NCBI RefSeq assembly: GCF_019297855.1
Contig: NZ_CP079194.1
Span: forward strand, 2,033,501-2,097,500
Reading direction: 5' to 3'
Source of the DNA: Gymnodinialimonas ceratoperidinii
GTDB lineage: Bacteria > Pseudomonadota > Alphaproteobacteria > Rhodobacterales > Rhodobacteraceae
Length of the DNA: 64,000 bases
Position 1 is the first letter of the stretch. Every line of letters begins with the position of its first letter. Positions 1 to 64,000 of this stretch are shown one piece after another. Made by a program: the position numbers and the translations under genes. The notes under the pieces are model-generated. The model saw only the letters and a list, made by a program, of their open reading frames with translations. It did no database searches and was not told where the DNA came from.

Positions 1-1
1 C

Positions 2-1246
2 TTCATGCCCTGGCTGATCTCGGCGGCGCTGCTGCATTCGGCCATTGTGGTGGAGAAGCGCGAGAGCCTGAAAAGCTGGACGATCCTGCTGGCGATCCTC
101 GCCTTCGGCTTCTCGCTCATCGGCACCTTCATCGTGCGCTCGGGCGTGCTGACCTCGGTCCATGCCTTCGCCAATGACCCCGAGCGCGGGATCTTCATCC
201 TCGCGATCCTCGCGATCTTCATGGGCGGCGCGCTCCTCCTCTTCGCCTTCCGCGCGGGCGCGATGGAGGCCAAGGGCGTCTTCGCCACCGTCAGCCGCGA
301 GAGCGGGTTGGTGCTCAACAACCTGCTGCTGGCCGTCTCCTGCTTCGTGGTCTTCATCGGCACGATCTGGCCGCTGGTGGCCGAGCTCTTCTTTGAGCGC
401 ACCCTCTCCGTCGGCCCGCCCTTCTTCGACGCGGCCTTCACGCCCTTCGTCTTCGGCCTCGCCATCGCCATGCCCATCGCCGCGATGCTGCCGTGGAAAC
501 GCGCCCGGCTGCCCAAGCCCGCGCGCGCGTTGATGCCGGCGGCAGTTCTCGCGCTCTCGGTGGGGCTACTGGCCTGGGCGATGTACTCCGGCAAAACCGC
601 CATCGCGCCTCTCGGCATCGGCCTCTCCGTCTGGCTTCTGGCCGGCGCCGTGACAGATCTCTGGACCCGGACCGGCCGGGGCGATCTGCGCGGACGCCTG
701 CGCCGCCTTGCGCGCCTTCCCCGCGCCGATTGGGGCAAGTCCATCGCCCATGCAGGCCTCGGCGTCACCATGTTCGGGGTCGTCGCACTGACCGGCTACC
801 AGATCGAAGACATCCGCGTGGCCCAGGAGGGCACGCCCTATGTCGTCGGCGCCTACGAGGTCGAGCTCTTGGGCGTCGAGGAGAACGTCCGCGGGCCAAA
901 TTATATCTCCACGATCGCTTCGGTTCTCGTCCGGGACGCCGAGACCCGAGAAGAAATCGCCACGCTCACCCCTGAGCGCCGCATCTACCCGGTCGCCGGG
1001 ATGCCCACGACCGAGGCCGGGATCGACGGCGGCATCACGCGCGACGTCTACATCACCCTCGGCGATCCCCAGGACGGCGGCGGATGGGCGCTGCGGGTCT
1101 GGGTCAAACCCTTCGCGAACTGGATCTGGGGCGGCACCATCATCATGGCCTTGGGCGGGTTCCTGAGCCTCTCCGACCGCCGCTACCGCATGGCCGCAGG
1201 CGCCGCCCGCTCGCGCCCCGCCGTGCGCGAGGTGCCGGCGGAATGA
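2..1246 (+). CDS. ccmF: Cytochrome c-type biogenesis protein CcmF, C-terminal part (cut by window start)
   Basis: This is the C-terminal 414 residues or so of the haem lyase subunit that, with CcmH and CcmI, attaches haem to apocytochrome c on the periplasmic side. The reading frame is open to the window edge, so the real start lies upstream. The visible part begins in the conserved stretch leading to GTFIVRSGVLTSVHAFA, typical of CcmF/NrfE. Several membrane segments follow, then a periplasmic domain at about residues 265-370, then a last membrane helix (WIWGGTIIMALGGFLSL) and a short tail. The upstream tryptophan-rich WWD haem-handling region is not in the window. The stop overlaps the ccmH start by 4 nt (ATGA), so the two are translationally coupled. 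Confidence 0.95.
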   Translation, partial: FMPWLISAALLHSAIVVEKRESLKSWTILLAILAFGFSLIGTFIVRSGVLTSVHAFANDPERGIFILAILAIFMGGALLLFAFRAGAMEAKGVFATVSRESGLVLNNLLLAVSCFVVFIGTIWPLVAELFFERTLSVGPPFFDAAFTPFVFGLAIAMPIAAMLPWKRARLPKPARALMPAAVLALSVGLLAWAMYSGKTAIAPLGIGLSVWLLAGAVTDLWTRTGRGDLRGRLRRLARLPRADWGKSIAHAGLGVTMFGVVALTGYQIEDIRVAQEGTPYVVGAYEVELLGVEENVRGPNYISTIASVLVRDAETREEIATLTPERRIYPVAGMPTTEAGIDGGITRDVYITLGDPQDGGGWALRVWVKPFANWIWGGTIIMALGGFLSLSDRRYRMAAGAARSRPAVREVPAE

Positions 1247-1740
1247 GACGTCTCCTCTGCGCCCTGCTTCTTGTGACCGCCAGCCTGGCCACGCCGGCCA
1301 CGGCGGTGCAGCCGGACGAGGTCCTCTCCGACCCCGTCCTCGAAGAGCGAGCGCGCGACATCTCGGCGGGTCTGCGATGCCTTGTCTGCCGCAACGAGAG
1401 CATCGACGAGAGCAATGCCGACCTCGCCCGCGACCTGCGGCTCCTCGTGAGGGAGCGTCTGGTCGCAGGCGACACCGATGCCGAGACCGTGGCCTATATC
1501 GTCGACCGCTACGGCGAATACGTCCTCCTTCGCCCGACCTTCGACGGCTCCTCTATCCTGCTCTGGCTGGCCGGGCCACTGCTGCTGCTCGCCGGCCTCG
1601 GCCTCTCGGTTAGCTACCTGCGCACGCGCGCGACGGCAGAGCCCGCAGGCGCCGACCAACTGACCCCCGAGGAGGAAGCGCGCCTGCAGGCCATCCTCTC
1701 GGACAGCGCCGAGCGCGACAGCACGCCCCCTGAGAACTGA
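1243..1740 (+). CDS. ccmH: Cytochrome c-type biogenesis protein CcmH
   Basis: CcmH is the membrane-anchored thiol oxidoreductase that reduces the apocytochrome CXXCH cysteines before haem ligation by CcmF. The 165-residue product has an N-terminal signal sequence (about 1-22), the canonical motif LRCLVCRNESI with the CXXC cysteines at about residues 46 and 49, and one C-terminal membrane helix at about 102-124. The start used here overlaps the ccmF stop by 4 nt and gives a proper signal peptide; a longer frame upstream lies inside ccmF and was rejected. The protein is of the short type without a fused CcmI domain, which fits the separate ccmI at 26.8-28.0 kb. Confidence 0.96.
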   Translation: MRRLLCALLLVTASLATPATAVQPDEVLSDPVLEERARDISAGLRCLVCRNESIDESNADLARDLRLLVRERLVAGDTDAETVAYIVDRYGEYVLLRPTFDGSSILLWLAGPLLLLAGLGLSVSYLRTRATAEPAGADQLTPEEEARLQAILSDSAERDSTPPEN

Positions 1741-1808
1741 CGCCGCGTTTAGGCTGGTCCGGCCGGGCCCGTTTGCTATGGTTCCCGCAACCTTAGGGAG
1801 GCCTACCC

Positions 1809-2585
1809 ATGAATTACGAGACAATCACCACCGAGACCCGCGAGGGGATGGCTGTCATCACGATGAACCGCCCCGACGTGATGAACGCGCTCAACACGCA
1901 GATGCGCGCAGAGATCACCCACGCGGTCAGCGCGGCGGGACAGGAGGCGCGGGTGGTCGTGCTGACGGGCACGGGCGCGGCCTTCTGCTCGGGTCAGGAC
2001 CTCGGTGACCGGGCCAACATGGGCAACATCAACCTCGAGCGGACCTTGCGCGACGAGTATATCCCGATGCTCAACGCCATCGTCGATTGCCCGGTCCCGG
2101 TCATCGCGGCGGTCAACGGCACGGCGGCGGGTGCAGGCGCCAACCTCGCGCTGATCTGCGACGTGACAATCGCGACCGAGAGCGCGTCGTTCATCCAGGC
2201 CTTTTCGAAGATCGGCCTGATCCCCGACGCGGGCGGCACCTGGGCGCTGCCGCGGACCATCGGCCTGCAGCGCGCAATGGGAGCGGCCCTGTTTGCGGAG
2301 AAGATCACGGCAACGCAGGCCGCGGACTGGGGAATGATCTGGGAAGTGGCGGCGGACGAGGCCTTCGAGGAGGTCTGGAAAGCCCGCGCCACGCACCTGG
2401 CGACGGGGCCGAGCGAGGCCTTCAAGCGTATCAAGCAGGTGATGCGGGCCAGCTCGGGCAACAGCCTGGAAGAGCAGCTCCTTCTGGAGGGGCAGCTGCA
2501 GGGACAATGCGGAAAATCGCGCGATTTCATGGAGGGGGTCATGGCCTTCCTCCAGAAGCGCCCGGCGCAGTTCGAGGGGCGCTGA
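1809..2585 (+). CDS. paaG: PaaG-like enoyl-CoA hydratase/isomerase
   Basis: This is a 258-residue crotonase-fold protein. By memory of E. coli PaaG it shares AFSKIGLIPDAGGTWALPR, the WGMIW segment and the C-terminal KRxPQF-like ending. PaaG isomerises ring-1,2-epoxyphenylacetyl-CoA to the oxepin in phenylacetate breakdown, and a delta3-delta2-enoyl-CoA isomerase activity is known for the family. Oxyanion-hole glycines lie in FCSGQDL (about 60-65) and NGTAAGAGA (about 103-111), and the PaaG catalytic aspartate corresponds to D140 in LIPDAGG. A good ribosome site (AGGGAGG) precedes the ATG. No other paa genes are next to it, so the pathway role is inferred from similarity only. Confidence 0.8.
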   Translation: MNYETITTETREGMAVITMNRPDVMNALNTQMRAEITHAVSAAGQEARVVVLTGTGAAFCSGQDLGDRANMGNINLERTLRDEYIPMLNAIVDCPVPVIAAVNGTAAGAGANLALICDVTIATESASFIQAFSKIGLIPDAGGTWALPRTIGLQRAMGAALFAEKITATQAADWGMIWEVAADEAFEEVWKARATHLATGPSEAFKRIKQVMRASSGNSLEEQLLLEGQLQGQCGKSRDFMEGVMAFLQKRPAQFEGR

Positions 2586-2678
2586 AACCACCCGCGTTCA
2601 AGCGTGCGCACATTGGCTAAGCCTCTGTAAACGCACCCCTTCACCTCGCGCGTTAACCTATCGGTAACCATATCCAAC

Positions 2679-2711
2679 CCCCTCGCATGCCCCGGCGCGC
2701 GAGGGGTTTTT
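2679..2711 (+). terminator. Rho-independent terminator after paaG
   Basis: An 8-bp perfect stem (CCCCTCGC with GCGAGGGG, 2679-2686 and 2699-2706) is followed directly by TTTTTCTT. It lies about 95 bases after the paaG stop and points the same way. Confidence 0.8.
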
Positions 2712-2766
2712 CTTGCGGTCAGAGCAAGGCCACGGCGCGACGAGCGTGCATCTCCCCACCGCTCCC

Positions 2767-2791
2767 CCTTCATCTTGGTAAATACAACTCC
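2767..2791. repeat. Dispersed intergenic element, CTTCATCTTGG...TACAACTCC type
   Basis: The segment CCTTCATCTTGG followed by TAAATACAACTCC sits in the gap between paaG and the convergent YczE-like gene. A near copy occurs at 15821-15844 after der, and a diverged copy on the other strand at 24381-24405. The rest of the 290-base gap (2586-2875) holds only the terminator and this element. Confidence 0.5.
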
Positions 2792-2875
2792 CGCCGGAGG
2801 CTTCCGCACCCTCGGCCCGCGCCAAAGCTCGAGGTCCAGTCCACCCGGACCCGCCAACACTCCCGCATGGACCCG

Positions 2876-3577
2876 CTAATGCCGGGTCTCAAACCGCTGC
2901 AGGACCTGCATTCCGGTGGCGATCGCCGGTCCGATGCCGAGCGCGAAGAGCACTGTGCCGAGGCCGAGGGTGCCGCCAAGTGCCCATCCGATGGCGACCA
3001 CGGTCAGCTCCAATGCCGTGCGGACCAGCGCGATGGGCAGGCCGGTGACGGCTTGCAGGCCGGTCATCAGCCCGTCACGGGGGCCGGGGCCGAGGTTGGC
3101 GACAAGGTAGATCGCCGCGCCGAAGCCGGTCACCATGACGCCGACGAGGGCCAGCAGGGCGTTGGCGGCGTAGCTTTCGAAAGCAGGCAGGTAAGGCAGG
3201 AGGTATTCCAGCACCAGCGCGATGATGATCGCGTTCAGGATCGTCCCTAGGCCGGGCGTCTGCTTCAGCGGCACCCAGAGCGCCAGCAGCGACGCGCTGA
3301 TCACGAAGGTCGCAAAGCCGAGGCTCCAGCCGGTCACCTGCGTCACGCCCTCGGCGAACAGCGTCCAGGGGCTGACGCCAACACCTGCCGTGACCAGAAG
3401 CGCCTCGCCGGTGCCGAAGACGACGAGGCCGATGACGAGGAACACCAGCGAGGCCGCGGGCGGCCGCAGGGTGAAGGCCCGGGGCGCGCTCCAGCGGAGT
3501 CTCGGGACCGAGGTGACCGAAAGAAAGCTCAAGGCGCGGATCCATGCATGAGAAGCGTATGCGACACTCGTGCACAT
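2876..3577 (-). CDS. YczE/YitT-type integral membrane protein
   Basis: This 233-residue protein is mostly hydrophobic, with about five or six membrane segments. It carries patterns of the YczE/YyaS family: a GVGVSPWT-like stretch after the first helix and ANLGPGPRDGLM in the middle. The family has no settled biochemical function. The gene follows the isochorismatase-type hydrolase by 35 nt on the same strand, and that gene follows the SugE/Gdx exporter by 18 nt, so all three are probably read from the riboswitch-controlled message starting near 4.65 kb. The start is uncertain: the annotated ATG has no clear ribosome site, and an internal TTG at 3532 would also give a family-like N-terminus. 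Confidence 0.72.
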   Translation of the reverse strand: MCTSVAYASHAWIRALSFLSVTSVPRLRWSAPRAFTLRPPAASLVFLVIGLVVFGTGEALLVTAGVGVSPWTLFAEGVTQVTGWSLGFATFVISASLLALWVPLKQTPGLGTILNAIIIALVLEYLLPYLPAFESYAANALLALVGVMVTGFGAAIYLVANLGPGPRDGLMTGLQAVTGLPIALVRTALELTVVAIGWALGGTLGLGTVLFALGIGPAIATGMQVLQRFETRH

Positions 3578-3612
3578 TTATGCCGGGAACGGCAAGGCAG
3601 CGCCATCGGGCC

Positions 3613-4245
3613 TCAGCCCGCGGCCCGATGGTCGGCCAGCGCGGCAATCACCCTTTCGCGGCTTTGGACCGCCCCGGTCTGCAAATATTCCATCGCGCGC
3701 AAGGCGGCCTCATGCGCCTCGAGCGAGGAGCCGCCGACGCAATCCTCCACCACGCGGCAGAAGTAGTCGGACTGGTGCGCGTCGACGAAGGTGTAATGGA
3801 CGCAGACATCGGTCAACCCGCCGCAGAGGATCAGCGTGTCGATCTTCAGGCCACGCAGCAGGATCTCGAAATCGGTGCCGAAGAAGGCCGAGTAGCGGCG
3901 TTTGGGGATCACGTAGTCGCCGCGGCGGAAGCCCATCTCCTCCTTCGCCACTTCGGTGCGGGGGTCGCCTTCGAGGCAGTGGATATCCTCGTCGCCGTCC
4001 AGCTCGCGGCCGAAATCCACGAGGTCGGGGCGGTGCACCTCCTGGATGAAGATCACCGGAACGCCCGCGTCATGGGCGGCGTCCACGAGGCCTCGGGCGG
4101 CCTCCATCCGCGCGCGGTAGCCGGGCATGTTGTCGATCGAACGCTCGGCGCTGTCGTCGATGAAGGTGCTCTTCTGAATGTCGATCACGATCAGCGCCGG
4201 GCGCCCCTCGATCAAGGCACGGGCCGTTTTGGTTTTCGTCGTCAT
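3613..4245 (-). CDS. Isochorismatase-family cysteine hydrolase
   Basis: This 210-residue alpha/beta hydrolase belongs to the cysteine hydrolase family that includes nicotinamidases, N-carbamoylsarcosine amidases and biuret hydrolases. The triad is visible as D22 (IVIDIQ), K115 (IPKRRYSAF) and the nucleophile C148 (GGLTDVCVHYT). Family members usually cut C-N bonds of small amides or ureas, but the substrate cannot be told from sequence. A good ribosome site (AAAGGA) precedes the ATG. The gene lies 18 nt after a SugE/Gdx guanidinium-exporter-like gene that has a guanidine-II riboswitch in front. A role on a guanidine- or urea-like compound is therefore a reasonable inference, but unproven. Confidence 0.85.
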   Translation of the reverse strand: MTTKTKTARALIEGRPALIVIDIQKSTFIDDSAERSIDNMPGYRARMEAARGLVDAAHDAGVPVIFIQEVHRPDLVDFGRELDGDEDIHCLEGDPRTEVAKEEMGFRRGDYVIPKRRYSAFFGTDFEILLRGLKIDTLILCGGLTDVCVHYTFVDAHQSDYFCRVVEDCVGGSSLEAHEAALRAMEYLQTGAVQSRERVIAALADHRAAG

Positions 4246-4263
4246 GTCTTGCGTCCTTTCGGG

Positions 4264-4581
4264 TCAATGGGCGTCGGCGCCGAGCAGGACCATGCCTGCC
4301 ACGAGCAGGAGGACTCCTGCCACGGTACTCGCGCCGATTGTCTGGTTGAAGAAGAGCACGCCCACGGCGACCGAGCCGACGGAGCCGATGCCGGTCCAGA
4401 TCGGGTAGGCAATGCCGAGGGGCAACCGCGCCATGGCGGCGTAGAGCGCCAGCAGGCTCGCGGCCATGGTGATGAGGGTGAGGATGCCGAGCATCCAGCC
4501 GCCGCCAAGCCCGAGGCGTTTGAGCCCTGCGGCCCAGGCCACTTCCAGAGCGCCGGCGATGAAGAGATAAATCCAGGCCAC
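4264..4581 (-). CDS. sugE: SugE/Gdx-type small multidrug resistance (guanidinium) exporter
   Basis: This 105-residue protein has four membrane helices and the SugE/Gdx signature rather than that of EmrE. The N-terminus reads MAWIYLFIAGALEVAWAAG, which places the essential glutamate at E13 and the Gdx tryptophan at W16, and a GTAY-like segment (LPLGIAYPIWTGIG) follows. Gdx proteins export guanidinium in exchange for protons. The start is a GTG at 4581 with a very strong ribosome site (GGGGGAGG, 4587-4594); the upstream ATG in the same frame would run through the riboswitch and is rejected. Two ACGA-loop hairpins directly upstream support guanidine control. Confidence 0.87.
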   Translation of the reverse strand: MAWIYLFIAGALEVAWAAGLKRLGLGGGWMLGILTLITMAASLLALYAAMARLPLGIAYPIWTGIGSVGSVAVGVLFFNQTIGASTVAGVLLLVAGMVLLGADAH

Positions 4582-4597
4582 GTCGACCTCCCCCAAT

Positions 4598-4645
4598 TGC
4601 AGGTCGTCCTGGCACATGCCCAATCTGCGGCCGGGTCGTCCCGGC
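4598..4645 (-). promoter_or_regulatory. Guanidine-II (mini-ykkC) riboswitch upstream of sugE
   Basis: On the minus strand two hairpins with identical ACGA loops lie in a row: a perfect 6-bp stem GCCGGG-ACGA-CCCGGC at 4645-4630, then CAGG-ACGA-CCTG at 4611-4600, which can extend by three pairs past a single bulged G. About 18 nt separate them. The second hairpin ends 3-5 nt before the Shine-Dalgarno of sugE (4594-4587). Paired hairpins with ACGR loops just ahead of a ribosome site are the defining layout of the guanidine-II class, which acts on translation. The downstream gene is of the family this class normally controls. Confidence 0.88.
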
Positions 4646-4706
4646 GGGCGGTATCGGTCTAGTCTAGTATTGGCGGGCGCGCGGTTCAAGTCCGGCCCGG
4701 ATGCGC

Positions 4707-4733
4707 AAAGGCCGCCCCGGATGGGACGGCCTT
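4707..4733 (-). terminator. Terminator-like hairpin after livM
   Basis: On the minus strand AAGGCCG and CGGCCTT (4733-4727 and 4714-4708) form a stem with further pairing of GTCCC with GGGGC inside. It lies 22 nt after the livM stop and before the sugE leader. The U-tract is weak, so termination may be partial. It separates the liv genes from the riboswitch-controlled operon. Confidence 0.5.
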
Positions 4734-4755
4734 CGGGCTAAAGTGATTGTGCCGC

Positions 4756-6102
4756 CTACTTCTCGGGGATCAGGCCCCGTGGGCTGAAGCGCAGCACGAG
4801 GAGCAGGATCAGCCCCATGGTCAGCAGGCGCATATGGGCGGCGCTGTCGAGCAGGTGCTCGCGCAGCCAGTAGCCGTCCTCCATGCCGTAGGTCAGCGTC
4901 TGCATCAGCAGGAGGCCGAGGGGTTCGACCTGCACCCAGAGCCACCAGATCAGGAAGCCGCCGAGCACCGCGCCCCAGTTGTTGCCGGAGCCGCCGACGA
5001 TGACCATCACCCAGATCAGGAAGGTGAAGCGCAAAGGCTGGTAGGTGCCGGGCACAAGCTGGCTGTCGAGCGTCGTCATCATCGCACCGGCGATGCCGCA
5101 GACGGCGGAGCCGAGGATGAAGATCTGCATGTGGCGTTTCTTGACGTTCTTGCCCATGGCCGAGGCCGAGACCTCGTTGTCTCGGATCGCCCGCATCATC
5201 CGGCCCCAGGGCGAGTTCCACGCCTTCTCAGACAGCCAGATCAGCAGGCCGAGCACGACGATGAACAGGAGCGAATAGAGCAGCTTCACGGTGATCGTGG
5301 AGGCGGTCACCGGGTCCGCGCCGTAGGTGGTGACCATGTCGACGAAGCCTTGGTTCGCCTGCAGCTCGACCTCGTAGGGAACGGGACGGTCGATGCCGAT
5401 GACGTTCTTCACGCCGCGCGCCAGCCAGTCCTCGTTCTTGAGCACGGCGATGATGATCTCGGCGATGCCGAGGGTCGCGATGGCGAGGTAGTCCGAGCGC
5501 AGGCCGAGGGCGGTCTTGCCGATGATCCATGCTGCACCGGCGGCCAGCAGCCCGCCCACGGGCCAGGCAAAGAGCACCGGCAGGCCAAGGCCGCCGAGGA
5601 AGCCAGACACCGCCGGGTCGATGGATTCGACGGCCTGGGTGCCGCCGTCGAAGACCTGCCGGAAGACGACGAAGCCCGCCAGCAGGACGACCAGCATCAC
5701 CAGCCCTCGGAGCCGGCCTCTGGGCATGGCGTTCCAGAGCAGGATCGCGCCCACGATGGTCAGCGCGCCGAGGATGAGGCCCATGATCACCTGCAAGCCG
5801 CCGGCCGACCACGCCTCGGGGACGGGATCGACGGAGACCAGCACGGTGGCCAGCCCGCCGAGCGCCACGAAGCCCATGACGCCGACGTTGAACAGGCCCG
5901 CGTAGCCCCACTGCATGTTGACGCCGAGCGCCATGATGCAGCTGATCAGCCCCATGTTGAAGATCGTCAGCGCAGTGTTCCACGACTGCACGAAGCCGGT
6001 GCCGAGGAACAGGACGGCGACCAGCGCGAAAAGGGCCACGTTCTTGGCGTTGAAGCCCGAGGGCGCAGGCGCGGTGGCGGTGGGTGAGGTCACGTCGCTC
6101 AT
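4756..6102 (-). CDS. livM: Branched-chain amino-acid ABC transporter permease LivM
   Basis: This 448-residue inner-membrane permease of the HAAT (Liv) ABC transporter family forms the membrane channel with LivH. It has about ten hydrophobic segments and the LivM-type coupling region EKAWNSPWGRMMRAIRDNE, followed by AGAMMTTL and GGSGNNWGAVLGGF motifs. It is longer than the usual LivM of about 320-430 residues because of an extra hydrophobic stretch near residues 75-130. The ATG overlaps the livH stop by 4 nt. The four secreted proteins and the ATPases lie upstream in the same direction. Confidence 0.93.
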   Translation of the reverse strand: MSDVTSPTATAPAPSGFNAKNVALFALVAVLFLGTGFVQSWNTALTIFNMGLISCIMALGVNMQWGYAGLFNVGVMGFVALGGLATVLVSVDPVPEAWSAGGLQVIMGLILGALTIVGAILLWNAMPRGRLRGLVMLVVLLAGFVVFRQVFDGGTQAVESIDPAVSGFLGGLGLPVLFAWPVGGLLAAGAAWIIGKTALGLRSDYLAIATLGIAEIIIAVLKNEDWLARGVKNVIGIDRPVPYEVELQANQGFVDMVTTYGADPVTASTITVKLLYSLLFIVVLGLLIWLSEKAWNSPWGRMMRAIRDNEVSASAMGKNVKKRHMQIFILGSAVCGIAGAMMTTLDSQLVPGTYQPLRFTFLIWVMVIVGGSGNNWGAVLGGFLIWWLWVQVEPLGLLLMQTLTYGMEDGYWLREHLLDSAAHMRLLTMGLILLLVLRFSPRGLIPEK

Positions 6103-7109
6103 ACCGATTTCCCCTTCATGATGCCCGTAGGCTTGAACAGAAGCACGATCAGCAAGATCCCGAAGGAGACCGCGAACTTGTAGTCGGTGGAGAGAAGCTG
6201 CAGCAGCCCCTCGGGTTGCCAGTCCTCAGGCCCGAGATAGCCCACCACCTTGCGGAAGGCATAGGTCACGCCGACCTCGGAGAAGGCGATGAGGAAGCCG
6301 CCGAGGATCGCGCCGAGCGGGTTGCCCAGACCGCCAACGATGGCGGAGGCGAAGATTGGCAGCAGCAGCTGGAAATAGGTGAAGGGTTTGAAGGACTTGT
6401 CGAGGCCATAGAGCACCCCCGCCGTGGTCGCCAGCGCCGCCACGATGATCCATGTCACCAGCACCACGCGGTCGGGGTTGATGCCCGACAGAAGCGCCAG
6501 ATCCTCGTTGTCGGAGAAGGCGCGCATCGATTTGCCGGTGCGCGTGCGGTTGAGGAACCAGAACAGCGCCACCACCGCGATCACCGCCACGACGATGGTG
6601 ATGCCTTGGGTGGTGCGGAAGGCCAGACCTTCGTCGAGGCCGGTCATCTCGCGGAAGTCGCGTGCGCGGATGATGAAGCGCTCGCCATCGGAAAAGCGCT
6701 GGTCGTCGACGCCGATCAGGAAGCGGACGATGCCGTTCATGATGAACATGACCCCGAGCGAGGCGATCACGAAAATCACCGGCTTGGCCTTCTTCTCGCG
6801 GTAGAAGCGATAGACGACGCGGTCGGTGCCGATCATCAGCGCCGCGGTCACCGCGATGCCGAGTGGCAGTGCCAGCAGCGCCGTGGGCAGTGGCCCGAGC
6901 GTGACGCCTGCGGCCTGCAGGCCCCATGTGCCGAAGATCGTGACCATGGTCCCGAAGGCCATCGTGTCGCCATGGGCGAAGTTCGAGAATCGCAGGATGC
7001 CGTAGATCAGCGTGACGCCGAGCGCGCCGAGCGCGAGTTGCGCGCCATATGCCGTTGCGGGCACAAGGACGAAATTCGCCAGTGCCACGAGTGCGTTGAG
7101 AAAGTCCAC
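6099..7109 (-). CDS. livH: Branched-chain amino-acid ABC transporter permease LivH
   Basis: This 336-residue permease partners LivM. LivH features are the N-terminal GVTLIYGILRFSNFAHGDTMAFG stretch, the coupling segment RTRTGKSMRAFSDNEDLALLSGIN, and GGLGNPLGAILGGFLI near the C-terminus. The start codon is GTG at 7109 with GGGAGA about 8 nt upstream. It lies 93 nt after the last of the four small secreted-protein genes and overlaps livM by 4 nt. Confidence 0.94.
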   Translation of the reverse strand: MDFLNALVALANFVLVPATAYGAQLALGALGVTLIYGILRFSNFAHGDTMAFGTMVTIFGTWGLQAAGVTLGPLPTALLALPLGIAVTAALMIGTDRVVYRFYREKKAKPVIFVIASLGVMFIMNGIVRFLIGVDDQRFSDGERFIIRARDFREMTGLDEGLAFRTTQGITIVVAVIAVVALFWFLNRTRTGKSMRAFSDNEDLALLSGINPDRVVLVTWIIVAALATTAGVLYGLDKSFKPFTYFQLLLPIFASAIVGGLGNPLGAILGGFLIAFSEVGVTYAFRKVVGYLGPEDWQPEGLLQLLSTDYKFAVSFGILLIVLLFKPTGIMKGKSV

Positions 7110-7202
7110 GCAATGTCTCCCCTAGTGTCGCCGCAGCTTATGGCGCTGCGTGCATCGGTGTTTGGTAGCGCGCATGGGCGCCGTTTTCCAGTAAAAGCGG
7201 GG

Positions 7203-7583
7203 CTAAAACGCCTCGCAGGTGCCGAAAAATGTGGTTGTGCGGGTCGGACCGTCGGTCCGGTGGAATGTCACCGTCGCAAGCAGGTCCGGGGTGATCGTCA
7301 TCAGCTCTCCCATCGCGTGGATGCCGGCGCTGGCGTAGGCCGCGGGCAGGGCGTCGGGTGCGCTGAGGCGGGTCGCCGGTCGGTCCCCGGAGGGCGAGGA
7401 GAGAAACAGCTCTCCGGCGTGATCGGCGGGCAGGATCTGGTAGAGGTCATCGATCGCGAAGCAGTCCTGACCGTCGCATTGCACGGTCATCTGGCAGGCC
7501 CAGGGCTCGGCGCGCGCGGGCAGGGCCAGCGACACGGCGAGCAGGACCGCCGGAAGGCAGGAGGCTGCGGCGGCGCGGTTCAT
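7203..7583 (-). CDS. Small secreted cysteine-pattern protein, copy 4 (unknown function)
   Basis: I do not recognise a named family. The 126-residue product has a clear Sec signal peptide ending near ARA (about residue 25) and then the mature motif WACQMTVQCDGQDC, that is C-x5-C-x4-C. The C-terminus ends in FFGTCEAF, giving a fourth cysteine. Three neighbours upstream share this plan (C-x5-C-x5-C plus a single cysteine near the end), so they look like tandem paralogues with two possible disulfides each. Its ATG overlaps the stop of the preceding copy by 4 nt. A periplasmic location is inferred from the signal peptide. It lies between livF and livH in the transporter locus. Confidence 0.7.
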   Translation of the reverse strand: MNRAAAASCLPAVLLAVSLALPARAEPWACQMTVQCDGQDCFAIDDLYQILPADHAGELFLSSPSGDRPATRLSAPDALPAAYASAGIHAMGELMTITPDLLATVTFHRTDGPTRTTTFFGTCEAF

Positions 7584-7981
7584 TCGGCAGGCTCGCAGGT
7601 GCCGATGCCGGTCACGACGCGGGTGCCGGCCTGCGGCTGGTGGCCGGTGACGACCACGCGGCCGGTGCTGTCGAAGGTCACCATCTGGCTCGATTGCGCG
7701 CGGGTGTTGCGGAACATCAGGGTGCGGACGCGCACCGGCTCGACGGAATCGGCGGGCGGCAGGTAATCGGCGATCAGCTCGTAATCAGACGGCAGATCGG
7801 CGTTCCAGTTCACCTGCCAGCCGTCCGAGCCCTCGACGATTGTGATCGTCTGATCCCAGTCCCGGCAGGCACCGGCATCGGGGCAGAGGATCGCCAGATC
7901 GCAGGCGAGGTTCACGGGCGCATCCTGTGCCTGCGCGGCCAGCGGGGTGATCAGAAGGAGGGCGAGGGCAGAAAGGCGCAT
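7580..7981 (-). CDS. Small secreted cysteine-pattern protein, copy 3 (unknown function)
   Basis: This 133-residue protein is of no family I recognise. The signal peptide MRLSALALLLITPLAAQAQ is followed by LACDLAILCPDAGAC (C-x5-C-x5-C), and the C-terminus is GIGTCEPAE. The start at 7981 was chosen because it gives the signal peptide; the frame opens 23 codons earlier, inside the intergenic gap. It is one of four adjacent paralogue-like genes. The gap to the previous copy (about 65 nt) is the only real spacing inside the cluster, whereas the next gene overlaps by 4 nt. Confidence 0.7.
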   Translation of the reverse strand: MRLSALALLLITPLAAQAQDAPVNLACDLAILCPDAGACRDWDQTITIVEGSDGWQVNWNADLPSDYELIADYLPPADSVEPVRVRTLMFRNTRAQSSQMVTFDSTGRVVVTGHQPQAGTRVVTGIGTCEPAE

Positions 7982-8046
7982 GGGCGGTATCTTTCGAAGA
8001 GCGGCAGGGCGGCGCGAAGCGGAGGCGGCAACAGGGGCGAGGGCGG

Positions 8047-8418
8047 TCATGCGGCAGGCTCGCAGATGCCGAAGTAGGAGACGGATTGCACCCGGCCCGC
8101 GCTGTCGATGTCCTGTTGTGTCATCACCGCTTCGCCGGTGCCCGATACGCTGAGCAGGATCGTGCCGCCGGGCCCGGTCTCGAACAGGCCCGCGAAGGCG
8201 GGGGCGTCAATATGGGGCAGGGGCGTGCCGATGACCTCCTGCTCGGGCGTGGTAAAGCGCAGGCTGTCTTCGGTCACGTCGAAGCGGAAGGGCACGCCGT
8301 CGTGGGTCTGGCAATCGGTGAGCGGGCTGCAGATCGTCGTGAAGGTGCACGCCAGCCCGGCCGCCGTGGCGGGCGCGGGCAGCAGGAGCGCGGCGGCGGA
8401 GAGGATGAGCGGCTTCAT
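8047..8418 (-). CDS. Small secreted cysteine-pattern protein, copy 2 (unknown function)
   Basis: This 123-residue protein has the signal peptide MKPLILSAAALLLPAPATA, then GLACTFTTICSPLTDC (C-x5-C-x5-C) and a C-terminal YFGICEPAA. The ending closely matches copy 3 (GTCEPAE) and copy 4 (GTCEAF), which supports a common origin. Its ATG overlaps the stop of copy 1 by 4 nt. A longer same-frame opening reaches 8958 but would run through copy 1 and livF, so the signal-peptide start was chosen. No function can be assigned. Confidence 0.7.
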   Translation of the reverse strand: MKPLILSAAALLLPAPATAAGLACTFTTICSPLTDCQTHDGVPFRFDVTEDSLRFTTPEQEVIGTPLPHIDAPAFAGLFETGPGGTILLSVSGTGEAVMTQQDIDSAGRVQSVSYFGICEPAA

Positions 8419-8846
8419 GGCGCGACCTCGGTGCAGGAGAGCACGAAGGATTGCGGCCGCAGACGGGGCGCGCCGGTTTCGGGGTCGGCGGTCTGGACGT
8501 GGAGCGCAAAGCGGCGCGCCGTGCCGTCGGACGGAAGATCGACGAGGAAATTGCGCCGCGCCTCGGAAATCGCGGGCAGGGGCAGGGCCGCGTCGAGGCT
8601 CGGGTAGCGATCGACCTCGGAGAGATCGGACCAGTCCGGCCCCATGCGGGTGCCGCGGGCGTCGATCTGCAAGGCGGTGTCGCCAAGGGCAGGCATCGCG
8701 CCGCAGTGGCCGGCGGGGGTGCAGACCTCGTTCATCTGGCACAGCCCGCGATAGGGCGCGGGGCTGGTTTCCAGCTCCAGCTCGGCCAGCGCGGGAGAGG
8801 CCACGCAAAGCGCGGTGAGCGCGGTGCGAAGCCCCGCCATTAGCAT
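8415..8846 (-). CDS. Small secreted cysteine-pattern protein, copy 1 (unknown function)
   Basis: The 143-residue product has a signal peptide ending at about ALA (residue 21) and then GLCQMNEVCTPAGHC, again C-x5-C-x5-C, with the last cysteine in FVLSCTEVAP at the end. CQMNEVC is close to CQMTVQC of copy 4. The ATG overlaps the livF stop; a second ATG two codons later would give the same signal peptide. It is the most diverged and longest of the four and directly follows the transporter ATPase genes, so it is probably on the same message. Confidence 0.7.
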   Translation of the reverse strand: MLMAGLRTALTALCVASPALAELELETSPAPYRGLCQMNEVCTPAGHCGAMPALGDTALQIDARGTRMGPDWSDLSEVDRYPSLDAALPLPAISEARRNFLVDLPSDGTARRFALHVQTADPETGAPRLRPQSFVLSCTEVAP

Positions 8847-9673
8847 CAGCCTCCGAGGAAGGATTTGCGCACTTCCGGGTCGGCCAGAAGCTCTTTCCCG
8901 GTCCCGGTATAGGCGTTGCGCCCCTGCACGAGGACATATCCTTTGTCCGCGATTTCAAGGGCTTGGCGCGCGTTCTGTTCCACCATCAGGATCGGGATGC
9001 CGGTGCGCGACACCTCGATGATGCGGTCGAAAAGCTCATCCATCACGATGGGCGAGACGCCCGCCGTCGGCTCATCGAGCATCAGCACCTTGGGCTTGGT
9101 CATCAGCGCGCGGCCCACGGCCACCTGCTGACGCTGGCCGCCCGACAACTCGCCCGCCGCCTGCGCGCGTTTCTCGCGCAGGATCGGGAAGAGGTCGAAG
9201 ACCTGCTCCATCGTCTGGCGGAAATCGTCCTTGCGGATGAAGGCCCCCATCTCGAGGTTCTCCTGCACCGTCATCGAGGTGAAGATGTTCGAGGTCTGCG
9301 GCACGAACCCCATGCCCGCGCCGACCCGATCCTGGGGGCTGAGCGAGGAGATATCCTGCCCGTCCAGCAGCACCCGGCCTTGGCGCAGGTTCAGCATCCC
9401 GAAGACGGCCTTCATGGCGGTGGATTTGCCCGCGCCGTTGGGGCCGACGATCACGGCGATTTCGCCGGGGTTCACCGCGATCGTGCAATCGTGGAGGATG
9501 TCGGGCCCGTTACCATAGCCGCCGGTCATCGCCTCGCCGATCAGGAAGGGATGATCCCCCGCCACCGCCTGCGCCTTGCCGCTCTTGCGGATCGGATCGC
9601 CCATCGAGGGCGGCGCCGCCTTGGTGATCGAGCGGTCCTTGTTGCCGCGGTCGTTCTGATAGGGATCGCTCAT
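8846..9673 (-). CDS. livF: Branched-chain amino-acid ABC transporter ATP-binding protein LivF
   Basis: This 275-residue ABC ATPase has Walker A GPNGAGKST, signature LSGGQRQQV, Walker B VLMLDEPTAG and the LivF-type ending (VRKSFLGG). It carries a polar N-terminal extension of about 45 residues before the usual LivF start, which is longer than typical for the family. The ATG overlaps the livG stop by 4 nt. With LivG it drives uptake through LivHM. Confidence 0.94.
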   Translation of the reverse strand: MSDPYQNDRGNKDRSITKAAPPSMGDPIRKSGKAQAVAGDHPFLIGEAMTGGYGNGPDILHDCTIAVNPGEIAVIVGPNGAGKSTAMKAVFGMLNLRQGRVLLDGQDISSLSPQDRVGAGMGFVPQTSNIFTSMTVQENLEMGAFIRKDDFRQTMEQVFDLFPILREKRAQAAGELSGGQRQQVAVGRALMTKPKVLMLDEPTAGVSPIVMDELFDRIIEVSRTGIPILMVEQNARQALEIADKGYVLVQGRNAYTGTGKELLADPEVRKSFLGG

Positions 9674-10461
9674 GCGCTGGCCCCTTCCAACTGGTCCTTG
9701 TTCTTCAATCCGGTGCCGAGATAGGCCTCGATCACCGCGTCGTTGGCCTTGATCTCGGCCAGCGAGCCTTCGGCCAGCACGTGACCCTCGGCCATGCAGA
9801 TGACCGGGTCACAGAGGCGGCCGATGAAATCCATGTCGTGCTCGATGACGCAGAAGGTGTAGCCGCGCTCCTTGTTGAGGCGGATGATCGCGTCACCGAT
9901 GGTGTTGAGAAGCGTGCGGTTCACGCCCGCGCCGACCTCATCGAGGAAGACGATCTTGGCGTCCACCATCATCGTGCGGCCCAGTTCCAGCAGCTTCTTC
10001 TGCCCGCCCGAGATCTGTCCCGCCGGTTGCTCGGCCAGATGTTCGACGGTGAGGAATTCCAACACTTCGTCGGCCTTGGCGCGCAGCGCGCGTTCCTCGT
10101 CGGCGATGCGTTTGCGGCCGAACCAGGTGTTCCAGAGCGCCTCGCCCGATTGGCCCTCGGGCACCATCATCAGGTTCTCGCGGCAGGTCATGGAGGAAAA
10201 TTCATGGGCGATCTGGAAGGTCCGCAGAAGGCCCTTGCCGAAGAGCTCATGGGGCGGCAGGCCGGTGATGTCCTCGCCATCCATCACGACGCGCCCCGAG
10301 GTGGGGGGCAACACGCCCGCGATGACGTTGAACAGCGTCGTCTTGCCAGCGCCGTTGGGGCCGATCAGCCCGGTGATGGAGCCGGTCTCGATCCGCAGGC
10401 TCGCGCCGTCGACGGCATGGAAACCACCGAAATGTTTGTGAAGGTCGTGGACTTCGATCAT
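9670..10461 (-). CDS. livG: Branched-chain amino-acid ABC transporter ATP-binding protein LivG
   Basis: This 263-residue ABC ATPase has Walker A GPNGAGKTT, the LivG-type LLRTFQIAHEFSSMT region, a signature ISGGQKKLLELGR and Walker B IVFLDEVGAGVN. The signature and the residues after Walker B differ slightly from the common LSGGQ and DEPAAGLN forms, but the fold-defining positions are kept. It is the first gene after the terminator that follows livK, so it either uses read-through or its own promoter in the roughly 95-nt gap. Confidence 0.93.
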   Translation of the reverse strand: MIEVHDLHKHFGGFHAVDGASLRIETGSITGLIGPNGAGKTTLFNVIAGVLPPTSGRVVMDGEDITGLPPHELFGKGLLRTFQIAHEFSSMTCRENLMMVPEGQSGEALWNTWFGRKRIADEERALRAKADEVLEFLTVEHLAEQPAGQISGGQKKLLELGRTMMVDAKIVFLDEVGAGVNRTLLNTIGDAIIRLNKERGYTFCVIEHDMDFIGRLCDPVICMAEGHVLAEGSLAEIKANDAVIEAYLGTGLKNKDQLEGASA

Positions 10462-10501
10462 GTGCGTCCCCCTGGTCTGCCGTGCGCGGGCAGGCCTGTA
10501 G

Positions 10502-10534
10502 CAGAAAAAGAGCAGCCCGGTTGAAGAACCGGGC
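10502..10534 (-). terminator. Rho-independent terminator between livK and livG
   Basis: On the minus strand GCCCGGTT-CTTC-AACCGGGC (10534-10515), an 8-bp perfect stem with a tetraloop, is followed by a TCTTTTT run. It starts about 26 nt after the livK stop. It probably makes the binding-protein message more abundant than the rest of the operon. Confidence 0.88.
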
Positions 10535-10559
10535 CGCCCCTAGATCAATGGTCGATCAA

Positions 10560-11756
10560 TCAACGGTAGCCAGCAACCGTCAGCTCACCACCCGAGATCT
10601 CGATCTCGCGGTAGTTGCCGGCGCTCTCGCCGCCACCGATCAGGTCAACGGCGGAGGCACCGACGTAGTCGATCTCTTCACCATTGGCGATCATCTCCAG
10701 CGCCATGCCAAGCTGACCCGGCAGGATCTCGGTGCCCGGCGCGTTGGCGACGTTCATGATCTCGCCCATGTAGTCGGCGGGGTTGCGCGAATCCGCGGCA
10801 GCCATGGCCAGCATCAGCAGCGCAGCCGCGTCATAGCTTTCGGCAGAGAACGGCGAGGTGCCGTCGAAGCCGGCTTCCTCGGCCATGGACTGGTAGATGC
10901 CCGCGCCTTCGCTGTCGGTGCCGGGGTTCTGGCCGAAGGAGCCGTCGATGTCGGAACCGAAGTTGTCGACCAGCGCCTGGGAGACCATGCCGTCGGGGAA
11001 GACGAAGGTATCGAACGCGCCGGTGTCGAGCGCGGCCTGGATCACGCCGGAGCCGCCCTGGTCCACGTAGCCTGCCACGACGAGAGCGTCACCACCGGCG
11101 GAGGCCAGTGCGCCGACTTCAGCAGAGTAATCCGCGCGGCCATCTTCATGGGCAGCGGACAGCGTGACCGTGCCGCCGGCCTCTTCAAAGGCTGCGGTGA
11201 AGGCATCGGCGAGGCCCTGACCGTAGTCGTTGTTGGTGTAGGTCACGGCGACGGTGTCGATGCCGCGCTCCATGATGATCTCGGCCATCACAACACCCTG
11301 ACGCGCGTCGGAAGGCGCGGTGCGGAAGAACAGGCCGTTGTCCTCGGCGGTCGAGAGACCGGGGGAGGTGGCGGAGGGCGAGACCATGACCATGCCGTTC
11401 GGGACGGCCACGTTGGCGAGGATCGAGCCGGTCACGCCGGAGCAGTCGGCGCCGACGATGCCATGCACGCCGTCGGAGGTGATCAGACGCTCGGCTGCGG
11501 CCTGGGCCGCGGAGCTGTCGACGCAGGTGCTGTCCGCACGCACGGAGGTGACGGAGGCACCGCCGAACAGCATGCCGGATTCGGTGACTTCGGACATCGC
11601 CAGCTCGGCGCCGTCGCCCATCGCAGGCGTGATCGATTCAATCGGGCCGGTGAAGCCGAGGATCACGCCGAGCGTGACGTCGCCCTGGTGGCCATCGGCG
11701 ATGGCGACACCGGTCAGTGCCATGGATGCGGCGGATGCCAGCAAAAACTTCTTCAT
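10560..11756 (-). CDS. livK: Branched-chain amino-acid ABC transporter substrate-binding protein
   Basis: This 398-residue periplasmic binding protein is of the Leu/Ile/Val-binding (peripla_BP_6) type. The signal peptide is MKKFLLASAASMALTGVAIA, followed by VTLGVILGFTGPIES, typical of the ligand-binding N-lobe. The start at 11756 has a good ribosome site (GGGAG) and gives the signal peptide; the frame opens 8 codons earlier without one. The gene leads the liv genes and is followed by a strong terminator. The exact substrate cannot be read from sequence, since the family also binds amides and urea. Confidence 0.92.
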   Translation of the reverse strand: MKKFLLASAASMALTGVAIADGHQGDVTLGVILGFTGPIESITPAMGDGAELAMSEVTESGMLFGGASVTSVRADSTCVDSSAAQAAAERLITSDGVHGIVGADCSGVTGSILANVAVPNGMVMVSPSATSPGLSTAEDNGLFFRTAPSDARQGVVMAEIIMERGIDTVAVTYTNNDYGQGLADAFTAAFEEAGGTVTLSAAHEDGRADYSAEVGALASAGGDALVVAGYVDQGGSGVIQAALDTGAFDTFVFPDGMVSQALVDNFGSDIDGSFGQNPGTDSEGAGIYQSMAEEAGFDGTSPFSAESYDAAALLMLAMAAADSRNPADYMGEIMNVANAPGTEILPGQLGMALEMIANGEEIDYVGASAVDLIGGGESAGNYREIEISGGELTVAGYR

Positions 11757-12008
11757 AACGTATCTCCCTGGTGTGGACATTACTTGCCCTTGGTGAGGCG
11801 AAGACTAGCTGCGGTCGTTTCAAAGGGGAAGGGGTCAAAAAATAGGCTGACGTAGGGGCGCGCCTGCAAGGTTTCGATACATTTCGAGGAGGGCCGGGGG
11901 GGCGCAATCGCGGCGATGACGGTCCATGCCACCTTGCGCCCGCAACGCGGATTTGATCGACTGCGCACAGGTTTACCCCGTTCACGTCACCTCGAGAAGG
12001 AACCCGCC

Positions 12009-12767
12009 ATGGCCGCGCCCACCAACACCCTCAAGGCAGCGCTCGCGCGCGGCGAGATGCAGCGCGGCCTCTGGCTGAACCTGCCCGGCATGGTCACCGC
12101 CGAGATGGCCGGGCGCGCGGGCTTCGACTGGTGCCTGATCGATGGCGAGCACGGCCCCTGGGACCCCACCGCGATCCGCGCGCAGCTGACCGCGCTGGCC
12201 GCCACGCCCACGCCCGCCGTGGTGCGGGTGCCGGTGGGCGAGGATTGGGTGCTGAAACAGGCGCTGGACCTCGGCGTGCAGACCGTGCTGGTGCCGATGG
12301 TCAACTCCGCCGAAGAGGCCGCCGCGGTCGTGCGTGCCTGCCGCTATCCACCCGAAGGCATCCGCGGCATGGGCGCGATGGTCGCGCGCGCGGGCGCCTA
12401 TGGTGCCACCGAGGATTATGCGGCGACCGCCAATGACGAGATCTGCATCCTCGTGCAGGCTGAAAGCCGCGCCGCCCTCAAGGATATCGTGGCAATTACC
12501 GCCGTGGAGGGCGTCGACGGGGTGTTCATCGGTCCCGCCGATCTGGGCGCAGACATGGGGTTCCGCGACGACCTCGGCAACGAGGAACTGTGGCGCGAGA
12601 TCGTCGAGGCCATCGCCATTGTGCGGCGCGGCGGCAAGGCCGCGGGCATCATCGTGAGCGGGCCGGAGATGGAGGCGCGGGTGACCGAGGCCGGCGTCAA
12701 CTTCCTCGGCTGCGGCGGCGACGCGGGCATCCTGCAGGCGGGTCTCGCGGCGCTGGCACGTCCATGA
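12009..12767 (+). CDS. HpcH/HpaI family aldolase
   Basis: This 252-residue class II, divalent-metal-dependent aldolase is of the 4-hydroxy-2-oxoheptanedioate/2-dehydro-3-deoxyglucarate type, which cleaves 2-oxo-4-hydroxy acids to pyruvate and an aldehyde. Family motifs are FDWCLIDGEHGPWD (about 38-51), VLVPMVNSAEEA, the metal-ligand region QAESRAAL, and GPADLGADMG. The start at 12009 follows GAAGGA; the longer same-frame opening was rejected. The stop overlaps the next gene by 4 nt. The true substrate is unknown. Confidence 0.9.
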   Translation: MAAPTNTLKAALARGEMQRGLWLNLPGMVTAEMAGRAGFDWCLIDGEHGPWDPTAIRAQLTALAATPTPAVVRVPVGEDWVLKQALDLGVQTVLVPMVNSAEEAAAVVRACRYPPEGIRGMGAMVARAGAYGATEDYAATANDEICILVQAESRAALKDIVAITAVEGVDGVFIGPADLGADMGFRDDLGNEELWREIVEAIAIVRRGGKAAGIIVSGPEMEARVTEAGVNFLGCGGDAGILQAGLAALARP

Positions 12768-13816
12768 CCGACCCCGCGATGATCCGCATCGCCCATGGCG
12801 ACGCCGAGGCGCTGATCGACGCCTCCGTCGGGAATATCCCCCATTGGCAGGTTTCGGGGCGAGAGCCTCTGCACGCCGCGCCATGGCGCGACGAGGCGGA
12901 GGTGCAGGACGATCCCGACGTGGCGCTGGTGGACAAGCGGCTGGCGGGCGATTTCCTGTGCATGCCCTTCGGACGCGACGATGTCCATGACGGGCCGATC
13001 CACGGCCCCCCGGCGAATGACCCGTGGAACCTCGTCGCCCATGATGCTGCGAGCGCGCGCTTCGCGCTCTCGACCGACGTGCTCGGCGCCCATGTCACCA
13101 AGGAAATCCGCCTTGTGGGCTCGGCGCTTCTCAGCACCCACGTGGTGGAGGGCGGCGCGGGCGAGGTGACCTTCGCCCACCATCCGATGACCCGCATGGC
13201 CGAGGGCGGGCGGCTGTCGTTCAGCCCCAAGCGCGCGGCGCTGACCGACCCGGTGGCGCAGCACGAGGGCGCGAACCTCTGGGCGCTCAACCAGCTGCGC
13301 GGCGATCTGGAACTGGATTGTGAAGACGGCAGCCAGTGGCATCTGGGCACCTATCCGGCGGGTCACGTGGTCGAGGATTTCTGCACGCTGGTCGAGGCGC
13401 GGGGCGCGACGCTCGGCTGGACCTGCGTGATGCGCAACGCCGAGGACGACATGGTGATCGTCCTGAAGGACGCGCAGATGCTGCCGATCACGATGCTCTG
13501 GATCTCCAACGGCGCAAGGGACTTCCCGCCCTGGAACAGCCGGCACAAGGGCGTTTTGGGGATCGAGGACGGCCGCGCCATGGGCGGCGAGGGGCTGGCC
13601 GCGGCGCTGGCCGACAACCGCCTGACGGCCATGGGCGTGCCCACCGCGCTGACGCTCGGCGCGCGCCACGTGATCCGTCACGCCATGGTCTCCCTGCCGC
13701 GCCCGCCCGGATGGTCCGAGCTGTCGGACATCACGCTGAAGGACGGACATTTGCAGCTGACCGAGGCCTCGGGCCACGGGCTGGCCATCCCCTTCCCGGA
13801 GGATCACTTTGACTGA
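12764..13816 (+). CDS. Unknown protein coupled to aldolase; possible sugar-mutarotase fold
   Basis: This 350-residue soluble protein has no signal peptide. I do not recognise it with confidence. The mix of short beta-rich segments with HHPMTRMAEGGRLSFSP, an HLGTYPAGHVVEDFC-like stretch and a late LGARHVIRHAM segment resembles galactose-mutarotase-like or DUF4432-type sugar-binding sandwiches, but this is a weak impression. It overlaps the aldolase stop by 4 nt (ATGA), so the two are translationally coupled and probably act on the same carbohydrate-derived acid. The next gene overlaps its end by 8 nt. Confidence 0.7.
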   Translation: MTDPAMIRIAHGDAEALIDASVGNIPHWQVSGREPLHAAPWRDEAEVQDDPDVALVDKRLAGDFLCMPFGRDDVHDGPIHGPPANDPWNLVAHDAASARFALSTDVLGAHVTKEIRLVGSALLSTHVVEGGAGEVTFAHHPMTRMAEGGRLSFSPKRAALTDPVAQHEGANLWALNQLRGDLELDCEDGSQWHLGTYPAGHVVEDFCTLVEARGATLGWTCVMRNAEDDMVIVLKDAQMLPITMLWISNGARDFPPWNSRHKGVLGIEDGRAMGGEGLAAALADNRLTAMGVPTALTLGARHVIRHAMVSLPRPPGWSELSDITLKDGHLQLTEASGHGLAIPFPEDHFD

Positions 13817-14276
13817 AACACCCCGCGATGCCCGCACGATCTGGATCGACGGCGACGCCTGCCCGGTGAAGGAGGAGGTCTATACCTGCGCCTACCGCCA
13901 CAAGATCCCGGTGAAGCTCGTCGCCGCCAGCTACCTGCGCCACCCCGATCATCCGCTGATCACCATGGTCATGGCGGGCGAGGCCTTCGACGCCGCTGAT
14001 GACGTGATCGCCGAGGGTGCCGGTCTGGGCAGCCTCGTGATCACCGCCGACATCCTGCTGGCCGAGCGGTGCCTCGAGAACGGCGCGGTGGTGCTGAACC
14101 ACAAGGGCCAGCCCTTCACCGCCAACTCCATCGGCGCGCAGGTGGCGACCCGCGCGATCATGGCCGATCTGCGCGCCAGTCTGGAGGGGCAGGGGATCGG
14201 CGGGCAGAAGCCCTTCTCCAAGGCCGATCGCTCCGCCTTTTCCAATGCGCTGGAAACCGCGCTGCGCCGGCTCTGA
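13809..14276 (+). CDS. UPF0178 (YaiI/YqxD, DUF188) family protein
   Basis: This 155-residue protein has the UPF0178 signature: IWIDGDACPVKEEVY near the N-terminus, an LVITADILLAERCL segment and the FTANSIG motif. The fold is NYN/PIN-like, so a nuclease role has been suggested for the family, but none is established. The start is TTG at 13809, overlapping the upstream gene by 8 nt; no ATG is available in the proper region. Confidence 0.88.
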   Translation: MTETPRDARTIWIDGDACPVKEEVYTCAYRHKIPVKLVAASYLRHPDHPLITMVMAGEAFDAADDVIAEGAGLGSLVITADILLAERCLENGAVVLNHKGQPFTANSIGAQVATRAIMADLRASLEGQGIGGQKPFSKADRSAFSNALETALRRL

Positions 14277-14356
14277 GCCGCCGCCCCGCCCCCGAGGGCG
14301 CTTGAAATACCGGCAAAAGCAGCGTAGGTGCGCCTCTTCAATTCAAGGTTGTTCCC

Positions 14357-15799
14357 ATGTCCTTCACTCTCGCCATCGTCGGCCGCCCCAATGTCGGCAA
14401 ATCGACGCTGTTCAACCGCCTGGTCGGGCGCAAGCTGGCGCTGGTCGATGACCAGCCCGGCGTGACCCGTGACCTGCGCGAGGGCGCGGCGAAGCTCGCG
14501 GACCTGCGCTTCACGGTGATCGACACGGCCGGACTCGAAGATGCCACCGACGACAGCCTCGAAGGCCGCATGCGCCGCCTGACCGAGCGCGCGGTGGCGA
14601 TGGCGGACGCGACGCTGTTCCTGATGGACGCGCGCGCAGGCGTGACCGCCAACGACGAGGTCTTCGCCGACATCCTGCGCAAGTCCGGCCGCCCGGTCCT
14701 GCTGGCCGCCAACAAGGCCGAGGGCAACGCGGGCCAGTCCGGCCTGCTCGATGCCTTCTCGCTCGGCCTGGGCGAGCCGCTGGCGCTCTCGGCGGAACAC
14801 GGCGAGGGCATGGCCGATCTCGCCGCCGTCCTCCGCCCCCTGATCGAGGCGCAGGAGGACACCGAAGAGGCCGAGACCGATGTGGACGTGGACAGCGACG
14901 ACCGCGTCATCACCGCCACCAAGCCGCTGCAGATCGCGGTCGTGGGCCGCCCCAACGCGGGCAAATCCACCCTGATCAACCAGATCATCGGCGAGGACCG
15001 CCTGCTCACCGGGCCCGAGGCCGGGATCACCCGCGACGCCATCGGCCTGACCTTCGAGTGGGACGAGGTGCCGATGCGCATCTTCGACACCGCCGGCATG
15101 CGTAAACGCGCCAAGGTGCAGGAAAAGCTGGAGAAACTATCGGTCTCCGACGGCTTGCGCGCGGTGAAATTCGCCGAGGTCGTCGTCGTGCTGCTGGACG
15201 CCGCCATCCCCTTCGAGAGCCAGGACCTGCGCATCGCCGACCTCGCCGAGCGCGAGGGCCGCGCCGTGGTCGTCGCCGTCAACAAATGGGACCTCGAGCC
15301 TGAAAAGCAGCAGAAACTCAAAGACCTGCGCGTGGGCTTCGAACGCCTCCTGCCGCAACTGCGCGGCGCGCCGCTGGTCACCGTTTCGGCAAAGACCGGC
15401 AAGGGGCTCGACAAGCTCCACGCCGCGATCATGAAGATCCACGAGACCTGGAACACCCGCATCTCCACCGCGCGCCTGAACCAATGGCTCTCGGCGATGA
15501 TCGAGGCGCACCCGCCCCCCGCGCCGGGCGGCCGCCGCATCAAGCTGCGCTACATGACCCAGGTGAAAACCCGCCCGCCGGGCTTCGTGGTCATGTGCTC
15601 GCACCCGCAACTCCTGCCCGAGGCCTATTCGCGCTACCTGATCAACGGCCTGCGCGAGGATTTCAACATGCCCGGCACCCCGATCCGGCTCTACATGCGC
15701 AGCCAGGCCGAGGATAACCCCTACAAGAACCGCAAGAAATCCATCCCCTCGCGGCTCAACAAACACGTGAAAAAGGGCTTGACCAAGAAGAAGGACTAA
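14357..15799 (+). CDS. der: Ribosome biogenesis GTPase Der (EngA)
   Basis: This 480-residue tandem-GTPase protein is required for 50S subunit assembly. The first G domain has GRPNVGKST (G1), DTAGL (G3) and NKAEG (G4). The second begins near residue 194 with GRPNAGKST, followed by [20 protein letters not shown] and NKWD. A KH-like C-terminal domain follows ([20 protein letters not shown]) and then a lysine-rich tail. An acidic linker ([16 protein letters not shown]) joins the two G domains. In many bacteria der follows bamB; here bamB is at 48.5 kb. Confidence 0.97.
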
Positions 15800-15820
15800 G
15801 CGGCAGACCACCCCGCCGCT

Positions 15821-15919
15821 CCTTCATCTTGGCCGTACAACTCCGGGGGCCCGGGGGCAGAGCCCCCGAATAGTATTAATGGGCAGAGCCCCGAATAAAG
15901 GTCATGGGCAGAGCCCCCC
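15821..15919. repeat. Intergenic element: CTTCATCTT motif plus three GGGCAGAGCCC hairpins
   Basis: After der comes CCTTCATCTTGGCCGTACAA with CTCC (15821-15844), then three short inverted repeats with an AGA loop: GGGGGCAGAGCCCCC (15853-15867), GGGCAGAGCCC (15881-15891) and GGGCAGAGCCC (15906-15916). The first two are each followed by CGAATA. The element fills most of the gap between the convergent der and grxD. Confidence 0.7.
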
Positions 15920-15972
15920 CGGCCGCCCCACGTACTGGCCCCCGCCGGTTACATCCCCCAACCAATCACCAG

Positions 15973-16000
15973 AAAAAAAGGGCCCGCCAAAGGCGGACCC
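15973..16000 (-). terminator. Rho-independent terminator of grxD
   Basis: On the minus strand GGGTCCGCC-TTT-GGCGGGCCC (16000-15980, one mismatch) is followed by a run of seven T. It begins 43 nt after the grxD stop. Confidence 0.88.
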
Positions 16001-16043
16001 TCCCGTACCTTATCCGGCCCGGTGCACCCCCCGGACCGCACCC

Positions 16044-16403
16044 TCAGGCGTTCGCTTCGCGGATCTTGTCGGCGGCGTCCTTGTCGTAGGCGACGCCGTT
16101 TTCCGAGAACAGCGTGTCCAGCTCGCCCGACAACGTCATCTCGGTGATGATATCGCAGCCGCCGACGAATTCGCCCTTCACGTAGAGCTGCGGGATCGTC
16201 GGCCAGTCGGAGAAATCCTTGATGCCCTGGCGCAGGCCCTCGTCGGCCAGCACGTTCACATCGGCGAAATCCACGCCCATGTAGTTCAGCACGCCCGCCA
16301 CGCGGGAGGAAAATCCGCACTGCGGCATTTCCTTGGTGCCCTTCATGAACAGCACGACGTCATTGGCGGTGATGGTGTCTTTGATCTGGGTCTCAGCGGT
16401 CAT
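16044..16403 (-). CDS. grxD: Monothiol CGFS glutaredoxin GrxD (Grx4)
   Basis: This 119-residue monothiol glutaredoxin has the CGFS active site at residues 29-32 (MPQCGFSSR), the cis-proline/GSH-binding segment WPTIPQLYVKGEFVGGCDII and a short acidic tail. Such proteins carry and deliver [2Fe-2S] clusters, usually with a BolA partner. That partner is encoded directly upstream (16477-16713) on the same strand, with a 73-nt gap, and a strong terminator follows grxD. Confidence 0.96.
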   Translation of the reverse strand: MTAETQIKDTITANDVVLFMKGTKEMPQCGFSSRVAGVLNYMGVDFADVNVLADEGLRQGIKDFSDWPTIPQLYVKGEFVGGCDIITEMTLSGELDTLFSENGVAYDKDAADKIREANA

Positions 16404-16476
16404 TCATTGGGTCCTTTGGTCATCCGCACGCGGGGCGCGCGGGGAAAAGTTGGGTCCGCAGGGCGCGGGCGGCGCA

Positions 16477-16713
16477 TCAATCCGGTGCCTTGGTGGTCAG
16501 GGCCAGCGCGTGCAATTCGCCCGCAGAGCCGTCCATCTTGCCTTTCAGCGCGGCATAGACGGCGCGCTGTTGTTGCACCCGGTTCATGCCGCGGAAGCTT
16601 TCGTCCACGACCATCGCGGCCATGTGGACACCGTCATCGCCCGAGACTTCGATCTTGGCGTCGGGAAAAGTCTGGCGCAGGAGCGCTTCGATCTCGGAGG
16701 CTTGCATCGGCAT
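16477..16713 (-). CDS. ibaG: BolA family protein, IbaG-like
   Basis: This 78-residue BolA-fold protein reads PMQASEIEALLRQTFPDAKIEV, then FRGMNRVQQQRAVYAAL, which is close to the GMSRVKKQQTVY segment of E. coli IbaG rather than the RHR form of BolA itself. BolA/IbaG proteins pair with CGFS glutaredoxins to bind and transfer Fe-S clusters, and the neighbouring grxD fits that. It lies 77 nt downstream of purL on the same strand. Confidence 0.9.
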   Translation of the reverse strand: MPMQASEIEALLRQTFPDAKIEVSGDDGVHMAAMVVDESFRGMNRVQQQRAVYAALKGKMDGSAGELHALALTTKAPD

Positions 16714-16790
16714 GGGTCGGATCCTTGGGTTGGTCTTGTCCTAGATGTAGGACGCGGCGTTGCGGGTCGCAAGCGGGCGGTGGCGCGCGC

Positions 16791-18950
<2,160 letters not shown>

Positions 18951-18977
18951 TCAGAATCCCCAGATTTGCGCATGTCA

Positions 18978-18991
18978 GACCCCGAGGGGTC
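18978..18991 (-). other. Short inverted repeat in the purL leader
   Basis: GACCCC-GA-GGGGTC lies about 28-41 nt upstream of the purL ATG. It could form a small leader hairpin, but the 2-nt loop is tight for RNA, so a protein-binding dyad is equally possible. No known purine riboswitch layout is visible. Confidence 0.3.
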
Positions 18992-19068
18992 ATGATCTTG
19001 GAGGCTCTATAAGGGGCCGGGGCGCGGGTGGGAACCCTCACACCATGTCGCACGGAACGCCGGGGCCG

Positions 19069-19097
19069 CGCTGTGACTTTCGCGCCCGGTCACAGCG
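19069..19097 (-). terminator. Terminator-like hairpin at the end of the acetyltransferase gene
   Basis: CGCTGTGAC (19069-19077) and GTCACAGCG (19089-19097) form a 9-bp perfect stem overlapping the stop codon of the acetyltransferase gene. There is no T-tract, so it could be a transcript-end stabiliser rather than a terminator. Confidence 0.4.
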
Positions 19098-19575
19098 GGC
19101 GCTGGAACACATGGGCGGTGGGGGCGGCAAAGCCCGGATGGGTGAAGCTGCCCGAGCGGGTGAAGCCGAGCGCCTCGTAGACGGCATGGTTCTCGGTGAG
19201 CTCCACCCGGGCGAAGAGCTGCAGCGTCGCGAAGCCTCGCGCGCGGGCGTGATCGGCGGCGGTATCGATCAGGGCGCGGGCGATGCCGCGGCGCTGGTGG
19301 CTTCCGGCCACGGCAAGCTTGCCGAGTTCGTAGAGGCCGGGCGCGCCCTCGACCCCGTGACCGAAGCCGCAGGCAACGGGGCGGGGGCCGTCCTGCACGA
19401 GGAAGAAATCCTCGGACGCCATTTTCCGGGCCACATCCTGCGTCGTCATGCCGACCAGAAACGAGGGCGGATCGATGCGCCCGTTCATATAGGCGTAGGT
19501 CGTATCAAGAAGTTTGTGGATATCCGCCGGACGCGGGCTAACTGGGGGATTAACCTGAACATTGATCTGCGTCAT
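19090..19575 (-). CDS. GNAT family N-acetyltransferase
   Basis: This 161-residue single-domain GNAT protein has the acetyl-CoA binding motif A at about 90-112 (LYELGKLAVAGSHQRRGIARALI, with QRRGIA as the Q-x-x-G-x-A loop) and motif B YEALGFTRSG. The substrate is unknown. The start at 19575 was chosen; a frame 14 codons longer has no better ribosome site. The upstream gap holds the terminator and candidate small RNA of the LysR side. Confidence 0.85.
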   Translation of the reverse strand: MTQINVQVNPPVSPRPADIHKLLDTTYAYMNGRIDPPSFLVGMTTQDVARKMASEDFFLVQDGPRPVACGFGHGVEGAPGLYELGKLAVAGSHQRRGIARALIDTAADHARARGFATLQLFARVELTENHAVYEALGFTRSGSFTHPGFAAPTAHVFQRPL

Positions 19576-19613
19576 GGCGCTGTCATCCTCTGTTTCTAGG
19601 CTCTGGCCATAGG

Positions 19614-19696
19614 CCAAAAAAAAGGCCGAGACGAATCTCGGCCGAAGTCCAACAGGGAGGTATTGGAGTGCCGCTAAGCGGCGGTTCCAATAACTG
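19614..19696 (-). ncRNA. Candidate trans-acting small RNA with CCUCCC anti-Shine-Dalgarno segment
   Basis: Read on the minus strand, a possible promoter (TTGCCT 19731-19726, 17-nt spacer, ATTAAT 19708-19703) precedes a roughly 82-nt unit. The unit contains a hairpin closed by TATTGGA/TCCAATA with an inner GCCGC-TTA-GCGGC stem (19692-19661), then a single-stranded CCTCCCTGTTGGACTTC (19660-19644), then a perfect 8-bp terminator stem GGCCGAGA-TTCG-TCTCGGCC (19643-19624) and eight T. An unpaired CCUCCC next to a strong terminator is the layout of alphaproteobacterial small RNAs that block ribosome sites. It could instead be the 3' UTR of the LysR gene, which ends 104 nt upstream. Confidence 0.55.
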
Positions 19697-19799
19697 ACGT
19701 TTATTAATCAAAACGCCTGCGATCAAGGCAAACCGGCCTTCGTGAGCGCAAACCCGTTATGTCTGTGGCGCATAGCACACAGCCTTGGATGCCTGTTGC

Positions 19800-20720
19800 T
19801 CAAGGATTGAGCACCGGCGAAGCCTCGGCCTCGCGCTGGCGTCTGCGGTAGGCAATGACCTCTTCCGAGACGAAATCGCGAAACACTTCGATCCGGCGCG
19901 AGTGGCGCAATTCTTCGGGGTAGGCGAGAAACACCGGGACTTCCGCCGATTCGATCTCGGGCAGGACGCGGACGAGGTCCGGGAAATCCTGGGTCAGGTA
20001 ATCGGGCAATACGCCGACACCCAGATCGTTGATCACCGCCTGCAATACGCCGAAATAGTTATTCACCGACAGCGTTGAGCCAACGTCATAGCTCATCAAT
20101 TCGCGCACCAATATGGCGCCTGCGGAAACCTGCGCGGCGGAGGCGTTCTGCGAGATCAGGCGATGGGTGCCGAGATCGCGGATGCTGGCGGGCATCCCGT
20201 TCTTCTCGATGTAGGAGGGCGTCGCGTAGAGGCGCATGTTGATCGTCATCAGGCGACGGCGGATCAGGTCGGCCTGCGACGGCTCTTTCATGCGGATTGC
20301 CACGTCGGCCTCGCGCATCGGCAGGTCGAGCAGGCGTTCCTCCAGCATCAGGTCGATCTTGAGGTCGGGATATTTCTCGTAGAGCGCGGGCAGGCGGGGT
20401 GCGAGCCAGAGCGAGCCGAACCCGATGGTCGTGGTCACGCGCAGCTCGCCGAAGACTTCTTCCTCGCTGTCGCGAATCCGCGCCGAGGCCGCGTCGAGCC
20501 GCTTGGTCATGTGCCGCGTGGCGTCGTAGAGAAGTTCTCCCTGCTCGGTCAGGATCAGACCGCGGGCGTGGCGGTGGAACAGCGTGGTGTCTAACCCTTC
20601 CTCCAGCGCGCGGATCTGACGGGAGACGGCGGATTGCGACAGGTGCAAGATATCGCCCGCATGGGTCAGTGACCCCGCAGAAGCGACCGCATGAAATATG
20701 CGCAGTTTATCCCAGTCCAT
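19800..20720 (-). CDS. LysR family transcriptional regulator
   Basis: This 306-residue LysR-type regulator has an N-terminal winged helix-turn-helix (LRIFHAVASAGSLTHAGDILHLSQSAVSRQIRALEE, about 5-41) followed by the substrate-binding-like effector domain from about residue 90. It is transcribed away from the indolepyruvate:ferredoxin oxidoreductase gene, the usual arrangement of a LysR regulator and its target. A T-N11-A dyad lies in the promoter of that gene at 20878-20896. The effector is unknown. Confidence 0.93.
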   Translation of the reverse strand: MDWDKLRIFHAVASAGSLTHAGDILHLSQSAVSRQIRALEEGLDTTLFHRHARGLILTEQGELLYDATRHMTKRLDAASARIRDSEEEVFGELRVTTTIGFGSLWLAPRLPALYEKYPDLKIDLMLEERLLDLPMREADVAIRMKEPSQADLIRRRLMTINMRLYATPSYIEKNGMPASIRDLGTHRLISQNASAAQVSAGAILVRELMSYDVGSTLSVNNYFGVLQAVINDLGVGVLPDYLTQDFPDLVRVLPEIESAEVPVFLAYPEELRHSRRIEVFRDFVSEEVIAYRRRQREAEASPVLNP

Positions 20721-20872
20721 TCCGAGCCCTTCCTCGAGTTAGCGTTAACGTAGTGTGCAATGCTGCAGGTGCAAAGCTTTTTAGGGGAACGGTGTAGATC
20801 AAGGGTTAACACGGCACGCGCAAGAGCTAACCCGCCGCGGGGCGCTGAAAATCCCGGCAATGCGCAGAAGAG

Positions 20873-20901
20873 TGGACAGGTCAGCAATTATGACCTATAA
20901 G
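20873..20901 (+). promoter_or_regulatory. Promoter of the indolepyruvate oxidoreductase gene with operator dyad in the spacer
   Basis: TGGACA (20873-20878) and TATAAG (20896-20901) are separated by exactly 17 nt, a good sigma-70-type promoter. The spacer is occupied by a perfect inverted repeat AGGTCA-N7-TGACCT (20878-20896), which contains the LysR-type T-N11-A core. The start codon is 57 nt downstream of the -10. Confidence 0.6.
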
Positions 20902-20957
20902 GGAGGCAGACATTTCATCGGGCGCGATCGGGCCCGTTTGACGCACGGGAGGTCCCT

Positions 20958-23900
20958 ATGGGAGTGCAGCAAGTCTCGCTAAAAGATAAATTCGACCTGA
21001 CGAAATCCCCGGTTCTGCTCAACGGCACACAGGCCTTGGTGCGGCTGATGCTGATGCAGAAGGCCCGCGACGAGGCAGCCGGGTTGAACACGGCAGGTTT
21101 TGTCAGCGGCTATCGCGGCTCGCCCCTTGGCGGGCTCGACCTGCAGATGTCGCGTTCCGAAAAGGTGCTGGCGGAGGCGGATGTGACGTTCAAGCCGGGC
21201 CTGAACGAGGACCTTGCGGCGACGGCGCATTGGGGCACGCAGACCGCGGAACTGCGCGGCGAGGGCAAGTTCGATGGCGTCTTCGGCCTCTGGTACGGCA
21301 AGGGGCCGGGCGTCGACCGCACCGGCGACGTGATGCGCCACGCCAACATGGCGGGCACCTCGAAGCATGGCGGCGTGATCATGGCGATGGGCGATGACCA
21401 CACCGGCGAAAGCTCGACCGTGTGCCACCAGTCCGACTGGGCGATGGTCGACGTGCATATGCCCGTTCTCAGCCCCGCCGGCGTGCAGGAAATCCTCGAT
21501 TACGGCATCTATGGCTATGCGCTCAGCCGCTATGCGGGCGTCTGGGTGGGCCTGAAGTGCGTGAAGGACAATGTGGAGGCCACGGCGGTGGTCGACGCGC
21601 GGCCCGAGCGGATGGAGCTGGTCGAGCCCGAGTTCGACATGCCCGAGGGCGGGTTGAACATCCGTCTGGGCGATCACTGGATCCCGCAGGAGGAGCGCCT
21701 GCTGGAATACAAGCGCCATGCGGCGGAGGCCTTCGCCCATGCCAACAAGATCGACAAGCGCGTGCTTGGCCAAGCGGGGGCCAAGATCGGCCTCGTGGCG
21801 GCGGGCAAGAACTGGCTCGATCTGGTCTCGGCGCTCGATGCGCTCGGGATCGACGAGGAAACCGCCCGGTCGATGGGGATCACGACCTACAAGGTCGGGC
21901 AGGTCTGGCCGCTGGACATGCGCGGCTTCCATGATTGGGCCGACGGGCTGGACCTGATCGTGGTGGTCGAGGAGAAGCGCAAGCTGATCGAGGTGCAGGT
22001 CAAGGAGGCAATTTTCGACGACCGCCGGGGCCGCCGCGTCTATGGCTACAAGGACGGCCATGGCAACACGCTGTTCCCGCAGAAATTCGCGCTCGATCCC
22101 GCTGATATCGCGGTGAAACTGGGCAATATCCTGATCGAGGAAGGCTGCGCCACCGAGCGTACCCGCCAAGGCATCGCGACGGTGAAAGAGGCGCGCCGCG
22201 CCTCCAACGCGCCGGATCTGGCCAAGCGGGTGCCGTGGTTCTGCTCGGGCTGTCCGCACAATACCTCCACGCGGGTGCCGGAAGGCTCGCGCTCGGGGGC
22301 GGGGATCGGCTGCCACTTCATGGCGAAATGGATGGACCGCGAGACCGAGGCCTATACCCACATGGGCGGCGAAGGGGTGAACTGGGTCGGCGAGAGCCTG
22401 TTCTCCAAGCGCGACCACATGTTCCAGAACCTGGGCGAGGGGACCTATAACCACTCGGGCATCCTCGCGATCCGGGCCGCCTTGGCCGCGGGCACCAACA
22501 TCACCTACAAGATCCTGTTCAACGATGCCGTGGCGATGACCGGCGGGCAGGATAACGAGGGCGATCTGGACCCTGCGCGCATTGCCCGCGAGATCCGCGC
22601 CATGGGCGTGAAGAACATCGCGCTGGTCTATGATCCGAAGGAAGAAGTCGATTTCGCGGCCTTCCCGAAAGACTGCGAGCGGTTCGAGCGCGACGACCTG
22701 ATGCAGGTGCAGGAGAAATACCGCAAGCTTGAGGGCGTGAGCGCGATCATCTACGTGCAGACCTGTGCCGCCGAGAAGCGCCGCCGCCGCAAGCGCGGCA
22801 CTTTCCCCGACATTGACAAGCGCGTCTTCATCAACACCGACGTCTGCGAGGGCTGTGGCGATTGCGGCGTGCAGTCGAACTGCGTCTCCATCGTGCCGGT
22901 CGAGACCGAGTTGGGCCGCAAGCGGGCGATCGACCAGTCGACCTGCAACAAGGATTTCTCCTGCCTGCAGGGCTTCTGCCCTTCGTTCGTGACACTTGAA
23001 GGCGCCGCGATCCGCAAGGAGGCCTCGGCCTCGGTCGACCTGAAGGGCCTGCCGGACCCGGTGCTGCCCGAGATCGATGGCACCCACAACATGCTGGTGA
23101 CCGGCGTGGGCGGCACCGGCGTGGTGACCATCGGCGCGGTGATGGCGCAGGCGGCACAGCTCGACGGCAAGGGCGTCGGCATGATCGAGATGGCAGGACT
23201 GGCCCAGAAGGGCGGCGCCGTGGCGATCCATTTGAGGCTGGCGAACCGGCCTGAGGACATCTCGGCGATCCGCGTGGGCGCGGGCGAGGCGGATGCGGTG
23301 ATTGGCGGCGACCTCGTCGTGACCGGCGGCGCAAAGACGCTGGCGCAGATGACCACCGGGCGCACCGGTGCGGCGGTCAACAGCCACGAGATCACCACGG
23401 GGGATTTCACCCTCGACACCGAATTCACCATTCCGGGCAAGGATCTGGAAGTGGCGCTGCAGGCGCGGCTGCGCGACAAGCTGGTGCTGTTCGATGCCAC
23501 CGAACTGGCGCGGGTGCTGTTGGGCGACTCGATCTATTCCAACATGATGACCTTCGGCGCGGCCTGGCAGATGGGGCTCGTGCCGCTCAGCCGCAAGGCG
23601 ATCATGGAAGCGATCAAGATGAACGGCGCGGCAGTGGAGGCCAACAAGGAGGCCTTCGAGATGGGCCGTTGGGCGGTGGAGAACCCCGAGCGCGTGAAGG
23701 GGCTGACCGAGCCCAACGTCGTGGCCCTGCCGAAATCGCTGGACGAGAAGATCGCCTTCCGCGAGGCGCACCTCGTGGCCTACCAGGGCAAGCGGCTGGC
23801 GAAACGCTACCGCAAGATGGTCGACAGCGTGCGCGACCCGCGCCTGAAGGAGGCCGTGGCCAAGGGCTACCACAAGCTCCTGTCCTACAAGGACGAATAC

Positions 23901-24359
23901 GAGGTCGCACGGCTGCATCTGGATACCGAGGCCAAGGCCCGCGAGACCCTGACCGGCGATTTCAAGATGACCTATCATCTGGCCCCGCCGCTGCTGCCCG
24001 GACGCGACAGCAACGGCCGCCCGAAAAAGCGTGCCTTTGGCGCCTGGGTGGGCGGTGTCTACAAGGTGCTGGCGAAGATGAAGGTCCTGCGCGGCACGCC
24101 CTTCGATGTCTTCGGCTACAGCGCCGACCGCCGCATGGAGCGTGACCTGATCCGTCAGTATCAGGACGACATGCTGGTCTGGCTGCCCAAGGCAAATGCG
24201 GCGCGGATGGAAGCGCTGGTGGCGCTGGCGGAGCTGCCCCTGTCGATCCGGGGGTACGGTCCGATCAAGGAGGCCAATGCCGCCAAAGCCGAGGCGCGTC
24301 GCCAGGAGTTGCTATTGGCGCTGGAAGGCGCAGGGAGCACCCTGCGCGCCGCCGAATAG
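20958..24359 (+). CDS. Indolepyruvate:ferredoxin oxidoreductase, fused alpha-beta form
   Basis: This 1133-residue thiamine-diphosphate and Fe-S enzyme oxidatively decarboxylates aryl- or branched-chain 2-oxo acids to acyl-CoA. The alpha-type part holds the N-terminal pyrimidine-binding region (GYRGSPLGGLD) and the TPP-binding segment around GIGCHFMAKWMDRE to NDAVAMTGGQDNEG (residues about 445-540). A ferredoxin-type cluster site CEGCGDCGVQSNC lies at about 631-643, with further cysteines following. The gamma/beta-type domain starts near NMLVTGVGGTGVVTIG (about 712). The length and fused order are those of the aerobic alphaproteobacterial enzyme. The ribosome site is GGGAGG. It is divergent from a LysR regulator. 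Confidence 0.94.
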   Translation: MGVQQVSLKDKFDLTKSPVLLNGTQALVRLMLMQKARDEAAGLNTAGFVSGYRGSPLGGLDLQMSRSEKVLAEADVTFKPGLNEDLAATAHWGTQTAELRGEGKFDGVFGLWYGKGPGVDRTGDVMRHANMAGTSKHGGVIMAMGDDHTGESSTVCHQSDWAMVDVHMPVLSPAGVQEILDYGIYGYALSRYAGVWVGLKCVKDNVEATAVVDARPERMELVEPEFDMPEGGLNIRLGDHWIPQEERLLEYKRHAAEAFAHANKIDKRVLGQAGAKIGLVAAGKNWLDLVSALDALGIDEETARSMGITTYKVGQVWPLDMRGFHDWADGLDLIVVVEEKRKLIEVQVKEAIFDDRRGRRVYGYKDGHGNTLFPQKFALDPADIAVKLGNILIEEGCATERTRQGIATVKEARRASNAPDLAKRVPWFCSGCPHNTSTRVPEGSRSGAGIGCHFMAKWMDRETEAYTHMGGEGVNWVGESLFSKRDHMFQNLGEGTYNHSGILAIRAALAAGTNITYKILFNDAVAMTGGQDNEGDLDPARIAREIRAMGVKNIALVYDPKEEVDFAAFPKDCERFERDDLMQVQEKYRKLEGVSAIIYVQTCAAEKRRRRKRGTFPDIDKRVFINTDVCEGCGDCGVQSNCVSIVPVETELGRKRAIDQSTCNKDFSCLQGFCPSFVTLEGAAIRKEASASVDLKGLPDPVLPEIDGTHNMLVTGVGGTGVVTIGAVMAQAAQLDGKGVGMIEMAGLAQKGGAVAIHLRLANRPEDISAIRVGAGEADAVIGGDLVVTGGAKTLAQMTTGRTGAAVNSHEITTGDFTLDTEFTIPGKDLEVALQARLRDKLVLFDATELARVLLGDSIYSNMMTFGAAWQMGLVPLSRKAIMEAIKMNGAAVEANKEAFEMGRWAVENPERVKGLTEPNVVALPKSLDEKIAFREAHLVAYQGKRLAKRYRKMVDSVRDPRLKEAVAKGYHKLLSYKDEYEVARLHLDTEAKARETLTGDFKMTYHLAPPLLPGRDSNGRPKKRAFGAWVGGVYKVLAKMKVLRGTPFDVFGYSADRRMERDLIRQYQDDMLVWLPKANAARMEALVALAELPLSIRGYGPIKEANAAKAEARRQELLLALEGAGSTLRAAE

Positions 24360-24380
24360 GCGCCTTGCGCGGGCAGTCTT

Positions 24381-24433
24381 GTCCGTATTTTTGAAAAGAT
24401 GAAGGGCGGAGGGGGGTTTCCTACCCTCCGCCC
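24381..24433 (+). terminator. Terminator-like hairpin overlapping a dispersed element
   Basis: A 10-bp perfect stem GGGCGGAGGG/CCCTCCGCCC (24404-24413 and 24424-24433) follows a diverged reverse copy of the CTTCATCTT element (24381-24405). There is no good T-tract after it on the plus strand. It lies between the oxidoreductase stop and the permease gene. Confidence 0.5.
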
Positions 24434-24470
24434 TTGCGGTAGGCGCGACGGGTGGAAATCTGGAGGGCCG

Positions 24471-25295
24471 ATGCCGGAACTGTCTGAATTCTTGCCGATG
24501 TTGGCCCTGATCCTGATGATCGGCGCGCTTGCGGGTGTGATCGCGGGGCTTTTGGGCGTGGGCGGCGGCATCGTACTGGTCCCCGCTTTTTTCTTTGCAT
24601 TCGAAGGGCTCGGCTACGGGCCGGAGGGGTTGATGCAGATCTGCCTCGCGACCTCGCTGGCGACCATCGTGGTGACCTCCCTGCGCTCGGTTCTGGGCCA
24701 TCATCGGCGCGGCGCGGTGGAATGGGAGATCCTGCGGCGATGGGGGCCGGGCATCGTCATCGGTGCCTGCCTCGGCGTCGTGGCGGCCAGCGGGTTGCGC
24801 AACGAGGTGCTGATGGCGATTTTCGGCGTGCTTGGTCTGGGCGTCGGCCTCTACATGGCGTTCGGGCGGCCGGAGTGGCGGTTGGGCACGCAGATGCCGG
24901 GCACGGCCGGCACTGTCGTGACGTCTCCGATCATCGGGTTTCTCTCGGTTCTCATGGGCATCGGGGGCGGTTCTTTCGGGGTGCCGATGATGACGCTTTA
25001 CGGCGTGCCGATCCACCGCGCGGTGGCGACGGCGGCGGGCTTTGGCGTGATCATCGCGGTGCCCGCGGTCGTGGGGTTCCTGCTGACGCCGGGCGAGGCG
25101 GCAAACCGGCCGCCCTTTACCGTCGGGCAGGTCAACCTCGTCGCTTTCGCAGTCGTCGTCGCGATGACGCTGGTCACCACACCGCTCGGGGTGAAGCTGG
25201 CGCATGCGATGGACCCCAAGCCGCTCAAGCGTGTCTTCGCGCTGTTCATCATGGTGATGGCGCTGAACATGCTGCGAAAGGCCTTGGGGTATTGA
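24471..25295 (+). CDS. TauE/SafE (TSUP) family membrane permease
   Basis: This 274-residue polytopic membrane protein is of the sulfite/sulfonate exporter-like TSUP family. Two half-repeats each begin with a glycine-rich motif: GLLGVGGGIVLVPAFFF (about 26-42) and LMGIGGGSFGVPMM (about 160-173). The start at 24471 has GGAGGG upstream; a frame 24 codons longer was rejected because it lies in the hairpin. The stop overlaps the TTG start of the next gene by 4 nt (TTGA). The transported anion is not evident. Confidence 0.9.
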   Translation: MPELSEFLPMLALILMIGALAGVIAGLLGVGGGIVLVPAFFFAFEGLGYGPEGLMQICLATSLATIVVTSLRSVLGHHRRGAVEWEILRRWGPGIVIGACLGVVAASGLRNEVLMAIFGVLGLGVGLYMAFGRPEWRLGTQMPGTAGTVVTSPIIGFLSVLMGIGGGSFGVPMMTLYGVPIHRAVATAAGFGVIIAVPAVVGFLLTPGEAANRPPFTVGQVNLVAFAVVVAMTLVTTPLGVKLAHAMDPKPLKRVFALFIMVMALNMLRKALGY

Positions 25296-26056
25296 GCTGG
25301 CTCTGCCGCGGCTGGCAGGTTTTCGACAGCGAACCTGCGGTGGCGGCCTGGGTCGAGGCGGCGCGGGTGCCGGCACTGGCGGCGGCGGCGCGGGAGCCGC
25401 GGCGCCATGGCGGGACATGGTGCGTCGGCGTCGACATTCTGGACAATGACGCCGAGGGGCGGGTCACGGGCGGGCCTCCGTTGCGCGGGGCCGCCTTCGC
25501 GGAAGCCGCCTTGCAGACCGGCGTGCGGCAATTGCACCGGGCGCAGGTCTCGGTCACGCATCCAGGCTATCCGGGGCGCGATCCGGAGGAAAGCGCGGCG
25601 AACCACCGGTTTCGCCGTGACCGCGACGCCGCGCATCTGGATGGTCTGTTGCCCGTGGGGCCCGAAAAGCGCCGTCAGCTGCGCGAGCCCCATGCCTGGA
25701 TCCTCGGCATCGCGCTCAACGCGGCTTCGGCGCAGGCCGCGCCGCTGGTGGTCTGGGACGGGAGCCACGAGATCATCCGCCGCGCCTTCGCGCAGGGTTT
25801 TGACGGCATCGCGCCGCACGATTGGGCGACGCGGGACGTGACCGAGACCTACCGTGCCGCGCGGGCGGACGTGTTCGAGCGCTGCGAGAGGATCGAGGTG
25901 CCTTTGCGGCCGGGTCAATCGGTCCTGTTGCACAGGATGACGATCCATGGCGTGGCCCCTTGGAAGGCGGGCGCCGACGCGCCGCCGGAGGGGCGCGCGA
26001 CCGCTTATTTCCGGCCCCTCGTAGCGCGGCCCGAGGACTGGCTGGCGCTGTCCTAG
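25292..26056 (+). CDS. Putative non-haem iron 2-oxoglutarate-type oxygenase
   Basis: This 254-residue protein shows the pattern of the phytanoyl-CoA-dioxygenase-like fold: an H-x-D pair in DAAHLDGLLPVGP (about 110-122), APLVVWDGSHEII in the middle, a distal histidine in SVLLHRMTIHGVAPW and a downstream arginine in GRATAYFRPL. The start is TTG, overlapping the permease stop by 4 nt, which is why the gene is easy to miss. Tight coupling to a TauE-type permease suggests a shared small-molecule substrate. The family assignment rests on motif positions only. Confidence 0.7.
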   Translation: MSWLCRGWQVFDSEPAVAAWVEAARVPALAAAAREPRRHGGTWCVGVDILDNDAEGRVTGGPPLRGAAFAEAALQTGVRQLHRAQVSVTHPGYPGRDPEESAANHRFRRDRDAAHLDGLLPVGPEKRRQLREPHAWILGIALNAASAQAAPLVVWDGSHEIIRRAFAQGFDGIAPHDWATRDVTETYRAARADVFERCERIEVPLRPGQSVLLHRMTIHGVAPWKAGADAPPEGRATAYFRPLVARPEDWLALS

Positions 26057-26060
26057 CGGC

Positions 26061-26297
26061 TCAGGGCTTGCGGGCCAGCCGGGCCGCGCGACCGCCGCGG
26101 CGCATGGCCAATTGCGGTTTGCGGGCGGGCAGGGCTTCAATCACCTCGGTCCGGGCCGCGTCCGAGAGGCTGTGCCACTGGGTGATTTCCTCGATCGTGC
26201 GCAGGCAGCCAGTGCAAAGTCGGGCATCGGGATGGATGACGCAGATGTTCACGCAGGGCGATTGCACCTCGTCGCGTTGCCAGATGTCCTTGCTCAT
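26061..26297 (-). CDS. DUF1289 domain protein
   Basis: This 78-residue protein has the DUF1289 pattern SPCVNICVIHPDARLCTGCLRTIEEITQW, with four cysteines at 15, 19, 28 and 31, probably a small metal or Fe-S site, and a basic C-terminal tail. Its function is unknown. The ATG overlaps the ruvX stop by 4 nt, so it is the third gene of the ccmI-ruvX-DUF1289 unit. Confidence 0.9.
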   Translation of the reverse strand: MSKDIWQRDEVQSPCVNICVIHPDARLCTGCLRTIEEITQWHSLSDAARTEVIEALPARKPQLAMRRGGRAARLARKP

Positions 26298-26779
26298 GTA
26301 CCAGCCCTCAGATGGCGCAATCGGTCGAGCGCCCCTTGCAGGATATAACTGGCGGCCACGGCGTCGATCACCTCGGAGCGACGTTTGCGTGTCGTATCCG
26401 CCTCGATCAGGGCGCGTTCGGCGGCGACGGTGGAGAGGCGCTCGTCCCAGAAGGCGATGGGAAGCTCGGCGAAATCGGGCCGGCGCGAGAGGTTGAGGGC
26501 GAAGGCGCGGGTGGCCTGGGCTCGGGGGCCTTCGGAGCCGTCCATGTTGCGCGGCAGGCCGAGGATCAGGCCTGCGACCTCGTGCCGGGCCACCAGCGCC
26601 GCGAGAGCATCGGCATCGACGCCGAACTTCCGGCGCTTCACCGTCTCGACCGCGCTGGCCGAGGTCAGGAGCCGGTCGGAGACCGCGACGCCAATGGTCT
26701 TGGTGCCGAGGTCCAGCCCCATCAGCCCGCGCAGGGGGGGCAGGAGGGGGACGATCTCTTCCAGCTCTGCGTGGATCAT
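26294..26779 (-). CDS. ruvX: Putative pre-16S rRNA nuclease / Holliday junction resolvase RuvX (YqgF)
   Basis: This 161-residue RNase H-like protein has LMGLDLGTKTIGVAVSD with the first catalytic aspartate, LILGLPRNMDGSEGPRA in the middle, and WDERLSTVAAERALIEAD, ending in DAVAASYILQGALD with the last acidic residue. The family matures 16S rRNA 5' ends. The start at 26779 overlaps the ccmI stop by 4 nt; the longer frame runs inside ccmI. Confidence 0.94.
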   Translation of the reverse strand: MIHAELEEIVPLLPPLRGLMGLDLGTKTIGVAVSDRLLTSASAVETVKRRKFGVDADALAALVARHEVAGLILGLPRNMDGSEGPRAQATRAFALNLSRRPDFAELPIAFWDERLSTVAAERALIEADTTRKRRSEVIDAVAASYILQGALDRLRHLRAGT

Positions 26780-28029
26780 TCGGCGCCCGCCCGTGCCATC
26801 GCAGCGCGAAAGGCGTTCTCGATCAGGGCCAGGGCGTCCGGGGCATCGGCGAAGACGGAGAGCGCGTCGTCGTGGACGATCTGCGCGGCATTCACACGGC
26901 CGAGGACTCCGTAGGCGGTGATCAGGCGGGCCCAATCCTCGGGCGGGCCGCCCTCACGCGCGAGCCGGTCCGCGAGGCCCTCCACCATCGAGGTGATCAT
27001 GGCTTGCCGGTCTTCGGGGGCGATATCCTCCATCGCGGCGATATCCTCGGGCGAAGGGCCGCGCCCACCTGCCGCCGCCGCACCGGGGGCGGGGGCGAGC
27101 AGGGCGGGGTCGAGGTCCACCCCGGCGGCGGAGGCCACGGCTTCGATCTGTTGCTGGATCGGGAGGACCCAGGGCGCCTCAGGCCGCGAGTCGGCGAGCA
27201 GGCGCGTCCAGATCGGCAGCGCGAGGTCGGGGCGGCCCTGCTGTGCGTACATCTCTCCGGCGTAATACCGTCCGGTACCGTCGCGGGGCTCCAGCGCCAG
27301 ACCGGCGCGCAGGGCTTGCTCGGCCTCGGGGGAGATATAGCCGCCGGCGGCGAAGATCATCATCTCGGCGAGGTCGATGTAGTGCCGGCCGCTGGCCTCG
27401 CTGCCGAGAAGGTCGATCAGATGCGCCTGCGCGGTATGGGCGGCGGTGAAATTGCCCAACATCGCCTCGTTCGCGGCCAGAAGGGTGAGGCCCTGCGTGT
27501 CGTCGGGGCGCTCGGCCATGACCTCGCGGAGTTGCGCCACCAGCGCCTCGCGCTCGGGGTCGGTGGCGGTCTCGGGACGCGCCGGTGCCTGCGCCTCGGC
27601 CGTGGCCTGCGCGGGGCGGTTGGCGCGGGCCTCTTCGATGGTGGCGATGCGCGCCTGCAGGGGCATGTCGGGATAGCCGGGGGCGCCCACTTGCGTGTAG
27701 AGCCAGCCGGCCCCGACGATCGTGGCAATGAGGCCCGCGCCGATGGCTGCCGTGCCAAGGGCGTTGCCGCGGGCGCGGTCACCGGCGGCCTGCAACGCGC
27801 GGTCGGCGTCGAGGATGCGGCGGCTGACCTCGGTCCGGGCGCGGCTCGCTTCCTCGTCAGAGAGGGTGCCGCGGGCCACGTCGCGGTCCAGTTCGGCCAG
27901 TTGATCGCGGTAGACTTGCAGATCATAGGCGGCGGCCGGGGCCTGCGCCGGGGCAGGGCGGCGGGCCGCCAGAAAGACGATGCCTGCGACCACGATGCTG
28001 ATGAAGCCCGCTGCCAACCAAAACGCCAT
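26776..28029 (-). CDS. ccmI: Cytochrome c-type biogenesis protein CcmI
   Basis: This 417-residue apocytochrome chaperone holds the C-terminus of apocytochrome c for the CcmFH lyase. Two membrane helices flank a leucine-zipper-like cytoplasmic loop (about 27-97), visible as MAFWLAAGFISIVVAGIVFLAARR and AAIGAGLIATIVGAGWLYTQV, with YRDQLAELDRDVARGTLSDEEASRAR between them. A periplasmic TPR domain follows. The start at 28029 was chosen because it begins the first helix. It is unlinked to ccmFH at the left edge, as in Rhodobacter. Confidence 0.94.
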   Translation of the reverse strand: MAFWLAAGFISIVVAGIVFLAARRPAPAQAPAAAYDLQVYRDQLAELDRDVARGTLSDEEASRARTEVSRRILDADRALQAAGDRARGNALGTAAIGAGLIATIVGAGWLYTQVGAPGYPDMPLQARIATIEEARANRPAQATAEAQAPARPETATDPEREALVAQLREVMAERPDDTQGLTLLAANEAMLGNFTAAHTAQAHLIDLLGSEASGRHYIDLAEMMIFAAGGYISPEAEQALRAGLALEPRDGTGRYYAGEMYAQQGRPDLALPIWTRLLADSRPEAPWVLPIQQQIEAVASAAGVDLDPALLAPAPGAAAAGGRGPSPEDIAAMEDIAPEDRQAMITSMVEGLADRLAREGGPPEDWARLITAYGVLGRVNAAQIVHDDALSVFADAPDALALIENAFRAAMARAGAE

Positions 28030-28230
28030 GGGTCGCCGTCCTCCTACAAGTGGTCCCCACATAGAACGCATGGCGCGGGAGCGAAAGACACGTGAGCGTC
28101 AATGGACTGAAAATGGGCCGGTTGCCGACAAGATGGCGGGGCGTCGCAAACCGTTCCATAAATGTCGCGCCGGGTATCCTCTTTTTCCGGAATCAGCGGA
28201 AAAGCAAGGTATCAGATCCGGAGCCCGTCC

Positions 28231-29475
28231 ATGCGCAAATATTCCGCCTTCGCCATCGCCCGAGAAGCCTTCCGCCACCACGAGGGATGGGAGCGCGCGT
28301 GGCGTTCGCCCACGCCGAAAGCCTCCTACGACGTGGTCATCGTAGGCGCCGGGGGACACGGGCTCGCCACGGCCTATTACCTCGGCAAGAACCACGGCAT
28401 CACCAATGTCGCGGTGATCGAGAAGGGCTGGCTTGGCGGCGGCAACACGGGCCGCAACACGACGATCATCCGGTCGAACTACCTGCAGGACCCTTCGGCG
28501 GCGATCTACGAGAAGGCGCGGTCGCTTTACGAGACCTTGAGCCAGGACCTGAACTACAACATCATGTTCAGCCCCCGCGGCGTGATCATGCTAGCGCAGA
28601 CACACCACGAGGTGCGCGGCTACCTGCGCACGGCCCAGGCCAATGCGCTGCAGGGGGTCGAGACCCGCTTCATCGACAAGCACGAGGTCAAGAAGCTTGT
28701 GCCGATCATGAATATCGAGGGGCCGCGCTATCCGGTTCTGGGCGGGCTCTGGCAGCCGCGCGGTGGCACCGCGCGCCATGACGCGGTGGCCTGGGGCTAC
28801 GCGCGCGCCTGTTCCGACATGGGCATGGACATCATCCAGCAGACCGAGGTGACGGGCGTGCGGGTCGAGGGCGGCGCGGTCCAAGGGGTGGAGACCACGA
28901 AGGGTTTCATCGGCTGCAAGAAGCTTGGCGGCGTCGTGGCGGGCCATTCCTCGGTGCTGGCCGAGATGGCGGGCTTCCGTCTGCCGATGGAATCGGTGGC
29001 GCTGCAGGCGCTGGTCTCCGAGCCGATCAAGCCCTGCATGGACGTGGTCGTCATGGCCAACACGGTGCACGGCTACCTGAGCCAGTCCGACAAGGGCGAG
29101 ATGGTGATCGGCGGCGGCACCGACGGGCACAACAACTACACGCAGCGCGGCTCCTTCCACCATGTGGAGGAGACCGTCCGCGCCCTGATCGAGACCTTCC
29201 CGATGCTCTCGCGCCTGAAGATGCTGCGCCAATGGGGCGGGATCGTGGACGTCACCGGCGACCGCTCTCCGATCATCTCGAAAACGCCCGTGGAGGGCAT
29301 GTTCATGAACTGCGGTTGGGGCACGGGCGGCTTCAAGGCGATCCCCGGCTCCGGTTGGGGCTTTGCCGAATTGATGGCCAAGGGGCATTCCCCCCTGACC
29401 GAGGAATTCGGCATGGAGCGCTTCCGCGAGGGCCGTTTCATCGACGAATCCGTCGCCGCGGGTGTGGCGCACTGA
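28231..29475 (+). CDS. soxB: Sarcosine oxidase beta subunit
   Basis: This 414-residue FAD/FMN-binding subunit of heterotetrameric sarcosine oxidase oxidises sarcosine to glycine and passes the C1 unit to folate. The Rossmann motif is VVIVGAGGHGLATAYYLG (about 35-52), followed by GWLGGGNTGRNTTIIRSNY, both typical of SoxB. The C-terminal GWGTGGFKAIPGSGWGFAELMA closes the FAD site. The ATG at 28231 opens the MRKYSAFAIAREAF start of the family. In most genomes soxD follows directly; here three other genes intervene. Confidence 0.96.
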   Translation: MRKYSAFAIAREAFRHHEGWERAWRSPTPKASYDVVIVGAGGHGLATAYYLGKNHGITNVAVIEKGWLGGGNTGRNTTIIRSNYLQDPSAAIYEKARSLYETLSQDLNYNIMFSPRGVIMLAQTHHEVRGYLRTAQANALQGVETRFIDKHEVKKLVPIMNIEGPRYPVLGGLWQPRGGTARHDAVAWGYARACSDMGMDIIQQTEVTGVRVEGGAVQGVETTKGFIGCKKLGGVVAGHSSVLAEMAGFRLPMESVALQALVSEPIKPCMDVVVMANTVHGYLSQSDKGEMVIGGGTDGHNNYTQRGSFHHVEETVRALIETFPMLSRLKMLRQWGGIVDVTGDRSPIISKTPVEGMFMNCGWGTGGFKAIPGSGWGFAELMAKGHSPLTEEFGMERFREGRFIDESVAAGVAH

Positions 29476-29569
29476 TGAAGGCCGTCCAATGTCATAGCAG
29501 GCGGGCAGGGAACCAAAGGGGCGTGCGCGGTGTTCTATCACCGAGTACGCAAACTTTGAGAGGTGCATT

Positions 29570-29866
29570 ATGGCCGATCCCAACCACAGAGAGACCCATA
29601 CCCGGACCGAATACCGCGAAGTCGATCGCGGGGGCGGCAGCGGGATGGCGTTCATCCTGGGTGCCGTTGTCGTCGTTCTGGCGATCCTGGCATTCCTCAT
29701 GTTCGGCATGGACAATGACGGCGGCACGGCCGACGTCGGTGACGGCGCCTCGACCAGCGTCGATGTCACGGTCGGCAGCGACGGTGACGGCGATGCCGCG
29801 GCAGCCGCTGATGCAGACGCCGGTGGCGCCGAAGCCGGTGCAGAAGCGGTCGTCGAGAGCGAATGA
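29570..29866 (+). CDS. Single-pass membrane mini-protein 1 (unknown)
   Basis: This 98-residue protein has a polar N-terminus (MADPNHRETHTRTEYREVDR), one membrane helix at about 26-45 (MAFILGAVVVVLAILAFLMFG) and an acidic Gly/Asp/Ala-rich tail, probably periplasmic. It is not a named family. It lies between soxB and soxD and is followed by a strong hairpin. A second gene of the same architecture follows at 30128. Confidence 0.7.
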   Translation: MADPNHRETHTRTEYREVDRGGGSGMAFILGAVVVVLAILAFLMFGMDNDGGTADVGDGASTSVDVTVGSDGDGDAAAAADADAGGAEAGAEAVVESE

Positions 29867-29909
29867 CCTCGCGGGCAATCGCCCCTTACGACACGGTTTG
29901 AAAACGCGC

Positions 29910-29936
29910 AGAGAGGCCTTCTTTGAGGGCCTCTCT
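29910..29936 (+). terminator. Terminator-like hairpin after mini-protein 1
   Basis: AGAGAGGCC and GGCCTCTCT form a 9-bp perfect stem with loop TTCTTTGAG. No strong T-tract follows, so partial termination or RNA end protection is possible. Confidence 0.5.
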
Positions 29937-30017
29937 CGTGCTGTGTCCGGCATCCAGACGGGCGCGGTGCAAAAACCGACACTGCTGATGGAACCGGCGG
30001 TCTTTGGCCCATGTTTC

Positions 30018-30038
30018 AAGGGCCGCGCGGCCCTTTTT
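30018..30038 (+). terminator. Rho-independent terminator before mini-protein 2
   Basis: The perfect palindrome AAGGGCCGC/GCGGCCCTT (30018-30035) ends in a run of five T. It sits 90 nt upstream of the next start codon, inside the sox gene series. Confidence 0.6.
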
Positions 30039-30127
30039 GGCCCAAATCTCACCCCTCGGAACAGCGCCTTTGCGCGGCTCCCCTCCTGCCCCCCATCATT
30101 GGGATGCGCACAAAAGGAGGACGCACA

Positions 30128-30352
30128 ATGTCAAACTATGACCAACATCGCGACCACGCCTTTGACACGCCGCCACCCACGCGGCGCGGCACCGGTGCGG
30201 GCGCGCTTATCTTCATCGCCGGTATCGTCGTTTTGTTCATCCTTGCCCTGCTGTTCATGGGTGGAACCGACGACACCGTTCCGGAAGAGCGTGTCCTTGT
30301 CCCGACGGAGCCTGCCGTCGAGACCACGACACCCGCTGTGGCGGACGAATGA
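30128..30352 (+). CDS. Single-pass membrane mini-protein 2 (unknown)
   Basis: This 74-residue protein has a polar His/Asp-rich N-terminus, one membrane helix at about 23-45 (GAGALIFIAGIVVLFILALLFMGG) and an acidic, threonine-rich tail. The architecture copies mini-protein 1 although the sequences are diverged. An excellent ribosome site (AAAGGAGG) fixes the start; the longer frame was rejected. Confidence 0.72.
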   Translation: MSNYDQHRDHAFDTPPPTRRGTGAGALIFIAGIVVLFILALLFMGGTDDTVPEERVLVPTEPAVETTTPAVADE

Positions 30353-30361
30353 CACCACCAA

Positions 30362-30391
30362 GGCCCGGACGGGGCAGGTCTCGTCCGGGCC
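30362..30391 (+). terminator. Strong hairpin between mini-protein 2 and the GT32-like gene
   Basis: GGCCCGGACG and CGTCCGGGCC form a 10-bp perfect stem 10 nt after the mini-protein stop and 12 nt before the next ATG. There is no T-tract, so an attenuator or mRNA processing element is as likely as a terminator. Confidence 0.5.
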
Positions 30392-30403
30392 AGGCGCGCG
30401 CCG

Positions 30404-31138
30404 ATGAGCGCGGTCGCCATCCCCAAGCACCTCGGCCATATCTGGATCGGGGATCGCCCGGCGCCTCGGCGCTGGATGGATACGTGGCGCAACCTGCACC
30501 CCGATTGGACCTACACCCTTTATGACAACATCTACCTGACCGGCCGCCGGTGGCGAAACCAGCGGCTGATGGCGCATTATTTTCGCAAACGTCATTTTGA
30601 GGGCGTGGCCGATCTGATGCGCTACGAGATCCTGTTCGAGCGCGGTGGCTTCCTACCCGGCGCGGATTTCGAGGCGTTGCAGCCCTGCGACGCGCTCTTC
30701 AACGAGCCTTGCACCTACACCTGTTACGAGACGCACCCCAAGCGCCGCTCGAAGCTGACGCCTTTCCTCGCCTCTGCCCCCGAGACCCGGACGTTGGCGC
30801 TGACGATCGACGAGATCCACGCGCAATTCTCGCAAGCGCCAGAGACCGCGCGCCAGCCGTGGATCAGCGTCGGCAATCTCTTCCTGCGCGGATTGGTCGA
30901 GAAGTACCGCGACCAGATCACCGATCTGCGCATCTGGCCCGCCTATTTCTTCGTGCCGCGCCACAAGAAAGGCCCGCGCTACGATGGGCCGGGACCGATC
31001 TATGCCGAACACCACTGGGGCACGACGCTCGACACATACGAGGGCACCCCGAACCCGCAATTGTTCGATGACGTGGCCTACGTCCTTGAGGCCACCGAGC
31101 CTCTGCCCCTGACCGAACCGACCTCTGAGGAGCGCTGA
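30404..31138 (+). CDS. GT32/OCH1-like glycosyltransferase with altered DXD motif
   Basis: This 244-residue protein starts IPKHLGHIWIGDRPAPRRWMDTW and continues HPDWTYTLYDN and GVADLMRYEILFERGGFLPGADFEAL. These are the segments of GT32 sugar transferases (IPKxIHxIW and the region before DXD). The usual GG-[IF]-Y-x-D-x-D box reads GGFLPGADFE, so the first aspartate is glycine. Activity is therefore uncertain. The gene lies 4 nt before soxD and is probably co-transcribed with it, although no link between a glycosyltransferase and sarcosine oxidation is known to me. Confidence 0.72.
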   Translation: MSAVAIPKHLGHIWIGDRPAPRRWMDTWRNLHPDWTYTLYDNIYLTGRRWRNQRLMAHYFRKRHFEGVADLMRYEILFERGGFLPGADFEALQPCDALFNEPCTYTCYETHPKRRSKLTPFLASAPETRTLALTIDEIHAQFSQAPETARQPWISVGNLFLRGLVEKYRDQITDLRIWPAYFFVPRHKKGPRYDGPGPIYAEHHWGTTLDTYEGTPNPQLFDDVAYVLEATEPLPLTEPTSEER

Positions 31139-31141
31139 CCC

Positions 31142-31465
31142 ATGTTGACCGTCACCTGTCCCGTCTGCGGCGTGGCCGCCTGCGAAACCGAGCTTGCCCC
31201 CGGCGGCGAGGCGCATCTCAAGCGCTACGGCCCCGGCTCCACGGATGACCAGTTCGAGGAATACCTCTTCATGCGCCCCAACACCAAGGGCGTGCATTTC
31301 GAGCGCTGGCGCCATGCGGCGGGCTGCGGCAAGTGGTTCCTCGCCGCGCGCGACACCGCCACGTTGGAGGTCTTCGGGACCTATTCGGCGCAAACCCTTC
31401 AGCCGCCCGCCGAGCTGATCGAGAAAATTAAAAGCAAACGCCCCGGCTGGAGCTACGCACAATGA
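31142..31465 (+). CDS. soxD: Sarcosine oxidase delta subunit
   Basis: This 107-residue zinc-binding subunit has the cysteines of CPVCGVAACE near the N-terminus and HFERWRHAAGCGKWF downstream, typical of SoxD. It supports assembly of the heterotetramer. The stop overlaps the soxA start by 4 nt. Confidence 0.95.
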   Translation: MLTVTCPVCGVAACETELAPGGEAHLKRYGPGSTDDQFEEYLFMRPNTKGVHFERWRHAAGCGKWFLAARDTATLEVFGTYSAQTLQPPAELIEKIKSKRPGWSYAQ

Positions 31466-34400
31466 GCACTCGTCTTGACTCCCACGGTCGCCTGATCGAC
31501 CGCACCTCTCGGGTTTCCTTCACCTTCAATGGCAAGACCATGCAGGGCCATGGCGGCGATACGCTGGCCTCGGCTCTCTTGGCCAACGGCCAGACGCTGG
31601 TGGGGCGCTCGTTCAAGTACCACCGCCCGCGCGGCATCATGACCAGCGGCGCGGAGGAGCCCAACGCGCTCGTCAACCTCGGCGAGGGCAACCGCCATGA
31701 GCCGAACCAGCGCGCCACCACGACGGAGCTTTTCGACGATCTGACGGCGACGTCCCAGAACCACTGGCCCTCGCTGGAGTTCGATGTGGGCGAGATCAAC
31801 GGCCTCGTCTCGCGCTTCCTGCCGGCGGGCTTCTACTACAAGACGTTCCTGTTCCCCCGCGCCGCGTGGAAGCATGTGTTCGAGCCGGTGATCCGCAAAT
31901 CCGCGGGCTTGGGCCGCGCGCCCGATCCCGAGACGCGCGACCCCGACAAATACGAGCATTTCTACGCCCACACCGATCTGGTCATCGCGGGCGGCGGCAT
32001 CGCGGGCCTGCAGGCCGCGCTGCTGGCAGGCCGCGCCGGGGCGAAGGTTCTGCTGATGGAGCAGAGCGCCCATTGGGGCGGCCGCGCGCCTGTCGATGGC
32101 GTCGAGGTCGACGGCCTGCCGGCGGAGGAATGGGTCAGCGGCGCGCTGCTGGAGCTGGAGTCGATGGAGAACGTCGAGCTGCGCACCCGTTGCATGGTCG
32201 CGGGCGTCTACGATCACGGCTATGTCCTGGGCTACGAGCGTCTGACCGATCACGCGCCCGAGGCCGATGGCCCGCGCCACCGTCTGTGGCGCATCCGGGC
32301 AGAGCATATCCTCTCGGCCACCGGCGCGCTGGAACGGCCGCTGAGCTTTGCGGGCAACGACAAGCCCGGCGTGATGCTGGCCTCGGCCGTGCGCGATTAC
32401 CTGGTGAATTACGGCGTGGCCGTGGGCGAGAACATCGTCGTCGTCACCAACCACGACGACGGCTACCGCACGGCGATTGCCCAGGTCGAGGCCGGGCTGA
32501 AGGTTGCCTGCGTGGTCGACGCGCGTCGCACCGCCGATGGTGAATTGCCGCGTAAAGCCAGAGAGTTGGGGATCGACGTTAAGGTAAATTCCGCCGTGGG
32601 TATGGTCAAAGGCCTGCGCCAAGTCACCGGGGTGACGCTCTGCGCGCAGGACGGCGACGGCGCGGTGCTGGACGAGATCTCCTGCGACGCCGTCGCGATG
32701 TCGGGCGGCTGGTCGCCGGTGGTCCACCTCTGGTCCCATTGCGGCGGCAAGCTGACATGGGACGAGACCAACGCCTTCTTCCGCCCCGACGAGAGCCGTC
32801 CGCCCCTGAACCAGAACGGCGAGGGGTTCGTGACCTGCGTCGGCAGCGCCGATGGCGCGATGCAGGCGTCTCAGACGCTGGAGAACGCTTTAACGAACAC
32901 CGCCAACCTGTTGCAGGCGATGGGTAAATCAGCCGGGGAGGGCAGCTCGGCCAGCAGCGCCGCCGAGGATCCGCTGGCCCCGGTCTGGGTCATGCCCCAC
33001 GGTGCGGGCTACAAGAAACGCTCGAAGATGTGGCTGGATTTCCAGAACGACGTGAAGGTCTCGGACGTGCAACTGGCCGCGCGCGAGGGCTACGAGAGCG
33101 TCGAGCACACCAAGCGCTACACCACTCTCGGCATGGCGACGGATCAGGGGAAGTTGAGCAACATCAACGGTTTGGCTGTCCTAGCTGACGCGCTGAACGA
33201 GGCCATCCCCCGGGTCGGCACGACCACGTTCCGCCCGCCTTATACGCCGATCTCCATGGGGGCGATCGCCGGCGAGGCCAGCCGCGAAATCTTCCAGCCG
33301 CTGCGCCGCACGCCGATGCACGACTGGCACGAGGCGAAGGGCGCCTACATGGAGCCCGTCGGCGGCTGGCGGCGGCCCTATTGCTTCCCCAAGGCGGGTG
33401 AAAGCCACGCCGACGCTGTGATCCGCGAGATCAACGCCACGCGCGGCTCGCTCGGGCTGCTCGACGCCTCGACCCTTGGCAAGATCATCGTCAAGGGGCC
33501 GGACGCGGGCAAGCTGATGGACATGATGTACACCAACATGATGAGCAATCTGAAACCGGGCAAATGCCGCTACGGGCTGATGTGCTCGGAGAACGGCTTC
33601 CTGATGGATGACGGCGTGGTTGTGCGTCTGGATGAGGATACCTTCCTCGCCCACACCACCTCGGGCGGGGCCGATCACGTCCATGCCCACATGGAGGACT
33701 GGCTGCAGTGCGAATGGTGGGACTGGAAGGTTCACACCGTCAACGTGACCGAGCAATGGGCGCAGGTGGCCGTGGTCGGTCCCAACGCGCGCAAGCTGCT
33801 GGAGAAGATGGGCGCGGACTTCGACCTCTCGGCCGAGGCGCTGCCCTTCATGGGCATGGCCGAAGGCCGGATCGGCGGCTTTGACACCCGCGTCTTCCGC
33901 ATCTCCTTCTCGGGTGAGCTCAGCTACGAAATCGCCGTGCCCGCCAGCCAGGGAATGGCGTTCTGGGAGGCGCTGCACGAGGCCGGCGCGGAATGGGACG
34001 CCACGCCCTACGGCACCGAGGCGTTGCACGTCATGCGGGCCGAGAAGGGCTTCATCATGATCGGTGACGAGACCGACGGCACCGTGATCCCGCAGGATCT
34101 GGGGCTGAACTGGGCGATCTCCAAGAAGAAGGAGGATTTCCTTGGCAAGCGCGGCCAGCAGCGGACCTATATGACCGATCCGAAGCGCTGGAAACTGGTC
34201 GGTCTGGAGACCCTCGACAAATCGGTGCTACCCGACGGCGCCTATGCGGTGGCCGAGGGCACCAACGCCAACGGGCAGGCGAATGTGGAGGGGCGCGTGA
34301 CCTCGACCTATTACTCGCCCACCGTGGAGCGTGGCATCGCCATGGGGCTGGTCCTCGACGGGCCGGACCGTATGGGCGAGGTGGTGAAGTTCAACAAGGT

Positions 34401-34476
34401 CGACGGCTCGACCGTGGCCGCGAAAATCGTGAACCCCGTGTTCTTTGATCCCAAGGGGGAGAAGCAAAATGTCTAA
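31462..34476 (+). CDS. soxA: Sarcosine oxidase alpha subunit
   Basis: This 1004-residue subunit has an N-terminal segment with the 2Fe-2S-like fold remnant (VSFTFNGKTMQGHGGDTLASALLANG), then the NAD-binding domain with IAGGGIAGLQAALLAG (about 174-189) and a C-terminal aminomethyltransferase-like (GCV_T) folate-binding domain from about residue 620. It transfers the C1 unit of sarcosine to tetrahydrofolate, giving 5,10-methylene-THF. Length and order match the family. It overlaps soxG by 8 nt. Confidence 0.97.
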   Translation: MSTRLDSHGRLIDRTSRVSFTFNGKTMQGHGGDTLASALLANGQTLVGRSFKYHRPRGIMTSGAEEPNALVNLGEGNRHEPNQRATTTELFDDLTATSQNHWPSLEFDVGEINGLVSRFLPAGFYYKTFLFPRAAWKHVFEPVIRKSAGLGRAPDPETRDPDKYEHFYAHTDLVIAGGGIAGLQAALLAGRAGAKVLLMEQSAHWGGRAPVDGVEVDGLPAEEWVSGALLELESMENVELRTRCMVAGVYDHGYVLGYERLTDHAPEADGPRHRLWRIRAEHILSATGALERPLSFAGNDKPGVMLASAVRDYLVNYGVAVGENIVVVTNHDDGYRTAIAQVEAGLKVACVVDARRTADGELPRKARELGIDVKVNSAVGMVKGLRQVTGVTLCAQDGDGAVLDEISCDAVAMSGGWSPVVHLWSHCGGKLTWDETNAFFRPDESRPPLNQNGEGFVTCVGSADGAMQASQTLENALTNTANLLQAMGKSAGEGSSASSAAEDPLAPVWVMPHGAGYKKRSKMWLDFQNDVKVSDVQLAAREGYESVEHTKRYTTLGMATDQGKLSNINGLAVLADALNEAIPRVGTTTFRPPYTPISMGAIAGEASREIFQPLRRTPMHDWHEAKGAYMEPVGGWRRPYCFPKAGESHADAVIREINATRGSLGLLDASTLGKIIVKGPDAGKLMDMMYTNMMSNLKPGKCRYGLMCSENGFLMDDGVVVRLDEDTFLAHTTSGGADHVHAHMEDWLQCEWWDWKVHTVNVTEQWAQVAVVGPNARKLLEKMGADFDLSAEALPFMGMAEGRIGGFDTRVFRISFSGELSYEIAVPASQGMAFWEALHEAGAEWDATPYGTEALHVMRAEKGFIMIGDETDGTVIPQDLGLNWAISKKKEDFLGKRGQQRTYMTDPKRWKLVGLETLDKSVLPDGAYAVAEGTNANGQANVEGRVTSTYYSPTVERGIAMGLVLDGPDRMGEVVKFNKVDGSTVAAKIVNPVFFDPKGEKQNV

Positions 34477-35032
34477 GGCTGTCAGTGCATTGCAAGGGGC
34501 GAGCTTCCACGGCTTCGCTGAAGTCACGGAGCAGGGGCTTGTCGGGATGGTGACCCTCAAGGCCGATCTGGAGGCGCCCGAGACCATGTCCGCACTCCAA
34601 TCGGTCACCGGCGCCACGGTGCCCGCGCGCCGGGCCATGACGGGAGAGGAAGGCGGCACACAGGTCGCATGGATGGCGCCCGACGAGGTGCTGATCCTCT
34701 GCGATCACGCGAAGGCCGACCAGATTGTCGCCGACCTCTCGGCGGAACTGGGCGCGGCGCATCATCTTGCGGTCAACGTCTCGGACGCGCGTGCAGTGTT
34801 CTGCGTCAAGGGTGCGGGCGCGCGCGAGGTTCTGGGCAAGCTGACACCCGCCGATCTGGGCGGGTTGCCCGCGCGGGAGATGCGCCGCTCGCGGCTCGCG
34901 CAGGTGCCCGGCGCGTTCTGGTTCAACGAGGCGGGGGATGCGACGATCATCTGTTTCCGCTCGGTCGCGCAATATGCCTTCGACCTGCTGGCCAATGCCG
35001 CCACGCCGGGCAGCGAAGTGGGCTATCACTGA
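34469..35032 (+). CDS. soxG: Sarcosine oxidase gamma subunit
   Basis: This 187-residue subunit of heterotetrameric sarcosine oxidase has a YgfZ/GCV_T-like half domain. SoxG-type segments are WMAPDEVLILCD, NVSDARAVFCVKGAGAREVLGKL and the conserved RLAQVPGAFWF. The start at 34469 overlaps the end of soxA by 8 nt and has GGGGGAG upstream; the frame opens 8 codons earlier. Confidence 0.93.
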   Translation: MSKAVSALQGASFHGFAEVTEQGLVGMVTLKADLEAPETMSALQSVTGATVPARRAMTGEEGGTQVAWMAPDEVLILCDHAKADQIVADLSAELGAAHHLAVNVSDARAVFCVKGAGAREVLGKLTPADLGGLPAREMRRSRLAQVPGAFWFNEAGDATIICFRSVAQYAFDLLANAATPGSEVGYH

Positions 35033-35191
35033 CGCGCAGCGGGACGCCGCGAAGCGGCCTCTCCAAGCCCGTGACCCGCGCCGGAAACGCCCGTGCGACG
35101 GGGGCGGATTTTGCTGCCGCCCCTTGACGACGGGGGGCTGCACGCTCCATCTGTGCCGTAACGTACTGCAACCAAACAGGGGGACCACAAC

Positions 35192-35791
35192 ATGGCCTTT
35201 GAACTTCCAGACCTTCCCTATGCGCACGACGCCCTTGCCGCCCACGGCATGTCCGCCGAGACGCTGGAATATCACCACGACCTGCACCACAAGGCCTATG
35301 TCGACAACGGCAACAAGGCGATTGCGGGTACGGAGTGGGAAGGCAAGTCCCTCGAAGAGATCATCAAGGGCACCTACGATTCCAATGCCGTCGCGCAGTC
35401 CGGCATCTTCAACAACATCAGCCAGTTGTGGAACCACAATCAGTTCTGGGAAATGATGAGCCCCGACGCGTCCTCCATGCCCTCCGAGCTGGAGAACGCC
35501 CTGAACGAGAGCTTCGGCTCCGTCGACGAGTTCAAGTCGCAGTTCTCTGCCGCAGGTGCGGGCCAGTTCGGGTCCGGCTGGTGCTGGCTGGTCAAGAACG
35601 CCGACGGCTCGCTGGCCGTCACCAAGACCGAGAACGGCGTGAACCCGCTGTGCTTCAACCAGACCGCGCTGCTTGGCTGCGACGTGTGGGAGCATTCCTA
35701 CTACATTGACTTCCGCAACAAGCGCCCGGCCTACCTGTCGAACTTCCTCGACAACCTGGTGAACTGGGAAAACGTCGCCTCGCGCATGTAA
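35192..35791 (+). CDS. sodB: Superoxide dismutase (Fe-type)
   Basis: This 199-residue cytoplasmic Fe/Mn-family superoxide dismutase has metal ligands in EYHHDLHHKAYV (first His near 28), WNHNQFW and DVWEHSYYIDFRN. The segment FNNISQLWNHNQFW has the glutamine at the position typical of Fe enzymes, so iron or cambialistic use is likely. It is followed by a clear terminator and is a single-gene unit. Confidence 0.96.
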   Translation: MAFELPDLPYAHDALAAHGMSAETLEYHHDLHHKAYVDNGNKAIAGTEWEGKSLEEIIKGTYDSNAVAQSGIFNNISQLWNHNQFWEMMSPDASSMPSELENALNESFGSVDEFKSQFSAAGAGQFGSGWCWLVKNADGSLAVTKTENGVNPLCFNQTALLGCDVWEHSYYIDFRNKRPAYLSNFLDNLVNWENVASRM

Positions 35792-35814
35792 GCTGCGGGC
35801 CCCGTCAAGCCTTC

Positions 35815-35843
35815 AGGCCCGCCCGTCAAACGGCGGGCCTTTT
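35815..35843 (+). terminator. Rho-independent terminator of sodB
   Basis: GGCCCGCC(C)GT and ACGGCGGGCC form a 10-bp stem with one bulge and a CAA loop, followed by TTTT. It begins 24 nt after the sodB stop. Confidence 0.88.
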
Positions 35844-35916
35844 CGTGTCTGGCCGGAACTGGCAGCCGTTGCAGGCGTTGACTCCCCAGGTGAAACCAAT
35901 CGAGGAGGATACCCCC

Positions 35917-36147
35917 ATGGCAGAGCGTCACAGATCGAAAGACGGTCGGAGCGAGACGAAAGAGCTTCTGGGCGATAACCCCGACGCGCCCGATTTCGCA
36001 GGCCGCAGCGGCGGTGACCTAGCGCGCAAGACCGGCACGAAGGATGAGTTGCGACACTTCACCAATTCCTCCGCCGGGGCCACGCGCGTCACCAAGTCCG
36101 ACGAGGACCGTGCCGGAACCGACAACCTTGGCGAAAGGAACAAGTAA
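35917..36147 (+). CDS. Small hydrophilic protein (unknown, possibly stress-related)
   Basis: This 76-residue, very polar protein has no signal or membrane segment (MAERHRSKDGRSETKELLGDNPD... to NLGERNK). The strong ribosome site GAGGAGGA places the start at 35917. It ends one base before the ATG of the host-attachment-type gene, so the two form a small operon. I cannot assign a family; the composition is like that of small general-stress proteins. Confidence 0.65.
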   Translation: MAERHRSKDGRSETKELLGDNPDAPDFAGRSGGDLARKTGTKDELRHFTNSSAGATRVTKSDEDRAGTDNLGERNK

Positions 36148-36148
36148 G

Positions 36149-36658
36149 ATGGCTCAACCTTCCATGAAGCAGACTGACGTCGACCAGGTAACCAAGAACC
36201 GCTCGCCCCTGACCCATGGCACTTGGGTGCTGGTGGCTGACGGCGAGAAGGCCTTGTTCCTGCGCAACGTGACCGACGCCGATGATCCGAACCTCGAGGT
36301 TTTCCGCGAGGAAGAGCAGGAAAATCCGCCGACCCACGAGCAGGGCACCCACGAGCCGGGACGGTTCAACGATGGCCCTTCGGTGCATCGGTCCGCGGTG
36401 GAGGACACCGATTGGCATTGGCTGGAGAAAGAGCGTTTCGCCAGTGACTTGGCCAATATCCTCTACAAGAAGGCGCATCAGAACAAGTTCGAGCGCCTGA
36501 TCATCTGCGCCTCTCCGAAGATCTTGGGTGAATTGCGCAAGGAGCTTCATCAGGTCGTGACCGACAAGGTCGTGGCGGAAGCGGACCTGACGCTGACGAA
36601 CCATCCGGTGGACGAGATCGCCAAACGTGTTGCGGACGCCACGACGCCTGACGCCTGA
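36149..36658 (+). CDS. Host attachment family protein (AtsE/baeRF-like)
   Basis: This 169-residue protein has the family start THGTWVLVADGEKALFLRNV, then HRSAVEDTDWHWLEKERFASDLANIL and LIICASPKILGELRKELH. These match the 'protein required for attachment to host cells' family (PF10116), which is related to the release-factor-like baeRF fold. The name comes from an Agrobacterium phenotype; the biochemical role is open. It is operonic with the small hydrophilic protein upstream and followed by a clear terminator-like hairpin. Confidence 0.85.
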   Translation: MAQPSMKQTDVDQVTKNRSPLTHGTWVLVADGEKALFLRNVTDADDPNLEVFREEEQENPPTHEQGTHEPGRFNDGPSVHRSAVEDTDWHWLEKERFASDLANILYKKAHQNKFERLIICASPKILGELRKELHQVVTDKVVAEADLTLTNHPVDEIAKRVADATTPDA

Positions 36659-36679
36659 CAGCGGTTGGCCGAGACAGAA

Positions 36680-36711
36680 ACAAGGCCCGCCCGTCCCACG
36701 GCGGGCCTTGT
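36680..36711 (+). terminator. Terminator hairpin, probably bidirectional
   Basis: ACAAGGCCCGCC and GGCGGGCCTTGT form a 12-bp perfect stem with an 8-nt loop, between the attachment-type gene and the convergent gene at 36724. The T-content is low on both sides. Confidence 0.65.
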
Positions 36712-36723
36712 GCTGCGCGCAGG

Positions 36724-37017
36724 CTAGACCGTCGCCAACAACGCCCGCGCCTTGAAGCGGGTCTGGCTAGAGACCCTCTCGGACGCCGCGATCAGCTCCA
36801 ACGCATCCGTGACGCGACCTGCCTCGATCACGCTGCGGGCCCGGCTCACGCGGGTATGACAGGCGGAGGCGGCCCAACCGGTCCTTTCCTGCAATTCCGC
36901 CACCGCATTCACCCCTGACATCCCCGAGTCGAAGACCGTGATGTGATCGACGAACGCGGCATAGCCCACAGAGCGCAGCGCGCGGGTCATTTCCTCGTCC
37001 GTCATCGCATGTCCCAT
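36724..37017 (-). CDS. Hypothetical protein, 97 residues
   Basis: This small alpha-helical soluble protein (AMTDEEMTRALRSVGYAAF... AELQERTGWAASACHTRVSRARSVIEAG...) has no signal or membrane segment. The HTRVSRARSVIEAG stretch is basic and could bind nucleic acid, but no family is recognised. A downstream ATG at 37005 (MTDEEM) is an alternative start. It is convergent with the attachment-type gene and shares its terminator. Confidence 0.55.
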   Translation of the reverse strand: MGHAMTDEEMTRALRSVGYAAFVDHITVFDSGMSGVNAVAELQERTGWAASACHTRVSRARSVIEAGRVTDALELIAASERVSSQTRFKARALLATV

Positions 37018-37127
37018 TCGCCCCCAAGGTCAATGCGCCGAGCGTGCCTCAAAGGGGTTAAGAATGAGTTAATGCGTCCGCTTCGGCCTCAAATTCAGCG
37101 CGTCGTCGCGGGCAGTCGTCTTCGGGA

Positions 37128-37679
37128 TCAGGCGGGACCGTCGAGCGCGGACATCAGCGCCGCCACGTCCGGCACGGTCTCCACCAGCGATAGAAGGCTT
37201 TCATCCGCGAAGCCTTGTGCAACCACGTGGTCGACAAGGTTGCGCAGTGGGTCCCAGTAGCCGTTGGTGTTCATCAGGAAGATCTTCTTGTCGTGCAGCC
37301 CCAATTGGCGCCACGTCAGAACCTCGAAGAACTCGTCCAGCGAGCCCGCGCCGCCGGGCAGCACCACGACCGCGTCGGCGTTCATGAACATGACCTTCTT
37401 GCGCTCGTGCATCGTCTCGGTGACAACGAAGCTGGTCAGATCCACCTTGCCGACTTCGAGGTTCATCAGGTGGGTGGGGATCACGCCGAAGGTTTCGGCC
37501 CCGCCGGCCTGCGCCGCCCGGGCCACCGTGCCCATGAGGCCGACGTCGCCCGCGCCGTAAACCAGCCGGATATCGCGGCGCGCCATCTCGGCTCCCAAAG
37601 CGGCAGCCATCTCGCCGTACGCGGGGTCTGCGCCCATGCGAGAGCCACAATAGACACACAAAGACAGTCGTCTCATCAC
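37128..37679 (-). CDS. LOG family protein (TIGR00730, nucleoside 5'-monophosphate phosphoribohydrolase type)
   Basis: This 183-residue Rossmann-like protein has LCVYCGSRMGADPAY, LVYGAGDVGLMGTVA and the signature PGGAGSLDEFFEVLTWRQLG. The canonical PGGxGTxxE appears here as PGGAGSLDE, a conservative Thr-to-Ser change. The family cuts the N-glycosidic bond of nucleoside monophosphates, as in cytokinin activation. It stands alone, divergent from the LysM gene. Confidence 0.92.
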   Translation of the reverse strand: MMRRLSLCVYCGSRMGADPAYGEMAAALGAEMARRDIRLVYGAGDVGLMGTVARAAQAGGAETFGVIPTHLMNLEVGKVDLTSFVVTETMHERKKVMFMNADAVVVLPGGAGSLDEFFEVLTWRQLGLHDKKIFLMNTNGYWDPLRNLVDHVVAQGFADESLLSLVETVPDVAALMSALDGPA

Positions 37680-37813
37680 AATACCTTGCGCTTTTGGATA
37701 TGTTCGGCCCTAATACTGCGCGTGAGTGGCGTCCACGTGCAAGGGGTATCCCCTTGAGGATGCCACGGAATTCGCAGGGTTTTAGAGGGGGAAACCGTGC
37801 CTGAGGTCATTCG

Positions 37814-39859
37814 ATGAAACTTGCGACGATGTTCGGAAGCAGCTCCAGCGCGATCGGGGCAACGGCCATTGGTGCCGTGGTGCTGATCGCGGGGGCGGTA
37901 GGTGTCTCTGTCTATAATGCAGAGCGCGAGGGCGAGGGGCCGGAAACGGTCGCGGAAGTCGCGGTTGAAGGCAGCGCGCCCGAGGTCGCCCCCGATGTCG
38001 CCAATGGCGGGTCCGAGGCCGAGGCGGGCGCCGGACCGGCTGACAACGACGCGCCTGATGCAACGGTCGATGCGGCGGAGGCAACGTCCGAGGCGGCAGA
38101 GCCGGCTCAGGAACCCGAGACGGTACCGGTATTGCCGCTGGAAGCACCGCGCCTTGACGTGGTGCGCGTGGACGCTGCGGGCAACGCTGTGATTGCCGGA
38201 CAGACATCTCCTGACCTTTCGGTTGCGATCGTTCTGGACGGCGAAGAGATTGCCGTGGCGCGCGCCGATGGCACCGGGGCCTTCGTGGCCCTCCTTTCGC
38301 TCGACCCGTCCGACGCGCCGCGGATGCTTGCCGTCGAAGCGCGCCCCGAGAACGGCCCGGTTCTGGCCGGGGTAGAGACCGTGCTGATCGCGCCGTTCTC
38401 GTCGCCCGAGACGACCATCGACATTGCCGCCGCTTCCGACGCAGAGGCTGAGGCAGACGGCCCGGAGATGGCCGACGCACTAGACGCGGAGGCCGTGCCG
38501 GAAACGAGCGCGGCGGCGGAGGATGTCGCAATGGAGGGCACGGCAGAGGAAGCTGCGCCGGATGCGACCGTGACGGAGGGCGGAACGGAGGTTGCAGCGG
38601 CCGAGACGCCGGAGCCGACACCGGCCCCAGAGCTGGCCTCTGCCCCCGAGGTCGACGAACTCGCGCTGGCGGACACCGAAAGCGCGGAGTTGCCGACGGT
38701 CGGCACCGAGGTGGACGCGCCATCGGTAGGTGCAGAGGCTGAAGGTGCGGAGCCGCCCGTTCCAGGCGATGGTGCAGAGGTCGCTGAGACCGGCGCGGAA
38801 GCTGAGGCTGAATTGACCGAGACTTTGGCCACGGCGGATGCCTCGCCAGAGACGGGCGAGAGTGCTGAGATTGCGGTGACGGAGGAGACTCCGTCCGTTG
38901 GCAGCGAGACCGAAATCGCGGCGGGTGACCCGGAAGAGGGCAGCGCCGCAGAGGTTGCCAGCGCAGATGCCGCGACTACCGATGTTGCGAGTGAGGAAAC
39001 CTCCGTGGAGGTCGCGAGTGCAACGCCTGAAACGCCGGTCGAGCCAACGCAGCGGCCTCGGGAGATCGGAGCGGATGCGCAAGGCGTGGACGCGCAGCCC
39101 GAGGCGCAGGTTGCCCTTGGTGACGATGCGGCCGCGGTGGACCCGGAGCCCGAAGAAATCGCGGCGGCACAAACGGACGCCGATACGCCGAGCGCGACTA
39201 ACGCGCCAGACGCAGCCGATACGCCAGATGCATCTGGCACGCCGGAAGCAGCCGATACGCCAGACACAGCCGAACCCGCTTCTACGCCCCGCCCATCGGG
39301 TGCGCCTGCGGTGGTCATCGCGGGGCCAGAGGGCGTGCGCGTGGTGCAGGGTGCCGCGTCAAGTCCGACGGTGCAGACCTCGGTGCAACTCGACGCGATC
39401 TCCTACAATACCCAAGGCGCGGTGATCCTCGCCGGGCGCGGTCCGGTGGCCTCGGATATCCAGGTCTACCTCAACAACCAGCCGATCCAATTGGGCGAAG
39501 TCAGCGCCGGGGGCGATTGGTCCCTGCAACTACCCGACGTCGATCCGGGCACCTACACGCTGACGGTCGCCGGGCTGGCTGAGGATGGCACCACCACCAG
39601 CAGCGTCGAGACGCCTTTCCTGCGCGAAGACCCCGACCGGGTGGCCGATGCGCCACGGGTGGCGGACGGCGGCATCGACGTGATCACCGTGCAGCCGGGC
39701 TTCACCCTTTGGGGGATCGCCGAGGACACCTTCGGTGAAGGCATTCTCTACGTGCAGATCTTCGAGGAAAATCAGGATCAGATCCGCGACCCGGACTGGA
39801 TTTTCCCCGGCCAGATCTTCCGAATTCCCGAGTTGGCGACGGAAGCGGACGAGAACTGA
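37814..39859 (+). CDS. LysM domain protein with long acidic low-complexity region
   Basis: This 681-residue protein has one N-terminal hydrophobic helix (about 13-33), then about 450 residues dominated by Ala, Glu, Pro, Thr and Val, including APDAADTPDASGTPEAADTP repeats near residue 465. Two small beta-sandwich-like modules follow or interrupt it (VRVDAAGNAVIAGQTSPDLSV near 115 and ISYNTQGAVILAGRGPVAS near 530). A C-terminal LysM domain closes it (ITVQPGFTLWGIAEDTFGEG... FPGQIFRIPE, about 622-675). It probably spans the periplasm from the inner membrane to peptidoglycan; this topology is inferred. Confidence 0.88.
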   Translation: MKLATMFGSSSSAIGATAIGAVVLIAGAVGVSVYNAEREGEGPETVAEVAVEGSAPEVAPDVANGGSEAEAGAGPADNDAPDATVDAAEATSEAAEPAQEPETVPVLPLEAPRLDVVRVDAAGNAVIAGQTSPDLSVAIVLDGEEIAVARADGTGAFVALLSLDPSDAPRMLAVEARPENGPVLAGVETVLIAPFSSPETTIDIAAASDAEAEADGPEMADALDAEAVPETSAAAEDVAMEGTAEEAAPDATVTEGGTEVAAAETPEPTPAPELASAPEVDELALADTESAELPTVGTEVDAPSVGAEAEGAEPPVPGDGAEVAETGAEAEAELTETLATADASPETGESAEIAVTEETPSVGSETEIAAGDPEEGSAAEVASADAATTDVASEETSVEVASATPETPVEPTQRPREIGADAQGVDAQPEAQVALGDDAAAVDPEPEEIAAAQTDADTPSATNAPDAADTPDASGTPEAADTPDTAEPASTPRPSGAPAVVIAGPEGVRVVQGAASSPTVQTSVQLDAISYNTQGAVILAGRGPVASDIQVYLNNQPIQLGEVSAGGDWSLQLPDVDPGTYTLTVAGLAEDGTTTSSVETPFLREDPDRVADAPRVADGGIDVITVQPGFTLWGIAEDTFGEGILYVQIFEENQDQIRDPDWIFPGQIFRIPELATEADEN

Positions 39860-39925
39860 CGCGGAGCCTCTGGTCTCTGGCCCGTCCGCGCCCTAGGTAG
39901 AGGGCAGCAAAGGGACGCCCGCCAC

Positions 39926-41815
39926 ATGCCAGCCGACACGACAGTCACCAACGATCCGCAAGACACCGCGCCCGGTTCTCGCGCGGAAGCCGAAGCCGCG
40001 GCCAATGCCGCCTATGCCGAGGCCGAACGCGCCTCGGGGTGGCGCACGATCCGCAAGGTCGCGCCCTATCTCTGGCCTGCGGATCAGGCCTGGGTGAAGC
40101 AGCGGGTGGTGATCTCTCTGGTGATGCTGGCCGTAGCCAAGCTGATCGCGGTGGGCACGCCGTTCCTCTACAAGGCAGCCGTCGACATGCTGGCCGGCGA
40201 GAATGCCGTCGACCCGGCCTGGGTTCTGGGCGTCGGGGCAGTGGGCATCACCGTGGCCTACGGCATGGCGCGGGCGCTGACGGTGGGGTTCAACCAGCTG
40301 CGCGACGCGATCTTCGCCAAGGTCGCGCAGCGTGCCCTGCGGCAGCTGGCGCTGGAGACGTTCCAGCACATCCACGCCCTGTCGCTACGCTACCACATCC
40401 AGCGCAAGACCGGCGGGCTGAGCCGGATCATCGAGCGCGGGGTCAAGGGCGTCGAGTTCCTGCTGCGGTTCCTGTTGTTCTCGGTCGGTCCGCTGATCCT
40501 CGAGCTGGCGCTGACCGGCATCATCCTCGCGGTGGTGTTCGACATCAATTATTTGATCGTTCTGGCCGTCACCATCGGCCTCTACATCTGGTTCACCTTC
40601 AAGGTGACCGAATGGCGGGTCCGCATCCGAAAGCAGATGAACGATCAGGATACCGACGCGAACCAGAAGGCGATCGACAGCCTGCTGAACTTCGAGACGG
40701 TCAAGTATTTCAGCGCCGAGGCGCGGGAGGCGAAGCGCTATGACGCGGCGATGGAGGGCTATGAGGCGGCGGCGCTGAAGACGTCGTACTCGCTGGCCTT
40801 CCTCAATTTCGGCCAGTCGGTGCTGATCACCGCGGGCCTCGTGATCGTCATGGTCATGGCCGCGCTCGGCGTGCAGGACGGCAGCCTGAGCGTGGGTGAT
40901 TTCGTCATGGTCAACGCCTACATGATCCAGATCACCATGCCGCTGAACTTCCTCGGCACTGTCTACCGCGAGATCCGGCAGGCGCTGGTGGATATGGGCG
41001 AGATGTTCAACCTTCTGGAACAGCCTCAGGAAGTGCGCGATGCCCCCGATGCGCAGCCTCTGGAGGTGACGGGCGGCAATGTGCGGCTGGAGGGGGTGAA
41101 ATTCGGCTATGACGCCGCGCGGCCGATCCTGAAGGGCGTCGATATCGACATTCCTGCCGGTGAAACGGTGGCGGTCGTGGGCTCTTCAGGGTCCGGCAAA
41201 TCGACCATCGGGCGGCTGATGTTCCGTTTCTACGACGTGGGCGACGGGCGGATCACCATCGACGGACAGGACCTGCGCGACGTGACGCAGACCTCGGTCC
41301 ATGCCCAAATCGGCGTCGTGCCGCAGGACACGGTGCTGTTCAACGACTCGATCTATTACAACATTGCCTATGGCCGCGACGGGGCGACCCGCGCTGAAGT
41401 GGAGCAGGCGGCCAAGGCGGCGGCGATCCACGATTTCATCCTCTCGCTGCCGGAGGGCTATGACACCCCCGTGGGCGAGCGCGGCCTGAAGCTTTCGGGG
41501 GGCGAGAAGCAGCGGGTGGGCATCGCGCGCACCCTGTTGAAAGACCCGCCGATCCTCGTTCTGGACGAGGCCACGAGCGCGCTGGACACGGACACCGAGA
41601 TGGAGATCCAGGCCGAGTTGAAGGCCATGGGCGAAGGCCGCACGGTGCTGACCATCGCGCACCGGCTCTCGACCATCGTCGACGCGGACCGGATCGTGGT
41701 GCTGGAGAAGGGCGAAGTTGTCGAGGAAGGCACCCACGAGGCGCTTCTGGCCAGCGGCGGGCGCTACGCGCAGCTTTGGCATCGCCAGGCCTCGGACGAG
41801 GAAGACGCAGCCTGA
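39926..41815 (+). CDS. Atm1/HMT1-type ABC transporter
   Basis: This 629-residue half-transporter has an N-terminal membrane domain of six helices and a C-terminal ATPase with Walker A GSSGSGKST, signature LSGGEKQRV and Walker B ILVLDEATSALD. The TMD contains LSLRYHIQRKTGGLSRIIERG and LLNFETVKYFSAEAREAKRYD, typical of mitochondrial-Atm1-like exporters of glutathione or sulfur compounds, which are linked to Fe-S or heavy-metal handling. An acidic N-terminal tail of about 30 residues precedes the first helix. It is followed by its own terminator. Confidence 0.93.
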   Translation: MPADTTVTNDPQDTAPGSRAEAEAAANAAYAEAERASGWRTIRKVAPYLWPADQAWVKQRVVISLVMLAVAKLIAVGTPFLYKAAVDMLAGENAVDPAWVLGVGAVGITVAYGMARALTVGFNQLRDAIFAKVAQRALRQLALETFQHIHALSLRYHIQRKTGGLSRIIERGVKGVEFLLRFLLFSVGPLILELALTGIILAVVFDINYLIVLAVTIGLYIWFTFKVTEWRVRIRKQMNDQDTDANQKAIDSLLNFETVKYFSAEAREAKRYDAAMEGYEAAALKTSYSLAFLNFGQSVLITAGLVIVMVMAALGVQDGSLSVGDFVMVNAYMIQITMPLNFLGTVYREIRQALVDMGEMFNLLEQPQEVRDAPDAQPLEVTGGNVRLEGVKFGYDAARPILKGVDIDIPAGETVAVVGSSGSGKSTIGRLMFRFYDVGDGRITIDGQDLRDVTQTSVHAQIGVVPQDTVLFNDSIYYNIAYGRDGATRAEVEQAAKAAAIHDFILSLPEGYDTPVGERGLKLSGGEKQRVGIARTLLKDPPILVLDEATSALDTDTEMEIQAELKAMGEGRTVLTIAHRLSTIVDADRIVVLEKGEVVEEGTHEALLASGGRYAQLWHRQASDEEDAA

Positions 41816-41837
41816 GGTAAGGGTGTGCGGCGGGTTG

Positions 41838-41884
41838 CGCTCTGGTCGCAGCCGGAGGTGGGAGGCTACCAGAGCGGCGTTTTG
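41838..41884 (+). terminator. Terminator of the Atm1-type gene
   Basis: CGCTCTGGT and ACCAGAGCG (41838-41846, 41868-41876) form a 9-bp outer stem with an inner AGCC/GGCT pair, followed by GCGTTTTGG. The remaining gap to the convergent RND gene (to 41992) shows nothing else clear. Confidence 0.7.
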
Positions 41885-41992
41885 GCTGTGAGCGGGTCGG
41901 GTGGGGCCGGTCTGGGGATTTTGGATATTTGAAGAACGGGGAAGGTGGGGGCGGTTGTGTGCCGTCTCTGGGGGTGTGCCTTTTGGATGCGG

Positions 41993-44900
41993 CTATTCGG
42001 CGGCGCGGAGCGGCGGGCGGGGGCCGATGTCGCTGTCGAGTTCGGTGTCCGCGTAGGGATCGGCCGGGGGCTCTGGCCGGTTGACCGGGGGGCGCGGCGG
42101 GCCGATCAGCGCGTCTTGCGCGGGCTCGGGGTGCTCAGCCGGTGTGGGGTTGTCCGGTTGCGCGGGCGCGGGTTCTTCATCCCAGAAGATCACCGGATCC
42201 CGGGTGCGTCGGGCCTGCCGTTTCAGCGCCCAATCCTGGGCCCGCACGCTGAGGCGGCGTGCGCCCAGAAGTGCAAGGGCGCGGAAGGCGCCGCCGAGGA
42301 TGGTCCAGAACCAGACCCGGAGCGCCAGCAGCGAGGGGGTGAAGACCAAGGTAAGCACCGTGGCGATGCCGAGGCCGAAGACCACGGCTGTCGCGAGCTG
42401 TTTCCACCAGAGCGCGGTCGGGCTGTTGATCGTGTAGCCGCCGTCGCCGAAATCGAGAGAGATGCCGTACATCATCGGCGCGAGGCCGGCCATGGTGGTG
42501 ATCGTGGTCAAAAGGACCGGGCGGATGCGGGCTTCGGCGGTGCGCACGATGGCTTCCAGCCGGGGCATGAAGCGCGCGTATTCCTGATAGGTATCGATCA
42601 GCACGATGTTGTTGTTCACCACGATGCCGGCCAGCGCCACGATGCCGGTGCCGGTCATGATGATCGAGAACGTCTGGTCCATCACCAGCATGCCGATCAG
42701 CACCCCGGTGGTGGAGAGGACCACGGCCAGAAGCACCAGCACCGCATTGTAGATCGAGTTGAACTGCGCCAGCAGGATGATGAACATCAACCCGAGCGCG
42801 GCGGCGAAGGCGGAGGAGAGGAAGGCCTGGGATTCCTCCTGTTCCTCCTGGTCGCCCGCCCATTCCCATGAGACCGAGGCGGGCAGGGGGGATTCCGTCT
42901 CCAGCCACTCGGTCAGGTTCTCGATCCGCTCGTTGGCGTTCACCGGGGTGGTGGTGAGATCGCCTGCCAGCAGTCCCGCCTCGATCTGATCCGGTGTGAG
43001 GTCCGTGTAGCGCGCAAAGATCTGGTAGTCGGTGTCGGCGTAGGTCAGCTCCACGCTGCCGCCGGTGGCGATCTCGGCGACATCGCGGAGCATTGCGACG
43101 GGCGTGCCCTCGGCGTCGGAGACCTGCTCCAACCCGGAGAGGACATCGGCCTTCACCATGAAGAAGCGCGACTGGTCGATGCGCTCGATCGTGGCCAGCT
43201 GCGGCGCGGGGGCGTAGGTGACGAAATTCGACAGCGGGATCAGCCCGTCGGGGGTGCGCACGCGCAGGCTGTCGAGGGTGGAGAGGACGCGGGCCTCCTC
43301 GGGGAAGCGGACGCGGATGTCGATCTCCTCGTCCGAGGTGGGCACGCGCATGGTGTCGAGCAGGATGCCCCGGGTGACAAGCTGCACCATGGCGCCCACG
43401 GTCTGCACGTCGGCACCGAAACGGCCCGCGGCCTCCACGTCGACGTTTATCTCCCAATCGATGCCGGGCAGGGGCAGGGTGTCTTCCACGAGGGTCAGCC
43501 CGTCGAGCCCTTCGTAATAGGCGCGCACGACACGGGTGGCTTCCTGCAATTCCTCCCAATTGTCGCCGGAGAGGCGCAGCGAGACCGGCTTGCCTGCCGC
43601 GGGGCCGGTGGCGACCGAGAAGATCTCGGTCTCGAAACCCGGCAGGCGGTCGAGGCGGGCCTGCAACTGCTCGAGGATCAGGTCACCGCCGGGGCGCGTG
43701 CCCCAGGGCTCGAGGTCGATCTGCACCTGGCCCACCGTGTCGGCGGGGGCTGCCGCGCCGCCGGTGTTGTTGTCGAGCCCGCCGGAGCCCGCGAAGGCGA
43801 AGACGTCGCGCACGCCCTCCTGACTCAGCACGATTTCCTCGACCTGGGCGACCATGGCGTCCTGCTCGGCGATCGAGAGGTTGCCGCGGGCGCGGACGTA
43901 GACGATGGCGGTCTCGGGCTCGGTCGAGACGAAGAACTCCACGCCGCGGCTGTGTTCGCCGAAGTAGGTGAAGACGCTGACGACGAAGAAGCCCACGGCA
44001 GCGATGGAAACCAGCGGCATCACCGGGTTGCCGGTCAGCGCGTGGATGAACCAGCCGAAGGCGCCGCGGCGGTAGCCGGAGGTGACCTTCTTCTCGCGAT
44101 GCGGCAGCTGGATGGAGGAGACGAGGATCGACATCACCACGCAGACGAGCACGAAGACGGCGCCGCTGATGGCCATCTGCACCACGGGCGAGAGGGCGGC
44201 GGGCAGGGTGAAGAGCACCCCGTTGCGCACGACCTGAAGCGCCGCGAGGAACATCACGTAACCCATGGCGATGGTGACAGCGAGGCGCGCGACATACCAC
44301 GGCAACAGGCCCTTGAAGGCCATGGCCGAGGTCTCGATCAGGCGGCTGAAGCGCGCCGCCACGCCGCCCAGAACCGGCAGGTAGATCAGCGCCACGATCA
44401 GGGAGGCGGAGAGTACGAAGATCAGCGTGACCGGCAGCATGCCCATGAATTCGCCGGGCACGCCGGGCCAGAACAGCATCGGCAGGAAGGCGCAGAGCGT
44501 GGTCGCGGTCGAGGAGACGATGGGCCAGAACATGCGCTTGGCGGCCTCGGTATAGGCTTGCATCGGGCGCGCGCCCTCGGACAGGCGGCGGTCGGCGTAT
44601 TCGACCACGACGATGGCCCCGTCCACCAGCATCCCCACGGCGAGGATCAGGCCGAACATCACGATGTTGGAAATCGTGATCCCCATGACGCCGAGCAGGA
44701 TAAAGCAGAGCAGGAAGGAGGTGGGGATCGCGAAGCCCACCAGCAGCGCCGAGCGGGTGCCGAGGGCGGCCAGCACCACGATCATCACCAGCGCGATGGC
44801 GGTCAGGACCGAGCCTTCCAGTTGGCGCACCATGCCGTCGACCTGCACCGATTGGTCCAGTGTGGTTTCCACGTGGACGGAGGCGCGCAGTTCCTCGGGC

Positions 44901-45826
44901 CATGTCGCCTCGACCGAGGCGACCGTCTCGCGGATCAGCGCGACCGTGTCGATGATGTTGAAACCCTGCCGTTTCACGACCTGCAGGGCGATCGTCGTCT
45001 CGCCGTTGAAGCGCGCGGTGCCGTCGCGGTCCTGATAGGTCAGGCGGATGTCGGCCAGCTCTCCGAGCGTGACGACGCGGTCGCCGTTCACCGTGATGGC
45101 GAGGTTGTAGACGTCTTGCGCCGTCTCGAAGCTGGCCGGGATCGTGACCGAGATCGAGCCGCTTTCGGTCGTGACCTCGCCCGCTGCGATCAGTTGGTTG
45201 TTGCCCTGCACCGCGTTGATCAGGTCGGCGGCGGTGACGTCATAGGCCTCCAGCGCGAGGGGGTCGAGGATCACCTCCAGCATCTCGTCGCGCGCGCCCG
45301 CGATGCCCGCCGAGAGGATCGGAGAGAGGGATTCGAGCTCGGACTGCATCTCGTTGGCGAGCCGGATCAGGGTGCGCTCGGGCGCGGAGCCCGAGAGCGC
45401 GACAACCATGATCGGGAATTCCGAGAAGTTGATCTCGTTGATCGAATAGCTCTCGGCGCCGTCCGGGAACTGCACCTCGGCGCGGCCCATGGCGTCGCGG
45501 ACATCGGCGATGGTCTCGCCCTTGTCCCACCCGAATTCGAACTCGAGAAACACCCCGGCATAGCCCTCTGCTGCCGTGGCGTTGATCGTCAGCAGCCCGT
45601 CGAGGTCCTGAAACTCGGCCTCCATCGGGCGCACAAGAAGGCGTTCGCTGTCGAGCGCCGAGATGCCGGGGAAGGGGACCGAGACAAAGAGGCCGGGGAT
45701 GTCGATGTCGGGCTCACCCTCTTTCGGCAAGCCGATGTAGGCCGCGGTGCCGGCGGTCAGCGACAGGATGACGAAGGCGATGACCATGCGCGCGCGGGAG
45801 GCGGCCCAGTCGATGACGCCCGTCAT
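41993..45826 (-). CDS. RND efflux transporter permease subunit
   Basis: This 1277-residue inner-membrane proton-driven pump of the AcrB/MdtB family has twelve membrane helices and two large periplasmic loops. GMLVDGAIVVVEYADRRL matches the helix-4 region with the proton-relay aspartates, and the second half has GIVALAGIVVNNNIVLIDTYQEY. It is longer than the usual 1040 residues because of inserted segments between the halves and a Pro/Glu/Asp-rich cytoplasmic tail after residue 1200. The ATG overlaps the adaptor stop by 4 nt. No outer-membrane channel gene is adjacent. Confidence 0.94.
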   Translation of the reverse strand: MTGVIDWAASRARMVIAFVILSLTAGTAAYIGLPKEGEPDIDIPGLFVSVPFPGISALDSERLLVRPMEAEFQDLDGLLTINATAAEGYAGVFLEFEFGWDKGETIADVRDAMGRAEVQFPDGAESYSINEINFSEFPIMVVALSGSAPERTLIRLANEMQSELESLSPILSAGIAGARDEMLEVILDPLALEAYDVTAADLINAVQGNNQLIAAGEVTTESGSISVTIPASFETAQDVYNLAITVNGDRVVTLGELADIRLTYQDRDGTARFNGETTIALQVVKRQGFNIIDTVALIRETVASVEATWPEELRASVHVETTLDQSVQVDGMVRQLEGSVLTAIALVMIVVLAALGTRSALLVGFAIPTSFLLCFILLGVMGITISNIVMFGLILAVGMLVDGAIVVVEYADRRLSEGARPMQAYTEAAKRMFWPIVSSTATTLCAFLPMLFWPGVPGEFMGMLPVTLIFVLSASLIVALIYLPVLGGVAARFSRLIETSAMAFKGLLPWYVARLAVTIAMGYVMFLAALQVVRNGVLFTLPAALSPVVQMAISGAVFVLVCVVMSILVSSIQLPHREKKVTSGYRRGAFGWFIHALTGNPVMPLVSIAAVGFFVVSVFTYFGEHSRGVEFFVSTEPETAIVYVRARGNLSIAEQDAMVAQVEEIVLSQEGVRDVFAFAGSGGLDNNTGGAAAPADTVGQVQIDLEPWGTRPGGDLILEQLQARLDRLPGFETEIFSVATGPAAGKPVSLRLSGDNWEELQEATRVVRAYYEGLDGLTLVEDTLPLPGIDWEINVDVEAAGRFGADVQTVGAMVQLVTRGILLDTMRVPTSDEEIDIRVRFPEEARVLSTLDSLRVRTPDGLIPLSNFVTYAPAPQLATIERIDQSRFFMVKADVLSGLEQVSDAEGTPVAMLRDVAEIATGGSVELTYADTDYQIFARYTDLTPDQIEAGLLAGDLTTTPVNANERIENLTEWLETESPLPASVSWEWAGDQEEQEESQAFLSSAFAAALGLMFIILLAQFNSIYNAVLVLLAVVLSTTGVLIGMLVMDQTFSIIMTGTGIVALAGIVVNNNIVLIDTYQEYARFMPRLEAIVRTAEARIRPVLLTTITTMAGLAPMMYGISLDFGDGGYTINSPTALWWKQLATAVVFGLGIATVLTLVFTPSLLALRVWFWTILGGAFRALALLGARRLSVRAQDWALKRQARRTRDPVIFWDEEPAPAQPDNPTPAEHPEPAQDALIGPPRPPVNRPEPPADPYADTELDSDIGPRPPLRAAE

Positions 45827-47169
45827 TGGGTCAACTCCTCAAGGGTCGTCGCGACTTCGACACCGGCGGTGACGAACTCCTGTCCGACGACGATGATATC
45901 GACGTTCTCCGGCAGTCCTGCCAGAAGGACGCCGCGCGCGGTGTCGCGCAGCATCTCCACCTCGACGAACTGGACGATGCCGTCCTCGACCGTGCGCACG
46001 CCAAGCAGCCCCTCGTCGTTGAGGGTCAGCGCCGAGGCGGGCAGAAGATGGGCGGGCGTGCCTTCTGTCTGGATCAGGATGTCGGCGGTCTGGCCGTCGC
46101 GGATCGCAAGCTCGGAATTGGGGACGGTGATCTCGACGCGGAAGGTGCGGGTGCGCTCATCAGCGGAGCGCGAGAGGAAGGTGACCTCGCCCTGAACCTC
46201 CTGGCCGCTGGCCAGACGCGCGCCCGCCGTGGCGCCGACGCGGACCCGGTCGACCTGCGCCTCGGGAACGAAGCCCACCAGCTTGATCGGATCGAGCTGA
46301 ATGATCGTGGCGCAGATCGCACCGGGCTGCATCAGGCTGCCCAGTTCGGCGGTGTCGGTTTCCAGCAGGCCCGAGAAGGGGGCGTGGATCGTCAGCATCT
46401 CGATGGCTTCTTCGGCGCGTGTCACGGCGGCCTCTGCCGCGCGGACGCCGGCCTGCGCCGATTGGACGCCCGCGCGCGCCGCTTGAACGCCCGCCTGCGC
46501 GCCCTGCACCTGCGCCATCGCGCTTTCAACGCCGGCCTGCGCCGCCGCAACGCTCGCCGTAGCCGAGGCCGCGCGGGTGTTGGAGCCGAAGCCCGATTCC
46601 GCGAGCCGTGTCGCGGCGTTGCCGTCGATCTCGGCGGCGGTAAGCTGTGCCTCGGCCTGCGCCAGCATCGCGCGGGCCTCCGGCAGGCGCGCCTCTGCCT
46701 CGGGGATGCGGGCCTCGGCCTCGGGGACACGGGCCTGCGCTTCACCCAGACGGGCCAACGCCTCTTCCAAAGCGGTGCCGGAGGTGCCGGGATCGATCTC
46801 GCAGAGGACTTGATCCTCTTCCACGAAAGCGCCCGCGCGGATCGGGGTCGAAATGATGCGCCCGGAGGTTTCCGAGGCAACGTCCACGAGCCGCAGCGCC
46901 TCGGTCCGGCCCCGCAGGACCACCGCGTTCTCGGTCACCTGCGCCTCGGACCGGCGCACGACCACATTGATCAGGCCATCGTCTAAGCCCGCGGCGTCTT
47001 CATCGGCGAGCGGTGTGATGTCGTTCGGGGTGTTGTTGGGCTCCGGCAGCACGTCGCGCGCGGTCGAGGCGAAGCCGTCAGCGAAGTTTACCAGGCTGTC
47101 GCGGTCCAGGATCGCGAAATAGAGCACCACGCAGACGAGCGCAGCGGTCAGGAGCGGAAACAGCTTCAT
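45823..47169 (-). CDS. RND efflux periplasmic adaptor subunit (HlyD/MFP)
   Basis: This 448-residue membrane-fusion protein has an N-terminal anchor (FPLLTAALVCVVLYFAIL), a lipoyl half-motif, and a long Ala-rich coiled coil from about 140 to 250 with visible seven-residue steps (ARVPEAEARIPEAEARLPEA and later GVQSAQAGVRAAEAAV). The second lipoyl half (EMLTIHAPFSGLLE) and a beta-barrel domain follow. It links the permease to an outer-membrane channel. A pair of inverted repeats in its upstream region looks like regulator operators. Confidence 0.93.
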   Translation of the reverse strand: MKLFPLLTAALVCVVLYFAILDRDSLVNFADGFASTARDVLPEPNNTPNDITPLADEDAAGLDDGLINVVVRRSEAQVTENAVVLRGRTEALRLVDVASETSGRIISTPIRAGAFVEEDQVLCEIDPGTSGTALEEALARLGEAQARVPEAEARIPEAEARLPEARAMLAQAEAQLTAAEIDGNAATRLAESGFGSNTRAASATASVAAAQAGVESAMAQVQGAQAGVQAARAGVQSAQAGVRAAEAAVTRAEEAIEMLTIHAPFSGLLETDTAELGSLMQPGAICATIIQLDPIKLVGFVPEAQVDRVRVGATAGARLASGQEVQGEVTFLSRSADERTRTFRVEITVPNSELAIRDGQTADILIQTEGTPAHLLPASALTLNDEGLLGVRTVEDGIVQFVEVEMLRDTARGVLLAGLPENVDIIVVGQEFVTAGVEVATTLEELTQ

Positions 47170-47244
47170 CCAAAAACCTTTCTTGCCCGACCGTCAGACT
47201 TCCGCCGGGAGAGACGCAATCGCTTTGGTGCTGGTCTCGCAGCA

Positions 47245-47308
47245 GTAAACCGACCAGTTCAGTTTACGACCTGTGTACAACCTGCACAAGAGTGAACCGA
47301 GCGGTTCA
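47245..47308. promoter_or_regulatory. Two operator-like inverted repeats upstream of the efflux operon
   Basis: Site 1 (47245-47267) has half-sites GTAAAC[C/T]GA facing each other around a 5-nt centre. Site 2 (47293-47308) is TGAACCG-AG-CGGTTCA. Both share the AACCG core, and such sites are typical of TetR-type repressors of RND pumps. They lie 76-139 nt upstream of the adaptor ATG. No TetR gene is present in the window. The rest of the 298-nt gap holds a second promoter region toward the YfgM-like gene, without a clear motif. Confidence 0.55.
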
Positions 47309-47467
47309 GATATGCCTCCTGCCACCAAGTTGTCGCGACGGCAAGTGCTGCAGGCCGGAAGGCCCCACGCGCTCGGGAAAGCGCCGCGTTAACGGGGCCT
47401 TGCCCCCATGGGCAAAGGCGGGGTAAGTCGGACCGAACAAACAGCGATCCGGGGTGGGGCGGCGTCC

Positions 47468-48373
47468 ATGGCGAATACCGACAGTTTTATCGATGAGGTC
47501 AGCGAAGAGGTCCGCCGCGACCGTCTCTATGCGTTGATGCGCCGTTGGGGCTGGATCCCCATCCTCGTGGTGATCGCCATTGTCGGCGGCGCGGCCTATG
47601 TCGAATGGTCGGGGGCGCAGGAACGCGCGCAGGCCGAGGCCTTCGGAGACGCGCTTCTGGGCGCGCTGGACGCCGAAGACACCGAAGCCCGCATCGCCGC
47701 GCTGGAAGCCGTGGAAGCGCCTACCGCCGACGCCAGCATCATCCTTGCGCTTCTGGCTGCCGGTGAAGCGGCAAATGGCGAGGACCGCGCCGATGCTGCG
47801 GCCCGCCTGCGCGCGGCGGCCGACGCCCCCGGCGTGGAGCGCCGCTATGTCGATCTGGCACTTCTCAAGGCCGAGATGCTCGACCCGGCGCCCGAGGCCG
47901 AGGCCCGGATCGTTCTGGAAGCGCTGGCCGCTCCCGGCGCGCCCTACTCGGCGCTGGCGGAAGAGCAACTCGCGTTGATGGAGGTCCGCGCCGGTGATCT
48001 GGATGCCGCCCTCGACCGGCTGCGCGCGATCGAGCGCAGCGCCGCTGCAACGGCAGGCTTGCAACAACGCGCCGGGCAGTTGATTGTGGCGCTGGAAAGT
48101 GGTGCAGTTCTGGTGGACGCCCGTGCCGAGGCTCCGGTCGAAGAAGCGCCTGCGGAGGAAATGCAGGTGGAAGAAGCGCCTGCCGAGGATGCGCCTGCTG
48201 AGGAAGCGCCGGTGGAAGAGGCCGAGGCGGCCCCGGCCGAAGACGAGGCTGCGGCGGAAGACGAGGCTCCGGCGGAAGACGAGGCTCCGGCTGAGGAGGC
48301 ACCTGCGGAGGAGGCCCCGGCGGAGGACGCCGACGCAGATGAGCCCGCGAACGGCGCGGCAGAGGACGAATAG
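47468..48373 (+). CDS. YfgM-like TPR membrane protein with acidic repeat tail
   Basis: This 301-residue protein has one N-terminal membrane helix (about 28-46, WGWIPILVVIAIVGGAAYVEW) preceded by SFIDEVSEEVRRDRLYALMRR, typical of the YfgM/TPR_21 group, and then a periplasmic TPR-like domain. The last 85 residues are an E/A/P-rich repeat region (units such as EEAPAEE and EDEAPAED). YfgM cooperates with the Sec translocon and periplasmic chaperones in E. coli. The start at 47468 was preferred over one 20 codons upstream. It is followed by bamB, the same order as in E. coli. Confidence 0.85.
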   Translation: MANTDSFIDEVSEEVRRDRLYALMRRWGWIPILVVIAIVGGAAYVEWSGAQERAQAEAFGDALLGALDAEDTEARIAALEAVEAPTADASIILALLAAGEAANGEDRADAAARLRAAADAPGVERRYVDLALLKAEMLDPAPEAEARIVLEALAAPGAPYSALAEEQLALMEVRAGDLDAALDRLRAIERSAAATAGLQQRAGQLIVALESGAVLVDARAEAPVEEAPAEEMQVEEAPAEDAPAEEAPVEEAEAAPAEDEAAAEDEAPAEDEAPAEEAPAEEAPAEDADADEPANGAAEDE

Positions 48374-48478
48374 GACCGGCGCGCACAAGCGCTTTCGGGC
48401 CTGCAAGACGAAAACACGCGGACCGGACTTGGCAACCGTCAAGGACGCGATGGTCCCGAACCTAGTGGTGGACGCGGC

Positions 48479-49822
48479 ATGAGCCTTGTAAGCACGATTA
48501 TCCCTTCCAGAACGCTTGTGCAGGCGGGCTTGGCCATGGTGGCCGCCCTTGTCCTCAGCGGATGCGAGCGCGAAACGATCCTGCCGGGCGAACGCTTCTC
48601 GGTCGATGCGATCCTGGACGGCGAAGCGGGCGTCGCGGTGACGACCGACGCGCCGCGGGCGATCAGCCTGCCTTCGATGGCGCGGATCGGCTCTTGGGAA
48701 CAACGGGGCTTCAATGCGACCAACCGCACGCCCCACGCGGCCCTCGGCGCCAGCCTGACCCCGATCTGGACCGCCGATATCGGGCAGGGCAACACCCGCC
48801 GCAACCGTATCACCGCCGATCCCGTCTCTGCCGATGGGCGCGTCTTCACGATGGATTCGCGCGCCGGCGTCGTGGCGACTGCCCTGAACTCGGGCCAGAC
48901 CCTCTGGACCGCCGACCTGCAACCGGGCTTCGACCGGGGCGGGAGCGTTTCGGGCGGCGGTCTGGCTGTCTCGGGCGGCACGCTTTATGCCACCACCGGC
49001 TTCGGCGAGCTGATCGCGATGGATGCCGCGACCGGCGGCATCGCCTGGCGGCAGCGCCTCGACGCGGGCATCGGCGCGCCGACCGTCAGCGATGGCACGG
49101 TCTACGTGGTCAGCCGGAACAACGAGGGGTGGGCGATTGACGCGGCCACGGGGCGTCTGGAATGGAACGTGCCGGGCACGGCCACGGGCGCGGTCCTTTC
49201 TGGCGCGGCAGCGCCCGCGATCACCAGCCGCCTTGCCGTCATGCCCTATGGCTCCGGCGAGATCGGCGGCGTCCTGCGCCGCTCGGCCACCTTCCTCTGG
49301 AACACCTCGGTCGCCGGTGGGCGCAACGGCGTGGCCTATGCCAACATCAATGACGTCACCAGCGATCCTGTCGTCGTCGGCAACCGCATCTTCGCGGGCA
49401 ACCAGTCCGGCCGCGTCGTGGCCTTCGATGCCGAGCAGGGCCGACGGATCTGGGAAGCGGACGAGGGCGCCTATTCGCCGGTTCTCCACACCGGGGGCGA
49501 CATCTTCTTCGTCTCGGACCGTAACGAGCTGATCCGTCTGGACGCCAGCACGGGCACCCGCGTCTGGGGCACGGAGCTACCGCTCTACGTCGCCAACCGC
49601 GAGCGCCGCCGGCGCGCGGTCTTCACCCACTTCGGCCCGATCCTTGCGGGCGGGCGTCTGGTCGTGGCTTCGGGCGATGGCAACGTGCGCTTCTTCAGCC
49701 CCGAATCCGGCGTACTGACTGGCGCGGTTCAGATGCGCAACGGCGCCGCCGCGCATCCGATTGTCGTGGGTGACACGCTGCTGGTCGTGACCGAAAACGG
49801 ACGCTTGCAGGCCTTCCGCTAA
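48479..49822 (+). CDS. bamB: Outer membrane assembly lipoprotein BamB (PQQ-like beta-propeller)
   Basis: This 447-residue lipoprotein has a signal peptide with lipobox LSGC (cysteine near 29), followed by repeats of the BamB/PQQ-type propeller such as VFTMDSRAGVVATALNSGQTLWTADL, LIAMDAATGGIAWRQRL and VVAFDAEQGRRIWEAD. BamB is a scaffold of the beta-barrel assembly machine at the outer membrane. It follows the YfgM-like gene by 105 nt, consistent with the conserved yfgM-bamB pair. Confidence 0.92.
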   Translation: MSLVSTIIPSRTLVQAGLAMVAALVLSGCERETILPGERFSVDAILDGEAGVAVTTDAPRAISLPSMARIGSWEQRGFNATNRTPHAALGASLTPIWTADIGQGNTRRNRITADPVSADGRVFTMDSRAGVVATALNSGQTLWTADLQPGFDRGGSVSGGGLAVSGGTLYATTGFGELIAMDAATGGIAWRQRLDAGIGAPTVSDGTVYVVSRNNEGWAIDAATGRLEWNVPGTATGAVLSGAAAPAITSRLAVMPYGSGEIGGVLRRSATFLWNTSVAGGRNGVAYANINDVTSDPVVVGNRIFAGNQSGRVVAFDAEQGRRIWEADEGAYSPVLHTGGDIFFVSDRNELIRLDASTGTRVWGTELPLYVANRERRRRAVFTHFGPILAGGRLVVASGDGNVRFFSPESGVLTGAVQMRNGAAAHPIVVGDTLLVVTENGRLQAFR

Positions 49823-49843
49823 GGCGATGAGGCCCGCGAGGGC

Positions 49844-50449
49844 CTAAGCCAGAAGCGCGGCCCGCGTATCGGCGTCGAGCCAGGGCGTGACCCACCACAG
49901 GACAACGCGGCCCATGTTGAACCACGTGGCCAGTACCTCGCGCAGAAGGGGACGGGGCCGGAGAGACGGCGCGCCCGCCGCGGTCAGGCCGATCTCCTCA
50001 TAGCCCATCACCCAGAACGCGACGGCGGCGCGGGGCAAATGGTAGGCGCTGCTGACCACGACGATGCGGCCCTCGAAGGGCGCGATTTCCGAAGTGAAAA
50101 GCGCGTTTTGCAAGGTCGATTGGCTCTGGTCTTCCACGAAGATCGCGGCGCGGGGGACGTCCTGCGCCTCGGCCAGTTCCGCCATCAGGGGGGCCGCGAC
50201 GACACCGGTGAAGTAGATCACGGGTGCCACGCCGGCGTGATAGAGCGCGGCGCAGCGATTGGCCCGTGCGCGGCTGTCGTCGTTCAACGCCGAAGGGCTC
50301 GCCCCGCCCCCGAGACAGACCAAGGCCGCGGCGGGCGCGGGAAGCCGGTCGCGCGGCCAGAACAATTCGACACCCGCGATCACCACCAGTGTCTGGAGAA
50401 AAAGAAGCAGCGCGAGCCGCAGGATCCAGCCGCGGCGGCTCACTCCCAC
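49844..50449 (-). CDS. YdcF-like (DUF218) membrane-associated protein
   Basis: This 201-residue protein has an N-terminal membrane helix (about 9-29) and a DUF218 domain: [24 protein letters not shown], and the motif [18 protein letters not shown]. ElyC/SanA relatives act in envelope metabolism, but the reaction is unknown. The gene overlaps the guaA end by 10 nt on the same strand, so it is probably translated from the guaA message. Confidence 0.87.
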
Positions 50450-52032
50450 TCGATGGTGCCCGGAGGCTTCGAGGTGATGTCGTAGGTGACGCGGTTGATG
50501 CCGGGCACTTCGTTGATGATCCGCGTCGCCGTCTCGCCAAGGAAATCGTGGCTGAAGGGATAGTAATCGGCGGTCATCCCGTCGACCGAGGTGACGGCAC
50601 GAAGGGCACAGGCGTAGTCATAGGTCCGGCCATCGCCCATCACGCCCACGGTACGGACCGGCAGGATCGCGACGAAGGCCTGCCAGATCTCGTCGTAGAG
50701 GCCGTGCTTGCGGATCTGGTCGATGTAGACCGCATCGGCCTGGCGCAGGATATCGAGCTTGGCGCGGGTGATCTCGCCGGGGCAGCGGATCGCGAGGCCG
50801 GGGCCGGGGAAGGGGTGGCGGGCGATGAAGTGCGGCGGCAGGCCGAGTTCGGCACCAAGCGCGCGGACCTCATCCTTGAAGAGCTCGCGCAGCGGCTCCA
50901 CCAACTTCAGGCCCATCTTCTCCGGCAGGCCGCCGACGTTGTGATGCGACTTGATGGTGACGGAAGGACCGCCCGAGAAGGACACGCTTTCGATCACGTC
51001 CGGGTAGAGCGTCCCTTGGGCAAGGAAGGCCGCGCCCTCGATCTGGTCGGCGTATTTCTGGAACACGTCGATGAAGAGCTTGCCGATGATTTTGCGCTTG
51101 GTCTCGGGGTCGCTGACGCCCTCCAATTCGCCGAGAAAGAGCTCCTGCTCTTCGGCGTGGATGACGTGCAGGTTCATGTGGTCACGGAACATCTCGACCA
51201 CGTCCGCGCCCTCGTTCAGACGCAGGAGGCCATGGTCGACGAAAACGCAGGTCAGCTGGTCGCCGATCGCCTCGTGCAGCAGCGCTGCCGTCACCGAGCT
51301 GTCGACGCCGCCCGAAAGCGCGCAGATCACCTTGGCGTCGCCCACTTGCGCGCGGATCGCCTCGATCGCCTGCTCGCGGTAGGCGTCCATGGTCCAGTCG
51401 CCCGAGAACCCGGCCAGCCGCACGAAGTTCTCGTAGAGCATCGCGCCGCGCGGGGTGTGGTGCACCTCGGGGTGGAACTGGACCGCGAAGAAGTTGCGCT
51501 CCACATCCGCCGTGATCGCGAAGGGCGCGTTGGGCGAGGTGCCGTAGACCTCGAAGCCGGGGGCGAGTTTCGCGACGTGATCGCCGTGGGACATCCAGAC
51601 CTGCTCGGACCCTTCCGAGAACCAGCCCTGCAGCAGCGCCAGCGCGCCGGTGGGCTCCACGAAAGCGCGACCGAATTCCGCCGTGCCGCCGCCGCCGGAA
51701 ATCTTGCCGCCATGCACCTCGCCGCCGAGGTCCTGCATCATCGCCTGCTGCCCGTAGCATATGCCCAGGATCGGCACGCCCGCGTCGTAAGCCGCCTGAG
51801 GCGGACGGGGCGAGCCCTTGCGCGTGACTGAATCCGGCCCGCCCGAGAAGATGATCGCCTTGGGCGCGAAGTCCTTCACGAAGGCGTCGTCGACGTTCTG
51901 GAACGGGTGGATCTCGCAATAGACGTTCAACTCGCGCAGGCGGCGGGCGATCAATTGCGTCACCTGCGATCCGAAGTCGATGATCAGCAGGCGTTCATGG
52001 TTGGCGGGGTCGGGGACAGCGGCGTTTTTCAT
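50440..52032 (-). CDS. guaA: GMP synthase (glutamine-hydrolysing)
   Basis: This 530-residue enzyme converts XMP to GMP. The class I amidotransferase domain has the nucleophile in [10 protein letters not shown] (about 95-104) and the His/Glu pair in QFHPEVHHT. The ATP-pyrophosphatase domain has the P-loop [15 protein letters not shown] (about 240). The C-terminal dimer domain ends in [15 protein letters not shown], the invariant GuaA tail. The full family length is present. Confidence 0.98.
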
Positions 52033-52104
52033 GTCCGTCGATTAAGGCGCGGGGCTGGTCTGCGCAAGTCCCTCGGGCACGGCTTGGCGCTCTGGCGGAG
52101 GCCG

Positions 52105-52132
52105 ATGTCGCATCCGCCCCCCACATGTCGCA
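52105..52132 (+). promoter_or_regulatory. Direct repeat ATGTCGCA x2, 20 bp apart, upstream of the MttB homologue
   Basis: ATGTCGCATCC at 52105 and ATGTCGCACTCC at 52125 are spaced 20 bp apart, two helical turns. They lie 69-96 nt upstream of the start codon. Paired direct repeats are typical of AraC-family activators. No AraC gene is in the window. Confidence 0.45.
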
Positions 52133-52200
52133 CTCCGGCGATGCGGTTGGGGCGGCAGGGTCTAGGGAAGAGCATGAATTTCACGCCGGTGGAGGATGTC

Positions 52201-53754
52201 ATGGGCGACGCAGAACAGACGACGGGTAAACGGCGGGCACGGGGCGGCGGTGGCGCGGCGCGGCGGGCCTCGCGCTCTGCGGTCAGCTTCGAGACGGCGC
52301 GCTTCATCGAGCGGAAGATCCCCAACCTCGACATCCTCAACGAAGAAGCCCTGCAGATCATCGAGGCGAACGCCGAAACGGTGCTGGAAGAGATCGGCGT
52401 CATGTTCGTCGAGAACCCCGCCGCGCTGGAGCGTTGGCGCGAGGCGGGCGCGGATGTCCGCGGTGAGCGGGTCCATATCCCCAAGGGCCTCGCGCGGGAG
52501 CTGATCAAGACCGCACCCTCGAAGTTCACCCAGATCGCCCGCAACCGCGACCGCGACGTGGAGATCGGGGGCAACTCACTGGTGCTGGCCCCGGTCTACG
52601 GCCCGCCCTTCGTGCACGACCACGCGGGCGGTCGGCGCTACGCCACGATGGCAGATTTCGAGAAGTTCGTGAAGCTCGGCTACATGTCGAAATGGCTGCA
52701 CCACTCGGGCGGCACCGTTTGCGAGCCGACTGACGTGCCGGTCAACAAGCGCCACCTCGACATGCTCTACGCCCACATGTCGCTGTCGGACAAACCCTTC
52801 ATGGGCTCGGTCACCGAACCCTCGCGGGCTGTCGATTCGATCGAGATGGCGAAGATCCTCTTCGGTGCCGATGTGGTCGAGAACAACTGCGTGATGACCT
52901 CGCTGATCAACATCAACTCGCCGCTCACCTTCGACGGCGTGATGATGGGCGCGTTGGAGCATTACGCGGCGGCGGGTCAGGCCTCGATCATCTCGCCCTT
53001 CATCGTCGGCGGCGCGATGGCGCCCGTCTCTGTCGCCGGAACGCTGACGCAATGCCTCGCCGAGGGCTTGGCGGGCGTGGCCTACAGCCAGCTGGTGCGC
53101 AAGGGCGCGCCGGTGATCATGGGGGCGATGGTGACGTCGATCGACATGAACTCGGGCGCGCCCACCTTCGGCACGCCGGAGGCCTCGCAGATCACCTATG
53201 GCATGGGGCAATTGACCCGCCGCTTGGGGCTGCCCTACCGCTCCTCGGGTTCGTTCAACGGCTCGAAGATACCCGACGCCCAGGCAGGCTACGAGACCGC
53301 GAACTCGCTCAACATGGGTCTTCTGTCGGGCGTGAACTTCATGCTGCACTCCTGCGGATGGCTGGAAGGGGGCCTGGCCGCGAGCCCGGAGAAATTCGTG
53401 CTGGACGCCGACCAGTTGGGTATCCTGCACAAGCTCGCCGAGGGCGTTTCGGTCGATGAGAATGCGCAGGCGATGGACGCGCTGCGCGAAGTCGGTCCCG
53501 GCGGCCACTTCCTTGGCTGTGCTCACACGCAGGCCAACTACCAGACAGCCTTCTGGCGCACCAATGTGCTTGACTACAAACCCTACGAGACGTGGTCGGA
53601 AGAAGGCAGCCGCAGCTCTTACGAGCTGGCTGCCGCCAAGGTCACGCAGATGCTGGCGGACTATCAGCAGCCCCATCTCGATCCGGTCACCGACGAGGCG
53701 CTGCGCGCTTACGTGGCCGAGAAGAAGGCCTCGATGCCCGACGCCTTCATCTGA
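52201..53754 (+). CDS. MttB-family methyltransferase, non-pyrrolysine type
   Basis: This 517-residue corrinoid methyltransferase-fold protein of the trimethylamine methyltransferase family has GVMFVENPAALERWREAGADV, RYATMADFEKFVKLGY, VIMGAMVTSIDMNSGAPTFGTPEAS and GGHFLGCAHT. The frame is open throughout with no in-frame TAG, so it is the non-pyrrolysine form, several of which demethylate glycine betaine, carnitine or proline betaine. The start at 52201 has GGAGG 5 nt upstream; an ATG at 52174 lacks a ribosome site. An Arg/Gly-rich N-terminal tail is present. The sarcosine oxidase genes fit a betaine route. No cognate corrinoid protein is adjacent. Confidence 0.9.
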   Translation: MGDAEQTTGKRRARGGGGAARRASRSAVSFETARFIERKIPNLDILNEEALQIIEANAETVLEEIGVMFVENPAALERWREAGADVRGERVHIPKGLARELIKTAPSKFTQIARNRDRDVEIGGNSLVLAPVYGPPFVHDHAGGRRYATMADFEKFVKLGYMSKWLHHSGGTVCEPTDVPVNKRHLDMLYAHMSLSDKPFMGSVTEPSRAVDSIEMAKILFGADVVENNCVMTSLININSPLTFDGVMMGALEHYAAAGQASIISPFIVGGAMAPVSVAGTLTQCLAEGLAGVAYSQLVRKGAPVIMGAMVTSIDMNSGAPTFGTPEASQITYGMGQLTRRLGLPYRSSGSFNGSKIPDAQAGYETANSLNMGLLSGVNFMLHSCGWLEGGLAASPEKFVLDADQLGILHKLAEGVSVDENAQAMDALREVGPGGHFLGCAHTQANYQTAFWRTNVLDYKPYETWSEEGSRSSYELAAAKVTQMLADYQQPHLDPVTDEALRAYVAEKKASMPDAFI

Positions 53755-53862
53755 GGCGGATCTGACAGCGGCCCGTCCCGTGCGATTGGCGTGCGGGGCG
53801 GGGCGTCTTCCGCCCTCGGTATCTGCGCGACTCGGGGCTTGCGCCGGCCACCGCCGGGGCAG

Positions 53863-53871
53863 TTATCCACA
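53863..53871 (+). promoter_or_regulatory. DnaA box (perfect TTATCCACA)
   Basis: A perfect 9-mer matching the TTATNCACA consensus lies in the gap after the MttB gene. A second identical copy is at 54284-54292. Confidence 0.6.
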
Positions 53872-53914
53872 TTTTCGGCAAAATCCTTAACGCCGCGCGT
53901 TTTGCTAAAAGTGT

Positions 53915-54157
53915 CTACGAGACACCCCGTGCCGCCGCCAGCAGCGCGCTCATCACCTGCACGTGTCGGGTGGGGGAATACCCTATGCCGCCGCCGAGCC
54001 GCGCGGCGTTCAGCATCTCCTCTTCCGCCAGCAGTTTTCCGACCGGCCGACGCTTGGCGCGGCGGTGCGCATCCCCTGTAACACAGGCCAAAGTCGCGGC
54101 TTTCACCAGCAATCCGGGCCGGTGCATCTGCGACAGGTGAGTGGTGAGATCGGTCAT
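53915..54157 (-). CDS. DUF6477 family protein
   Basis: This 80-residue protein (MTDLTTHLSQMHRPGLLVKAATLAC... LLAEEEMLNAARLGGGIGYSPTRHVQVMSALLAAARGVS) has the RP-xLLVxAA start and the LNAARxxGxxGYSxxRHVxVxxAL ending of the small DUF6477 family found in Rhodobacteraceae. Its function is unknown. The start at 54157 was chosen over a frame 26 codons longer. It is divergent from the DUF6456 gene, with a DnaA box in the shared promoter region. Confidence 0.78.
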   Translation of the reverse strand: MTDLTTHLSQMHRPGLLVKAATLACVTGDAHRRAKRRPVGKLLAEEEMLNAARLGGGIGYSPTRHVQVMSALLAAARGVS

Positions 54158-54283
54158 GGGAGTGGCTCCTACAAGCTGAAATCCGATCCCCAGATTGCCC
54201 CGGCGCACCCACCTGTTGCGTCGGAGGGCAAACATGCGCGCGGTGCCTTCCCGTTTGTTTACGGTTTGGAAACAATCTTAGCT

Positions 54284-54292
54284 TTATCCACA
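54284..54292 (+). promoter_or_regulatory. DnaA box (perfect TTATCCACA) in the divergent promoter
   Basis: A perfect DnaA 9-mer lies in an AT-rich stretch (about 54251-54330) between the divergent DUF6477 and DUF6456 genes, 74 nt upstream of the DUF6456 start. Confidence 0.6.
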
Positions 54293-54365
54293 GATTTTAA
54301 CCTTTCTGTAATCAATAAGGCGGAATTTTGTCGCTGTTCTCAAGCAACTCGAAGGGCCGGAGGCC

Positions 54366-55505
54366 ATGACACCAGACGTACAGAATGGACAAGGCATCAG
54401 CCGAAAGAAGCCGGGATGGCTGCCCGATGCGGCGGATCAATACCTGGCTCATGTGGCAACGGGTGAACCCATGCGTGAGATCGCGAAGCGGGCCGGGCAA
54501 TCGCCCTCGACGGTTTGCCGACGGGTGCGTCAGGTCGAAACCCTGCGCGATGACCTACTGATCAATGAGGCGCTCGACCGTCTGGCTGAGGAGCCCGGCC
54601 CGCGTCGCTACCGGACAACGAACAAGGAGACCAGGTGCATGACTGCCCCGATACGGACGCCCCCCAACGATGAAGCCCTCGTAACCCGCGAGGCCCGCCG
54701 CATTCTCCGTCGCCTCTGCGAGACCGGCGCGATCCTCGCCGTGGCGCAGGATATGGACAAGGCCGTGGTGCTGCGACAGGGGCCGGCGGGCGACCAGACC
54801 CGCACCGCCGTCGTCGACCGCCGGATTGCGCAGGCCTTCGCCGTGAAGGACTGGATCTCCTGCGTGCAACAGGGCGGGAAGCTGGCCCGCTATGCCATCA
54901 CGTCCGTAGGAAAGACGGCGCTGAAACGCCTGCTGGAGGAAGACCGCAAGCGTCGCATGGGCGGCGCGGGCTTTGCAGAGGGGCCGAGCGCGTTTCAAGG
55001 GCAGCACGCCAATTGGGGCACGCGCAAGGTTGAGGGCGCAGATGGGCGACGCCAGAGCCTGCGCGTCAACCTCTCGGAATCGCCGCTTGCCGGGCTGGCG
55101 CGGCGCAAGGGCTCGGACGGGAAGCCATTTCTGGGCGCGGACCTCGTGCAGGCGGGCGAGCGATTGCGCGAGGATTTCGAGCGGGCGCAGATGGGCCCGC
55201 GGGTGGGGCAGAACTGGGACCGGTTCCTGACGGGCTCGGACCGGGGCGGATTCTTGTCGGACGGCGGTATCGGAGAGGGCCCCCGCGATGCGCGGGAGCG
55301 GGTCTCTGCCGCGCTCGATGCGCTCGGACCCGGGCTTGCCGATGTGGTGATGCGGGTCTGCTGTTTTCTGGAAGGATTGGAATCCGCTGAAAAGCGACTG
55401 GGTTGGTCCGCCCGTTCCGGCAAGGTCGTTCTGAAGATCGGGTTGCAGCGTCTTCTGCAGCATTACGAGGCGGCTTACGGATTCAAACCGGCAACCTGTG
55501 AGTGA
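54366..55505 (+). CDS. DUF6456 domain protein with N-terminal helix-turn-helix
   Basis: This 379-residue protein has a helix-turn-helix at about 32-70 (GEPMREIAKRAGQSPSTVCRRVRQVE), a middle region with a winged-helix look (about 105-200, LVTREARRILRRLCETGAILAVAQDMDKAVVLR), and a C-terminal domain (about 230-375) with NLSESPLAGLARRKGSDGKPFL, ERLREDFERAQMGPRVGQNWDRF and the closing ARSGKVVLKIGLQRLLQHY. This matches the DUF6456 family of roseobacters. A DNA-binding regulatory role is inferred from the HTH. The ribosome site GGAGGCC precedes the ATG. Confidence 0.8.
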   Translation: MTPDVQNGQGISRKKPGWLPDAADQYLAHVATGEPMREIAKRAGQSPSTVCRRVRQVETLRDDLLINEALDRLAEEPGPRRYRTTNKETRCMTAPIRTPPNDEALVTREARRILRRLCETGAILAVAQDMDKAVVLRQGPAGDQTRTAVVDRRIAQAFAVKDWISCVQQGGKLARYAITSVGKTALKRLLEEDRKRRMGGAGFAEGPSAFQGQHANWGTRKVEGADGRRQSLRVNLSESPLAGLARRKGSDGKPFLGADLVQAGERLREDFERAQMGPRVGQNWDRFLTGSDRGGFLSDGGIGEGPRDARERVSAALDALGPGLADVVMRVCCFLEGLESAEKRLGWSARSGKVVLKIGLQRLLQHYEAAYGFKPATCE

Positions 55506-55726
55506 GTCTGCAATTCCCGCGTCTACGGAATGATCGCGCGTTCAATTCTTGCATTCCTATTACGTTACGAGACTGACCTGATGGTATTGAAAATTGTAAC
55601 TAATGAATATGGAGAACGAAACGGCGGAAAGTCGCCGGGAATTGAAATGGCTTGAATTTTTATTGGAACCATTTCGCAATCCCGTAGCTTGATTAATTGT
55701 GGGGGCCTACTGAAAGGAGACTACTA

Positions 55727-56434
55727 ATGACGACTTACAGTAATGCTCGAAATGTTCTGGGTGTGCTTTTGATTGCCGGCGGAACAGTAATGGGAACTTC
55801 GGCGGTGAACGCGCAAACGACTTTGTCGGCGTCGGAGTGCAGAAGTATCTTGCAAATGGATCGCTCGCTCGTACGACCGCGGATCTTTCAAGCGTGCCAA
55901 GGCCTGATGAACCGCATCGGTGAGGGCGACGGAGACAATCGCCAGCAAATCACACGCTCCAGAACCGGTGGCGGCAACCCCGGCAACCCCGGTTCGCCCG
56001 GCGGCTCTGACGGTGGAAACTCTGCAAGCGGAACACTGACTGTCACGGCTTCGGCCTTGCGGAATGGACGGTTGGGGGCGGATGCGTGCATCGATTTGAC
56101 CAACGGCGCAACGCAGTCGTGTTCCTTGGTTCAGGTCAGTGCAGCAACGGGCACACGCCAGATGTTGCTTGGGCACGACGGCACGATCCTGAATGCCAAC
56201 GTGGATGTTGGCGGCCACGATCTGCTCGACGCGACTGTCGCGGGGTCTGACTCCGGATTGTCCGTGGACGCCGACCTGGCGGGCCATGATCTCGCTGATG
56301 TAACGGTGGGATCGGGCGACAGCGGCGGCTTGGGCGTCGATGCTGACCTGGGTGGCCATTCGCTGGCCGAGGTGGAAGTTGGCGGCGACTCCGGACTGTC
56401 TCTGGAGGTTGTCGGGATCAATATCCTGAATTGA
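55727..56434 (+). CDS. Secreted Gly/Asp-rich protein with about 23-residue tandem repeats (unknown)
   Basis: This 235-residue protein has a signal peptide ending near SAVNAQ (about residue 29). A region with three cysteines (SECRSIL, QACQGL and later ACIDL/SCSL) follows, then a Gly/Asn/Pro spacer (GGGNPGNPGSPGGSDGGN). A C-terminal block has three repeats of the form DADLxGHxLADVxVGxxDSGL (about 150-225) and a partial fourth. The protein is not recognised; it is probably exported and could form a small beta-solenoid. It sits in DNA visibly richer in A+T than the rest of the window. The ribosome site AAGGAGA fixes the start. A terminator follows. Confidence 0.7.
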   Translation: MTTYSNARNVLGVLLIAGGTVMGTSAVNAQTTLSASECRSILQMDRSLVRPRIFQACQGLMNRIGEGDGDNRQQITRSRTGGGNPGNPGSPGGSDGGNSASGTLTVTASALRNGRLGADACIDLTNGATQSCSLVQVSAATGTRQMLLGHDGTILNANVDVGGHDLLDATVAGSDSGLSVDADLAGHDLADVTVGSGDSGGLGVDADLGGHSLAEVEVGGDSGLSLEVVGINILN

Positions 56435-56476
56435 CACTCTGCCTCTTTCGGAGGCATGAAATAGACGAAAGCCCAA

Positions 56477-56510
56477 AGAAGAGGCGGCGCGAATTGTCGC
56501 CTCTTTCCCG
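56477..56510 (+). terminator. Rho-independent terminator of the repeat-protein gene
   Basis: AAGAGGCGGC and GTCGCCTCTT (56479-56488, 56496-56505) form a 10-bp stem with one G-U pair and a 7-nt loop, followed by TTTCCC. Confidence 0.7.
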
Positions 56511-56536
56511 TGGCGGGTGGCCGGCGATAGGCTGCT

Positions 56537-56604
56537 ATTTATCGGACGATCAAAATTAGGAAGTGCCGTAATTTATCGGACGATTAAAATCGCGAGCTTC
56601 CGTA
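56537..56604. repeat. 34-bp imperfect tandem repeat in an AT-rich gap
   Basis: Two adjacent units of 34 bp begin ATTTATCGGACGAT[C/T]AAAAT (19 of 20 bases equal) and end in CCGTA. Related fragments (CCGATCAAA with CGTAAATCC) recur at about 56642-56662. The period is not a multiple of three, so the block is not coding. The rest of the gap 56435-57028 is AT-rich with no gene I can support; lipA starts at 57029. Confidence 0.65.
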
Positions 56605-57028
56605 AATGATCATTTGATCAGGGTAGCATTTGTTTCTGAGCGTCCGATCAAAGAAACATCGTAAATCCGAGGTGTATACTTGTTGTCTTGAATCCGAAAT
56701 GAAGAGTATTGGGTTTTTCGATTTGGCAATCCTTCCATCTTTTTCCGAATGGTAAATTAATTGAGGCAACAATCTGGCGGAAATTAGCGAATTGTTCGAC
56801 ACGCCTGCCTGAAAATCGCCACAATTGAATCCGACGCGTTCCGGACACCACAACAGCCCTTCTGCTAACGGCCCACTGCCAGCGACCCCCTCCGCACTGC
56901 GTCGAAGCCCCCGAGTCTCCAAATCCCCCTCAGTCATGCGTGCCGTTCAAGCCGGATGTGCGGATTTGGGCCGTGGCCTTTCCCTGGAATTGCGGTAGAC
57001 AAGGCGCGACGGAGGAGAGTGAGCAGCC

Positions 57029-57982
57029 ATGCGTGATCTGAAGATTCCTGAACAACGCCACCCTGAAAAGGCGCGGCGCCCGGACAATCCTCAGCCAAAG
57101 AAGCCATCCTGGATCAGGGTCAAGGCCCCGGTCGGTGAAGGCTACAAGCAGACCGCCTCGATCATGCGCGAGCACAAGCTGACCACGGTCTGCGAGGAAG
57201 CAGGTTGTCCGAACGTGGGCGAGTGCTGGTCGCAGGGTCACGCCACGATGATGATCATGGGCGAGGTCTGCACCCGCGCCTGCACCTTCTGCAACATCGC
57301 GACCGGCAAGCCGCCCGAAGCGCTCGACGTGTTCGAGCCGGGCCGGGTCGCCGATGCGGTCGCCAAGCTCGGGTTGAACCACGTGGTGATCACGTCCGTG
57401 GACCGCGATGACGTGGAGGACGGCGGGGCCGAGCATTTCGCCCAGACGATCCGCGCCGTGCGTCGCCGCTCTCCCGACACCACCATCGAGATCCTGACGC
57501 CCGATTTCATCAAGGCCGCCCCCGAGGTGCTGGAAATCGTCGTGGCTGCCAAGCCCGACGTCTTCAACCACAACCTCGAGACGGTGCCCGGCCTTTACCC
57601 CGAGGTGCGCCCCGGTGCGCGCTACTTCCATTCGCTCCGCCTGCTGCAGCGGGTGAAAGAGCTGGACCCGACGATTTTCACCAAGTCCGGCATCATGGTC
57701 GGTCTGGGCGAGGACCGTCAGTCGGTGATGCAGGTGATGGACGACATGCGCGCTGCCGACGTGGATTTCATGACCGTGGGCCAATACCTGCAACCGACGC
57801 CGAAGCACCACGCGGTGGATCGCTTCGTGACACCCGAGGAATTTGCCAGCTACGAGAAGGCGGCTTGGGGCAAGGGGTTCCTGATGGTCTCCGCCACGCC
57901 GCTCACGCGCTCCTCCTACCACGCGGGCGACGACTTCGCGCGGCTGCGGGCGAACCGGTTGGAGAGACTGGCGAGCCGGTAA
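57029..57982 (+). CDS. lipA: Lipoyl synthase
   Basis: This 317-residue radical-SAM enzyme inserts two sulfurs into octanoyl-lipoyl domains. The auxiliary cluster site [12 protein letters not shown] (about 52-63) and the radical-[11 protein letters not shown] (CX3CX2C, about 78-85) are present, as is the C-terminal RSSYHAG motif whose serine ligates the auxiliary cluster. The length matches the family. No lipB is adjacent. Confidence 0.97.
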
Positions 57983-57996
57983 AGCCTACTGCAATC

Positions 57997-58905
57997 TTAG
58001 GGGTTTGCGCTGCTCTCTGGCTGCGCCGGCAGCGCGCCAAGGTAGGCGGCGATGGCGGCGCGGTCGCTGTCGGGCAGGTTTGCGAGGTTCAGGATGACCG
58101 AGCGCATGTGGCCGCCCGCACTGTCGAACTCCGGCGTGAAACCATCGGTGAGATAGGCCGCGATTTCCGAGGCTGACCAGTCCAGCTCATCAGGCGTCAG
58201 CGCCGGGATCGTGCCGCGCCCACTGGGGTCCGGCGCCCCGCTCAACCATGCGGAACGGTCCAGCCCGCCGAGCATGTCGCGCGGGGTGTGGCATTCGCCG
58301 CAGTGCGCCAAGGCCTCTGCAAGGTAGCGCCCCCGCGCGGCGTCTTCCGGAAGCTCGGCCGTTACCGTGTAGCCATCCCGAAGGTTCAGGAGGTTCCAGA
58401 AGCCCACGGCGCGGCGAATGTTGAAGGGAAAGCCCACGTCATGGGGCAGGGACGCCGCGTCCGAGGGCGGCAGGGTCTGCATGAAGGCAAAGAGATCGGC
58501 GAGGTCCTGGCGTTCGGCCAACCGGTAGGCGGTATAGGGGAAGGCGGGATAATAGTGCTGGCCCTCGGGGCTGATCCCGTTTTGGAGCGCCGTCAGAAAC
58601 TCCGCCAGCGTCCAGTCGCCGATGCCCTGCTCCGGATGTGGCGAGATATTGGGCGCCCTGAAGGTGCCAAAGTCGCTCGGGAAGGATTGCCCGCCGGACA
58701 ACAGCAGCCGAGCCTCGCCCGCGGCCTCTTCGCCCGCGTGGCACGAGGCGCAGCCCCCCGCCCAGAACACAGCCTCACCCGCCTCGGCATCGCCGGTCAG
58801 CTCCGCGACTTCGGCCTCGGTGATGTGGGTAGGCCGGGTCAGCACCCACGCGAGGCCGAGCCCGAGCACGGCCAGAGCCGCGCCAATGCCGATGAGGCGC
58901 CGCAC
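57997..58905 (-). CDS. Diheme c-type cytochrome
   Basis: This 302-residue periplasmic or membrane-anchored cytochrome has an N-terminal helix (about 3-23) and two haem sites, CASCH (about 52-56) and CGECH (about 202-206), each in a cytochrome c fold with downstream methionine candidates. It resembles the diheme cytochromes of alcohol or gluconate dehydrogenase complexes, but no dehydrogenase gene is adjacent. It follows the cytochrome c' gene by 12 nt on the same strand, so the two form an operon matured by the Ccm system. Confidence 0.9.
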   Translation of the reverse strand: MRRLIGIGAALAVLGLGLAWVLTRPTHITEAEVAELTGDAEAGEAVFWAGGCASCHAGEEAAGEARLLLSGGQSFPSDFGTFRAPNISPHPEQGIGDWTLAEFLTALQNGISPEGQHYYPAFPYTAYRLAERQDLADLFAFMQTLPPSDAASLPHDVGFPFNIRRAVGFWNLLNLRDGYTVTAELPEDAARGRYLAEALAHCGECHTPRDMLGGLDRSAWLSGAPDPSGRGTIPALTPDELDWSASEIAAYLTDGFTPEFDSAGGHMRSVILNLANLPDSDRAAIAAYLGALPAQPESSANP

Positions 58906-58917
58906 GGCAACCGCGCC

Positions 58918-59394
58918 TTACTGCGGCTGACGGTAATCGTCGTGGCAATCGCCGCAGGCCGACCCCACGGGCCCCAGACCGGCGCGCAGCGCGTCCAGCC
59001 CATCGCCCGCCGTTGCGGCAAGACCCTCGGCGGCGGTGTTGAATTCACCCATGATTTCCATCACGCGGCTGTCGTCGGCCCAGATCGCGGGTAGGGCGCG
59101 CGTGCCCTCCATGTTCTCGGTGTCGGTGCCGGGCACCCACATGAAGCGCTGGTCGATCTGGCTGAGCGTCAGCAGGTTGTTCGCGGCGGCTTGGGCGGTT
59201 TCTGCATCGTATTCAGTGTTGCCCCGCGCCATCTGACCCAGAACGCCGATGTTGAGAGACATCAACTGCATGTAGCCCTGACGGGCGTTCACGGCCGGGT
59301 TCTCGTGCCCATCGGCATGGGCGGTGACGGCAAACGTCGCGGCGGTGGCGGCGGTGGTGAGCGCGAGAATGGCGTTCTTCAGCGTGGACTGCAT
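58918..59394 (-). CDS. Cytochrome c' (c-prime)
   Basis: This 158-residue periplasmic protein has a signal peptide ending at AHA (about residue 27) and a four-helix cytochrome c' fold, with the haem site CGDCH close to the C-terminus (GSACGDCHDDYRQ). The family binds NO and related ligands or helps electron transfer. The start at 59394 gives the signal peptide; a frame 9 codons longer was rejected. It is operonic with the diheme cytochrome. Confidence 0.9.
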   Translation of the reverse strand: MQSTLKNAILALTTAATAATFAVTAHADGHENPAVNARQGYMQLMSLNIGVLGQMARGNTEYDAETAQAAANNLLTLSQIDQRFMWVPGTDTENMEGTRALPAIWADDSRVMEIMGEFNTAAEGLAATAGDGLDALRAGLGPVGSACGDCHDDYRQPQ

Positions 59395-59545
59395 GGCGGG
59401 CTCCAAAATGGCTACGGACAAAATAACGTGGCACTTTCGAGCGTACGGGGCGCTGGCAGTCTGTCAACTCACGCTTCGGTGCGTTCGCGAACCATGTCTC
59501 TGCGCGATTGCAGGGGACCCGGCCCAGAGGCGCAGAGCAGAGGCG

Positions 59546-60085
59546 TCAGTCTTCCATCCGGACCCGGCCGATGAAGGGCAGGTTTCGGTTACGTTGCGCG
59601 TAGTCGATGCCGTAGCCCACGACGAACTCGTCGGGGATCTCGAATCCCACCCAATCCGCCTCGATATCCACCTCGCGGCGGATCTTCTTGTTGAGAAGCG
59701 CGATGGTTTTCAGCCGGTTGGGTTTGCGTTGGTTCAGCAAGGCCACGACATGGGTCAGCGTGTGGCCGGTGTCGACGATATCCTCGACCACGAGCACGTC
59801 ACGTCCGCCGATTTCGCCGCGCAAGTCCTTGAGAATACGCACTTCTCGCGAGCTCTCCATGCCGTCGCCGTAGCTTGAGGCTTCTAGGAAATCGACCTCC
59901 ACCGGCAGGTCCAGCTCGCGCACCAGATCGGCGATGAACACGAAGGAGCCGCGCAGCAACCCCACGACGACCAGTTTGCTGGTGTCGGCATAGGCGTTTT
60001 CGATTTCCCGACAGAGATCTTCAATCCGAGCGGCGATGGATTTGGCCGAGATCATCTGCTCGACCGTGTAGCCCTGCTGCGCCAT
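59546..60085 (-). CDS. hpt: Hypoxanthine phosphoribosyltransferase
   Basis: This 179-residue purine-salvage enzyme joins hypoxanthine or guanine to PRPP. The PRPP loop is [15 protein letters not shown], with [17 protein letters not shown] before it and [16 protein letters not shown] at the end. The start at 60085 ([11 protein letters not shown]) was chosen; the frame is open far upstream but that part overlaps the divergent gene. Confidence 0.95.
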
Positions 60086-60170
60086 TTCGCCCCCAAATCC
60101 TTGTGGTGCCTTGAATTCCTGCGTCCGTTTTATGACATGGTCCCCAAAGGTAAAAGCCGAAAGGGCGCCC

Positions 60171-60623
60171 GTGCCAAGCCATTCCGAAACCCGCGCGCTG
60201 CCATATACCGCGCAGCAGATGTATGACCTCGTGGCCGATGTGGCCAAGTATCCCGACTTCATCCCCTGGACGATCGCGACCCGCGTGCTCTCGGTCGAGG
60301 AGGTGGGCGACCATAAGGTGATGCACGCCGATATGGTCGTGGGCTTCAAGATGTTCCGAGAGCGGTTCCAGAGCCGGGTCACGCTTTGGGAGGACGCGAA
60401 GAAGATTGATACCGAGTATGTCGACGGGCCGTTCAAATACCTCGTCTCGAATTGGGAGTTCGAGGATACGCCGACCGGAAGCAACGTGCATTTCAAGGTG
60501 GATTTCGAGTTCAAGAACAGGCTGTTGCAGGGCGCGGCGGGGCTGTTCTTCATGGATGCCATGCAGCGCATCGTGCGCGCGTTCGAAGCACGGGCTGCGG
60601 CGCTTTACGGGCCGGGCGCCTGA
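60171..60623 (+). CDS. RatA/Coq10 family (START-like) protein
   Basis: This 150-residue protein has the SRPBCC fold of the Coq10/RatA family: [30 protein letters not shown] at the N-terminus and [26 protein letters not shown] in the middle. Coq10 binds ubiquinone and supports respiration; RatA is a ribosome-linked name for the same family. The start is GTG at 60171, which matches the family's MPSHSE-type start. It is divergent from hpt. Confidence 0.9.
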
Positions 60624-60663
60624 ACGGGCGTCGCGGCCGTCTTCGATAACGTGCTGGCAATGG

Positions 60664-60692
60664 GAAGCGCCCGAGCGAGACCCGGGCGCTTC
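60664..60692. terminator. Bidirectional terminator between the Coq10-like gene and amt
   Basis: GAAGCGCCCG and CGGGCGCTTC form a 10-bp perfect stem (60664-60673, 60683-60692) between two convergent genes. T-tracts are short on both sides. Confidence 0.65.
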
Positions 60693-60707
60693 GTTAACGT
60701 CGTTAAC
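60693..60707. repeat. GTTAACGTCGTTAAC near-palindrome, copy 1
   Basis: This 15-bp near-palindrome lies just after the terminator hairpin and before the amt stop. Like copies occur at 61643-61657 (GTTAACGCCGTTAAG, inside amt) and 62491-62505 (GTTAACGACGTTAAC, at the start of pncC). Confidence 0.4.
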
Positions 60708-60709
60708 GA

Positions 60710-61894
60710 TCAGGACGTCATGTCGTAGGCGCGCTCTCCATGGACCGTCAGGTCGAGGCCATTGACCTCGGTTTCCGCGTCCACCCGCAGGTGGGTGACA
60801 AGGCTCACCAGCTTGGCGATGACCACCGTCATCACGAAGGTATAGAGGCCCACCACCGCCAATCCGCCGAATTGGGCCAGCGCACTCACGTCATCTGCGA
60901 AGAAGATGATCATGATCGTGCCGAAGATGCCGCCGACGCCGTGGACGGCGAAGACGTCCAGCGTGTCGTCGACCCGCGCCTTGTTGCGGATGAAATTGAC
61001 CGCTTCCTGACAGAGGATGCCCGCGACCGAGCCGATGATCAGCGCCGCGACCGGTCCGACGAAGCCCGAGGCCGGCGTGATCGAGGCGAGGCCCGCGATC
61101 GTGCCTGTCACCACGCCGACGAGCGAAACCTTACCGTATTTAACCTTTTCCCACAGACCCCAGGTGAGCGATGCCGCCGCCGCCGAGATATGCGTGACGG
61201 TGATCGCCATGGCGGCCCCGCCATCGACTGCCAACTGCGAGCCACCGTTGAAGCCGAACCAGCCGACCCACAACATGCCCGCGCCGATCATCACCATGCC
61301 GGGGTTGTGCGGGGGCGTGGTGCGGTTCTTCCGCGCCCCCAACATCACCGCGAGGATCAACGCGGCGAGGCCTGCCGTCTCGTGCACGACGATACCGCCC
61401 GCGAAATCGCGCACGCCGATCTCGCCGAAGATGCCGCCGTCCGACAACATGCCGCCGCCCCAGATCCAGTGGACGACGGGGGCGTAGACGACCAGCATCC
61501 AGAGCCCGCTGAACAGAAGCACGAAGCCGAAGCCGATACGCTCCACATAGGCGCCGACGATAAGGGCCGGCGTGATGATCGCGAAGGTCATCTGGAACGC
61601 GAAGAACAGAACCTCGGGCAGGGTGCCGGAAAGGGTCTCCGCGTTAACGCCGTTAAGAAACGCGCGGTCGAGCCCGCCCCAAAAGCCGCCGTCGCCCGGG
61701 CCGAAAGCAATGGAGTAGCCGAGGGCCAGCCAGAGGATGCTCATCACGCAGGCGGTGGCGTAGACATGCATGAACACGCTCAGCACGTTGCGCGCCCGAA
61801 CGAGGCCGCCGTAAAAAAGTGCCAGTCCTGGCAATGACATGAAGAGAACCAGCGCCGTTGCGACGATGATCCATGCGGTGTCTGCTCCGTTCAT
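60710..61894 (-). CDS. amtB: Ammonium transporter
   Basis: This 394-residue membrane protein of the Amt family has eleven helices expected. Family motifs are GLALFYGGLVRARNVLSV near the N-terminus, DFAGGIVVHETAGLAALI with one of the pore histidines, NPGMVMIGAGMLWVGWFGFNGGS and DDTLDVFAVHGVGGIFGTI with the second histidine. The start at 61894 follows GAGAGGA; the frame opens 9 codons earlier. No glnK is adjacent. The C-terminal tail is short. Confidence 0.95.
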   Translation of the reverse strand: MNGADTAWIIVATALVLFMSLPGLALFYGGLVRARNVLSVFMHVYATACVMSILWLALGYSIAFGPGDGGFWGGLDRAFLNGVNAETLSGTLPEVLFFAFQMTFAIITPALIVGAYVERIGFGFVLLFSGLWMLVVYAPVVHWIWGGGMLSDGGIFGEIGVRDFAGGIVVHETAGLAALILAVMLGARKNRTTPPHNPGMVMIGAGMLWVGWFGFNGGSQLAVDGGAAMAITVTHISAAAASLTWGLWEKVKYGKVSLVGVVTGTIAGLASITPASGFVGPVAALIIGSVAGILCQEAVNFIRNKARVDDTLDVFAVHGVGGIFGTIMIIFFADDVSALAQFGGLAVVGLYTFVMTVVIAKLVSLVTHLRVDAETEVNGLDLTVHGERAYDMTS

Positions 61895-62046
61895 TCTGAC
61901 GGTCCTCTCGCTTCGTTTCATTGCGAAAGAGCGGGTTCAACGCGCGAGAAAAAGAGGCGGTGCGTGAATTCCGTGCTGAAAAGAGGGGCGGTTCTGCGAT
62001 TGCCCGAAAAATAGGCACTGCGGGGACGTGTTGCCCGAACCTTGGG

Positions 62047-62511
62047 CTAACCCTGCGCCGCCAATTCGACCAATGACAGGGCATGTTGCACAGTTTTTCG
62101 GCGCACCTCGGCCCGGCCCAATGCGCCGAACGCGACGGTTTCCGACCGGACGCCCGCCGCCGTGGCGAGGCCGAAACACACGAGGCCCTCGGGCTTGTGC
62201 TCCGAGCCGCCCGGTCCCGCGATGCCCGTCACCGAAACCGCGACCTGCGCGTCAGAGCGCGTCAAGGCGCCCTCTGCCATGGCTCGGGCCACCTCTTCGC
62301 TGACGGCGCCATGGGCCTCGATCAGCTCAGTGGGGACGCCCAACGTCTCGGTCTTCGCGGCGTTGGAATATGTCACGAAGCCTCGGTCGAAGACCGCCGA
62401 GGACCCCGCGACATCCGTGACCGCGCCCGCGATCAGCCCGCCGGTGCAGCTTTCGGCCGTCGCCAGCATCCAACCGCGCGCGCGCAGGGCGTTAACGACG
62501 TTAACACTCAC
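62047..62511 (-). CDS. pncC: CinA-C domain protein (nicotinamide-nucleotide amidohydrolase, PncC)
   Basis: This 154-residue single-domain protein has the CinA-C signature LATAESCTGGLIAGAVTDVAGSS, YSNAAKTETLGV and VAVSVTGIAGPGGSEHKPEGLV. PncC deamidates nicotinamide mononucleotide in NAD recycling. The start is GTG at 62511, overlapping the pgpA stop by 4 nt (GTGA); the longer frame lies inside pgpA. Confidence 0.93.
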   Translation of the reverse strand: MSVNVVNALRARGWMLATAESCTGGLIAGAVTDVAGSSAVFDRGFVTYSNAAKTETLGVPTELIEAHGAVSEEVARAMAEGALTRSDAQVAVSVTGIAGPGGSEHKPEGLVCFGLATAAGVRSETVAFGALGRAEVRRKTVQHALSLVELAAQG

Positions 62512-62993
62512 ATCAACACCAGATGCGCAAAGACCGCGAGGACCATCACGACCATCGCGGTCAGCCATCCGGCAATCAGGTCATCGGCCATGATCCCGAA
62601 GGCGCCGTGCTTTCGGTCCGCCCACCCGACCGGGCCGGGCTTCGCGATATCGAACAGACGGAAGACCACGAAGGCTGCGATCAGCCCGGGGTAGAGCGCG
62701 AGGATATCGGCACCCATCATGGCGGCACCGAAGGAGACGGGCCAGAGCGCCACCCATTGCCCCGCGACCTCGTCGATTACAATTTCCGAGGGGTCGTCTT
62801 CGTTGTCACCGACCTCTGCCTGCACGGCCCACCAGCCCAAGGCGGTCACCGCAAAGGTCGCCACGAAGAGCAGCCAGAAGCCGCCGATCATGTGCAGCAG
62901 GACCGCCGCGATCAGTCCCGCGAGACTGCCCCAGGTTCCGGGTGCCGGACGTAACAGGCCGACGCCGCCGAATGTCGTGATCGCGCGCATCAT
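62508..62993 (-). CDS. pgpA: Phosphatidylglycerophosphatase A
   Basis: This 161-residue membrane phosphatase makes phosphatidylglycerol from its phosphate. The PgpA motifs [28 protein letters not shown] and the late [32 protein letters not shown] are all present, with membrane segments between them. The ATG at 62993 overlaps the ispDF stop by 4 nt and the pncC start overlaps its own stop, so ispDF-pgpA-pncC are translationally coupled. Confidence 0.95.
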
Positions 62994-64000
62994 TTGCGCA
63001 CCAAAGTTGCCGTGGCCATCGCCGCAATCCCTTCTTCCCGGCCCGTGAACCCGAGCCTCTCTGTTGTTGTCGCCTTTACCGAAACGCGCGCGGTCTCGAT
63101 CCTCAGAAGCTCGGCCAGACGGGCGCGCATCTCTGCGGCCACGGGGCCGATCTTGGGACGTTCGCACATTAGCGTCAGGTCCACGTTCGAGATCGTGAAC
63201 CCATGCGAGGCGGCCAGATCGACGGCGTGGGTCAGGAAGATATGGCTCTCTGCGCCCTTCCACTGGGGGTCCGAGGGCGGGAAATGCGTCCCGATATCCC
63301 CCTCGGCCAGCGCGCCATAGATGGCGTCCGTCACCGTGTGCAGGCCCACGTCGGCGTCGGAATGGCCTTGCAGGCCCCGGTCATGGGGCACCGAGACGCC
63401 GCACAGCCAGACCTGATTGCCCGGCCCGAACCGGTGCACGTCGAAACCGTTTCCGACCCTGATATCCATCACTCTCTCCAGTATCGCGGTGGCCCGCTCG
63501 AAGTCGCCGGGGGCGGTCAGCTTGAGGTTGTCCTCCGAGCCGGGCGTGATTGCCACCTTCATTCCGAGGGCGCGCGCGACAGCGACATCATCGGCGGCGG
63601 GCCCGTCGTGGGCGGCATGGGCGGCGCGGATCGCGTCGAGGTGGAAACCTTGCGGTGTCTGCGCGCGCCACAGGTTGGTGCGGTCAGCAACTCCCTCGAC
63701 CGTCTCCTCGCCCCGCCAAAGCGCATCCGTCACCGGCAGCGCAGGGGCGGCGCCCTCGTGGGTGTCGAGCGCATTCAGCACGCCGTCGATCACGGCGCGG
63801 CTGATCAGCGGTCGTGCAGCATCGTGGATCAGAACGCGGTCACAGTCTTCGATCATCGCGAGGCCGGCGCGAACGGAGTCGTCCCGCGTCGCGCCGCCGA
63901 GTGCCAAACGAAGAGGCGTTTGCGTGGAGGGGCAGCAGGTGTCGAAGATGTCCCGATCGTCTGCATGGGTCACGACGACGATTTCTGTCACCGCCGGGTG
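62990..64000 (-). CDS. ispDF: Bifunctional IspD/IspF (MEP pathway), N-terminus cut by window end
   Basis: This is the C-terminal 336 residues or so of a fused enzyme. The IspD part (2-C-methyl-D-erythritol 4-phosphate cytidylyltransferase) lacks its N-terminal CTP-binding loop, which lies beyond the window; visible are [25 protein letters not shown] and [15 protein letters not shown]. The IspF part (cyclodiphosphate synthase) begins near [14 protein letters not shown] and has [19 protein letters not shown] and the C-terminal [22 protein letters not shown]. The fusion is typical of alphaproteobacteria. Confidence 0.96.

Follow-up and report, generated by a model that had tools for sequence, protein, structure and literature searches.

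A guanidine-II riboswitch in the genome of Gymnodinialimonas ceratoperidinii lies directly ahead of a gene for a Gdx-type exporter, which is followed on the same strand by a gene for an isochorismatase-like cysteine hydrolase. The association of this riboswitch with the hydrolase is real and is conserved within Rhodobacterales-type genomes and in Roseibium and Labrenzia. Riboswitch control of the hydrolase alone in some of these relatives suggests that the hydrolase is an undescribed enzyme of guanidine metabolism. The window analysed is a stretch of 64,000 nucleotides (contig NZ_CP079194.1, positions 2,033,501 to 2,097,500); coordinates are window positions, with (-) for the minus strand.

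The riboswitch and the exporter gene

Rfam model RF01068 (Guanidine-II, mini-ykkC) matches the aptamer at 4599..4647 (-) with 37.8 bits, above its gathering threshold of 32 (E 0.00056 against the whole window), and this site is the single match found across the 3,621,968-base genome. An earlier sequence-only reading had described two consecutive ACGA-loop hairpins lying 3-5 nt ahead of a ribosome site, and had proposed a covariance-model search for the guanidine-II class. Both hairpins can be seen in the minus-strand sequence, as P1 (GCCGGG-ACGA-CCCGGC, 4630..4645) and P2 (CAGG-ACGA-CCTG, 4600..4611). Their loops both read ACGA, the class being recognised by two ACGR-loop hairpins, and 4 nt separate the end of the riboswitch from the G-run of the ribosome site. 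That reading was accurate in its hairpins, spacings and three protein families, and needed correction in its limits: the riboswitch extends to 4647 and gdx starts with GTG at 4581. From its sequence and predicted structure the element is a Guanidine-II riboswitch, which would be expected to bind guanidinium.

The structure is also retained among relatives. Across 24 riboswitch sequences (25 sites minus one of two identical ones), 97.9% of P1 cells are paired. Changes on both sides are seen in three of the pairs that make up the P1/P2 structure, two of these in P1. The nine cells with such both-side changes exceed all 500 shuffles, which ignore relatedness; the pair count fails to do so.

The downstream gene (4264..4581 (-)) encodes a Gdx/SugE-like SMR transporter of 105 aa (PF00893, 74.1 bits) and is the sole PF00893 match in a genome-wide search. 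The best solved-structure matches of the protein are 8vxu and 6wk5, both of the SMR family; we take 6wk5 to be Gdx-Clo. All four Gdx residues, E13, W16, S42 and W62, are found in the translation and in an alignment with the chains 8vxu and 6wk5 that is free of gaps. The counterparts of these residues coordinate or stabilise the guanidinyl group in Gdx-Clo, and W16 distinguishes Gdx from Qac proteins (PMC7695847). With 59.3 bits against the cut-off of 126 for the SugE equivalog NF008512, the protein is not classed as a SugE equivalog. Its SMR domain and binding residues support the original assignment to a SugE/Gdx-type exporter, which would transport guanidinium.

Predicted switching mechanism

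The ribosome site of gdx, GGGGGAGGTCG (4584..4594 (-)), contains the hexamer AGGTCG (4584-4589), which is complementary to a predicted anti-Shine-Dalgarno sequence, CGACCT (4601-4606 (-)), within P2. In the minimum-energy fold of the leader, P1 is retained and CGACCT is paired with AGGTCG; 8 of 200 shuffles equal the stability of this fold. The alternative helix has 91.0% of its cells paired among the 24 sequences, in two of which its T-A pair is replaced by C-G. A full 6-nt complement is found at 12 of the 25 sites, with 5 nt at five, 4 nt at six, 3 nt at one and none at one. The mean length of 4.96 nt compares with 2.96 nt for shuffled downstream sequence, a lenient control because the ribosome site by itself favours AGG.

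The guanidine-II class has been described as a translational ON switch (PMC12186494), and the predicted alternative pairing fits this mode of action. When guanidine is absent, CGACCT of P2 would pair with the AGGTCG hexamer of the ribosome site, preventing initiation. Guanidine bound in the two ACGA loops would allow P1 and P2 to dock, P2 to re-form and the ribosome site to be released, which would lead to more of the Gdx-type guanidinium exporter and of the hydrolase encoded downstream in the same unit. A scan for sigma-70 promoters found none.

The cysteine hydrolase

The hydrolase gene (3613..4245 (-)) follows gdx after a gap of 18 nt, and its product of 210 aa is an isochorismatase-like cysteine hydrolase (PF00857, 153.8 bits) with a D22/K115/C148 triad, as had been read from the sequence at the outset. 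The three triad residues are invariant in a 39-row alignment, in which homologues lacking the linkage also retain the active site. An AlphaFold2 model (pLDDT 87.2, pTM 0.88) has an isochorismatase-type fold. Foldseek and VIA return maleamate amidase, RutB, BiuH, TrtA and nicotinamidase as closely spaced matches, and because many isochorismatase-fold matches score so close together, the structure yields no substrate assignment. A urea- or amide-type substrate is plausible.

Biuret hydrolase was considered and excluded: the protein reaches 75.7 bits against the BiuH model (NF050097), which has a cut-off of 370, and carries Tyr118 in the place of Lys145, a residue essential in BiuH (PMC5806882). 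GuuH of strain MET, represented by the cysteine hydrolase gene at 20653-21288 of the MET plasmid record CP098607, scores 271.4 bits against the same model. It also has Tyr at the Lys145 position, as do 3eef, 3s2s and 3irv, and the window hydrolase, GuuH and BiuH have an E-x-H-R-P motif in common. Glu186 of the window hydrolase aligns where GuuH has Glu for Gln215 of BiuH, in a register made unsure by an adjacent gap in the 39-row alignment. The residues that separate linked from unlinked hydrolases lie chiefly at both ends of the protein and at residues 48-54 and 96-109; Lys25 is suggestive of linked hydrolases and is not exclusive to them.

Conservation of the linkage

The neighbourhood survey proposed in the sequence-only reading shows linkage of the hydrolase to riboswitch and gdx to be conserved in relatives. 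Hydrolase homologues at E<=1e-40 were found in 25 of the 248 genomes of the family sample, and a scan of GTDB genomes contributed 80 named loci, those ranking best among 329. The resulting 110 loci, these 80 included, encode 101 distinct proteins. Ninety-nine were kept for the tree, and the 11 left out comprised nine duplicates, one truncated match and one oddly long open reading frame. At least 450 nt of upstream sequence was available in 97 of the 99.

Among the seven most similar hydrolases (at least 81% identity, the window genome counted), the order riboswitch, gdx, hydrolase occurs in all seven. Over the 99 deduplicated loci, drawn in part from the best 80 of 329 GTDB loci, 16 have this order, nine have a riboswitch before the hydrolase without an intact gdx, and 73 have neither riboswitch nor gdx. 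The remaining locus (L133, Yoonia) has gdx and hydrolase with an altered hairpin, the P1 loop being ACGU instead of ACGR; its riboswitch-like leader, some 0.4 kb ahead of the hydrolase, goes undetected by the covariance model at gathering score. By record title, six of the nine loci without an intact gdx are from Ruegeria, two from Roseibium and one from Labrenzia; in these nine the riboswitch pattern begins 52-202 nt ahead of the hydrolase start. Ten of the 16 riboswitches in the gdx arrangement reach the gathering score and five more have E<=0.001, with L131 recognised by pattern alone; the corresponding figures for the gdx-less arrangement are four of nine and three more, with L142 and L143 recognised by pattern alone. 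Between riboswitch and hydrolase of the Labrenzia locus L142 a short gdx-like start persists, as read by eye, so the exporter has probably been lost there and the riboswitch kept.

Placement of the pattern ahead of the hydrolase or its gdx exceeds chance. The 80 GTDB loci, those ranking best among 329, span 764,142 bases with 26 matches to a loose two-hairpin pattern, and in 22 of the 80 loci the pattern stands immediately upstream of the hydrolase or its gdx; the remaining matches (L139, L152, L157 and L179) look like background. The hydrolase of L157, a record titled Oceanobacillus sp. HTM 045, is identical to that of L066 from the family of the window genome, and the title looks mislabelled.

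Labels are clustered on the tree, where the unlinked label requires eight changes, compared with a shuffle mean of 23.3 and with none of 500 shuffles as low. The linked rows do not form a single clade, and many forks are weak. More than a dozen genera, by name, include genomes with the association. In a wider, class-level sample, seven of 385 genomes had hits (nine matches, two already known), and the seven new loci, from five genomes, were without riboswitch pattern and without an SMR match within 1.5 kb. An SMR gene lies within about 5 to 7 kb of the hydrolase in 20 of 108 loci (drawn in part from the best 80 of 329 GTDB loci). At L070 and L112 a canonical gdx is divergent from the hydrolase; L070 also has a riboswitch that reaches the gathering score.

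The hydrolase as a probable guanidine-regulon gene

A genome-wide riboswitch search covered 49 genomes, taken from 50 of the 80 GTDB loci that rank best among 329. Twenty of the 49 hydrolase genomes have a riboswitch site at E<=0.001 and seven have two. In all seven two-site genomes the hydrolase has one site ahead of it, and the second site lies before a gdx whose product is about 40% identical to the window Gdx. Because the hydrolase thus has a riboswitch of its own in every two-site genome, we regard it as a guanidine-regulon gene and not as a passenger of gdx; this is the strongest single argument for that status. The initial proposal that both the hydrolase and a YczE-like protein belong to a guanidine response accordingly gained support for the hydrolase, from conserved linkage and from its own riboswitch in seven genomes, and none for the YczE-like protein, as set out below.

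The wider gene content of these genomes bears on the fate of guanidine. Allophanate hydrolase is found above cut-off in five of 26 hydrolase genomes, several of which are drafts; none is found above cut-off in the window genome. Both comparison genomes in which a riboswitch precedes DUF1989 genes have it above cut-off. DUF1989 itself was tried as a marker of the carboxyguanidine pathway and is uninformative, with members in 28 of 28 genomes. The window genome encodes four PF00491 ureohydrolases, which may be guanidinases or other enzymes, and is one of the 24 of 26 hydrolase genomes with a urease alpha subunit.

The YczE-like gene and its junction with the hydrolase

The YczE-like membrane protein (2876..3577 (-); NF052291, 220.5 bits, cut-off 205) is encoded 35 nt after the hydrolase, counted to the first ATG, a spacing and family that agree with the earlier description. 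Its start is uncertain, because residue 43 of the open reading frame is the first to be covered by the family model. A perfect 10-bp inverted repeat (3603..3631 (-)) spans the hydrolase stop codon and may mark a transcript or processing boundary; a search between hydrolase and yczE for a terminator-like match with a T-run found none. A YczE-like gene lies near the hydrolase in the window genome alone, one of 110 loci (best 80 of 329 GTDB loci included), with at least 1 kb of downstream sequence available in 104 of them. Given this count and the inverted repeat, we read the gene as a bystander that probably lies outside the guanidine unit.

A single operon of three guanidine genes, in which the YczE-like protein would be an additional transporter, would be suggested by the common strand, the 35-nt gap and the lack of a detected T-run terminator; the same count and the strength of the inverted repeat at the junction make it very improbable.

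Observations on neighbouring genes

RF01068 sites in the family sample number 49, in 47 of 248 genomes (L061-L108 and L001). A PACE-type exporter gene (PF05232, chlorhexidine efflux transporter) directly follows 24 of these sites, compared with an SMR gene after 20, an assignment that rests on a profile scan of one representative and on similarity for the others. Two of the remaining sites precede DUF1989 genes and three are unclassified. An open reading frame of 162 aa after the riboswitch of L103 is PACE-like by eye and missed the similarity test.

Neighbourhoods of riboswitch-free homologues fall into several dissimilar contexts, none of them decisive. A plasmid of Roseovarius sp. W115 (L232, 3772-11208) carries genes for an ABC importer, the hydrolase, a DMT transporter, ornithine cyclodeaminase, SugE, RidA and a second ornithine cyclodeaminase; a search of this cluster found no riboswitch at gathering score. 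Variant guanidine-IV riboswitches have been reported with ornithine cyclodeaminase-type genes (PMC9788692). Genes for a PotD-like ABC importer and for a 2-oxoglutarate/Fe(II) oxygenase lie near the hydrolase in a divergent group of loci (L114, L115, L119, L120, L201-L203 and L205), the families having been profiled on the L119 proteins. Elsewhere in the window, 7203-8846 (-) holds several small secreted-looking open reading frames, some with similar GTCEP/GICEP-like ends, with ABC permease and ATPase genes of the branched-chain amino acid type on either side.

Interpretation and alternatives

We propose that a translational ON guanidine-II switch governs a Gdx exporter together with a regulon hydrolase that cleaves a guanidine-bearing amide or ureide, the YczE-like gene being a bystander; we give this account, taken as a whole, an even chance. 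The hydrolase would use its cysteine thiolate to cleave the amide or ureide bond of a small acyl- or carbamoyl-guanidine-type compound. The cell would retain the ammonia or acid, and guanidine would leave through Gdx. Export rather than further use is proposed because the window genome shows no allophanate hydrolase above cut-off with which to complete the guanidine-carboxylase route. Removal of the acyl or carbamoyl group followed by guanidine export is the picture that would fit best, and a natural acyl- or carbamoyl-guanidine-like compound is our best guess for the substrate. More broadly, the hydrolase may represent a new isochorismatase-fold family of guanidine metabolism, one that either frees guanidine from such a natural compound or destroys guanidine; we put this forward tentatively, at somewhat under an even chance.

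Other readings of the hydrolase start from the same observations. Some riboswitch-free homologues have ABC importers as neighbours, accompanied by ornithine cyclodeaminase and/or RidA or else by a 2-oxoglutarate oxygenase, and unlinked homologues keep the active site, as might be expected if the enzyme acted on a ureide or amide unrelated to guanidine and guanidine merely signalled a nitrogen-rich source, for example algal or animal waste. However, two lineages retain the riboswitch directly on the hydrolase, even with gdx lost or elsewhere, and we consider a guanidine-unrelated substrate unlikely. Direct control by the riboswitch with no exporter in the same unit, as in the Ruegeria and Roseibium/Labrenzia loci, would also suit a cysteine-dependent guanidinase that converts guanidine to urea and ammonia, with export and destruction co-induced and urease finishing the task. 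The frequency of urease among the hydrolase genomes, the window genome included, and the lack of allophanate hydrolase above cut-off in 21 of the 26 point the same way. Yet the importers beside some riboswitch-free homologues fit an imported substrate, and attack on an amidine carbon is not known to us from any enzyme of isochorismatase fold. The oxyanion pocket of BiuH takes an amide oxygen (PMC5806882), and on balance a guanidinase seems improbable.

A guanylurea hydrolase, as in metformin degraders, would share both superfamily and product logic with GuuH, since the guanylurea hydrolase activity of Pseudomonas mendocina MET releases guanidine from guanylurea (PMC9800807), and a Gdx protein with guanylurea transport activity has been reported (PMC10829512). 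The E-x-H-R-P motif and the Tyr at the BiuH Lys145 place are common to both proteins, but the motif is also present in BiuH and the same Tyr in the three other structures named above. Comparison with the strain MET enzyme gives 33% identity, which indicates no close relation to that characterised GuuH, and the scores of the two proteins against the BiuH model are far apart. A mainly man-made substrate would moreover poorly explain an association of such taxonomic breadth, and we see only a small chance that guanylurea is the substrate. Release of guanidine from a natural acyl- or carbamoyl-guanidine-like compound remains our preferred reading.

Significance and comparison with known systems

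How guanidine arises in nature and what becomes of it are questions that still await an answer (PMC12186494). Enzymes named as riboswitch-linked include the carboxylase/deiminase/allophanate route, nickel guanidinase and the methylguanidine pair (PMC12186494, PMC12508155). A conserved guanidine-II-controlled hydrolase family, most of whose genomes (21 of 26) are without allophanate hydrolase above cut-off, offers a small-protein probe for the guanidine compound that bacteria meet. If the broader reading is true, the new guanidine enzyme family would be a sign of a natural guanidine source or sink for which riboswitch and exporter evolved.

The sequence-only reading had called the gene association one not seen described, and targeted searches agree: no report of a guanidine riboswitch with an isochorismatase, a cysteine hydrolase or Ruegeria was found in the main texts of the open-access literature searched. 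An earlier regulon survey assigns transporters and urea/agmatine genes to mini-ykkC (PMC3766115). The main text of that survey mentions no hydrolase, isochorismatase or nicotinamidase, and its supplements and those of PMC2864571 may list a nameless hydrolase.

Among characterised systems, the E. coli sugE-type guanidine-II/Gdx unit is alike in its RF01068 match above gathering, its ACGA loops and its downstream SMR gene with Gdx residues. The window unit differs in running on into an isochorismatase-like hydrolase, and the Ruegeria and Roseibium riboswitches differ in serving the hydrolase without gdx. Guanidine-riboswitch control also extends to the guanidine carboxylase operons (guanidine carboxylase, cgdAB, atzF) and to the Vreelandella methylguanidine operon, where the controlled enzymes process guanidine or funnel derivatives into guanidine (PMC12508155). 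The hydrolase belongs to a different family, however, and allophanate hydrolase passes its cut-off in five of its 26 genomes, the window genome not among them. GuuH and BiuH resemble the window hydrolase in their isochorismatase-like fold, Asp-Lys-Cys triad and E-x-H-R-P motif, whereas the latter stands apart through its low identity to GuuH, a score far under the BiuH cut-off and Tyr118 for Lys145.
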